Virus record (IMG/VR): IMGVR_UViG_3300004806_000008
Location: 1 to 35,477 of that record
Reading direction: 5' to 3' (one strand)
Length of the DNA: 35,477 bases
Source: a virus
In this document: in pieces, positions 1-35,477 of the stretch
Layout: each line of letters begins with the position of its first letter
Position numbering within the stretch: the stretch's first letter is position 1
The notes under the pieces: model-generated
Databases searched by the model: none
What the model was told of the DNA's origin: nothing
Seen by the model: the letters and a program-made list of their open reading frames with translations, nothing else
Program-made: the position numbers and the translations under genes

Positions 1-90
1 GAAGATTATGAAATGATTGGTTTAAAGACTTTATCAGGGCTTTGGCCTAAAGCTCTTTACTATCAACCTAGCGAAACTTTAGGCAATATT
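1..90 (+). repeat. Terminal direct repeat, left copy (circular contig overlap)
   Basis: Bases 1-90 are identical to 35388-35477. The repeat lies inside the gp4-like gene and keeps its frame across the join. This is what a circular assembly with an unremoved overlap looks like. I infer an assembly overlap rather than a biological terminal repeat, because phages with this kind of portal and terminase usually package headfuls. Confidence 0.9.
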
Positions 91-417
91 TATGTATGGC
101 CAAATCCATCGCAAGGTGAAATGCACATTTTTGCTGACACAGTATTTTCAAGATTTGTGACAATGAATGACACATTACAATTGCCACAGGGCTTTAATAT
201 GGCATTAAGATGGTGTTTAGCAGAACGTCTAATGCCTATGTATGGTAAAGCATCACAAACGCAAATAGCGATGATTCAAGCGTATGCTGCTCAATCTAAG
301 AGTACGTTAAAGCGTACAAATATGAAGCCAATTCAAAGTGCTAGATTCCAAGATGCAATGTTGTCAAGCAGACAAAAAGATGCTGGTTGGATTTTATCAG
401 GTGGATTCTTTAGATAG
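1..417 (+). CDS. P22 gp4-like tail accessory protein, C-terminal part (gene split by the contig join)
   Basis: This is the downstream part of a gene that begins at 34833 and continues across the circular join; the frame is the same on both sides and the joined product is 323 residues. The part here is 138 residues, contains LKTLSGLWPKALYYQP, and stops 8 bases before the next gene. In P22, gp4 binds below the portal and prepares the neck for gp10. The role is inferred from the N-terminal part (helical start with an ETPTPEAAQDA motif) and from the gp10-like gene that follows. P22 gp4 is only about 166 residues; part of the excess is an inserted beta module in the N-terminal half. Confidence 0.75.
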   Translation, partial: EDYEMIGLKTLSGLWPKALYYQPSETLGNIYVWPNPSQGEMHIFADTVFSRFVTMNDTLQLPQGFNMALRWCLAERLMPMYGKASQTQIAMIQAYAAQSKSTLKRTNMKPIQSARFQDAMLSSRQKDAGWILSGGFFR

Positions 418-425
418 GAAAATGA

Positions 426-2411
426 ATGCCAGATTTTGGATTTGTTGGGCCAAGTTATGTTGCTCCAAGCATTTATGCAAATGCAGAGGATTGCATTAAC
501 TTTCGACCTGAGATTGATCCTACAAAACAGGCTGGTGATCGTGGAGTAGTTGCTTTATATCCCACGCCAGGATTAACATCACAAATTAAATTGCAAAATA
601 CTGCTCCTGTACGAGGTATGCGTACCGTATCAGGTGGTCAGTATATGGTTGCAGTTTGTGGTCAATATGTTTATGTTATTACTTCAAATCTTACGCCTAC
701 TTTAGTTGGACAATTAAATTCATCAACAGGCCAAGTAGGTATTACTGATAACGGATTAAATGTCTATATTGTAGATGGAACTTATCGTTATACATGGCGA
801 ATATCTAACCCTGCTTCTGCACAATTTATAGGTTCAGTTACAGGCACAACTCTAACTGTAACATTGATGAAATCTGGCACAATTGCGGTTGGTCAGTCAT
901 TGTTTGGTGTAGGCGTTTCATCAGAAACAGTTATTACGGGATTAGGCACAGGCACAGGTGGAACAGGTACTTATACAATTAATATTTCTCAGACAGAGCC
1001 ATCAGAAGTATTTAATAGTGCAGCAACTGGTACAACTTTTACAGGTTCAATAAGTGGAACAACTTTAACGGTGTCAGCCGTTTCAACAGGGACAATTTAT
1101 ATAGGACAAACAGTTCAAGGTTCAAGTGTTACTGCAAATACAGTTATTACAGCTCTAGGAACTGGATCAGGTGGCACAGGAACATATACAGTCAGCAATA
1201 GTCAATCTGTTGGCTCTGAAACAATGTATGGGTTAAATTTTAGTGTTATTCCTAGTTCAGATGGTGCATTTACAGGTGCAGATGTAGTAGATATTGTTGA
1301 TAACTATTTTATTTACAACAATCCTAATACCCAACAATGGGCAGCTTCTAATATTTTGAGTCCAATTACTTATTCATTAAGTTTTGCTAGTAAGTTTACA
1401 GGCCCTGATAATCTTGTATCTTTAATTGCTGATCATGGGCAAATCTATTTATTAGGTGAGCAAACATCGGAAGTTTGGGCAGATGCTGGCACATTCCCAT
1501 TTGCGTTTCAGCGTATTCCTGGTTCATCAAGTCAGCATGGTATCGTTGCTAAGTTTTCCGTTTCACGAGTTGGTAATTCGTTTGCTTATTTAAGCCGTAA
1601 TATTCGTGGTCAGTCCCAAATTGTATTAATGAACGGTTATTTTCCTGAACGCATTTCTACCCACGCTGTAGAAAATACTTTAGTCAACGCTTATGTAGAA
1701 GATGCAGTAGCGTGGACTTATCAGCAAGAAGGTCATGAAGTTTATGTTATTTCATTTCCTACACTTGATATTACTTGGGCATACGATGTTAGCACGGGAA
1801 TGTGGCATAAGTGGTTATATTGCGATAATTTTAATAATTACCATCGTCACAGGGGTAATTGCATTGCTAACTTTCAAAACATGGTATTGGTGGGTGATTG
1901 GGAAAACGGCACAATTTATGAACTTGATCCTACTAACTTTACAGACAATGGGCAAAACATACGCAGATTGCGTAGAGCACCACATTTAGTTTCAGATTTT
2001 CAACGTCAATATTTTGATGAATTACAAATCCATTTCCAACCAGGCGTAGGAACTACAGGATTATCTAATTCAGGATTTAGTGATTATATTGAAAGCCCAT
2101 TTACTGTAACTGCAAATCAAACATATTATGTGCCGAGTGGTTCAACCATTCTTTTAGGAACATTAGCTACTATTAATCAAGATACACAAACAACAAACCC
2201 ACAGGCTATGTTGCGTTGGTCAAACGATGGTGGTTCAACATGGTCAAATGAACATTGGGTAAGTATTGGTAAAGAGGGTAAATATAAAAATCGTGCCATT
2301 TGGCGTAGACTAGGAACAGCTCGAGATCGAGTATTTGAGGTTGTGGTAACTGATCCTGTTAAAGCTGTAATTGTTTCTGCAAACCTCAAAGCAAGCGTAG
2401 GTGAGTCATGA
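426..2411 (+). CDS. P22 gp10-like packaged-DNA stabilisation / tail hub protein
   Basis: 661 residues. The N-terminus ([20 protein letters not shown], then NFRPE and YPTPGL) is typical of the P22 gp10 family, which closes the portal after packaging and forms the tail hub. P22 gp10 is about 472 residues. The excess is largely two tandem copies of a Thr/Gly-rich beta module at residues 134-197 and 205-268. After the modules the family sequence resumes ([13 protein letters not shown]; later LGEQTSEVW and [20 protein letters not shown]). I chose the ATG at 426 over the out-of-frame ATG at 422. It follows the gp4-like gene by 8 bases and overlaps the next gene by 4 (ATGA). Confidence 0.85.
825..1016 (+). 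repeat. Inserted beta module, copy 1 (protein-level repeat)
   Basis: Codes for residues 134-197 of the gp10-like protein. The pattern is F-x-G-S-V-x-GTTLTV, then SGTIAVGQ, then [17 protein letters not shown], then a Ser-Gln-Thr end. Copy 2 lies directly downstream and a third copy is in the gp4-like protein (35067-35270). The alternation of short polar and hydrophobic runs suggests a small beta-sandwich. Confidence 0.8.
1038..1229 (+). repeat. Inserted beta module, copy 2 (protein-level repeat)
   Basis: Codes for residues 205-268 of the gp10-like protein: [37 protein letters not shown], then a Ser-Gln-Ser end. It has the same length and motif order as copy 1, with many silent and conservative changes, so the duplication is not very recent. 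Confidence 0.8.
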
Positions 2412-2638
2412 GCAATTATATTGTTAATACCAATACTCCATATCCACAAGTTGAATTTTTAGATGTGACAACTAAAAGACCAACAAGGGCTTGGCAACAG
2501 TTTTTCTTAAATTTATTAAATTTTGGCAGTTCATCAACAGCTACAGCAGGTTTAGCCACTTTGCCGAGCAATCCTGTAGGTTTTATGCTAGTAACGGTGA
2601 ACGGTCAACAATATAAAGTGCCTTATTACAATGTCTAA
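2408..2638 (+). CDS. Small virion-associated protein of unknown function
   Basis: 76 residues. The ATG overlaps the stop of the gp10-like gene (ATGA), so translation is probably coupled. The N-terminal half has PYPQVEFLD and a [14 protein letters not shown] helix, followed by a Ser/Thr/Ala linker and a short C-terminal strand (GQQYKVPYY). There are no cysteines, signal peptide or clear membrane segment. Its place between the gp10-like protein and the ejection-protein genes suggests a minor tail or neck component, but I do not recognise the family. Confidence 0.7.
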
Positions 2639-2999
2639 CGCACTTAAAATATTATACGAATCTATCAAACATCGTACATCATTAGATTACGAGGAGTTTA
2701 AAACATTGTTAGATGATTGGATTAAAATACCATTGTATGAAAACAACACTTTAGTGGGTTGTGTCATACAAAAAGACAATGAAGTGCATATAGGTTACAA
2801 AGAGCAACCTAAATCGTCAATTAGAAAACATTTAAAAGAAACATTAAAAAAAATATTAGATCAATATGGTTTTGCAATGACTGCGGTTATGGATGACAAC
2901 GAAAAAGGTTTAATTTTTTGTAAACGGCTAGGATTCTATGAAATTGCAAGAGAAGGTAGTAAAATTATACTAAAATGCGACAGGTGCAAATATGTTTAA
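2631..2999 (+). CDS. GNAT-like acetyltransferase domain protein
   Basis: 122 residues, overlapping the genes on both sides by 8 bases. The second half fits the end of a GNAT fold: a helix (HLKETLKKILDQYG), then DNEKGLIFCKRLGFYEIAREG, where the asparagine-x-x-glycine and the F-x-x-R-LGF run match the acetyl-CoA-binding helix and following strand of GNAT enzymes. GNATs move an acetyl group from acetyl-CoA to an amine. The classical Q/R-x-x-G-x-G/A loop is not obvious, so activity is uncertain. Small GNAT-like genes do occur among podovirus tail genes; the substrate is unknown. Confidence 0.65.
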   Translation: MSNALKILYESIKHRTSLDYEEFKTLLDDWIKIPLYENNTLVGCVIQKDNEVHIGYKEQPKSSIRKHLKETLKKILDQYGFAMTAVMDDNEKGLIFCKRLGFYEIAREGSKIILKCDRCKYV

Positions 3000-3873
3000 A
3001 AAAATCTATGCTAGTAGGGCACAAACACGAGCAATGGGCTTATTTGACCCTATTGGCGATCCTTTTGGTGGTGTAGCTTATGGTGAGCGTAATGATCCTG
3101 TAACAGCAGGAATTGTTGTAGGTGGTTCATTATTAGGTGGTGCAATTCAAGGTAACGCTGCACAAAAAGCGGCGCAAACACAAGCTGATGCAAATGCAAG
3201 AGCTCAACAGCAATTATTAGAAACAGGTCAACAGGCAAGTCAAGTATATCAACCTTACCAACAATTAGGTCAAACAGGTATAAATGCTTTAAATCAAGCA
3301 ATACCTGGATTATCTACTGCACCAAACGTGTATCAGCCACAAGCTAATTACACGCCAATGACTAATGCAGATTTAAACGCACAATTAGCACCTAATTACG
3401 CATTTCAATTACAACAAGGTCAAGGTGCATTAAATCAAGCTGCAAATGCGGCTGGTGGAATGGTTGGTGGCAACGCTTTAAGAGGCCTACAAGACTATAC
3501 ACAAAGTTTTGCGGGTAATGCGTATCAAAATGCTTTAAATAATTATATGGCTCAATACCAATTAGGATTAAGTTCTAATATGGGCCAACAAGCACAAGCC
3601 TACAATCAACAAACAGCTAATCAAACAAATATATATAATCGTTTGGCTGGTATTGCAGGAATTGGTTTACAAGGTGCAACAGGAGCTGCAAACGCACAAC
3701 TTGGCACAGGCTCTAATATTGCTCAACTTACACAGGGAATTGGTCAAGCTCAAGCAGCAGGGCAAATCGGCCAAGCTAACGCTTATGCAGGTGGTATTAA
3801 TAATTTAAGTAATTATGCTTTATTATCTAGTTTAAATAGACCAACATCTAATCCTAATGTTTTACCTGGGTAA
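2992..3873 (+). CDS. Putative internal virion / DNA ejection protein, Gln/Ala/Gly-rich
   Basis: 293 residues; the start overlaps the upstream gene by 8 bases. After a short basic N-terminus there is a glycine-rich, possibly membrane-active stretch (TAGIVVGGSLLGGAIQG, about residues 39-55), then long Gln/Ala/Asn-rich helices with many Tyr-Gln pairs. Composition and position, just after the tail accessory genes and before two larger virion proteins, resemble P22-type ejection proteins (gp7, gp20, gp16 in P22), which leave the capsid with the DNA and help it cross the envelope. No enzyme motif is visible. Role assigned mainly from context. Confidence 0.6.
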   Translation: MFKKIYASRAQTRAMGLFDPIGDPFGGVAYGERNDPVTAGIVVGGSLLGGAIQGNAAQKAAQTQADANARAQQQLLETGQQASQVYQPYQQLGQTGINALNQAIPGLSTAPNVYQPQANYTPMTNADLNAQLAPNYAFQLQQGQGALNQAANAAGGMVGGNALRGLQDYTQSFAGNAYQNALNNYMAQYQLGLSSNMGQQAQAYNQQTANQTNIYNRLAGIAGIGLQGATGAANAQLGTGSNIAQLTQGIGQAQAAGQIGQANAYAGGINNLSNYALLSSLNRPTSNPNVLPG

Positions 3874-3885
3874 TCGGAGATTAAT

Positions 3886-5247
3886 ATGGCAGATTTTAGA
3901 ACCGATACAAGTGCAATTAAGGTAGAACCCCAAAAAGGTATGTCTTTAGCCGATATGTTAAATATTCAAAAATCATCTTATGAATTAAGTAAGTTGAAGG
4001 AATTGTATCCTTCTATGATTTCTGAACAACAAGCTAAATCAAAACTTGCTGGAATACAAGCAGACGTTGCAGAACAAAAAGCTCCAATTGAAGTGCAATC
4101 TGCGAGTACACAATTAAATACACAACAACTAGAAAACATCAATAAACACGCTAATAATACAATTAATTCTATACAAAAATTATTTACTAAGCCAGATTTA
4201 ACTACAGAAGATATTGTAAAAGAAGCTACTGAGCTAAATAAAATTCAGGGTGGTACGCCACAATCATTAGCGATGGTTTTACAAAGTTTGCCAAAAAATG
4301 CAACTAAAACACAATTACAATTTTGGTTGGCACAAAAACAATTATCAACAGTTGATGCTTTACAACAAATAGAAAAACGCTACCCATCTCCACAAATGCA
4401 AAATCTTGGAAATGTGGTTGTCCCTGTTCAAATGGGCAATCAAATGCTTACAGGTCAAGCACCAGGTCAGCAAGTTGGAATGGCAAGCAAATTAGGTTTA
4501 GGCCCATCAACAGAAGTAACGGCAACAGAAAATGATCCAAGTGGATTACCACCAGGAACTAAATATTATTTAGGTAGTGATAGTAGACCAATTGTATCTG
4601 GTAATGCTCCACAAACAACTACACAACTTGAAGTGGGTAATAAATTAGTTAACGAGGCAAGAGAAGCTGCAAAAACTGCTTCAATTAATCAATTCCAATC
4701 TAATCGAATTATAAAATTAGCTGGTGAAACTAATGTAGGTACTGCTTCTGAAATTTGGCGTGAAGTGCAAGGTGGAACTTCTATTGTGCCTTGGACTTCT
4801 GATAGTGCTTCAAATTACGATAAATTAGGCCATGTTCTTGCACAACAAGTTCAAACAACTGCACAACAACCAGGAATTAATGGTACAAATGCAGGTCAAG
4901 CATTATCTGCTGAAGTTTCAGGTAATAGAAAATGGACTAAAGAAGCTATTCAAGATACAGCAAGAATTAATAGAGCAGCAGGTGAGGCAACTTTATTGTA
5001 TTCACAAGGTATTAACAATGCTTACAAATCAAAAAATCCTCAAAAAGCAATTGATTATCAAAATAAATGGAATCAAACGCTTAATATGGATACACTACGT
5101 TTGTTGGATGCTTTTAAAAACAAAAGTGAAGATTCTGAAGGATTTAAAGCATTGGTTAAAGAATTTGGCGGCCCTAAATCAGAAAAATTTATATCTGCTT
5201 CAAAGCATTTAGATAAAATAAATGAATTGATTACTAAAGGCGAATAA
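3886..5247 (+). CDS. Putative internal virion / ejection protein, helical
   Basis: 453 residues, preceded by TCGGAGATTAAT (GGAG) at good spacing. The stop TAA shares its last base with the next ATG (TAATG). The sequence is Gln/Asn/Lys-rich and mostly helical, with no cysteines or enzyme motif. A middle linker rich in Pro and Gly (about residues 195-235) separates two helical halves. The second half contains ANREAAKTA-type helices and TSIVPWTSDSASNYDKLGH. Operon position between two other putative ejection proteins supports an internal virion role; the family is not recognised. Confidence 0.55.
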   Translation: MADFRTDTSAIKVEPQKGMSLADMLNIQKSSYELSKLKELYPSMISEQQAKSKLAGIQADVAEQKAPIEVQSASTQLNTQQLENINKHANNTINSIQKLFTKPDLTTEDIVKEATELNKIQGGTPQSLAMVLQSLPKNATKTQLQFWLAQKQLSTVDALQQIEKRYPSPQMQNLGNVVVPVQMGNQMLTGQAPGQQVGMASKLGLGPSTEVTATENDPSGLPPGTKYYLGSDSRPIVSGNAPQTTTQLEVGNKLVNEAREAAKTASINQFQSNRIIKLAGETNVGTASEIWREVQGGTSIVPWTSDSASNYDKLGHVLAQQVQTTAQQPGINGTNAGQALSAEVSGNRKWTKEAIQDTARINRAAGEATLLYSQGINNAYKSKNPQKAIDYQNKWNQTLNMDTLRLLDAFKNKSEDSEGFKALVKEFGGPKSEKFISASKHLDKINELITKGE

Positions 5248-7991
5248 TGGCTGAAATTACATCTGCTGATTTATTAAAAGAAGGTGGTTATAATGGCCCA
5301 ATCGAAACGCCTACAGAATCTTCTTTTCCTAAAATAACCACTAAATTTGGTTATGTTAAAACTTACAAAAATTTAAACAAAGATCAAGTTTCGCATTTGA
5401 TTATTCATCATACTGGTGGATCAAATCCAGAAAGTGCTTTAAATTGGTGGAAAAATCCTGAATCTGGTGGCGTAGGAGCACATTATGTTGTTAATGCTGA
5501 TGGCTCAATTATTCAAACAGCACCATTAAATAAATCAACAGGTCACATTTTGCCAGACTTGGCAACAAAAAAAATAAACAATGCTTCAGCAATTGGAATT
5601 GAAGTTGTAGCACCTAGCGATAAAGATGTAACCCCTGCTCAACAAGATGCCGTATTAAATTTGTATAAAAATACAATTTCACCTGTTTATCCTAATATTA
5701 AACCTGAAAATATTTTAGGTCACGGACAAGAAGCAAAAGGTTATACAGGTAAACATGCTAGAGACATTTCTGAAGGTGCAACTGTTGTAAATTATGTAAG
5801 AAAAAATTTACAAAATCCAGAAATGGCATTTAATACAAATTTAGTTAAAAGCGAAGATTTGTTAAATTATGCAGAATCACCTGAAATGCAAGAAAAAAAT
5901 CAATCTAAAGTTAATGCAGGTTATGGGCAAATATTAAAAAATACAACGTCTAATTTAGTTAATCCTCGTTTTGTAGCACAAGATTTGGCAGCAAAAGCAG
6001 ATTTGGCGTATGGAGTTGTGCCAGGTGCAATTAATTTTGTGGGAACGCCATTTGCAAAATTAGCAAACGTGGGTGGGCAAGCAATTAATGCTATAACAGG
6101 TCAACCTACTGTTAATCCACAAGTAGGCACACAGGCATTATCTAATTTAACTGAAACAATGCAAAATCCTGTTGGTAAAGCATTTGGTATTACACAAGAA
6201 CCAGCATACAAAAATGAAATAGCAAATCGGATTGCAAACACTATTGGTAATGTTGTTGGTTTGCCTATTGATTACATAGCTAAAAAAACAGGTTTACCAA
6301 AAGAAGATATTGCATGGTATGCAAATGCTGCAGGTATTAAATTAGCACCTGCCTTAAAAAAGGGTTATACAGGAATAAGTGAAGAATTACAACGCACATT
6401 TGAAAACAAAAAACCTACAGTAACAATTGAAGGCGCAAATTATCATCCTGAACTTGATACAGAATCAAATATACCTAGATTTATTGAAAAAGAAGTTACT
6501 GTTCCTAAAGATATTTCACATTTAACCCCTGAAGAATTAGATCAATGGTTTGAAAATCCACAAAAAATTACAGGCACAGTAACAAAAACCAGATTAATGC
6601 CTAATCCTGAGCATCCAGAATTTAAAACACCTACTAGAAATATTGATGTTATAGAAGAAAACCCAGCATTGCCTACTCAACCTTTAGATGTTGGTACAAA
6701 ATCTCAAAGACAAAAACTTTTAGAAGATATTGGCATTGAACGTATTAGAAACTCAGCATTAGAAGGTGATTATAAAAATGCTAGTTCACAATACATTACA
6801 TCTAAAGCAGATAATGGCCCGTATGCTCAAGGTATGGGCGAACAAATACAACATGAAAAAGATGTATTAACAAATCATTTTGGTGGCGTAGAATCAGAAC
6901 TTGGTGGCACAGTACCTAGACGAGGCACATCATTTGAAGTGTCTGATGAAATGCAACGTGGTAAAACAGTAAAAACTGCGTTAGAAGAAGCACAAGAAGC
7001 ACATCAAAAGAAAACAACTGAATTATATAATAAAGCACACCAAGAAACAGGTGCAATACCTGTTGAATTAAATAATCTTAAAAATTATTTAGATAAAAAC
7101 TCAAATTTTGTTCATGCCCCTGAAAAAACTTTACGAAAAGGAATTAATGATTATTTAAATGAACAGGGTTTATTAGATGAAACTGGTGAAATTAAGCCAA
7201 TGACAGTTGGTCAGTCTGAACAATTGCGTAAATTTATTAATAAACAATATAACTATGAAACAAAAAACAAAATTGGTGATCTTGTAAATACAATTGATGA
7301 CGATGTTTTTAAAAATGTTCAAGGCCCAACGTATGAAGAAGCTAGAAAACATTTTAAAGCAGGCAAAGAAATTTATGATAATCCAAAGGCAATTAAAAAT
7401 TTATTATCAGATGAAGGCGTAAATCAAAAAATACCTGATGAAAAAGTTATCAATAAAATTGCCACGTTAGATGAAAGTCAATTTGGCCATTTAATTAACA
7501 CATTAAAAGAAACAGAAAAAACACAAGCATTAAGCGAAATTCAAACTGCACTAGTAAATCGAATTAAAGAAGCAGGACAATCTGAAATTGGTGAACCATT
7601 TAATGCTAGAGCTGCCGCTAAAGAACGTGCAAAATTATCGCAAAAATTAAACATTGCCTTTGCTGAAAATCCTGAATTATTAGATAAAATAGACAAAGGA
7701 ATTGAAGCGGGAAATATTTTACATATACCGACAAAATATCCTGGGGCTGCAGTTCAAACTAATTTGTTAAAAAATAAATTTGGCGAAATAGCCTTGCAAC
7801 GAGCAGGAACAACAATTGGTGCTGGAATGGGTGGTTTTGTTGGTGGCCCAATTGGTGGTGCTATTGGTGCAGCAGGTGGTGAATTTTTAGGCGGTAAAGG
7901 TGCAACAAGATTAAAATCTGGCAGACAAACTAAGCAATTACAAAAAGAAATTACGCCAACAGGAACAAAACTTTCAGATATAGGAAAATAA
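5247..7991 (+). CDS. Large ejection protein with N-terminal N-acetylmuramoyl-L-alanine amidase domain
   Basis: 914 residues. Residues about 30-185 form an Amidase_2/PGRP-like domain: SHLIIHHTGGSNPE (zinc-binding HH at 54-55), AHYVVNADGSIIQ, SAIGIEVV, ILGHGQEAKG (His159) and KHARDISEG (Lys169 and Asp173 near the last ligand position). Such domains cut the amide bond between muramic acid and L-alanine of peptidoglycan. The rest is a long helical region ending in a glycine-zipper stretch (GAGMGGFVGGPIGGAIGAAG, about residues 855-880) that could insert in a membrane. A wall hydrolase fused to a long virion protein fits local peptidoglycan opening during DNA entry, like the lytic domain of T7 gp16. 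It is separate from the GH19 lysis enzyme at 10186. Confidence 0.75.
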   Translation: MAEITSADLLKEGGYNGPIETPTESSFPKITTKFGYVKTYKNLNKDQVSHLIIHHTGGSNPESALNWWKNPESGGVGAHYVVNADGSIIQTAPLNKSTGHILPDLATKKINNASAIGIEVVAPSDKDVTPAQQDAVLNLYKNTISPVYPNIKPENILGHGQEAKGYTGKHARDISEGATVVNYVRKNLQNPEMAFNTNLVKSEDLLNYAESPEMQEKNQSKVNAGYGQILKNTTSNLVNPRFVAQDLAAKADLAYGVVPGAINFVGTPFAKLANVGGQAINAITGQPTVNPQVGTQALSNLTETMQNPVGKAFGITQEPAYKNEIANRIANTIGNVVGLPIDYIAKKTGLPKEDIAWYANAAGIKLAPALKKGYTGISEELQRTFENKKPTVTIEGANYHPELDTESNIPRFIEKEVTVPKDISHLTPEELDQWFENPQKITGTVTKTRLMPNPEHPEFKTPTRNIDVIEENPALPTQPLDVGTKSQRQKLLEDIGIERIRNSALEGDYKNASSQYITSKADNGPYAQGMGEQIQHEKDVLTNHFGGVESELGGTVPRRGTSFEVSDEMQRGKTVKTALEEAQEAHQKKTTELYNKAHQETGAIPVELNNLKNYLDKNSNFVHAPEKTLRKGINDYLNEQGLLDETGEIKPMTVGQSEQLRKFINKQYNYETKNKIGDLVNTIDDDVFKNVQGPTYEEARKHFKAGKEIYDNPKAIKNLLSDEGVNQKIPDEKVINKIATLDESQFGHLINTLKETEKTQALSEIQTALVNRIKEAGQSEIGEPFNARAAAKERAKLSQKLNIAFAENPELLDKIDKGIEAGNILHIPTKYPGAAVQTNLLKNKFGEIALQRAGTTIGAGMGGFVGGPIGGAIGAAGGEFLGGKGATRLKSGRQTKQLQKEITPTGTKLSDIGK

Positions 7992-7992
7992 C

Positions 7993-8787
7993 ATGGCTGT
8001 TTTATTATCACCAATTGGAAATGGATTTCAATTTCTAACCACAACTGGATTGCCGTTAAATGGTGGGTATATTTATACTTATCAGGCAGGTTCAACAACT
8101 TCTTTAACTACTTATTCAGACGTTAATGGATTAATACCAAATGCTAATCCCATTATTTTGGGAACTGATGGCAGACCTCAAACTGAAATATGGTTAACAC
8201 AAGGGTTTTCTTATAAATTCATATTAACTGATTCTAGTAATAATCAAATACAAACGTATGATAATCTTTATGGAATTTTGCAAACTGCACCAGCAGTATC
8301 AGGAACAGTTCCTAGTGGATTAATTGCTATATGGTCAGGTTCAATTGGCTCTATTCCAAGTGGTTGGACATTATGTAATGGTCAAAATGGCACACCAGAT
8401 TTAAGAAATTCATTTATTTTGGGTGCGGGCAATAGTTACGCAGTAGGTGTAACAGGTGGTTCAACAGATGCAATTGTGCCAAGTCATACACATAGTGCAA
8501 CATCTAGCTCTAGTGCAAGTTCAAGTTCAACAGCAACAGTTACTGATCCTGGTCACTTTCATAGTATTGATGCTGGTGGAACAAGTCCGACTGGTGGCTC
8601 ACAAGCAACTGGTAGTGGAACAATACAAACAAGTGTGGCAACTTCTACATCTACAACAGGCATTTCAGTTGGTGTGGCTACTACAACATCTGTATCTACT
8701 TCAACAACGATAGCAACAACAGGTACAAGCGTTACTAATGCCAATATGCCGCCATACTATGCTTTAGCCTTCATTATGAAAACATAG
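7993..8787 (+). CDS. Tail fibre with phage collar domain
   Basis: 264 residues, starting one base after the upstream stop. Residues 1-95 (GGYIYTYQAGSTTS, ILGTDGRPQTEIWL, YKFILTDSSNN) look like a short beta domain of the kind that attaches fibres to podovirus heads, comparable in layout to the P22 tailspike head-binding domain (inference). Residues 107-155 match a phage tail collar domain: SGLIAIWSGSIGSIPSGWTL, CNGQNGTPDLRNSFILGAG. The rest is Ser/Thr-rich with His pairs (SHTHS, GHFHS) and ends in MPPYYALAFIMKT, the usual end of collar-domain fibres. Probably a receptor-binding fibre; it is far from the other fibre genes and next to lysis genes. Confidence 0.75.
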   Translation: MAVLLSPIGNGFQFLTTTGLPLNGGYIYTYQAGSTTSLTTYSDVNGLIPNANPIILGTDGRPQTEIWLTQGFSYKFILTDSSNNQIQTYDNLYGILQTAPAVSGTVPSGLIAIWSGSIGSIPSGWTLCNGQNGTPDLRNSFILGAGNSYAVGVTGGSTDAIVPSHTHSATSSSSASSSSTATVTDPGHFHSIDAGGTSPTGGSQATGSGTIQTSVATSTSTTGISVGVATTTSVSTSTTIATTGTSVTNANMPPYYALAFIMKT

Positions 8788-8789
8788 GT

Positions 8790-9002
8790 ATGGATATGAC
8801 TGAAATCGATCCAGTAAAAATTGGCGTTATGTGGCAAAAAGTTGAAGCTATGGAAAAAGAAGTAGCTGAAATGAGAAGCGACATTAAAGAATTACTTGCA
8901 ATGGCCAATAAAGGTCGTGGTGGGTTTTGGGTTGGTATGATGGTTGTATCAGGGTTAAGCACATTGATTGGTTATTTTACACACGTTTTTGCGAATAAAT
9001 AA
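8790..9002 (+). CDS. Small coiled-coil plus membrane-anchor protein (XhlA-like), lysis cassette
   Basis: 70 residues. A charged heptad-like helix (WQKVEAMEKEVAEMRSDIKE) is followed by a glycine-rich turn and one membrane span (GGFWVGMMVVSGLSTLIGYF, about residues 44-63). This order is like the haemolysin XhlA family and many phage holin-associated proteins. The second in-frame ATG at 8796 is an alternative start. It follows the fibre gene by 2 bases and is the first of several membrane proteins before the endolysin. Function in lysis is inferred. Confidence 0.7.
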   Translation: MDMTEIDPVKIGVMWQKVEAMEKEVAEMRSDIKELLAMANKGRGGFWVGMMVVSGLSTLIGYFTHVFANK

Positions 9003-9003
9003 T

Positions 9004-9450
9004 GTGGAAAATGTTATTGCACAAGGCACAAAACAATTAGCTTCTAGCTTAAATGAAGCTAGGGAAGCAGGTAAAAGCCTAACAAAAAGCATTGAAAACA
9101 TTCAGCATGATGGTGTTGAGGTAGCACAACAAGAATTAGAAGCAAGAAAGCGTAAAAAATTAATTCAAGAAGCAAGAGAAAATTCTTTAATTTACAAAGC
9201 AATTAATGAGTATGAATCACAAAAAGCATTAATTATTGCCGAAAACAAAGCTGAAAAAGAATTTAAAGCTAAGTATGGCGAAAAAGAATGGAATAAAGTT
9301 TTAGAATTAAAAACGCTTGTAGAAAAAGAACAAAAAGAAAATGCCACATATTATGGGCATAAATTGCGTGATGTAAAACGTGTGCAATTATATTGTTTTT
9401 TAGCTGCATTTGTTGTGACGTGTATGCTTTACTGGGCTGGTTTAGTATGA
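9004..9450 (+). CDS. Helical protein with C-terminal membrane anchor, GTG start
   Basis: 148 residues from the GTG at 9004, which follows the upstream stop by one base. An upstream in-frame ATG at 8968 would extend it by 12 residues but overlaps the membrane-coding part of the preceding gene, so I prefer GTG with coupled translation. Most of the protein is charged helix (SIENIQHDGVEVAQQELEAR, KAEKEFKAKYGEKEWNKVLE) and the end is one membrane span (LYCFLAAFVVTCMLYWAGLV). It could be a membrane-tethered lysis factor or spanin-like component. There is no signal peptide or lipobox, so this is a guess from layout. Confidence 0.6.
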   Translation: MENVIAQGTKQLASSLNEAREAGKSLTKSIENIQHDGVEVAQQELEARKRKKLIQEARENSLIYKAINEYESQKALIIAENKAEKEFKAKYGEKEWNKVLELKTLVEKEQKENATYYGHKLRDVKRVQLYCFLAAFVVTCMLYWAGLV

Positions 9451-9623
9451 ACTGGGCAAAGTATTGGTTTGCTGTGTTTATATTTGAAGTATTTATTTGG
9501 TCTTATATTTTATTTTTAGATTGGGAAATACGGCAGTTAACTAAGAAACCAAAGCCAATCCGATTTAAAATGATTAGAACCGTAACGGAAGAACGTACTA
9601 AAAAGGATATCGTTTGTGGATGA
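9447..9623 (+). CDS. Small membrane protein, lysis cassette
   Basis: 58 residues; the ATG overlaps the upstream stop (ATGA). One N-terminal membrane span (YWFAVFIFEVFIWSYILFL, about residues 6-24) is followed by a short basic tail (RQLTKKPKPIRFK) ending in CG. The layout (N-terminal span, short soluble tail) resembles pinholin or inner-membrane spanin subunits, but length and sequence do not settle it. The next tiny reading frame starts inside its last codons. Confidence 0.6.
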   Translation: MNWAKYWFAVFIFEVFIWSYILFLDWEIRQLTKKPKPIRFKMIRTVTEERTKKDIVCG

Positions 9624-9693
9624 TGAAACATTTAAATTTTGGATGGTTTGGGCGATAATATGTTTAATGATAATTACATTATTAAAGGAGTAG
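9616..9693 (+). CDS. Possible 25-residue membrane peptide, GTG start
   Basis: The GTG at 9616 lies in the last codons of the upstream gene (GTGGATGA), giving a coupled frame of 25 residues: an acidic start (MDDE), then one aromatic and aliphatic span (FWMVWAIICLMIITLL) and KE. The stop TAG at 9691-9693 sits between the GGAG ribosome site and ATG of the holin gene. Many phage lysis cassettes hold such mini-membrane peptides. With no homology seen, it could also be a chance frame. Confidence 0.4.
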   Translation: MDDETFKFWMVWAIICLMIITLLKE

Positions 9694-9694
9694 T

Positions 9695-10189
9695 ATGGAT
9701 TGGTTAGCACAAATTGCACCAGGTATTGCAACTGCTCTTGGTGGCCCATTAGCAGGTTTAGCAGTCACAGCCATATCTAAAGCTCTTGGTGTAGATGAAA
9801 AAGACGTACAGTCAACTATTGAGTCAGGCAAATTAACTGCTGATCAATTAGCATCTATTAAACAAGCTGAAATTGAGTTGCAAAAACAAGCAAATGAATT
9901 AGGTTTAGACTTTGAAAAGTTAGCAACAGATGATCGCAAATCTGCTCGTGAAATGCAAGTTGCTACAAAATCTGTTATTCCTGCTGTGTTGGCTATTGGT
10001 GTAACAATTGGATTCTTTGGCATACTGATTGGTTTAATGACTGACAATGTAACCAAGTCAGATGCTTTACTTTTAATGTTAGGCTCGTTAGGCACTGCTT
10101 GGACTGCCATAGTAAGTTTTTATTTTGGTTCTTCACATTCTAGCCAAGGTAAAGATGAAATGATTTATAACTCTACACCATCAAAATGA
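9695..10189 (+). CDS. Holin (GTA-holin / 3TM-holin type)
   Basis: 164 residues, ribosome site AAAGGAG 7 bases before the ATG. The N-terminal segment (APGIATALGGPLAGLAVTAI, residues 8-27) is a glycine- and alanine-rich span. A charged helical middle (KQAEIELQKQANELGLDFEK) follows, then two clear spans at about 93-115 (IPAVLAIGVTIGFFGILIGL) and 124-145 (ALLLMLGSLGTAWTAIVSFY). This matches the 3TM holin family found beside phage endolysins, which make membrane holes at lysis time. The ATGA overlap with the endolysin gene supports that role. Confidence 0.75.
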   Translation: MDWLAQIAPGIATALGGPLAGLAVTAISKALGVDEKDVQSTIESGKLTADQLASIKQAEIELQKQANELGLDFEKLATDDRKSAREMQVATKSVIPAVLAIGVTIGFFGILIGLMTDNVTKSDALLLMLGSLGTAWTAIVSFYFGSSHSSQGKDEMIYNSTPSK

Positions 10190-10779
10190 CTGAAGAACAA
10201 TTAACTAAATTAGGTATTGATAAAAAATGGTTACAGCCATTATTAGACACTTTTGCTAAATTTGACATTAATACACCATTAAGACAAGCAGCGTTTGTTG
10301 GTCAATGTATGACTGAATCTGGCAATTTTAATCATCTAGAAGAAAATTTAAACTATTCTGCTGTAAGAATTACGCAAGTATGGCCTAGAATACCTTTAGC
10401 CAAGGCACAAGAAGCAGTTGCAAAAGGTAAAGCTGGAATTGCTGAATTGATTTATGGTCATCGTGATGGATTAGGAAACACTAAAGATGGTGACGGTGGA
10501 TTATTTTTTGGTCGTGGATTAATTCAATTAACTGGTCGTGCGAATTATACAGCATTTGCTAATGCGATTGGTAAGCCTGAAATTATTGAACATCCTGAGT
10601 TGTTGGCAACGCCAGAATATGCTGCAATGAGTGCAGGTTGGTTTTGGAGTGCCAACCATTTAAATCAATTCGCAGATAATAAAGATTATGTTACGATGAC
10701 TAAACGCATCAATGGTGGAGTTCTTGGACTTAATGAAAGAATTTCACATATCAATCAAGCATTAACTATTTTAGGATAA
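10186..10779 (+). CDS. Endolysin, glycoside hydrolase family 19 (chitinase-like)
   Basis: 197 residues; the ATG overlaps the holin stop. GH19 signatures: AAFVGQCMTESGNFNHLEEN with Glu44 as the likely catalytic acid, LIYGHRDGLGNTKDGDGG, then FFGRGLIQLTGRANYTAFA, and MSAGWFWSANHLN. Phage GH19 enzymes cut the sugar backbone of peptidoglycan. No signal peptide is visible, so export needs the holin next door. Length is normal for a single-domain phage GH19 endolysin without a binding module, as is common against Gram-negative hosts. Confidence 0.92.
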   Translation: MTEEQLTKLGIDKKWLQPLLDTFAKFDINTPLRQAAFVGQCMTESGNFNHLEENLNYSAVRITQVWPRIPLAKAQEAVAKGKAGIAELIYGHRDGLGNTKDGDGGLFFGRGLIQLTGRANYTAFANAIGKPEIIEHPELLATPEYAAMSAGWFWSANHLNQFADNKDYVTMTKRINGGVLGLNERISHINQALTILG

Positions 10780-10782
10780 TAT

Positions 10783-10986
10783 ATGGCTACTAAATTTAAA
10801 ATTGAAGGCAAACACTACGAGTCTAAAAAAGGACATTATGTAGTTGAACGTGAGCATGAGAAAAAAGAACACAATGAACTTGTGCGTTTAGAAAAAAAAC
10901 TAGAAAAGCACATGAGTTTACCTGCTGATAAGGCACATCCTTCAGATCAGAAAGATGCACCTTTGCCTAATATGCGGAAATACTAA
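10783..10986 (+). CDS. Small charged protein of unknown function, end of late block
   Basis: 67 residues, 3 bases after the endolysin. It is rich in Lys, Glu and His with a probable helix (EHNELVRLEKKLEKHM) and a Pro-rich end. No cysteine or membrane span. The last gene of the rightward late block; its stop overlaps the stop of the convergent small gene at 10983 by 4 bases. Function unknown. Confidence 0.65.
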   Translation: MATKFKIEGKHYESKKGHYVVEREHEKKEHNELVRLEKKLEKHMSLPADKAHPSDQKDAPLPNMRKY

Positions 10987-11135
10987 AACCTAATAAGTTT
11001 TACTACTTTATAAGGTAATCCATGTTTTGTAAATGTATTGCCTACAACAGTATTGCGTGAATCGTTATAAACCCATTTTTTATCTTTGTACGGTGGGTTG
11101 TCATTTGTATATTTAGATTCTGGATGTGGTTTCAT
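10983..11135 (-). CDS. Small basic protein of unknown function
   Basis: 50 residues (starts MKPHPESKYTNDNPPYKDKK, ends KVVKLIRF). The ATG overlaps the stop of the upstream HTH gene (ATGA), so it is coupled. WVYND and RNTVVGNTFTKHGLPYKVV suggest a small beta fold. It is the promoter-distal last gene of the leftward operon and its stop overlaps that of the convergent late gene by 4 bases, with no terminator between them. Confidence 0.6.
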   Translation of the reverse strand: MKPHPESKYTNDNPPYKDKKWVYNDSRNTVVGNTFTKHGLPYKVVKLIRF

Positions 11136-11326
11136 TTAGGCTCTCCTACGCATTTATAAAGTTTGTAAGATTTACTTGGATGCCACTTATCTAAGAACGT
11201 ATAACCCTTTTTACGCAGTTCTCCGACCCTAGTTGCTAGTTTCATACCACCACCAGACTCTAATGCGTCTATAGGGCTTATCCAGCGTTTCTTGGCTATC
11301 TTTACAATCACTTCATATTGACTCAT
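11132..11326 (-). CDS. Small winged-helix DNA-binding protein (HTH_39-like)
   Basis: 64 residues, ribosome site AAGGGGAAA 4-7 bases upstream. The pattern RWISPIDALESGGGMKLATR, then VGELRKKGYTFLDKW and YKLYK, matches small phage winged-helix proteins in which a helix-turn-helix (residues about 15-38) is followed by a two-strand wing. These are thought to bind phage operators. Target unknown. Part of the chain of small overlapping leftward genes. Confidence 0.7.
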   Translation of the reverse strand: MSQYEVIVKIAKKRWISPIDALESGGGMKLATRVGELRKKGYTFLDKWHPSKSYKLYKCVGEPK

Positions 11327-11336
11327 ATATTTCCCC

Positions 11337-11501
11337 TTATATTAAACTACGACATTGACGAATTACTTCTTGAGGTACATCTACTGCTGTTGGAAAAGTT
11401 GCCATACGACAATCGTAAACAACTTTTTTACTTACTAATTGATTAAATAAAATAATAAATGCAAACAAAAATAAACCTATACCAAAAGAAAATCTAATCA
11501 T
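11337..11501 (-). CDS. Small membrane protein with short periplasmic tail
   Basis: 54 residues. The N-terminus is a signal-anchor-like span (FSFGIGLFLFAFIILFNQLV, about residues 4-23). The 30-residue remainder holds two cysteines (YDCRM and RQCRS) that could form a disulfide outside the membrane. The ATG overlaps the upstream stop (ATGA). Function unknown; candidates are superinfection exclusion or envelope sensing, from topology only. Confidence 0.6.
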   Translation of the reverse strand: MIRFSFGIGLFLFAFIILFNQLVSKKVVYDCRMATFPTAVDVPQEVIRQCRSLI

Positions 11502-11743
11502 TTCTCACTCGCTTTCTTAAACTCAACTACATATGTTGTGTCTTGCGCTGGCTTTTTGTGTATTTGCATACCTAAATGATTTGCTATTTTTTGCACTACA
11601 TCTCTAAGTGGGGCAACGGGTCTTTCACCCATAAAATGCCAATAGTCGTCTGTATAATATGTTGTTTGATGTGCTAAAAAGTCTATCCTATTTCTTAGTT
11701 CACGCAGTTCTTCTTTACAGTTACACCCAAATAATTTTTTCAT
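11498..11743 (-). CDS. Small protein of unknown function, coiled-coil N-terminus
   Basis: 81 residues. It starts MKKLFGCNCKEELRELRNRI, with a CxC pair followed by a helix, then an aromatic segment (TTYYTDDYWHFMGERP) and a C-terminal VVEFKKASEK. The last six residues and the DNA coding them (20 identical bases) recur at the end of the next upstream gene (11740-11886). Linked to neighbours on both sides by ATGA overlaps. No family recognised. Confidence 0.6.
   Translation of the reverse strand: MKKLFGCNCKEELRELRNRIDFLAHQTTYYTDDYWHFMGERPVAPLRDVVQKIANHLGMQIHKKPAQDTTYVVEFKKASEK
11499..11518 (-). repeat. 20-base gene-junction repeat, copy 1
   Basis: The 20 bases catttctcactcgctttctt (plus strand) are identical to 11741-11760. 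Each copy spans the last codons of one small gene (KKASEK, stop) together with the start codon of the next. Confidence 0.85.
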
Positions 11744-11886
11744 TTCTCACTCGCTTTCTTTAGTATTGCTCTTGCAAAATCTAAAACATTTTTATTTGTT
11801 AAAACAATTCCTAGTTTTATTGCACCAATAAAATGGTTTTTTACTGCTTCAATTATTTCTTCATCTGTTAGTTCATTTTTTGTCAT
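11740..11886 (-). CDS. Small helical protein of unknown function
   Basis: 48 residues: MTKNELTDEEIIEAVKNHFI followed by GAIKLGIVLTNKNVLDFARA and a Lys-rich end (ILKKASEK). Mostly helical and soluble by appearance. ATGA overlaps link it to both neighbours. Its final six residues match those of the downstream gene at protein and DNA level, a trace of duplication or exchange at gene junctions. Confidence 0.55.
   Translation of the reverse strand: MTKNELTDEEIIEAVKNHFIGAIKLGIVLTNKNVLDFARAILKKASEK
11741..11760 (-). repeat. 20-base gene-junction repeat, copy 2
   Basis: Identical to 11499-11518; contains the end of the 48-residue gene and the start codon of the 81-residue gene. The bases after the repeat differ (taaac at copy 1, tttag at copy 2 on the plus strand), so the identity ends abruptly. 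Confidence 0.85.
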
Positions 11887-12032
11887 TTTGTTGGCCCACC
11901 TAAAAGTTGTTTTTCAAGTTCTCTCATTTGTTGGCTTGTTTCTTGCATCATTAGTTGTTGCTTATCTAATAATGCCATTGCAGCTTCAAATTGAGCTTTC
12001 CAATAAGCGATTTGTTGATCATAACTCTCCAT
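11883..12032 (-). CDS. Small coiled-coil protein of unknown function
   Basis: 49 residues. Nearly all helical and Gln/Glu/Met-rich (SYDQQIAYWKAQFEAAMALL, then DKQQLMMQETSQQMRELEKQ) with a short GGPTK end. It looks like a self-associating helix. It starts inside the upstream gene (14-base overlap) and its stop overlaps the next start. Confidence 0.55.
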   Translation of the reverse strand: MESYDQQIAYWKAQFEAAMALLDKQQLMMQETSQQMRELEKQLLGGPTK

Positions 12033-12327
12033 CGTTCCATGCCCTTTCTGCTTCTAAATAAGCGGATTTTTCTCTTGATTCAAACGAAATGTAATACAAT
12101 AAACGACCTAACTTTTCAAAGGCTTGTGCTTGTAAATATTCTTGAATACTCTCTGCTTGTTCAGCAGATGCACTATAAATATCGTCAGAAAAGTTTTCGA
12201 ATAATGTGTGGTTGTAATCATCATTGTGATTCTTTAAATGTTTAGCAAACGATTCAATCGTATCTTCTGCTGCTTCACGATTTTCTGTTTCGCTATCGTA
12301 AGATAACCAGGAGTCAAAGTTATTCAT
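12019..12327 (-). CDS. Acidic protein of unknown function
   Basis: 102 residues, acidic and helical (YDSETENREAAEDTIESFAK, then SASAEQAESIQEYLQAQAFE, and FESREKSAYLEAERAWNDGE). No cysteines or membrane span. Its ATG overlaps the stop of the 29-residue membrane gene (TAATG). Size and charge are like some phage DNA-mimic or anti-host proteins, but that is only a resemblance in composition. Confidence 0.6.
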   Translation of the reverse strand: MNNFDSWLSYDSETENREAAEDTIESFAKHLKNHNDDYNHTLFENFSDDIYSASAEQAESIQEYLQAQAFEKLGRLLYYISFESREKSAYLEAERAWNDGEL

Positions 12328-12416
12328 TACAGACCCCCTGTCTTGTAAATATAAACTGCAAACGGTAGACCAAACATCAGCATAAAAGCTATCAATGATT
12401 CTAAAAATGTTTTCAT
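12327..12416 (-). CDS. 29-residue single-span membrane peptide
   Basis: MKTFLESLIAFMLMFGLPFA followed by VYIYKTGGL. One membrane span takes up most of the peptide. The ribosome site AAGGGGAATTA before the ATG matches that of the other leftward genes, and a promoter lies 40 bases upstream, so it is the first gene of the small-gene operon. Function unknown. Confidence 0.6.
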   Translation of the reverse strand: MKTFLESLIAFMLMFGLPFAVYIYKTGGL

Positions 12417-12455
12417 TTAATTCCCCTTTAAATAATTAATGTTTACTACAACTAC

Positions 12456-12484
12456 AGAATAATTAAGTTTTGTTAATAATGCAA
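12456..12484 (-). promoter_or_regulatory. Leftward sigma70-type promoter for the small-gene operon
   Basis: On the minus strand: TTGCAT (12484-12479), 17-base spacer, TATTCT (12461-12456). Transcription should start about 12449, upstream of the 29-residue gene. Spacer and -10 share TTAACAAA.CTTAA.TAT.CT with the rightward promoter at 15769-15797. Confidence 0.7.
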
Positions 12485-12525
12485 GTAAGTATTTATACTA
12501 AGTTGCAAAAATACGACAGTAGGGA

Positions 12526-12580
12526 AGTCTGGGAGAGCGTGTGAAGGAGCTCAAGGGGAAAAAGCTCACTCCCCCAGACT
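12526..12580 (-). terminator. Strong stem-loop at the end of the exonuclease gene, possible terminator or processing site
   Basis: AGTCTGGG (12526-12533) pairs perfectly with CCCAGACT (12573-12580); inside, GAGCT pairs with AGCTC around an A/G-rich loop. The last codons and stop of the exonuclease gene lie in the stem. A run of T on the minus strand follows only some 15 bases later, so it is not a textbook rho-independent terminator. It separates the exonuclease gene from the next promoter. Confidence 0.55.
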
Positions 12581-13321
12581 AGATAATTCAAGGCCATTCT
12601 TTAATCTAAAAAACACTAATAAACATTGAAACATCTTCCAACCCTTTTGTAAATCTTCTTGGCTAATTTCATGTATCTGAGTTTCATCTTCTGATACATA
12701 AACAATAGCACATCTAGCAGTAGGCATATTTAATCCATACGCATACGCAATTAGTTGTAAAATATGTTCATCATAAACCGCAGCGTTTTTAAGGGATTCC
12801 TTTGTCTTAAAATCCACGACAATGCCCTCTTTCGAGTGCAAGTCGCACTTACCTGCGTATCCAAGTGGGTGTGCAAAGCTCTCTTCTGTAATCCAAAACT
12901 GATCACCAAAGTGTTCTCTTAATGACTTTTCTGTACGATATGTATAGCTAGGGTACTCAGGCATATACACTTGATTAAAATACAACTCAAGCACATTGTG
13001 CATATTTGTACCACGATTTCTTGCATCCTTACCTACGCTGCGAGAATCTTCTATTACACGCTTTAACCAATCGGCTTCAGGCTCATTTTCTTTACGAGGC
13101 AATGTCAAACTAGCAAGCAATACTTGTTCTTGAACCCAACGCTGTAATCCTGGCTTATCAAGCAAACCAATAACAGTTGTAACCGAAGGAAGTAAACCTA
13201 ATTTTCGTGCATCTGTTACTCGTGTTGCTCTTTCTTTACCGTTAGCTCCAATAATGGTATAAAAAGGTTCGCCATTAGCTTTATACCAATGACCACTATT
13301 TGATTCGTATGAAACTATCAT
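12566..13321 (-). CDS. PD-(D/E)XK exonuclease, RecB/Cas4-like
   Basis: 251 residues from the ATG at 13321, which has AAGGGGAA at proper spacing; an upstream in-frame ATG at 13366 has none. Nuclease motifs are in order: GTNMHNVLELY (His108), TEESFAHPLGYAGKCDL (Asp160), IVVDFKTKES (Asp170, Lys172), and HILQLIAYAYG (Gln189, Tyr193), the QxxxY motif of the RecB/Cas4 group. In phage operons with SSB and a recombinase such enzymes resect DNA ends to make single strands. Here ERF and SSB lie upstream in the same block, so a two-part annealing recombination system is likely. Confidence 0.85.
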   Translation of the reverse strand: MIVSYESNSGHWYKANGEPFYTIIGANGKERATRVTDARKLGLLPSVTTVIGLLDKPGLQRWVQEQVLLASLTLPRKENEPEADWLKRVIEDSRSVGKDARNRGTNMHNVLELYFNQVYMPEYPSYTYRTEKSLREHFGDQFWITEESFAHPLGYAGKCDLHSKEGIVVDFKTKESLKNAAVYDEHILQLIAYAYGLNMPTARCAIVYVSEDETQIHEISQEDLQKGWKMFQCLLVFFRLKNGLELSSLGE

Positions 13322-13402
13322 ATTTTCCCCTTGTATGATATTTTTAAAGTGAATACTACAACCCATGCTGACGCATGAAATTTACAACAGGTCAGTAATT
13401 AA

Positions 13403-13576
13403 TTAACGATATACAATATTATCTGACCAATCGACTGCACGTTGCACAACTTGATTTACAAAGCGAGCCAAACCCACTTGATCAAATTGATACACAGTAC
13501 GTTCTTCATCTACACCAAACGGCTCGATGTAAGTGTCAGAGCAATTTCTTGCATATTCACGAATCATAGCATCCAT
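13403..13576 (-). CDS. Small acidic protein of unknown function
   Basis: 57 residues: MDAMIREYARNCSDTYIEPF, then GVDEERTVYQFDQVGLARFV and a helical NQVVQRAVDW end. The ribosome site AGGTGA precedes the ATG at 13576. It lies 12 bases after the SSB gene and before the exonuclease, so it is part of the recombination operon. Small, soluble, one cysteine; no family recognised. Confidence 0.6.
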   Translation of the reverse strand: MDAMIREYARNCSDTYIEPFGVDEERTVYQFDQVGLARFVNQVVQRAVDWSDNIVYR

Positions 13577-13588
13577 TATGTCACCTAT

Positions 13589-14005
13589 TTAAAAAGGCAC
13601 ATCGTCATCTAAATCACCTAAAAACGAAGAGGCTTTAGTGCTAATTTCCCCACGTTCTTTTGGCGGCTCTTGTGCTGCTTTACTACCCAACAACTGCAAA
13701 ACTTCACATTTAATTTCTGTTGAAAATTTTTCAACTCCATTAGAATCTTTCCATTTGCGTGTAAATATTTTGCCTTCAATATATACTTGACTGCCTTTAG
13801 TAACATATTTGTTAGCAATTTCTGATAATTTGCCAAAACAACCAACTCTATGCCATTCAGTTGTTTCTTTCATTTCACCAGATTTATCTTTATATTTCTC
13901 GCTAGTAGCTAAACTAAAATTAGTTACGCCAGAACCATCTTGAAAAGCTCTTGTTTCAGGATCTTTGCCGACATATCCTACTAAAATACATTTATTGATT
14001 GACAT
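13589..14005 (-). CDS. ssb: Single-stranded DNA-binding protein
   Basis: 138 residues. An OB-fold typical of bacterial SSB: NKCILVGYVGKDPETRAFQD, VTNFSLATSEKYKDKSGE, TEWHRVGCFGKLSEIANKYV, KGSQVYIEGKIFTRKWKD, then ICEVLQLLG-type strand (EIKCEVLQLLGSK). A short linker leads to the acidic tip DDDVPF, the standard docking site for partner proteins. It protects single-stranded DNA during replication and strand annealing by ERF, whose gene overlaps it by 14 bases. Confidence 0.95.
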   Translation of the reverse strand: MSINKCILVGYVGKDPETRAFQDGSGVTNFSLATSEKYKDKSGEMKETTEWHRVGCFGKLSEIANKYVTKGSQVYIEGKIFTRKWKDSNGVEKFSTEIKCEVLQLLGSKAAQEPPKERGEISTKASSFLGDLDDDVPF

Positions 14006-14579
14006 TTGGTACTCCTAGTTTTTTTTCTAACATTGCAATAGCTTGTATGCCTTGATTACGATCTAACAAAGCAATAGAAGGCTTTTTAAAGAATTGTAGT
14101 AACTTCTCTACATCTGAACCTGTTTGCTCAATTAAATCGTTTATGGTGCTGATTTGAGCAGATGTAATCGATACAGGCTTTTCTACTTTTTCGCTTGCAG
14201 AGTTACCATCATCATCAGCTTGCACCACGCCTACAATCGCAGCTAAAGCATATCTACGCATATAGGTAATTGCAGAACCAGCACCTTGAGCATCTGGTTT
14301 AGATACAGGCAGGCTCATATTTTGAGCTACCCATTCACCACTTGAATGTGTCATCACAGTTGTTAGCGTCATATTGCCATCAACATAATCACCAGGAAAT
14401 TGCATAATTGCAAGACCGTTAGCAGATAACAACTCTCGGCAAGCATCCCAAACTGATTCAAGGTCTGCGTAGTTTGATTTAAAAAATGGATTTTTAGAAT
14501 CTTTTTTAGCAAAGGTTAATTGACCTTGCACAATCGCAAGGGCTGTGGCTAATTCTTTTACACTTGGTGATGAATTCAT
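13992..14579 (-). CDS. erf: ERF-family single-strand annealing recombinase
   Basis: 195 residues from the ATG at 14579, one base after the upstream stop. ERF features: KELATALAIVQGQLTFAKKD, NPFFKSNYADLESVWDACRE, GLAIMQFPGDY, GEWVAQNMSLPVSKPDAQGA, and GSAITYMRRYALAAIVGVVQ, then an acidic linker. P22 Erf anneals complementary strands and circularises phage DNA after entry. Pairing with SSB and a PD-(D/E)XK exonuclease supports this role here. The C-terminal region (residues about 130-190) is divergent and helical. Confidence 0.92.
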   Translation of the reverse strand: MNSSPSVKELATALAIVQGQLTFAKKDSKNPFFKSNYADLESVWDACRELLSANGLAIMQFPGDYVDGNMTLTTVMTHSSGEWVAQNMSLPVSKPDAQGAGSAITYMRRYALAAIVGVVQADDDGNSASEKVEKPVSITSAQISTINDLIEQTGSDVEKLLQFFKKPSIALLDRNQGIQAIAMLEKKLGVPNVNQ

Positions 14580-14580
14580 A

Positions 14581-14778
14581 TTAATGCCCCATGTATTGAA
14601 CAAATGCAGAACGTGGCATACCTGTTTCAAACCAGATCACTTGTTTATCTTCTTCAGTTAAACATCCAAGTTCCATGTGTTCTAATGCTTCTAACAAACG
14701 CATTTGACGTTCTTCTTGCATTAATCTCATTTCTTGCATTTCATTGTCAATATCATCTGTATCTACAAAATTTGTCAT
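14581..14778 (-). CDS. Small acidic protein, first gene of the recombination operon
   Basis: 65 residues from the ATG at 14778, with AAGGGGAAAG before it; an upstream in-frame ATG lacks a site. Acidic and helical: DTDDIDNEMQEMRLMQEERQ and LLEALEHMELGCLTEEDKQV. One base separates its stop from the ERF start. Function unknown; as the first gene of the leftward transcript it may be made early. Confidence 0.65.
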   Translation of the reverse strand: MTNFVDTDDIDNEMQEMRLMQEERQMRLLEALEHMELGCLTEEDKQVIWFETGMPRSAFVQYMGH

Positions 14779-14796
14779 AACTTTCCCCTTATGAAT

Positions 14797-14810
14797 AAGC
14801 AACATTGCTT
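14797..14810. promoter_or_regulatory. Palindromic operator candidate
   Basis: AAGCAACATTGCTT: AAGCAA and TTGCTT are perfect inverted repeats around CA. It lies where transcription of the leftward ERF operon should begin and 77 bases before the Cro-like gene. A plausible site for that regulator; no second copy was noticed. Confidence 0.5.
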
Positions 14811-14817
14811 AAATAGA

Positions 14818-14846
14818 ATATTAACAAATTTTAATTATTTGTGCAA
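14818..14846 (-). promoter_or_regulatory. Leftward promoter candidate for the ERF operon
   Basis: On the minus strand: TTGCAC (14846-14841), 17-base spacer, TAATAT (14823-14818). The -10 is a weak match; an overlapping TATTCT at 14820-14815 would need a 20-base spacer. The start would fall in the palindrome at 14797-14810. Confidence 0.45.
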
Positions 14847-14886
14847 GTGTGTTGTAAAATAAACAAAAATAAATTAAGATATATTT

Positions 14887-15135
14887 ATGAATAAAACAGT
14901 CAACAATTTAACCTTCAGCGATTCCATGCTGATTGATCTTCTAGGTGGTACAAATAAAGTGGCTAAAATGTGTCAGGTTGCACCTGCAGCCGTCGCACAA
15001 TGGCGATTACGAGGATTACCACATGGTCAATTAATATTTTTAGCAGCAAGACTTGAGAAAGAAAGTCATGGTTTAGTCACAAGAAAAGATTTATTTCCAA
15101 AAACTTGGGATTTAGTTTGGCCTGAGTTACAATAA
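14887..15135 (+). CDS. Cro/YdaS-like transcriptional regulator
   Basis: 82 residues. A helix-turn-helix covers about residues 18-44: LLGGTNKVAKMCQVAPAAVA followed by QWRLRGLPHG, then FLAARLEKES and a C-terminal TRKDLFPKTWDLVWPEL. Loss of Gly-Gly-Thr plus VAQWRxRGLP is typical of Cro and YdaS proteins that bind short palindromes as dimers. It faces the leftward ERF operon across 108 bases holding a 14-bp palindrome. No CI-type partner is visible, so it more likely tunes early transcription than controls lysogeny. The upstream region has TGTAAAATAAAC as a possible -10. Confidence 0.8.
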   Translation: MNKTVNNLTFSDSMLIDLLGGTNKVAKMCQVAPAAVAQWRLRGLPHGQLIFLAARLEKESHGLVTRKDLFPKTWDLVWPELQ

Positions 15136-15140
15136 TTTTG

Positions 15141-15335
15141 TTTTAGGTTTCTAGTTGGTCGGGTAACGGCAGCAACAGAGATACAAGCAGACTGTGGGAA
15201 GCTGGTGTAATACTGCATAAATAGGTGGCGAAGATAGTGCCTATCCAGCGCAAGACTGTCGGGTGACGAGGCTCCGAAGGAAAAGCACGTTTGAAGGATA
15301 CCTAGGATAGCTAGGTGTCTTTCACCAAAGGAAAA
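15141..15335 (+). ncRNA. Structured RNA or cis-regulatory leader candidate, unassigned class
   Basis: A 203-base gap without an obvious protein, clearly richer in G and C than its surroundings. Pairings I can see: GCUGG (15201-15205) with CCAGC (15245-15249); inside it AUAGG (15221-15225) with CCUAU (15240-15244), directly stacked; GAUACCUAG (15297-15305) with CUAGGUGUC (15311-15319), one G-U pair. GTCGGGTRACG occurs at 15158-15168 and 15258-15268, and AGACTGT at 15189 and 15253. The last hairpin competes with GGTG/CACC (15314-15325) beside the AAAGGA ribosome site of the next gene. Could be a riboswitch-like leader or a free small RNA; I could not match it to a known family. Confidence 0.55.
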
Positions 15336-15338
15336 ACT

Positions 15339-15431
15339 ATGAATTCTAAAGATATTAAAGATTTTGAGAAGTTATTAGATACAATAATTATAGTTTTAGT
15401 TATTGTGTTGTTTTTATTTTTATGGATTTGA
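15339..15431 (+). CDS. 30-residue single-span membrane peptide
   Basis: MNSKDIKDFEKLLDTIIIVL followed by VIVLFLFLWI: a charged start and one hydrophobic span to the end. It has a good ribosome site (AAAGGA, 8 bases upstream) directly after the structured leader, which may control it. Its stop shares one base with the next start (TGATG). Function unknown. Confidence 0.6.
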   Translation: MNSKDIKDFEKLLDTIIIVLVIVLFLFLWI

Positions 15432-15601
15432 TGTCAGAAGAATGGCGTAGAATATGCGAAGCTACATCAACATTAAAAACATCATTAGAACAAAGAAGAA
15501 AATATTTAGACTTAGTTGAAAAACATCGTGGTAAAGTTGCAAGACAAGAATTAGAAGCAGAGATAGTAAAACAATTTAATATCATCAAGGGGAAAAGATG
15601 A
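15431..15601 (+). CDS. Small charged helical protein
   Basis: 56 residues from the ATG at 15431; an in-frame ATG at 15422 would add MDL. SEEWRRICEATSTLKTSLEQ and RRKYLDLVEKHRGKVARQEL look like one long amphipathic helix rich in Arg and Glu. It ends IIKGKR, where AAGGGGAAAAG also serves as ribosome site of the next gene. No family recognised. Confidence 0.6.
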   Translation: MSEEWRRICEATSTLKTSLEQRRKYLDLVEKHRGKVARQELEAEIVKQFNIIKGKR

Positions 15602-15741
15602 GTAACTTTTTAATAATCGTTGTAGGCGTGATATACGTTTACATTGGCATTTCTTTTTTTTTAAAAAATCAAATAGGCATGGGCATTACTTTTTTAGCTT
15701 ATGCTTTGGCTAATTTTGGTTTATGGATAGAAGCAAAATAA
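15598..15741 (+). CDS. Small two-span membrane protein
   Basis: 47 residues; ATGA overlap with the upstream gene and a strong AAGGGG site. Two spans: FLIIVVGVIYVYIGISFFL (4-22) and MGITFLAYALANFGLWI (28-44), joined by KNQIG. With the 30-residue peptide before it this gives two tiny membrane proteins in one operon. Function unknown. Confidence 0.6.
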   Translation: MSNFLIIVVGVIYVYIGISFFLKNQIGMGITFLAYALANFGLWIEAK

Positions 15742-15768
15742 ATTTGTAAAAATACAACAAAAAAAAAC

Positions 15769-15797
15769 TTGCGTATTTAACAAATCTTAACTATACT
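15769..15797 (+). promoter_or_regulatory. Rightward sigma70-type promoter
   Basis: TTGCGT (15769-15774), 17-base spacer, TATACT (15792-15797); transcription should begin about 15804. It drives the block with the glycosyltransferase. Its spacer and -10 match the leftward promoter at 12456-12484 at most positions (core TTAACAAA.CTTAA). Confidence 0.8.
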
Positions 15798-15831
15798 GAT
15801 TACACATTAACTAATTCGGAAAGGTTTTAAA

Positions 15832-15984
15832 ATGTTTAAATATGCTGTTTATGACGAAAATAACGAACTAATGCGTAAAACTAAAACTTTTGCACAAGCA
15901 AAATATTTATGCTCAATAAGATCAGGTTGGTATTATAGAAAAATTAAACCTGTATTGCCTGAATTTGAATTATCACCATTTTAA
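15832..15984 (+). CDS. Small basic protein of unknown function
   Basis: 50 residues: MFKYAVYDENNELMRKTKTF, AQAKYLCSIRSGWYYRKI, KPVLPEFELSPF. It begins with a two-strand pattern (FKYAVYDENNELM) and has an aromatic, basic middle. The ribosome site is GGAAAGG upstream of the ATG. It is the first gene after the promoter at 15769. Many phages have similar short proteins of this pattern, but I do not know a function. Confidence 0.6.
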   Translation: MFKYAVYDENNELMRKTKTFAQAKYLCSIRSGWYYRKIKPVLPEFELSPF

Positions 15985-15992
15985 GGCACATC

Positions 15993-16397
15993 ATGTTCAA
16001 ACAATCAACACTAGATATTTTTGATACAACAGAAGAAGAATTAATAAATACTGTTTATACAAAAAAAGTAGAAGTACCTGTTTATGTACCTAAATATGAA
16101 AAACCAAATATTTTTGAGTTATTTAATCACAAAAAAACATTAGAACTTTTGCAAAACATAGAAAAATCTAATTTAACTATAGAAGAAAAAAAATTTTTAA
16201 CTTTAGCTGCATATAGGCATACAGTTTTATATTTCGACAAAATAGCAGATTATTATGCCCATTCAAATAAAGAAATGCAAGAATTGATGGAACAATCTGC
16301 TCTTGTAATTATTGATTTTGATAAAGCAATTGAAAATGGGTTTGCTGTATTGAACAATGAATTATCTAATCAATACCTAGAAGATCAAAATGGATAA
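15993..16397 (+). CDS. Helical partner of the glycosyltransferase, unknown function
   Basis: 134 residues. A Pro-rich N-terminal linker (KVEVPVYVPKYEKPNIFELF) leads to a compact helical domain: EEKKFLTLAAYRHTVLYFDK, IADYYAHSNKEMQELMEQSA, LVIIDFDKAIENGF. The conserved-looking AAYRH, ADYYAH and LVIIDFDKAI give it the look of a real protein family. It overlaps the glycosyltransferase gene by 8 bases, so the two are made together and probably act together. I recall this kind of helical protein beside TAGT-type glycosyltransferases in phages, but only from memory. Confidence 0.65.
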   Translation: MFKQSTLDIFDTTEEELINTVYTKKVEVPVYVPKYEKPNIFELFNHKKTLELLQNIEKSNLTIEEKKFLTLAAYRHTVLYFDKIADYYAHSNKEMQELMEQSALVIIDFDKAIENGFAVLNNELSNQYLEDQNG

Positions 16398-17247
16398 TTT
16401 TTGTGTTTTTATCTTAACTCATGGTAGACCTGATAAAGTTTTTACTTATAAAACAATTAGAGATAAAAATTATACAGGACCTATTTATTTAGTTGTTGAT
16501 GATGAAGATAAAACTTATGATCAATACACTAATTTATATGGCGATCAGGTTATTCAATTTTCAAAATCAGAAATAGCTAAAACTTTTGATGTTGGCGATA
16601 ATTTTAATGATAGGCGAGCAGTTGTTTATGCTAGAAATGCCGTATTTGATATAGCTAAAAAATTAGGTTATAAATATTTTTTAGTATTAGATGATGACTA
16701 TACTGATTTTCGGTGGTCATTTACTAATGAAAAAAAATATGTCACAAATAAATACATACAAAACTTAGATAAAATATTTGAAATACTTTTAAAGTTTTAC
16801 AAATCAACAAATTTTACATCTATTTGCATGGCACAAGGTGGTGATTTTATAGGTGGCGAAGGTAGTGGTTTAAGTAAAACATTTTTAAATGGCCAAATAT
16901 CAAGAAAAGTAATGAACAGTTTTTTTTGTTCAACTGAACGGCCATTTCAATTTGTAGGTCGTATTAATGAAGATGTAAACGCTTATTGTTACTTTGGATA
17001 TAAAGGTCATTTATTCATGACTGTTGCACAACTAAGATTAGAACAAAAACAAACTCAAAGTAATTCTGGTGGTTTAACAGATATTTATTTAAATTTTGGT
17101 ACTTATGTCAAAAGTTTTTATTCAGTTATGTATAATCCAGCTAGTGTTAAGGTTCGACAAATGGGACAAAATAACAAACGATTGCATCATAGTATTCATT
17201 GGGATACTACAGTACCTAAAATATTAAGTGAAAATTTTAAAAAATGA
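16390..17247 (+). CDS. GT-A fold glycosyltransferase, TAGT-like (possible DNA-base glycosylation)
   Basis: 285 residues. GT-A pattern: FCVFILTHGRPDKVFTYKTI at the start, IYLVVDDEDKTYDQY (35-45), RRAVVYARNAVFDIAKKLGY (75-94), LVLDDDYTDFRWSF with a DxD-type metal site at 101-103, then FVGRINEDVNAYC with the likely base Glu194/Asp195, and HHSIHWDTTVPKIL near the end. This order fits the TAGT family (TET-associated glycosyltransferases) proposed to put sugars on oxidised pyrimidines in phage DNA. No TET/JBP dioxygenase or hydroxymethylating enzyme is visible in this genome. It could instead glycosylate a host-made substrate, an unmodified base or a protein. Confidence 0.7.
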   Translation: MDNFCVFILTHGRPDKVFTYKTIRDKNYTGPIYLVVDDEDKTYDQYTNLYGDQVIQFSKSEIAKTFDVGDNFNDRRAVVYARNAVFDIAKKLGYKYFLVLDDDYTDFRWSFTNEKKYVTNKYIQNLDKIFEILLKFYKSTNFTSICMAQGGDFIGGEGSGLSKTFLNGQISRKVMNSFFCSTERPFQFVGRINEDVNAYCYFGYKGHLFMTVAQLRLEQKQTQSNSGGLTDIYLNFGTYVKSFYSVMYNPASVKVRQMGQNNKRLHHSIHWDTTVPKILSENFKK

Positions 17248-17567
17248 TTAATCCTAACGATGAAATTCAATATGTAGTCGATCTAATTGATGATTATGCA
17301 GCAGCCGATGGTCGTTTAGCTGCATTAGAAAGCTATAAATCAGCCCTTAAAGCGTTAAAAATGAAAGATAGCACTCAGACATCAGTTGCTGGTAAAGAAA
17401 TGGATGCCTTTGCTTCTGACGAATACATACAGTTTTGTGAAGAAATTGAACAAGCTCGTGTAAAATACACATCTTTAAAATTAAAAATAGAAACAGCAAA
17501 AATGAAGGTCGAAGTCTGGCGAACAGAACAAGCCACTAACAGACAAATAGAAAAATTAACACGTTGA
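17244..17567 (+). CDS. Coiled-coil protein of unknown function
   Basis: 107 residues; ATGA overlap with the glycosyltransferase gene. Helices at residues 5-40 (YVVDLIDDYAAADGRLAALE) and 60-100 (FCEEIEQARVKYTSLKLKIE, TAKMKVEVWRTEQA) suggest an antiparallel coiled coil. Proteins of this shape occur next to recombination genes in phages. The next gene, a Ref-like nuclease, starts in its last codons. Confidence 0.65.
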   Translation: MINPNDEIQYVVDLIDDYAAADGRLAALESYKSALKALKMKDSTQTSVAGKEMDAFASDEYIQFCEEIEQARVKYTSLKLKIETAKMKVEVWRTEQATNRQIEKLTR

Positions 17568-17836
17568 AAAAAGCAGAAAAAGAATTATATGGAAAAATTG
17601 CATCAATGGGATGTATCCTCTGTTTGCATCTTGGATATGGCCCGACACCATGTGAAATACATCACATCCGTAGATTTGGTGGAAAAAGAGAAAATGCAGA
17701 AGTTATTGGCCTTTGCCCAGAGCATCACAGGGGAAATAGTGGCGTTCACGGACTTGGCAGAAAAGGATTTGAATCTCGCTATAGCATTGACGAGCAAGCC
17801 TTATTACAAAAGACGATGGAATTGTTAACTTTGTAG
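17564..17836 (+). CDS. Ref-like HNH nuclease (RecA-dependent nuclease family), TTG start
   Basis: 90 residues from TTG at 17564, which overlaps the upstream stop (TTGA). Motifs: MGCILCLHLGYGPTPCEIHH, IRRFGGKRENAEVIGLCPEH and HRGNSGVHGLGRKGFESRY. The CxxC, HH and CPEHH residues form the zinc-bound HNH fold seen in P1 Ref, which cuts single strands paired by RecA. A GC-poor stretch without a Shine-Dalgarno before TTG means coupled translation; the next in-frame ATG would remove 13 residues but keep the domain. Fits the recombination theme of the genome. Confidence 0.85.
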   Translation: MKKAEKELYGKIASMGCILCLHLGYGPTPCEIHHIRRFGGKRENAEVIGLCPEHHRGNSGVHGLGRKGFESRYSIDEQALLQKTMELLTL

Positions 17837-17878
17837 TATAATAAACAAAACCCCATAAGAATTGGCGTTCTTATAGGG
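17837..17878 (+). promoter_or_regulatory. -10 element and stem-loop upstream of the homing endonuclease
   Basis: TATAAT at 17837-17842, overlapping the end of the Ref-like gene, without a clear -35. Then CCCATAAGAA (17852-17861) pairs with TTCTTATAGGG (17868-17878) with one bulged base. The following TTCT is too short for a clear terminator. It may end the upstream operon or shape the leader of the next gene. Confidence 0.45.
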
Positions 17879-17909
17879 CTTCTAACCACCACAATATAAG
17901 GGTATTGCT

Positions 17910-18404
17910 ATGGCTGATGAAATTCTAACACAAGACTATTTACAATCTATCTTTGAATATAAGGATGGTGAATTATTCTGGAAAAAAACATCATCTACTA
18001 AAATTAAAATTGGAGATCAAGTTTCTAATATTTCAAAAGTAGGTTATAGGCGAGTAAATTTATTAGGTAAAACATATCAAGTTCATAGATTAATTTTTTT
18101 TATGTTTAAAGGATATTTTCCAAATTTAATAGATCATATTGATGGAAATAGATTAAACAATAAAATTGAAAATTTACGTCATAGTTCTCAATTACAAAAT
18201 TGTCAAAATACAAAAATTAAAATTACCAATACTTCTGGTTGTAAAAATGTAAGTTGGAACAAATCTAGAAAAAAATGGAGAGTTACTTTAACAGTCAACT
18301 ACAAACATAAATATATTGGCGAATTTGATTATTTAGAATTAGCAGATTTGGTTGCTACAGAAGCAAGAGAAAAATATTTTGGGAAATTTGCAAGACATCA
18401 TTAA
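17910..18404 (+). CDS. Free-standing HNH homing endonuclease with AP2 domain
   Basis: 164 residues, ribosome site AAGGG before the ATG. An HNH_3 core: YRRVNLLGKTYQVHRLIFFM, then FPNLIDHIDGNRLNNKIENL and RHSSQLQNCQNTK. An AP2-like DNA-binding end: GCKNVSWNKSRKKWRVTLTV, HKYIGEFDYLELADLVATEA, REKYFGKF. These enzymes cut DNA lacking the gene and spread it. It is the last gene of its block, after its own leader, and its stop overlaps the convergent stop by 4 bases, consistent with a late insertion. Confidence 0.9.
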   Translation: MADEILTQDYLQSIFEYKDGELFWKKTSSTKIKIGDQVSNISKVGYRRVNLLGKTYQVHRLIFFMFKGYFPNLIDHIDGNRLNNKIENLRHSSQLQNCQNTKIKITNTSGCKNVSWNKSRKKWRVTLTVNYKHKYIGEFDYLELADLVATEAREKYFGKFARHH

Positions 18405-18739
18405 AGTTCAAGTCTATCCCAGCCAAATTCATCTGCAATTTGAGCCGCATAATTTCTAAAAATTTTGTCGTGCTTATCCCAATTTCGTGATTTATATCTT
18501 TTACAATGAATTAATTCATGAGCTAATGTTTTAAGTATGGTTTCAAAGTGACTACATTTAGCTTTAGAAATAGTAATGATGTGTATATCATCGTCAAATA
18601 CATAAGTGCCATAGGCATCTTGTTCATCTGTGACTACAAAATCTATTTCAGTTGTGTTTGGTAAATCCCAAAATTTAAAAGGTTTCATCTGACATAACAT
18701 CAGATACATTGCTTCTAAAGTTTGGCTTGATGGTGTCAT
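18401..18739 (-). CDS. SprT-like zinc metalloprotease domain
   Basis: 112 residues. A zinc protease site TLAHELIHCKRYKSRNWDKH with HExxH at 74-78 and a third His at 90 (WDKHDKIF), as in SprT/Spartan domains, which in hosts cut proteins crosslinked to DNA. The C-terminal zinc ribbon of bacterial SprT is missing, common in small phage versions. The start overlaps the metallophosphoesterase stop by 4 bases. A role in clearing protein from phage DNA is inference. Confidence 0.75.
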   Translation of the reverse strand: MTPSSQTLEAMYLMLCQMKPFKFWDLPNTTEIDFVVTDEQDAYGTYVFDDDIHIITISKAKCSHFETILKTLAHELIHCKRYKSRNWDKHDKIFRNYAAQIADEFGWDRLEL

Positions 18740-19707
18740 ACACCGTAGACCTTGCCACGAAATTGAACTTGACCTTCTTGTTCATCAAACACTTGTATTA
18801 ATTCAGGCATTAGTAACTGACCTTTGTGGAAAGTAAGTAATGCGAATCCTGATCTCCAATCAATGGGGTTATCCTCTGTATAGTCAATAAATTGGTCACC
18901 TTTAGGATAAGCCAGCATACCTGTTTGTACGCCATAATATGTTTGTTTGTAACCTGTAATGGGTTGTACAGCTAAAACGTGTGTATGGCCTGTTACAACG
19001 TGACATCCCATTGCTGCTTTAATGTTGTTATATCCTGCGTATGTACCACCTTTGTGGCGATGTTTAATCACCGTATCTTCATTCACCCAGTAAGACCAAC
19101 AAGATTTCCACATAGGGAAATGATCCTTCAAGGAGAAGCCCGCGATGTTCTGGTACTGAGGCACTTGACTCGAGAGGAAGGTTTCAAAGCGAGCGTCATG
19201 ATTGCCTAAAGTCCAAATCAAATTATCGTGAAATTTTGTTGTAGCTTCTATTTCACCAAGATAATGTTGAACTGCCTTTAATTCATCTAAAACTGTAGGG
19301 GCATCTGACCAATTAATCCTAGCGTGACGGCTATTGGTTGTGCCATCGAACGCATCCCCATTACATACAATAACTTCTGGTTGGAATTCTTTAATACATT
19401 CTAATAATGCACGATAAGCAGTTGTTTCATCATCAGGATAAAAGTGTGCATCGCTAAACACTAATATGCGACCTTTTTCCATTTCAATCCCACGTCTTAC
19501 ATTATGTCTAGTTTGCTCTAGTATTTGTTCATTTTTAGACAATTCATGGTTAGAAAAAAGTGTGATATTATTTCTTTCTTCTATACTCTTTCTACGCTTA
19601 TGTACGCCACGAACATCACAATTAAGTGCACGAGCCATGGCACTAGCAGAACGCAATGAATTCCATAATTTTATGAATTCTTCTTCGGACACAACAGGTG
19701 CAACCAT
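18736..19707 (-). CDS. Calcineurin-like metallophosphoesterase with N-terminal HTH-like segment
   Basis: 323 residues from the ATG at 19707; an adjoining ATG at 19710 is only 3 bases from AAGGGG. All metal motifs are present: ILVFSDAHFYPDD (Asp86, His88), CNGDAFDG (118-121), WTLGNHDARF (168-171) and VVTGHTHVL (240-243). The first 45 residues resemble a helix-turn-helix (SASAMARALNCDVRGVHKRR), so it may bind DNA. It could be a nuclease or a phosphatase. It shares a transcript with the SprT-like protein. Confidence 0.85.
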   Translation of the reverse strand: MVAPVVSEEEFIKLWNSLRSASAMARALNCDVRGVHKRRKSIEERNNITLFSNHELSKNEQILEQTRHNVRRGIEMEKGRILVFSDAHFYPDDETTAYRALLECIKEFQPEVIVCNGDAFDGTTNSRHARINWSDAPTVLDELKAVQHYLGEIEATTKFHDNLIWTLGNHDARFETFLSSQVPQYQNIAGFSLKDHFPMWKSCWSYWVNEDTVIKHRHKGGTYAGYNNIKAAMGCHVVTGHTHVLAVQPITGYKQTYYGVQTGMLAYPKGDQFIDYTEDNPIDWRSGFALLTFHKGQLLMPELIQVFDEQEGQVQFRGKVYGV

Positions 19708-19731
19708 CATATTCCCCTTTATGTTAGTGAA

Positions 19732-19759
19732 TTTATAACACATTTTAATGAAAATACAA
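19732..19759 (-). promoter_or_regulatory. Leftward promoter for the phosphoesterase operon
   Basis: On the minus strand: TTGTAT (19759-19754), 16-base spacer, TATAAA (19737-19732), 25 bases before the start codon. It overlaps the region before the divergent VRR-NUC gene. Confidence 0.5.
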
Positions 19760-20043
19760 TGACATACGCAAAAAGAGTTGATTTAAACCACGCAGAAATT
19801 GTAAAAACCTTTCGAGATTTAGGTGCTTCTGTATTTGATACATCAGGCGTTGGAAGAGGTTGTCCAGATGTGTTGCTTGGATACAACGGTCAGACTTGTC
19901 TTGTTGAAATTAAATCAGGTGAAAAGAAAAAGTTTACTGATGCACAGTTAAAGTTTATGGCTGAATGGAAAGGTTCAGCAGTTGTAAGGATTAATGATAT
20001 TGACGGTGCAATTCGTTTAATTAAACTACTTGATTTGCAGTAA
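19759..20043 (+). CDS. VRR-NUC domain nuclease
   Basis: 94 residues, a minimal PD-(D/E)XK fold: LNHAEIVKTFRDLGASVFDT (Glu13), VGRGCPDVLLGYNGQTCLVE with Asp37, then EIKSG (Glu50, Lys52), and FTDAQLKFMAEW with Gln63. VRR-NUC proteins cut branched DNA such as Holliday junctions and flaps. It is divergent from the phosphoesterase operon and heads the late block, so resolving branches before packaging is likely. No Shine-Dalgarno is seen before the ATG (AAAATACA), so it may be leaderless. Confidence 0.85.
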   Translation: MTYAKRVDLNHAEIVKTFRDLGASVFDTSGVGRGCPDVLLGYNGQTCLVEIKSGEKKKFTDAQLKFMAEWKGSAVVRINDIDGAIRLIKLLDLQ

Positions 20044-20051
20044 ATTTATAG

Positions 20052-20095
20052 TAAAATAAAGTATCTCAATGGTGAGATTTCTTTGCAAAGGAAAA
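20052..20095 (+). promoter_or_regulatory. Late leader: -10, hairpin and 18-base element
   Basis: TAAAAT (20052-20057), hairpin ATCTCA-ATGG-TGAGAT (20063-20078), then TTTCTTTGCAAAGGAAAA (20078-20095), holding the palindrome CTTTGCAAAG and the ribosome site. The same order and the same 18 bases stand before the gene at 28839. Confidence 0.65.
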
Positions 20096-20098
20096 GAT

Positions 20099-20437
20099 AT
20101 GGGTTACTACGGTATGGAAAAAGAGCCAAAAGGTGTCAAATCATCTGATCGTTCTGGCGAAAAAATGGGTTCAGAAAAAGGCCCTAATTCAACTAAAGGC
20201 GTTCCTTCAGTTACTGGTGCTAAAGCTCCAGCAGGTGCTACTTCTAGCGACACAACTGGTGAGCGTAAAGCTAAATTAGTTGGTGGCGTTGCAATGGGCA
20301 AGGCTGATGGTATTGGTAGTCGTGATGCTTCCCACATGGGTAAGTATGACGGTCAATGTGGCGAGATGAAGGGTGGAAGCTCTGAGTCTGTATGCTACGA
20401 ACACAAACGTGCTGACCACGCTCAAGACGGAATGTAA
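20099..20437 (+). CDS. Gly/Ser/Lys-rich, probably disordered protein
   Basis: 112 residues from the ATG at 20099, right after AAAGGA; an in-frame ATG at 20069 lies in the leader hairpin. It is rich in Gly, Ser and Lys (MGYYGMEKEPKGVKSSDRSG, EKMGSEKGPNSTKGV, VAMGKADGIGSRDASHMGKY) with two Cys near the end. No domain seen. It has a leader and a terminator of its own, so it is likely a one-gene unit made in quantity. DNA-binding or minor virion role is possible but unsupported. Confidence 0.65.
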   Translation: MGYYGMEKEPKGVKSSDRSGEKMGSEKGPNSTKGVPSVTGAKAPAGATSSDTTGERKAKLVGGVAMGKADGIGSRDASHMGKYDGQCGEMKGGSSESVCYEHKRADHAQDGM

Positions 20438-20443
20438 TTAAAC

Positions 20444-20480
20444 AAAAGCCCTAAATCTCGGTAAAGAAATAGGGCTTTTT
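20444..20480 (+). terminator. Rho-independent terminator
   Basis: AAAAGCCCTA (20444-20453) pairs with TAGGGCTTTT (20470-20479), a 10-bp stem with a 16-base loop, ending in a T run. It follows the 112-residue gene by 6 bases. Confidence 0.85.
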
Positions 20481-20505
20481 AACCAACTAACAGGATAGAT
20501 GTTTG

Positions 20506-20757
20506 ATGGCTGATAGTAATTTTATTAAAAACTGTAATTCGTGTATATATTTCTCTGATCCAAATATGATCATGGGAAATTGTCGCAGATATCCAAGTTA
20601 TCAGAATCGTCATGGCACAGAATGGTGTGGCGAATATCAACAGAATCCTGGTTTAATGGTAATGAATCATCTTATTGAAGATGTATCACGTCAATCCATA
20701 ATGGCTGAAGTAGCCACAATTAAACCTAAATCAGGAAGGCCTAAAAAAAATGCTTAA
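20506..20757 (+). CDS. Small Cys-rich, putative metal-binding protein
   Basis: 83 residues from the ATG at 20506. Cysteines are spaced NCNSCIYFSDPNMIMGNCRR and GTEWCGEY. This CxxC...GxCRR...WCGE pattern is widespread in small phage and bacterial proteins and probably binds zinc or an iron-sulfur cluster. A Pro/Lys-rich tail (KPKSGRPKKNA) follows. Last 8 bases overlap the next gene. The function is not known. Confidence 0.7.
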   Translation: MADSNFIKNCNSCIYFSDPNMIMGNCRRYPSYQNRHGTEWCGEYQQNPGLMVMNHLIEDVSRQSIMAEVATIKPKSGRPKKNA

Positions 20758-20911
20758 TTATGAATTAATCAAGCAAAATTGTGACAAAACTGCTCACGAT
20801 TTACAGCATTTACAAGACACGTTATTGACAGTAAAGTTCCCAGAAATTTTGTCTGCAATTGCAATTTTAGAGTTTGTGTCTGAACATATGTGTGGAGAAC
20901 AAAATGCTTAA
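20750..20911 (+). CDS. Small helical protein before the co-chaperonin
   Basis: 53 residues: MLNYELIKQNCDKTAHDLQH, LQDTLLTVKFPEILSAIAIL, EFVSEHMCGEQNA. One or two helices, two cysteines. It overlaps both neighbours by 8 bases; the overlap with the co-chaperonin gene suggests linked expression. No family recognised. Confidence 0.6.
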   Translation: MLNYELIKQNCDKTAHDLQHLQDTLLTVKFPEILSAIAILEFVSEHMCGEQNA

Positions 20912-21200
20912 TCCACTTGGCGATAAAATCGTTGTAAAACCACAAGAACGTGTTAAATCTGCAATCATTGAAGTGATTATGGATGAAGAATACAATATGG
21001 GAGAAGTCGTAGCTGTAGGACCTGGCAAGAAATTACCCAATGGCAAGCGTGAACCTATGCCAATTGAAGTTGGTAGTTTTGTGCGTTTTGGTCACATGGG
21101 CAACGATGAATACCTTAAATACACAGAATACTTTGAAGATAATCAACGCTATCTCATTATGAGCTGGCAAGATGTATGTTTTATACAGGAAGCAGCATGA
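20904..21200 (+). CDS. GroES-like co-chaperonin
   Basis: 98 residues from the ATG at 20904 with GGAGAAC before it. Cpn10 pattern: MLNPLGDKIVVKPQERVKSA at the start (as in NPLGDRVLVK), GEVVAVGPGKKLPNGKREPM, VGSFVRFG, then YLIMSWQDVCFI. The segment where GroES has its mobile loop (VKSAIIEVIMDEEYN) is short and different. Phage cpn10 proteins (T4 gp31 is the model) let host GroEL fold the coat protein; P22 coat folding depends on GroEL/ES, which makes this a natural partner here. Confidence 0.85.
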   Translation: MLNPLGDKIVVKPQERVKSAIIEVIMDEEYNMGEVVAVGPGKKLPNGKREPMPIEVGSFVRFGHMGNDEYLKYTEYFEDNQRYLIMSWQDVCFIQEAA

Positions 21201-21433
21201 GAGATGATATTGAAGAATTACAAGATGATTTAGAAATAGTTTCTTATCGTTTAATAGTTTTAAAAAATAAAATTGATGAAGCTATGGAAATAAAACAAAA
21301 AGTTTTGCGTAATTTAGAAATGCTTTTAAACGAAAAAAATGTTTTAACAACCAAAAAAACTAATTTACGAAATAGAATTAAAAGAGCAAAAAATCCATCA
21401 ATAATTGTAGAAACATTAGGAGAAATTGCATAA
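21197..21433 (+). CDS. Small coiled-coil protein
   Basis: 78 residues; the ATG overlaps the co-chaperonin stop (ATGA). Nearly all heptads: DDIEELQDDLEIVSYRLIVL, KNKIDEAMEIKQKVLRNLEM, LLNEKNVLTTKKTNLRNRIK. Likely a dimer or trimer. Its stop shares a base with the next ATG. Function unknown. Confidence 0.65.
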   Translation: MRDDIEELQDDLEIVSYRLIVLKNKIDEAMEIKQKVLRNLEMLLNEKNVLTTKKTNLRNRIKRAKNPSIIVETLGEIA

Positions 21434-21597
21434 TGGCAACTAAACCTGGCTTATACGCTAATATTCACGCTAAACAAGAACGCATTAAGAAAGAAAAGGC
21501 TGAAGGTAAACCTGTAGAGAAAATGCGTAAACCAGGCACTAAAGGTGCTCCTACTGCTGAAGCATTTAAACAATCTGCTAAGACTGCGAAGAAATAA
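21433..21597 (+). CDS. Small Lys/Ala-rich protein
   Basis: 54 residues: MATKPGLYANIHAKQERIKK, EKAEGKPVEKMRKPGTKGAP, TAEAFKQSAKTAKK. Very basic, probably flexible. The GLYANIHAKQERI start with a KMRKPG-type middle is common in small phage proteins placed before terminase genes. Joined to both neighbours by TAATG. Possibly binds DNA; unproven. Confidence 0.65.
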   Translation: MATKPGLYANIHAKQERIKKEKAEGKPVEKMRKPGTKGAPTAEAFKQSAKTAKK

Positions 21598-21875
21598 TGG
21601 CTACAAAAAAACACGATAAACCAATTGAGCATAAGACAACAGGTAAAGGCAAGACTTATAACCCTACTGACAAAGGTGCAGGGATGACTGCTAAAGGTCG
21701 TGCTGAATACAATGCAAAGAACGATGCAAACTTAAAAGCACCAGCACCAAATCCAAAGACAAAAGCTGATGAAGGTCGTAAGAAGTCATTTTGTGCAAGG
21801 ATGGAAGGTGTAGTTAAGCACGCCAAAGGCGATGCACCACGAGCTAAAGCATCACTCAAGAATTGGAATTGCTAA
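21597..21875 (+). CDS. Small basic protein (DUF6321-like)
   Basis: 92 residues. KGAGMTAKGRAEYNAKND, NLKAPAPNPKTKADEGRKKS, FCARMEGVVKHAK and ASLKNWNC follow the pattern of a widespread phage family I recall as DUF6321 (KGRxxYN...SFCARM...SLxxWxC). Basic, with two cysteines, likely nucleic-acid associated. TAATG junctions on both sides. Function unknown. Confidence 0.7.
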   Translation: MATKKHDKPIEHKTTGKGKTYNPTDKGAGMTAKGRAEYNAKNDANLKAPAPNPKTKADEGRKKSFCARMEGVVKHAKGDAPRAKASLKNWNC

Positions 21876-22159
21876 TGGATATTCAATTATTAGATGAAAG
21901 AAGTATGTTTGAGAAGTTAATGAACCATTTTGGTTGGTATAAGACTAAGATGTCTGATCTCAAAGTAGACAGAGTTGAAGTTGATTACCGTTTTATTGTT
22001 GAAGTTCCAAAGGAGTTACAAGATGCCATTGATAAAAAGCAAGTCACAAAAGGCAGTAAAAGAAAATATACAAAAAGAAGTGCAAGCTGGCAAGCCTCAA
22101 AAGCAAGCAGTAGCAATAGCACTAAACGTGCAACGAGCAGCAAAGAAAAAGGAATCTAA
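21875..22159 (+). CDS. Small protein whose 3' half overlaps another gene
   Basis: 94 residues from the ATG at 21875 (TAATG with the upstream stop). Residues 1-50 look like a folded protein (MDIQLLDERSMFEKLMNHFG, DRVEVDYRFIVEVPKELQDA). Residues 50-94 are Ser/Lys-rich and lie out of frame over the gene at 22023, so that part may be a reading-frame by-product. The last real residue may be near the ribosome site of the inner gene. Function unknown. Confidence 0.55.
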   Translation: MDIQLLDERSMFEKLMNHFGWYKTKMSDLKVDRVEVDYRFIVEVPKELQDAIDKKQVTKGSKRKYTKRSASWQASKASSSNSTKRATSSKEKGI

Positions 22160-22166
22160 AAAATGA
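22023..22166 (+). CDS. Small conserved basic phage protein
   Basis: 47 residues with a strong ribosome site (AAAGGAG, 7 bases before the ATG). MPLIKSKSQKAVKENIQKEV, then QAGKPQKQAVAIALNVQRAA and a Lys-rich end follow a common phage pattern (MPLxKSxSxKAVxxNI...GKPQKQAxAIAL). It lies in another frame over the last 137 bases of the gene at 21875. Function unknown, likely helical and DNA-associated. Confidence 0.75.
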   Translation: MPLIKSKSQKAVKENIQKEVQAGKPQKQAVAIALNVQRAAKKKESKK

Positions 22167-22351
22167 AAATTGAATTTCATATTGATCAAATTAATGAGAT
22201 GTTAAAGTTTCTTGATGAAGTACCACATAAGTTCTCAAGAGGACTCGTAGACTTTATTAAGAACCATACTCAATCACAGATTGATGCTCAGACACCTGTT
22301 GCAGAAATACAACAGTCTACTGATGAATCTGTTGCAGAAAAACAACAATAA
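22163..22351 (+). CDS. Small protein of unknown function
   Basis: 62 residues; ATGA overlap with the 47-residue gene. A helical start (KIEFHIDQINEMLKFLDEVP, then HKFSRGLVDFIKNHTQSQID) and a disordered Gln/Glu tail. No domain recognised. It ends 19 bases before the next start codon. Confidence 0.6.
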   Translation: MKIEFHIDQINEMLKFLDEVPHKFSRGLVDFIKNHTQSQIDAQTPVAEIQQSTDESVAEKQQ

Positions 22352-22370
22352 AGTTTTGTTAATCAATAAC

Positions 22371-22667
22371 ATGGAATCTGAATTAGATCGTGCTGCAAAG
22401 ATAGCAGAGGGCATGAAGGGTAACAAGAATGCTACCAAGAACAAGCTCTTTGCTGACCAGCTTAAACGTCATTTGGTGCAAAACCCACATAAGCTAGAGA
22501 AGATTGTTGAGAAGCTGATTGAAGATGCAATGGAAGGTAGTATTGCGGCAGCGAAAGAAGTAATTGATCGTGTTGATGGCAAAGCTATACAGTCTACTGA
22601 GATTACTGGTGCAGACGGTGAGCCATTGACAGGTATTCAAGTAACCTTTGTAAAGCCTAATGAATGA
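22371..22667 (+). CDS. Putative small terminase subunit
   Basis: 98 residues from the ATG at 22371, which has no clear Shine-Dalgarno. MESELDRAAKIAEGMKGNKN is followed by KNKLFADQLKRHLVQNPHKL and EKIVEKLIEDAMEGSIAAAK, EVIDRVDGKAIQSTEI. The KGNKNATK start with DAMEGSIAAAKEVIDRVDGK is a pattern seen in genes placed just before the large terminase. It overlaps that gene by 8 bases, which supports the role of recognising phage DNA for packaging. Shorter than many TerS proteins. Confidence 0.65.
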   Translation: MESELDRAAKIAEGMKGNKNATKNKLFADQLKRHLVQNPHKLEKIVEKLIEDAMEGSIAAAKEVIDRVDGKAIQSTEITGADGEPLTGIQVTFVKPNE

Positions 22668-23928
22668 TATTCAAGGTGCAATCGCTAAAGCTGAGTTCCC
22701 TGAGAAACTGTCGATTCTATTTGACAAGGCTCGATACAAGGTACTCTACGGAGGCCGAGGCGGTGCTAAAAGCTGGGGTGTTGCTAGGGCATTGCTTATT
22801 TTGGGGTGTAAATCTACCTTACGCATTTTATGTGCCAGGGAATTTCAAACATCCATTAAAGACTCAGTCCACAAGTTATTATCTGACCAAATCTACGCAT
22901 TAGGTCTTGAATCATTCTATGAGATCACACAGAACTCGATTCGTGGCAAGAATGGCAGCGAATTCTCGTTTGTAGGACTTAAAAACAATATTGCCAATGT
23001 TAAGTCTTATGAGGGCGTGGACATTTGTTGGGTAGAAGAAGCTCAGACAACTAGTCGCACATCATGGAATGTTTTGATACCAACGATTCGTAAAGAAGGT
23101 TCTGAGATATGGGTAACATTTAACCCAGAGCTTGAGTCTGATGAAACCTATCAAAGGTTTGTTGTAAGTCCACCAGAGAGTGCATTAGTGCAAAAGATTA
23201 ACTGGTCTGATAACCCTTGGTTTCCTGAAACGCTTAATTTAGAACGTGAAGCACTAAAGATGCGTGATCCTGAAGCCTACAATACAGTTTGGGAAGGTTT
23301 GTGTAGGGTAACAGTAGATGGTGCTATCTTTGCTAAAGAAATGCAAATGGCAGAGCTTAACAATCAGATTACTCGTGTGCCATACGATCCTATTAAACCC
23401 GTTCATGCAGTCTTTGACTTGGGCTGGGCAGATCATACGGCTATCTGGTTTGTGCAATTTATTGGTATGGAAATACGTTTAATACGTTATATGCAAGCCA
23501 ATCAGCAGACTATCTCATGGTATTTAGCAGAAATGCAGAAGTTTGGTTATTTCTATGACACGTTATGGTTGCCACACGATGCAGCAGCAAAGAATCTAGG
23601 CACAGGCAGAAGTATAGAAGAGATTGTGCGTAGTGCAGGCCATAAAGTTCAGATATTAGATCGAGTGCCCATTGTTGATAGTATTAACGCTGCGAGAACT
23701 ATATTCTCACGTTGCTATTTTGACAGAGAAAATTGTGATGAAGGCTTACAATGCTTACGTCATTACAAATACGATGTGGCAGAAGATGGCTCATGGAGTC
23801 AGAAACCATTGCATGATCAATACTCACACGGTGCTGATGCGTTCCGTATGCTTGGATTAATGGTAAACGAGCCTAAAAAAGTCAAGCCAAAGAAGGTTTA
23901 TATTGAGCATGGCTCATGGATGGGTTAA
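22660..23928 (+). CDS. terL: Terminase large subunit (PBSX/Terminase_3-like)
   Basis: 422 residues. ATPase: Walker A GGRGGAKSW (31-39), Walker B VDICWVEEAQ with catalytic Glu126/127, coupling motif WVTFNP (151-156). Nuclease half: HAVFDLGWADHTAIWFVQ (Asp253), LPHDAAAKNLGTGRSIEEI, and a final SHGADAFRMLGLM with the acidic metal ligand. It cuts concatemers and pumps DNA into the capsid through the portal encoded next. Length is normal for the PBSX-type family; shorter than P22's own TerL. Confidence 0.93.
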   Translation: MNDIQGAIAKAEFPEKLSILFDKARYKVLYGGRGGAKSWGVARALLILGCKSTLRILCAREFQTSIKDSVHKLLSDQIYALGLESFYEITQNSIRGKNGSEFSFVGLKNNIANVKSYEGVDICWVEEAQTTSRTSWNVLIPTIRKEGSEIWVTFNPELESDETYQRFVVSPPESALVQKINWSDNPWFPETLNLEREALKMRDPEAYNTVWEGLCRVTVDGAIFAKEMQMAELNNQITRVPYDPIKPVHAVFDLGWADHTAIWFVQFIGMEIRLIRYMQANQQTISWYLAEMQKFGYFYDTLWLPHDAAAKNLGTGRSIEEIVRSAGHKVQILDRVPIVDSINAARTIFSRCYFDRENCDEGLQCLRHYKYDVAEDGSWSQKPLHDQYSHGADAFRMLGLMVNEPKKVKPKKVYIEHGSWMG

Positions 23929-23954
23929 AATGGCATTTACAATGAGGGCAAATT

Positions 23955-26051
23955 ATGGCTGAAATCGATACAGATCAAGATAGTCGCATCCAACAAGCGA
24001 TGGAGTTCTTACGTCAAGTCAATGACATTGATTCTAATAATAGAGCAGAAGCATTAGATGACGTGCGATTTAGTGCTGGCGATCAATGGCCTGTCGATGT
24101 GCAAAACAGCCGTATTCTTGAAGCCAGACCTTGTTTAACCATCAATAAAGTTGATGCGTATTGCCGTCAAATTGTTAACCAAATCCGTGAGCAACGACCA
24201 AGAATTAAATGTCATGGCATGAATACACAAACTGATGAAAAGCAAGCAGAAATCATTACAGGTATTTGCAGACACATTGAATTACAGTCTGATGCTGACC
24301 AAGCCTATATTAATGCAATTGATTACGCAGTTCGCATGGGTTGGGGTTATATTCGTGTGCATACAGACTACATCAAAGACAATAGTTTTGATCAAGAAAT
24401 CTACATTAAACCGATTGAAAACCCATTTACAGTCTATTTTGATCCTAATTCCATCATGGCTGATGGTTCAGATGCAGAGCGTTGTTTAATTACAACACTT
24501 ATCCCTAAGAAAACATTTAGTGCAATGTATCCTGATGCTGAGATTGATTCAGGATTTGTCAGTCGTGGCACAGGCGATGTAATTGGTGATTGGATTCAGA
24601 AAGAAGAAATCCGTATTGCTGAATATTGGTACACCGTGCGTGAAAGTGTTGTTTTATTACAACTATCTGACGGTTCAAGCATTTACGAAGATGAAGTTGA
24701 TAAGAAGTTAATGAAAGAATTGGGTGTAGAAGTCATTAATAGACGTGATTCTGTGCGTAAAAAGGTGAAGTGGTGCAAAGTGACCGCAATGCAAGTGCTT
24801 GAAGAAGGTGAGTGGGCAGGTAAATATATTCCAATTATTCCTGTTTATGGACAGTCAACTATTGTGCAGGGCAAACATAAGCGTTTTGGGCTTGTGCGTA
24901 TGGCTAAAGACCCACAACGTATGTATAACTATTGGTCAACTGCATTAACTGAAACAGTAGCGTTAGCACCTAAAGCTAAATGGCTATTGGCAGAAGGTCA
25001 AGACGAAGGCCATGAAAATGAATGGGCTCAAGCAAACATCAAGGCGATGCCTGTATTGCGTTATAAACAGACAGATATTGATGGAAGAGCTGCACCACCA
25101 CCTGTAAGACAGTCACCAGAGCAACCACCAACAGGTGCAATGGCAGCAATGCAATCAATGAATTTAGATTTACAAGCTGTAATTGGTATTTACGATCCAA
25201 GCCAATTGCCACAGGGTATTCAGTCAGGTAAGGCAATCCAAGGTCAGCAAATGCAAGCTGATATGACGAATATGCACTATTACGACAACTTAACTCGTTC
25301 GATTAGACAAGTTGGTCGTGTTATTTTAGATTTAATACCAAAAATATATGACACACAACGTGCAATGCGTATTATTGGTGCTGACGGTAAGCCTGAAATT
25401 ATGACCATTAATGAACGCAAGATGGATGAACAAGGTGTAATGCGTATTCTTAATGACGTTACGATTGGTGAGTACGATGTAGTAATGGATACAGGCCCTG
25501 GTTACAATTCTAAACGTCAAGAAGCAGTTGATTCAATGATGGCATTATTCCAAGCTGAACCTGCATTGGTACAGGTTGCTGGTGATTTGTTAGTAAGAAA
25601 TATGGATTTCCCTGGTGCTGACGTTATTGCTGATCGTTTAGCAATTAATAACCCATTAGCCCAAATTGATGATATGTCTGACATCCCACCTGCAATTCAG
25701 ATGAAACTCAAGCAAGGTGAAGCAACGGTACAACAGATGCAACAACAGATTCAGCAGTTACAGATGATGATTAAACAACGTCAAGATGTTGAGCAAGTCA
25801 AGCAAGATAGCGAAACGAAGCGTGAACTCATGCGTCAGACTGCTAAAGCACACGATATTGAGATGCGTAATAAAGAAAAACGCCATGAAGTTGAAATGCG
25901 TACTGATACACAGGCACACGATACCGTGTTGAAAACACAAACGCAGATACAAGTTGAAGAATTAAAAGCACAAGTTGCGTTGTTATTAGCAAGAATGGAT
26001 CACGAACAAGCTAAATTAGCGAGTGCTGAAACAACTGAACGTGCAATATAG
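23955..26051 (+). CDS. Portal protein, P22 family
   Basis: 698 residues, close to P22 portal (725); ribosome site GAGGG. Family features: NNRAEALDDVRFSAGDQWP, PCLTINKVDAYCRQIVNQIR, QRPRIKCHGM, FTVYFDPNSIMADGSDAERC, and GLVRMAKDPQRMYNYWSTAL. The C-terminal 130 residues are a long Gln-rich coiled coil (EATVQQMQQQIQQLQMMIKQ and on), equivalent to the barrel of P22 portal. Twelve copies form the ring for DNA entry and exit and bind gp4-like protein below. Confidence 0.93.
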   Translation: MAEIDTDQDSRIQQAMEFLRQVNDIDSNNRAEALDDVRFSAGDQWPVDVQNSRILEARPCLTINKVDAYCRQIVNQIREQRPRIKCHGMNTQTDEKQAEIITGICRHIELQSDADQAYINAIDYAVRMGWGYIRVHTDYIKDNSFDQEIYIKPIENPFTVYFDPNSIMADGSDAERCLITTLIPKKTFSAMYPDAEIDSGFVSRGTGDVIGDWIQKEEIRIAEYWYTVRESVVLLQLSDGSSIYEDEVDKKLMKELGVEVINRRDSVRKKVKWCKVTAMQVLEEGEWAGKYIPIIPVYGQSTIVQGKHKRFGLVRMAKDPQRMYNYWSTALTETVALAPKAKWLLAEGQDEGHENEWAQANIKAMPVLRYKQTDIDGRAAPPPVRQSPEQPPTGAMAAMQSMNLDLQAVIGIYDPSQLPQGIQSGKAIQGQQMQADMTNMHYYDNLTRSIRQVGRVILDLIPKIYDTQRAMRIIGADGKPEIMTINERKMDEQGVMRILNDVTIGEYDVVMDTGPGYNSKRQEAVDSMMALFQAEPALVQVAGDLLVRNMDFPGADVIADRLAINNPLAQIDDMSDIPPAIQMKLKQGEATVQQMQQQIQQLQMMIKQRQDVEQVKQDSETKRELMRQTAKAHDIEMRNKEKRHEVEMRTDTQAHDTVLKTQTQIQVEELKAQVALLLARMDHEQAKLASAETTERAI

Positions 26052-26116
26052 TTGTATTTTAACAACAATCGTATTAAGATAAGTAAACGTACCTATGCGT
26101 TACATAGGGTAAACCC
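26051..26116 (+). promoter_or_regulatory. Intergenic hairpins before the scaffold gene
   Basis: GTTGT/ACAAC (26051-26055, 26062-26066) and CCTATG/CATAGG (26092-26097, 26103-26108). GGG in the second stem could also pair with CCC at 26114-26116, next to the GGAG of the scaffold gene, so two folds compete. Possible translation control; unproven. Confidence 0.4.
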
Positions 26117-26128
26117 TTGGAGAATTCC

Positions 26129-27007
26129 ATGTCAGAAGCAACAGTATTAACTAGTGAGAATAGTGCCGAATTTTATGCAAACAAATTAGGTTTAGCTGCC
26201 GAACCTGCACCTGAGGCTGTTGAAGAAACAGAGCCAGTCGAGCAAGAAGTTGAGCAGAGTGAACCAATTGCAGAAGAAGAGGAAAAAGTAACAGAAGAAC
26301 GGAAACCAAATCCGAAACTTGAAAAGAGGTTTTCAGAACTCACAAAACAACGTGAACAACTGCGTAAAGAAGCAGAAGCAGAACGTCAAAAGCGTGAGGA
26401 ATTGGAAACTCGTTTAAAGGCATTGGAATCACAGGCTGCACCTAGACAGGAGCAGAGCAGAGATGAAAAGCCGAGGCCTGATCAGTTTATCGATGCGTTT
26501 GAATACGCAGAAGCATTGGCTGATTGGAGTGCCGAAAACGCTGTAATGAAGGCAAGACAGGAAGATATTGAGCGTAAGAAACAAGAAGAACGTGCAAAAG
26601 TTATTGATACTTGGAACACAAGACTTGAATCGACTAAATCAGATTTACCTGACTTTGATGATATGGTGGCATCTAGCGATGTAGTTGTCAGCGATCAAGT
26701 ACGAGATGCAATTTTAGAGTCCGAAGTAGGGCCACGCATTTTGTACCATTTGGCTGAAAACCCAGAAGTCGCAGAGAAAATCAGTAAATCATCTCTCATT
26801 ACTGCTTTAAGAGAAATAGGTAAGTTGGAAGCAAAGTTTGAAAAGAACGATGCTAAAGAAGTGAAACCTGTTGCTGTGAAGTCTAAAGCACCTGCACCGA
26901 TTAGCCCAATTAAAGGCACAAGTAGTGAGCAAGCCGTTGTAACTGATACAGATAAGATGACTTATGCTCAATACAAAGCCATGCGACAAGCTAAAAGGAT
27001 CAGGTAA
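26129..27007 (+). CDS. Scaffolding protein
   Basis: 292 residues from the ATG at 26129 with TTGGAG before it; P22 scaffold is 303. Acidic start (APEAVEETEPVEQEVEQSEP), then a long charged helix (KRFSELTKQREQLRKEAEAE), a middle with QFIDAFEYAEALADWSAENA, and a basic C-terminal end (YAQYKAMRQAKRIR in TYAQYKAMRQAKRIR) like the coat-binding helix-loop-helix of P22 scaffold. It lies between portal and coat, the usual place. It guides coat assembly and leaves before packaging. Confidence 0.85.
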   Translation: MSEATVLTSENSAEFYANKLGLAAEPAPEAVEETEPVEQEVEQSEPIAEEEEKVTEERKPNPKLEKRFSELTKQREQLRKEAEAERQKREELETRLKALESQAAPRQEQSRDEKPRPDQFIDAFEYAEALADWSAENAVMKARQEDIERKKQEERAKVIDTWNTRLESTKSDLPDFDDMVASSDVVVSDQVRDAILESEVGPRILYHLAENPEVAEKISKSSLITALREIGKLEAKFEKNDAKEVKPVAVKSKAPAPISPIKGTSSEQAVVTDTDKMTYAQYKAMRQAKRIR

Positions 27008-27041
27008 AAACTTAATTTATAAAATTGAAAGGTAATCTAAA

Positions 27042-28295
27042 ATGGCAAATAATTTATTAACCATTAGCAAGATCACCAACGAAGCCTTGATGGTCCTAGA
27101 AAACGAATTGACTTTTACATCTGAAGTCGATCGTAACTATGATGATCAATTTGCGGTAGTTGGTGGAAAAATTGGTAACACAGTAAACGTTCGTAGACCA
27201 GGTCGTTTCATTGGTACTACTGGCCCAGCATTAAACGTAGAAGATTTCAACGAAACTTCTGTTCCTGTAACATTGTCAACACAGTTCCACGTTGACACAC
27301 AGTTCACTACACAAGATTTGGCATTATCTTTAGATATGTTCTCTGACCGTGTATTGAAGCCAGCTGTTGCTGCTATCGCTAACAAAATTGACCGTGATGG
27401 TATGGTTATGGCTACTGCTAACACAGCAAATATCGTTGGTGTTGCTGGTACTCCTCCAACAGGTTTGATTACATATCTAACTGCTGGTGCGTACCTCGAT
27501 GCTGAAGGTGCTCCTCGTGACGGCCGTCGTGCTTGTATCGTTGAGCCATTTACATCTGCTACTATCGTTGATTCTTTGAAGGGCTTATTTGTGCCACAAG
27601 AAGCAATTGGCGAGCAGTATCGTAAAGGTTTGATGGGTCGTGACTCTGCTGGTATGAACTGGAAATTAGACCAAAACGTTGTATCACAGACTTTTGGTAC
27701 TAACGGTGCTGGTGCTACATCTAGCGTTGCTACAACAACTGCAACTGGTTTTTTAACTTCTGGTTGGGCATCTAGCTCTACTATTAGCATTACTGGTGCT
27801 GGTGGTGCAGCTACAAACTTAAACGCAGGTGACGTTATTCAAATCGCTGGTGTTTATGCAGTTAACCCACAAAACCGTCAGGCTTATGGTTCTAACAAGC
27901 TCCGTAACTTTGTTGTTAAATCTGCTGTTTCTATTGCTTCTGGCTCTACTGTTTCTGTAACTGTATCTCCTGCTGTTATTACAGCTGGTCAGTTCCAAAA
28001 CGTATCTATTCCAAGCCCAGTTGCTTCAGCCGCAGTAACACAATTTAACAGCACAGGTGCAGTTTCTCCACAGAACATCATTATGCACAGAAATGCTTTC
28101 ACACTCGCAGTTGCTGACTTAGAGTTGCCTGAAGGTGTTCACTTTGCTGGTCGTGCTTCTGATAAAGAAATCGGCTTGTCTATGCGTGTAGTACGTCAAT
28201 ACACCATCAATAACGACAGTATTCCTACTCGTTTAGATGTTCTGTACGGATGGGCTCCACTCTATCCTGAACTCGCTTGCCGTGTTGCAGCTTAA
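27042..28295 (+). CDS. Major capsid (coat) protein, P22 type
   Basis: 417 residues (P22 coat 430); ribosome site GAAAGG. Start NLLTISKITNEALMVLENEL, then VGGKIGNTVNVRRPGRFIGT, FTTQDLALSLDMFSDRVLKP, and ACIVEPFTSATIVDSLKGLF. Residues about 225-325 (GDVIQIAGVYAVNPQNRQAY, then VKSAVSIASGSTVSVTVSPA) correspond to the inserted I-domain of P22 coat, whose strand order GDKISFAGV is similar. HK97-fold shell protein. The codon use looks richer in preferred C-ending codons than neighbours, as expected for the most abundant protein. Confidence 0.9.
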   Translation: MANNLLTISKITNEALMVLENELTFTSEVDRNYDDQFAVVGGKIGNTVNVRRPGRFIGTTGPALNVEDFNETSVPVTLSTQFHVDTQFTTQDLALSLDMFSDRVLKPAVAAIANKIDRDGMVMATANTANIVGVAGTPPTGLITYLTAGAYLDAEGAPRDGRRACIVEPFTSATIVDSLKGLFVPQEAIGEQYRKGLMGRDSAGMNWKLDQNVVSQTFGTNGAGATSSVATTTATGFLTSGWASSSTISITGAGGAATNLNAGDVIQIAGVYAVNPQNRQAYGSNKLRNFVVKSAVSIASGSTVSVTVSPAVITAGQFQNVSIPSPVASAAVTQFNSTGAVSPQNIIMHRNAFTLAVADLELPEGVHFAGRASDKEIGLSMRVVRQYTINNDSIPTRLDVLYGWAPLYPELACRVAA

Positions 28296-28312
28296 TTTAG
28301 AAAGGAACTATT

Positions 28313-28738
28313 ATGTCTAATCCAGGACCAGCAAGTACCACCACGATACACCCACAAGGCGTTACTTCTAACCAAGCTATTCGTTTGTTAGCAGTAGCAA
28401 CAGGTGTAAACGTTAATGCTTCAGGCGATACTGTTATGCCTATCATTAACTCTAGCAACTACTCTGTTTATCAAGTAATCGTTACTAACGCTTCAGTTAG
28501 CTTAACTACTGCTACTGCTGCTGTTTATACAGCTCCAGCAAAGCAAGGTACAGCTATTGTTGCAGCAGCAACAGCATTATCTGGTAATACAGGCTCAACA
28601 GTTGTAAACCCACTTACTGTTGCATCAACAAACACATTAAGTGGTCAAAATCTATACTTCAACGTAGCAACACCACAAGGTGCAGCTGCTACTGCTGACG
28701 TATATATTTACGGTTACGATTTCAGCACTTATTCGTAA
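28313..28738 (+). CDS. Putative head decoration or minor structural protein
   Basis: 141 residues with AAAGGAA before the ATG, 17 bases after the coat gene. Ser/Thr/Ala-rich and beta-like: TVMPIINSSNYSVYQVIVTN, ASVSLTTATAAVYTAPAKQG, ending YIYGYDF. No cysteine or membrane span. Next to coat and followed by a strong terminator, so it shares the coat transcript. A decoration protein is a reasonable guess; no family recognised. Confidence 0.6.
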   Translation: MSNPGPASTTTIHPQGVTSNQAIRLLAVATGVNVNASGDTVMPIINSSNYSVYQVIVTNASVSLTTATAAVYTAPAKQGTAIVAAATALSGNTGSTVVNPLTVASTNTLSGQNLYFNVATPQGAAATADVYIYGYDFSTYS

Positions 28739-28750
28739 TCAGTTTTAATT

Positions 28751-28782
28751 AAAAGCCCCCTCTAAAAAAGGGGGTTTTTTTT
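28751..28782 (+). terminator. Strong rho-independent terminator after the coat block
   Basis: CCCCCT (28756-28761) pairs with AGGGGG (28769-28774) around CTAAAAA's short loop, flanked by A and T runs that extend the stem; eight T follow (28775-28782). It ends the scaffold-coat transcript. Confidence 0.92.
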
Positions 28783-28793
28783 ATTATTTGTTG

Positions 28794-28836
28794 TATAATT
28801 AACCAACCAATTCTGGTTTTCTTTGCAAAGGAAAAA
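28794..28836 (+). promoter_or_regulatory. Late leader: TATAAT, hairpin and 18-base element
   Basis: TATAAT (28794-28799), hairpin AACCA-ATTC-TGGTT (28805-28818), then TTTCTTTGCAAAGGAAAA (28818-28835), as at 20078-20095. Placed 12 bases after the terminator, it should restart transcription for the fibre genes. No clear -35. Confidence 0.65.
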
Positions 28837-28838
28837 TT

Positions 28839-29174
28839 ATGTCTAGCACTACCGTTACTCGTGGAAATGCTCACGAAACTTTCTATATTGCTCCAACTTT
28901 GGACAACACATCTAATTCTTTAGCAGCAAACACAACTACTGCTGTTTCTTATAGCGTACCTGGCTTACAAACAACTGATATTGTTAGCATTATTGGTTAC
29001 AACGGTTCACAAACTGCTGGTGTAGTAATTGCTGAAGCTGATTGTTTAACTGCAAACACATTAACAATTCAATTTGGTAACTTAACAGGCACAGCAACAT
29101 TAAAGCCTGCTTCTGGTGTTTATTCCATTCAGGTTGTTCGTTTAGAAGGCCCAGCTCCTGTAAACGCTGCGTAA
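28839..29174 (+). CDS. Small beta-rich structural protein
   Basis: 111 residues behind the leader at 28794. Thr/Ala/Asn-rich with alternating strands (NTTTAVSYSVPGLQTTDIVS, IIGYNGSQTAGVVIAEADCL, NTLTIQFGNLTGTATLKPAS). It looks like a single small beta domain as in capsid decoration or head fibre proteins. The strong leader suggests high output. Family not recognised. Confidence 0.6.
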   Translation: MSSTTVTRGNAHETFYIAPTLDNTSNSLAANTTTAVSYSVPGLQTTDIVSIIGYNGSQTAGVVIAEADCLTANTLTIQFGNLTGTATLKPASGVYSIQVVRLEGPAPVNAA

Positions 29175-29183
29175 GGATAAATT

Positions 29184-29537
29184 ATGGCAAACGTATCAGC
29201 TTATCGTTTTGTTGGCCCAACTACTGCAATTTCAATTTCAGGAACTGCCTCTACATCTGTAACGATTACCCCTAACGGTAACGATCAGATGAATTTCTGT
29301 GGATTCTTAAATACAGGTGCTAATCCTATTGCTATTACAATTGCACCTGCAATACCTGGTACGACTACTACTGCTGCGGCTGCTGTATTGCCGACTGGCG
29401 GTAATTCAAGTCAGAGCTTTGTATTAGGTGTGGCAATGAGTCAGCCCACAGTATTAGCAGTTCCACCAAGTTTTGCAATTACAGCAATTGGAACAAGTGG
29501 CACACTTTATGTGTTGCCAATGGTTGATCAAAACTAA
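29184..29537 (+). CDS. Small beta-rich structural protein
   Basis: 117 residues, AAGGA before the ATG, 9 bases after the previous gene. VSAYRFVGPTTAISISGTAS, TSVTITPNGNDQMNFCGFLN, TGANPIAITIAPAIPG and a final ITAIGTSGTLYVLPM show a beta fold like that of the gene before it, of similar size, so the two may be distant paralogues (inference). Probably a virion surface protein. Confidence 0.6.
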   Translation: MANVSAYRFVGPTTAISISGTASTSVTITPNGNDQMNFCGFLNTGANPIAITIAPAIPGTTTTAAAAVLPTGGNSSQSFVLGVAMSQPTVLAVPPSFAITAIGTSGTLYVLPMVDQN

Positions 29538-29547
29538 GGAGTAGTTT

Positions 29548-32500
29548 ATGGCTGATCCAGCCAAAACGGTAGATCAAAATCTACTGCCTGTTCAAGCGTA
29601 TTTTAACTTGGATGGCAGTTTTAACACGTTTATTGGTCAAGGTCAGCCCTTTTACGCTACTGCTAACCCTGTTCAATCAGGGCTTACTATTACAAATAGC
29701 ACGATTGATAGCACAACTATTGGTGCTACTACGCCATCTACAGGCGTATTTACTAATATATCTACAACTACAGGCTCAATCAGCACAACGCCATCAAGTG
29801 CTACTAATATTGCCAATAAGTTTTATGTTGACACGGTTGCACAAGGATTAGGCCCAAAAGCTGCTTGCCAAGTAGGAACTACGGCAAATATTACATTAAG
29901 TGGATTGCAAACGATTGATGGTTATACAACAGTTGCTAATGATCGAGTATTAGTTAAAAACCAATCATTAAGCCAATATAATGGTATTTATGTTGCATCT
30001 GCATCTACTTGGACTCGTGAAGTTGATATGGATGTATGGTCAGAAGTGCCAGGTGCTTATACGGTTATTTTAAATGGTGGGCAATCAGACACAGGTTGGG
30101 TATGTACGGCAACACAAACAGGCACAATTAATGTCACAGCAATGCCTTGGGTACAATTCTCAGGTGCAAACACATATTATGCTGGCACAGGACTGTCGCT
30201 TTCTAGCAACACTTTTAGTATTAGTAACACAGGCGTTTCAGCAGGTTCTTATGGTTCTGCAAGTAACACACTTAGTGCTACAGTCAATGCTCAAGGTCAA
30301 CTAACTTCACTTAGTTCACAAGCAATTTCGATTGCTCCTAGTCAAATTAATGCCACAATTCCTAATTCTGGTCTAACAAATAGCTCAATTACAGTAAATG
30401 GCACGAATATTGCATTAGGTGGTAGTGCAACCATAACAGCAACTGCACCTTATGCTTTGACTATTGGCACAGGGTTATTAGGCACAAGTTACAACGGCTC
30501 TGCACCAGTCACTATTGCAATTGATTCTACAGTAGCAACATTGACAGGAACGCAGACTTTAACCAATAAAACGCTGACAAGCCCTGTAATTAGCACAATT
30601 AGCAATACAGGCACATTAACATTGCCGACAAGCACAGATACATTGGTTGGTCGTGCAACTACAGACACATTAACAAATAAGTCTATATCTGGCTCAACGA
30701 ATACGCTAACAAACATTGGTAACGGTTCGTTGACTAACTCAAGTATTACGATTGGCTCTACTTCTATCAGTTTAGGTTCGACTGCATCCACGTTGACAAG
30801 CGTAACGATGGCAACACCAACCATATCAAGTTACGAAACTTATACTGCTGTTTCTGCCCCTTCTTACAATGCAGGCCGTTTATGGTACGACAGCACACAA
30901 AATGCTTTAGCATATTACAACGATGTAACAAACAACACGATACATATTGGCGAAGAAATCCAATTAAAGGTATATAACAATACAGGCTCACAGATCAACG
31001 TAGGTCAGCCTGTTTATGTAACATCAACAAGTAGTGGTTACACTTATCCTAACGTAGCTTTAGCGATTGCCAACAGTTTAACGACAGGTAATGTGATTGG
31101 TTTGGCTAATCAAAACATACCAAATGGCACAGCAGGGTATGTAACAACTATTGGTTTGATTCAAGGTGTCAATACAGGTAGTTATACAGTAGGCGATACG
31201 CTATATTTGTCACCTTATTCTGCTGGTTACTATCAAAACACAATTCCACCGACAGGCTATGCAATCAAATTAGGCACAGTTGCTTATGTCAACTCAAGTA
31301 ACGGTGCAATTTATGTAAATAAGAGCATTTTAACGGTACAGGCTGGTAATATTAACGGTCAAGTATCATTATCAAACGGTGGCACAGGAGCTAATTTAAC
31401 GGCATCTGCTGGCGCAGTAGTTTATTCAACATCATCTGCATTTGCTTTAACATCAGTAGGCTCTACAGGGCAAGTATTAACGTCTAACGGCACATCTGCA
31501 CCGACTTGGTCAACAATTACAGCATCAATTGGTGTTACAGATGATACATCATCAAATGTCACAGAATACGGTTTATTTGGTCGTGTAACGTCAGGCACTT
31601 TAGCTACTGTGTATACAGCTAGTACACAGGTTAAATTTAATCCAAGCACAGGTATATTCCAAGCGCCTATATTTAGTGGATCAGGCGCAAACTTAACATC
31701 TATTCCTAACGGTGCTTTAACTAACTCAACAATTTCAGGAATATCGCTTGGTTCTAATCTTGCAGCTTTAACCATTGGAACAGGCTTATCTGGAACATCC
31801 TATAACGGCTCAACTGGCGTAACCATAGCAAATACTGGTGTAACGTCAATAACAGGCACAGCATCACAAATAACGGCTTCTGCATCGACAGGTGCGGTTA
31901 CATTGAGTTTACCAAGCACAATTAACGTCAATACTTCAGGAACTGCTGCTAACGTAACAGGAACTGTGGCAATTGCTAACGGTGGAACAGGGCAGACTAC
32001 GACATCTGCTGCGTTTAATGCTCTAAGTCCTATTACAACAACTGGTGATTTAATTATTGGTAATGGTACTAATAGTGCAACTAGACTTGGTATTGGAACA
32101 AATGGATTTGTATTAACATCAAATGGAACAACGGCTTCTTGGTCACCTGTTGTTGCTACAACGGCAACAAATTTGGCTGGTGGAGCAACAGGTTCTGTGC
32201 CTTATCAATCAACTACTGCAACTACAGCATTTTTAGCAGGAAATACTACTACTACACCAAATTTTTATACCTCTACAGGAACAGGAGTAGTAGCACAAGC
32301 ACCAACATTAACAACATCTACAGGTTCAGGTTCAGTTGTATTAGCAACTAGACCAACAATGTCTGTAACAGGTGCAGGATTTACTTTACAAGATGATACT
32401 GATAATACTAAACAAGCACAATTTGCATTAGCAGGGTCACAACCTACAGGGACAACAAAAACTTATCAATTGCCTTTATCGGCAGGAACTGGTGTTACAT

Positions 32501-33312
32501 TAGCTGGACTATCAACAACACAAACATTTAGTGGTATAAATACTTTTTCACAAAATGTATCATTTACATCTACAACTGGTGATGTAACAGCCCAATCTTT
32601 TACAACTGCGAATTTATTATTAGGTGGGACATCACAAACAGGTAATGTTTATTTAGGTCAATCTACAGCTACTTATAATGTAGGAATTGCTAACGGAGCA
32701 ACAGCTTCAGGAAAAACTCAAACAATTAATATTGGTAATGCTGCTTTAGCTGGCTCAACTACAACAATTACTATTGGTTCAACTGCTGGAACTTCAACAA
32801 CAACATTAAATGGTTCTGTATCATTTAATTCTGCAATTAGTGGTGCATTAACGGCTAACACTTTAAATACTCAAGATACTACTTTTACAATAAGTAATGC
32901 GACAGATTCAAGCAAAAAAGCAGTTTTTGATTTAAGTGGTTTAACATCATCTACTACTCGAATTTATACACTTCCCAACATATCTGGATCAACTTTAGCA
33001 ACGCTTGGTAATCTTGCACAAACATTTACTGGTGCAACATCTGTTTTGCCAACGACTGCATCTTCTACTATTACATTAGGCTCTACAACAAGTACAGGTG
33101 CAATTACTGTAGGGCAATCAACAGCAAATCAAACGGTAAATTTAGCAACTGGAGCAACAAGTACAGGAAATACAAAAACTGTAAATATAGCAACAAATAG
33201 TGCGACAGGTTCTACAACAAATATTACAATTGGCAGCACATCAGGCACATCTTCAACTACATTAAATGGGTCTGTTACAGCTGCTGGAAGTATAATTTAT
33301 ATTGCACCATAA
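29548..33312 (+). CDS. Giant tail fibre-like structural protein with internal repeats
   Basis: 1254 residues, site AAGGAG. Residues 90-215 form a typical fibre N-terminal domain (IANKFYVDTVAQGLGPKAAC, TTVANDRVLVKNQSLSQYNG, IYVASASTWTREVDMDVWSE, GWVC). The rest is a Thr/Ser/Gly/Ala-rich repeat shaft with motifs such as IGTGLLGTSYNGS, LTGTQTLTNKTLTSP and ISLSNGGTGAN. A 60-residue unit occurs twice near the end (32641 and 33097). No peptidase S74 chaperone or lyase domain is visible at the C-terminus. Probably a trimeric fibre; receptor contact may be by this or by the Gly-rich protein after it. Confidence 0.7.
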   Translation: MADPAKTVDQNLLPVQAYFNLDGSFNTFIGQGQPFYATANPVQSGLTITNSTIDSTTIGATTPSTGVFTNISTTTGSISTTPSSATNIANKFYVDTVAQGLGPKAACQVGTTANITLSGLQTIDGYTTVANDRVLVKNQSLSQYNGIYVASASTWTREVDMDVWSEVPGAYTVILNGGQSDTGWVCTATQTGTINVTAMPWVQFSGANTYYAGTGLSLSSNTFSISNTGVSAGSYGSASNTLSATVNAQGQLTSLSSQAISIAPSQINATIPNSGLTNSSITVNGTNIALGGSATITATAPYALTIGTGLLGTSYNGSAPVTIAIDSTVATLTGTQTLTNKTLTSPVISTISNTGTLTLPTSTDTLVGRATTDTLTNKSISGSTNTLTNIGNGSLTNSSITIGSTSISLGSTASTLTSVTMATPTISSYETYTAVSAPSYNAGRLWYDSTQNALAYYNDVTNNTIHIGEEIQLKVYNNTGSQINVGQPVYVTSTSSGYTYPNVALAIANSLTTGNVIGLANQNIPNGTAGYVTTIGLIQGVNTGSYTVGDTLYLSPYSAGYYQNTIPPTGYAIKLGTVAYVNSSNGAIYVNKSILTVQAGNINGQVSLSNGGTGANLTASAGAVVYSTSSAFALTSVGSTGQVLTSNGTSAPTWSTITASIGVTDDTSSNVTEYGLFGRVTSGTLATVYTASTQVKFNPSTGIFQAPIFSGSGANLTSIPNGALTNSTISGISLGSNLAALTIGTGLSGTSYNGSTGVTIANTGVTSITGTASQITASASTGAVTLSLPSTINVNTSGTAANVTGTVAIANGGTGQTTTSAAFNALSPITTTGDLIIGNGTNSATRLGIGTNGFVLTSNGTTASWSPVVATTATNLAGGATGSVPYQSTTATTAFLAGNTTTTPNFYTSTGTGVVAQAPTLTTSTGSGSVVLATRPTMSVTGAGFTLQDDTDNTKQAQFALAGSQPTGTTKTYQLPLSAGTGVTLAGLSTTQTFSGINTFSQNVSFTSTTGDVTAQSFTTANLLLGGTSQTGNVYLGQSTATYNVGIANGATASGKTQTINIGNAALAGSTTTITIGSTAGTSTTTLNGSVSFNSAISGALTANTLNTQDTTFTISNATDSSKKAVFDLSGLTSSTTRIYTLPNISGSTLATLGNLAQTFTGATSVLPTTASSTITLGSTTSTGAITVGQSTANQTVNLATGATSTGNTKTVNIATNSATGSTTNITIGSTSGTSSTTLNGSVTAAGSIIYIAP
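32641..32820 (+). repeat. 60-residue shaft repeat, copy 1
   Basis: Codes for GNVYLGQSTATYNVGIANGA, then SGKTQTINIG, STTTITIGSTAGTSTTTLNG and SV. The second copy is at 33097-33276, the same length, with alternating identical and changed residues. Confidence 0.8.
33097..33276 (+). repeat. 60-residue shaft repeat, copy 2
   Basis: Codes for GAITVGQSTANQTVNLATGA, then TGNTKTVNIA, STTNITIGSTSGTSSTTLNG and SV. Motif order and spacing are the same as in copy 1. Confidence 0.8.
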
Positions 33313-33623
33313 TGTTTGATTGGAAAATAACTAAAATTTCTACAGAAAAGGGTGCAATTATACACGCTCATTATGTGTGTAAGTTGATTAATGATCCGTA
33401 TGAGGTTGCAACAGAAGGAAACTGGTATTTTTCAGATAAAATTATCAAAAAGCCATTAGAAGAGATAAAAGAGCAAGACATTGCAGATTGGATAGAAAAA
33501 GAATCTATGCAAAATGGTGTAAGTACAATAAAATTAAGGTTAGAGGAACAGATGCAGTCTTTACAAAATGATCAAACTGTGAGTTTACCTTGGCTGCCAA
33601 AAACATTCAAACTTAAGGATTAA
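33312..33623 (+). CDS. Small protein between two fibre genes
   Basis: 103 residues; the start shares a base with the fibre stop (TAATG). Beta start (FDWKITKISTEKGAIIHAHY, VCKLINDPYEVATEGNWYF) followed by helices (LEEIKEQDIADWIEKESMQN, IKLRLEEQMQSLQND). Proteins of this plan occur beside phage fibres and may help fold or attach them. No cysteine-rich or enzyme motif. Confidence 0.6.
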   Translation: MFDWKITKISTEKGAIIHAHYVCKLINDPYEVATEGNWYFSDKIIKKPLEEIKEQDIADWIEKESMQNGVSTIKLRLEEQMQSLQNDQTVSLPWLPKTFKLKD

Positions 33624-33626
33624 ATC

Positions 33627-34544
33627 ATGGGTCAAATTGTCTTTCAAGCAACGCTAGGTGGTCAGACTGCTCTGGTAGGGCAAAACACATCTTCTAGCTT
33701 TTCTTTAAATCTACCTTTAGCAAATGACACTTTAGTCGGGAAAACAACTGTAGATACATTAACTAACAAAACTTTAACAAGTCCAACATTAACAACTCCT
33801 GTTTTAGGAACTCCTGCATCAGGCACATTAACAAACTGCACAGGTTATACAACTGCAAATTTATCTGGAACTATATCTAATGCACAATTGACAACAATAG
33901 CAAATACTCCACAAGTAACTGTATATACTTCAGGATCAGGAACTTATACAGTTCCTACAAATGCAAGATATTTAATTGTTGAAATAGTTGGTGGTGGTGG
34001 AGGCGGTTCAGGCGGTGGTGGAGCAGGATGGGGTGTTGGAGGTGCTGGAGGAAACTCAACGTTTGGAAGTGGAATAACAGTTACTGGTGGTGGAGGAGGA
34101 GCTGCTCCATTTGGTGCAGGTGGTTCTGCTGGTAGTGTAACTATTTCATCAGGTACTTCTATTGTTTCTATTGCTGGCGGTGTTGGTATGTCTGGCGATT
34201 TTAATGGTGCAGGAACGTCTGCATCCCCTGCTACAGGGGGTATGGGTGGTGGAACAACTTTAGCTCAAGGCGGTTCAGGCGGTGCTTATGTTCAAGCAGG
34301 AGTTAATGGTGTTGCTGGATCTGGTGGCGGTGGTGGAGCAGGTGGAACTGCTGTTGGGTATATTTATGGTGGTAATGGAGGCGGTGGTGCTGGATATGCA
34401 AAAGTATTAATTACGTCACCTTCTGCAACTTATTCTTATGCAGTTGGTGCTGCTGGTTCTGCAGGAACTGCAGGTTCTACAACTAATTGTGCTGGCGGCG
34501 GTGCAGGTGGACCTGGATTAATTTCTGTAACTGCTTATTTTTAA
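33627..34544 (+). CDS. Glycine-rich tail fibre / adhesin
   Basis: 305 residues. Residues 20-60 (NDTLVGKTTVDTLTNKTLTS) resemble the shaft of the large fibre. From residue 115 there is a Gly-rich domain with runs VEIVGGGGGGSGGGGAGWGV, VTGGGGGAAPFGAGGSAGS, GGMGGGTTLAQGGSGGAY and GGGGAGYAKVLI. It is of the type in which polyglycine helices pack side by side in phage adhesins. The variable loops between the Gly runs are the likely receptor contact. Confidence 0.75.
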   Translation: MGQIVFQATLGGQTALVGQNTSSSFSLNLPLANDTLVGKTTVDTLTNKTLTSPTLTTPVLGTPASGTLTNCTGYTTANLSGTISNAQLTTIANTPQVTVYTSGSGTYTVPTNARYLIVEIVGGGGGGSGGGGAGWGVGGAGGNSTFGSGITVTGGGGGAAPFGAGGSAGSVTISSGTSIVSIAGGVGMSGDFNGAGTSASPATGGMGGGTTLAQGGSGGAYVQAGVNGVAGSGGGGGAGGTAVGYIYGGNGGGGAGYAKVLITSPSATYSYAVGAAGSAGTAGSTTNCAGGGAGGPGLISVTAYF

Positions 34545-34553
34545 GGAAAAATT

Positions 34554-34832
34554 ATGCAAAGATATGCAATTATTGATGGTATTAATGTTGTTAATGTAAT
34601 TAATTACGAAACCCCTCCTGATCATCCTTTACCAGGATTAGATTCAAAATATATAGCTGTAGAATCTGACGTGGCTAGTCCTGGATATACCTATGTTAAT
34701 AATATTTTTACACCGCCACAACCTTATCCATCATGGATATTAGAAAATAATGTGTGGATTGCACCAATACCTGCACCAAATAACGGCCCTTGTATTTGGA
34801 ATGAATCTTTAAAATCATGGGTGACTGTTTAA
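34554..34832 (+). CDS. Small fibre-associated protein
   Basis: 92 residues with AAGGA before the ATG. MQRYAIIDGINVVNVINYET, then YIAVESDVASPGYTYVNNIF, TPPQPYPSWILENNVW and CIWNESLKSWVTV follow a pattern widespread among small proteins near phage fibres (a start like YAIIxxxxVVNVI, then GYTYxxxxFTPPxPYPSW). Possibly a fibre assembly helper or tip protein. Its stop meets the next ATG directly. Confidence 0.7.
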   Translation: MQRYAIIDGINVVNVINYETPPDHPLPGLDSKYIAVESDVASPGYTYVNNIFTPPQPYPSWILENNVWIAPIPAPNNGPCIWNESLKSWVTV

Positions 34833-35477
34833 ATGACACAACCTATTGACATTATTTCTCGTGCATTAAAAGACATTGGTGCTTTAGAAGCTGGGGAAAC
34901 TCCTACGCCTGAAGCGGCTCAAGATGCTTTTGATATGTTGAATGACATGATTGATCAATGGTCAAATGAATCGCAAATGGTGTTTTATAAGACTGAGATT
35001 GTATATCCAATTACATCAGGTGTAACTCAATATACAATTGGCCCAGGCGGCACAATTGGTTCAATATTTACAGGCACAATAGCTGGCACAACATTAACTA
35101 TTACAAGCATCTCTAGTGGAGCTGTAGCATTAGGTATGACGTTATCAGGTACAGGAATTACTTCTGGCACAAAAATAGTAGCATTTAACTCAGGTGCTGG
35201 TAACAATATTAATGAAGCAGGAACTTACACAATTAATATCAATCAAACTGTATCGTCTACTACAATCAACGCTTATTACGAACGGCCATTATCTATTAAT
35301 AGTGCTTTTGTTCGTATTAATACAAATAGTAATGGTCAACCTATCGTTAATGGTGGACTTGATTACTTAGTCGCTATTTTAAACGTAGAAGATTATGAAA
35401 TGATTGGTTTAAAGACTTTATCAGGGCTTTGGCCTAAAGCTCTTTACTATCAACCTAGCGAAACTTTAGGCAATATT
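34833..35477 (+). CDS. P22 gp4-like tail accessory protein, N-terminal part (runs off the window end)
   Basis: 215 codons to the window end; the frame goes on at base 1 and ends at 417, after allowing for the 90-base overlap (323 residues in all). The ATG directly follows the upstream stop. Residues 1-70 match gp4-type neck proteins: IDIISRALKDIGALEAGETP, TPEAAQDAFDMLNDMIDQWS, YPITSGVTQYTIGPGG. The expected next piece, RPLSINSAFVRI, appears only at residue 151, because a beta module (residues 79-146) is inserted between. Role: bridge between portal and gp10-like hub. Confidence 0.8.
   Translation, partial: MTQPIDIISRALKDIGALEAGETPTPEAAQDAFDMLNDMIDQWSNESQMVFYKTEIVYPITSGVTQYTIGPGGTIGSIFTGTIAGTTLTITSISSGAVALGMTLSGTGITSGTKIVAFNSGAGNNINEAGTYTININQTVSSTTINAYYERPLSINSAFVRINTNSNGQPIVNGGLDYLVAILNVEDYEMIGLKTLSGLWPKALYYQPSETLGNI
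35067..35270 (+). repeat. Inserted beta module, copy 3 (protein-level repeat)
   Basis: Codes for residues 79-146 of the gp4-like protein: FTGTIAGTTLTI, SGAVALGMTLSGTGI, KIVAFNSGAGNNINEAGTYT, then a Asn-Gln-Thr-Val-Ser end. Same motif order as the two copies at 825-1229 but with a longer loop before GTYT. Confidence 0.8.
35388..35477 (+). repeat. Terminal direct repeat, right copy
   Basis: Identical to bases 1-90. Removing one copy gives a closed circle of 35,387 bp with the gp4-like gene intact. Confidence 0.9.

Follow-up and report, generated by a model that had tools for sequence, protein, structure and literature searches.

What does the long gap between a Cro-like gene and a tiny membrane gene encode in this phage contig? 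The window, which is the whole stretch of DNA analysed, comprises 35,477 bases (IMG/VR record IMGVR_UViG_3300004806_000008, positions 1–35,477). Its genes include a P22-type portal, Terminase_3, ERF, and SSB. A TET-associated glycosyltransferase is encoded at 16390–17247 (Pfam TAGT, E 1.7e-35); its presence suggests that the phage has hypermodified bases in its DNA. Directly upstream of the gap is a Cro/YdaS-like gene (14887–15135, + strand) with about equal matches to Pfam P22_Cro (E 6e-5) and YdaS (E 7e-5), both below curated cut-offs. Directly downstream is a 30-aa membrane ORF (15339–15431, + strand) with no Pfam match. The gap spans the 203 bases from the cro stop codon at 15135 to the downstream ATG at 15339 (15136–15338). 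The initial annotation singled it out for length and composition, and it stands out in both: GC content is 48.4% at 15148–15335 versus 36.6% for the whole window, and of all 188-base segments only 1.3% are equally GC-rich.

A protein-coding role for the gap was rejected, as the ORF list holds no + strand ORF of at least 40 aa within it, and no conserved protein frame runs through the region. A search for tRNA and tmRNA found neither. The sequence at 15130–15345 has a minimum free energy of −60.9 kcal/mol, lower than expected from dinucleotide shuffles (z = −2.17; 5 of 200 shuffles equally low). This z-score is modest because pseudoknots are left out of the energy. Homologues with compensatory changes were found, and it is well supported that the gap encodes a real, elaborately folded structured RNA. 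The full conserved RNA occupies 15147–15335 (+ strand, ~190 nt), and an nhmmer profile built from homologues aligns to 15139–15346.

The whole window was searched with cmscan against the Infernal covariance models of Rfam 15. The sole match was RF02932, "Betaproteobacteria-1", at 15148–15264 (+ strand), with 79.7 bits against a gathering threshold of 49.4 (E 2.7e-13) and coverage of model positions 1–120 of 120. Membership of this family is certain. The RNA had been called one of unknown class. Taken narrowly this is wrong, since the RNA clearly belongs to RF02932; no assigned function was found for that family, however, and the open-access papers searched mention neither its accession nor its name. 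Relaxing the search of the gap to E ≤ 10 returned RF02932, one chance match, and nothing else. Cobalamin and glutamine (glnA/downstream-peptide) riboswitches, to both of which the initial annotation had likened short fragments, are thus unsupported, and those fragments are chance resemblances.

RF02932 and the window RNA share hairpins P1, P2, and P5, all formed in the window, and a conserved GGUGGCGAAG segment. Missing from the Rfam structure are a pseudoknot (PK1), helices P3 and P4, and an entire 3′ domain (P6, P7, and the repeated words R1/R2). The homologues show that the Rfam model covers just the 5′ two thirds and that the conserved RNA continues ~70 bases further, to ~15335. The family name refers to a bacterial group, whereas the carriers are phages and copies in bacterial genomes are rare.

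Homologues were collected with core and 3′-domain patterns in viral contigs and with a genome-contig scan, followed by a profile search. At least 240 were found, nearly all in IMG/VR phage contigs. Copies above the cut-off occurred in 5 of 399 Burkholderiales genomes, and one further bacterial copy lies in a Methylococcales MAG (L132). Blastn of the window sequence against the phage collection gave only a short chance match; other queries recovered one environmental contig and one isolate. The isolated Acidovorax phage AP1 (OM049504.1, L330) carries the RNA unannotated near 11856–12045, between a primase gene and the next ORF. Twenty-three of 24 phage records hold one copy. The 44-kb contig IMGVR_UViG_3300047557_000594 has two near-identical copies (L271 and L281) 35.2 kb apart, and is explained either by concatemeric assembly or by the presence of two related phages. 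On another contig, a C4 antisense RNA (RF01695; L146:1656–1745) lies ~6 kb upstream of the RF02932 RNA. C4 is also a phage regulatory RNA but is a separate element with its own Rfam model and no overlap.

The fold was derived from 45 diverse homologues aligned with MAFFT without use of structure; all features that follow are on the + strand. Hairpin P1 (15147–15182) pairs 15147–15152 with 15177–15182 and 15154–15157 with 15173–15176; most relatives form 7–12 bp here with completely different sequences. PK1 joins 15169–15172 in the P1 loop to 15192–15195 (97.2% of cells paired, two-sided changes at three of four pairs). P2 pairs GCAG (15187–15190) with CTGC (15213–15216), with two-sided changes at all four pairs. 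P4, outside the Rfam structure, pairs GCUGG (15201–15205) with CCAGC (15245–15249); 85% of cells are paired and all four tested pairs show two-sided changes. P3, likewise outside the Rfam structure, pairs 15221–15226 with 15239–15244 (94.7% paired, two-sided changes at four of six pairs) and has a conserved GGCGAAG in its loop. P5, a helix of RF02932, pairs GATAGT (15233–15238) with ACTGTC (15255–15260) and is paired in 98.9% of cells. Two stacked helices proposed from the window sequence, GCUGG/CCAGC and AUAGG/CCUAU, are both present and covary across the 45 homologues; the second (15221–15225/15240–15244) lies within P3. P2 and P5 covary in the same set.

Six helices together with PK1 are paired in 91.5% of cells of the alignment. 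Their covariation is 0.549; shuffles give 0.196 (sd 0.010), and sliding the partners gives no more than 0.135. A model-free mutual-information scan of all column pairs ranks the same helix pairs at the top, PK1 included. PK1 links the loops of P1 and P2. P2 crosses P4, which encloses P3 and crosses P5; P3 also crosses P5. The core (P1, PK1, P2, P4, P3, and P5) is thus shown to be a chain of interlocked pseudoknots.

The 3′ domain (15261–15335, + strand) is outside the Rfam model. It contains P6 (15265–15268/15288–15291) and P7 (15297–15305/15311–15319), which covary in the 45-sequence alignment. P7 is the 9-bp hairpin that had been noticed close to a ribosome site, and it does lie 5′ of a Shine-Dalgarno-like AAAGGA (15327–15332) and the ATG at 15339. 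When the 3′-domain pattern was searched alone, most recovered loci also held the core, so the two belong together; 13 new loci had no profile match. The word AAGGAAAA occurs twice as a direct repeat on the + strand, as R1 in the P6 loop (15277–15284) and as R2 after P7 (15328–15335), where in this phage it shares bases with the Shine-Dalgarno-like site that precedes the next ORF. R1/R2 similarity is 8.55 within a locus versus 5.37 when words are swapped between loci (n = 168), and the word differs between almost identical RNAs (TCCGGCA, TCCGTGT, TCCGAGT, TCCAGCA).

The 3′ domain contains two half-domains, D1 and D2 (CGGGTnn..CTCCGaAAGGC and TAGGTnn..CACCaAAAGGC in many relatives), with R1 and R2 at their 3′ ends. 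D1 is the strand 5′ of P6, and D2 is the 3′ strand of P7. The halves covary as the same letter, without complementarity (columns 137/246: GG 36, AA 6, CC 2; columns 140/251: TT 12, GG 11, CC 11). As a partner of D1, a locus's own P7 5′ strand beats swapped ones in 68% of comparisons, and part of the D1/D2 likeness modestly fits alternative pairing with that strand. Since D1 and D2 can both pair with the P7 5′ strand, this domain may work as a switch, although the signal is weak. Competition of R2 for the P6 5′ strand was unconvincing (56% wins over swapped strands).

Complements of R1/R2 within the core or upstream, searched to 1 kb, were no more frequent than in swapped controls. As guides to a cis target the words were rejected, since the slight excess of complements downstream (40 versus 33.05, sd 2.6) is unconvincing, as is that in the 3′ domain (6 versus 2.85, sd 1.9). 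Direct copies of the word elsewhere in the loci show a small excess that looks compositional (124 versus 90, sd 10). For the repeated word, the simplest idea would be one trans-acting partner common to R1 and R2.

The RNA may be a trans-acting regulatory RNA cut from the early transcript and acting on phage or host RNA or protein, with R1/R2 as its recognition sequence. Rfam types RF02932 as an sRNA, and the words, though hypervariable, are the same within any one RNA, which would be expected of a recognition word present twice; unrelated genes downstream would also fit. However, the orientation of the RNA is fixed, sense within one operon; no target complementary to R was found within 1 kb, and no specific copies occur elsewhere in the loci. 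An intrinsic terminator follows within ~140 nt 3′ of the RNA at only 6 of 108 loci; its absence at the other 102 sets the RNA apart from a typical terminated sRNA, and an sRNA with its own terminator was rejected on this ground. Action in trans is possible but rather unlikely.

The surroundings of the RNA favour control in cis. Among the matches listed, the largest group of loci (61) has a Cro-like gene of the same cluster directly upstream; in a second group the RNA follows helicase and primase-like genes, as it does in Acidovorax phage AP1. In 184 of 223 loci the gene that follows points the same way as the RNA. These downstream genes fall into many unrelated clusters and lie anywhere from overlapping the RNA to more than 150 nt away. 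The RNA is shown to be a sense element of the phage early operon, normally present in one copy per genome.

A ligand-sensing riboswitch that controls translation of the next gene would account for the strongly conserved unpaired bases and interlocked pseudoknots, which are typical of aptamers, and for a 3′ domain with possible alternative pairings. In the window, the AAAGGA that R2 overlaps stands six bases 5′ of the start codon (ATG) of the 30-aa membrane ORF. This reading is improbable: the downstream gene is unconserved and its distance is as variable as described above, R2 is not Shine-Dalgarno-like in GC-rich relatives (TCCGGCA, TCCAGCA), and cmscan at E ≤ 10 matched no riboswitch family. 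More improbable still is a ribozyme, or an RNA component of the machinery for replication or packaging, that lies near the replication genes by chance. Its elaborate pseudoknotted fold and invariant loops, and its position beside helicase-primase genes in one branch, could be read in this way, but cmscan matched no known ribozyme family, the RNA is found at sites away from the helicase-primase pair as well, and a terminase gene was never seen adjoining it.

Unrelated next genes, variable distances, and rare terminators make a gene-specific riboswitch or a terminated sRNA less likely than an RNA acting in cis at the level of the operon, that is, on the early transcript as a whole and not on one gene. 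The RNA probably has a part in controlling early phage transcription; we hold this last, operon-level reading tentatively, at somewhat below an even chance. The initial annotation had left the choice between a riboswitch-like leader and a free regulatory RNA; a phage-borne structured regulatory RNA is upheld, and a cis leader is favoured because no terminator follows the RNA and it occupies a sense position in the early operon. In the proposed mechanism, RNA polymerase would pass cro, after which the folded core would form on the early transcript. The core would then bind either a ligand or the machinery of transcription (or translation), and this binding would set readthrough or expression of the operon. 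A likeness of the P1 loop to lambda boxA was seen by eye in one subfamily only and is not general.

A second element is linked to the RNA in relatives. In each of 103 distinct relatives, a run of at least five T lies ~90–120 bases before the P3 anchor, roughly 25–40 before P1, and in most of them it is preceded by a long hairpin. The loop of this hairpin has a complement of at least seven bases just upstream of the hairpin in 76% of cases versus 16% in shuffles, and the sequence of this pseudoknot (loop to 5′ strand) varies across relatives. Within the upstream 75 bases, a promoter (at least 9 matches out of 12) is present at 58% of 71 leader loci versus 9% in shuffles, with its −10 element most often 11–15 bases before the complement. 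The leader, which on these sequence patterns appears to combine a promoter with a pseudoknotted terminator-like hairpin, is found 90–230 bases upstream of the P3 anchor in L101, L074, L079, L192, L276, and ~100 relatives. It has no Rfam match in the loci scanned. It is missing from the window, so the RNA as such does not depend on the leader. In ~100 relatives the terminator-like hairpin sits ahead of the RNA and not behind it, which counts against the operon-level cis reading.

Phages of aquatic and soil proteobacteria could control their early operon by a two-part RNA leader, although we regard this as unlikely. Its first part would be the promoter-proximal pseudoknotted terminator, absent in the window, and its second the multi-pseudoknot RNA, whose 3′ domain would hold a rapidly changing word of 7–9 bases, identical in two copies, that recognises a partner. 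If true, this leader would represent a novel type of switch, built from RNA, for early transcription.

The window RNA is a new member of RF02932, a family that is known but functionally orphan; its structure is substantially extended here, and its association with phage early operons is clear. New in this analysis are the early-operon placement, ~70 added bases, three interlocking helices, and the linked terminator-like leader. RF02932 moves from an orphan sequence family to a testable early-transcription element in hundreds of phage contigs, and Acidovorax phage AP1 is an isolated carrier on record for experiments.

The closest known parallel in position is the put system of phage HK022. Put-type RNA works through RNA polymerase to suppress pausing and termination. 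The window RNA and HK022 putR both follow cro closely in the early right operon, on the sense strand. The window RNA starts ~260 nt after the cro start codon, and putR lies ~270 nt from where PR transcription starts (PMC9378689). The folds are unrelated: HK022 put RNA is ~70 nt with two stem-loops (PMC9378689), whereas the window RNA is ~190 nt and pseudoknotted. HK022 has two put sites per phage, whereas the RF02932 RNA is normally single copy. Intrinsic terminators downstream show no sense enrichment (45 sense versus 88 antisense in 302 kb), and a need for antitermination on that ground is unsupported. Antitermination stays a conjecture because fold and copy number differ from put and sense terminators are not enriched downstream. 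The RNA is put-like in position, not in structure; by analogy, it may act on early transcription as an antiterminator.
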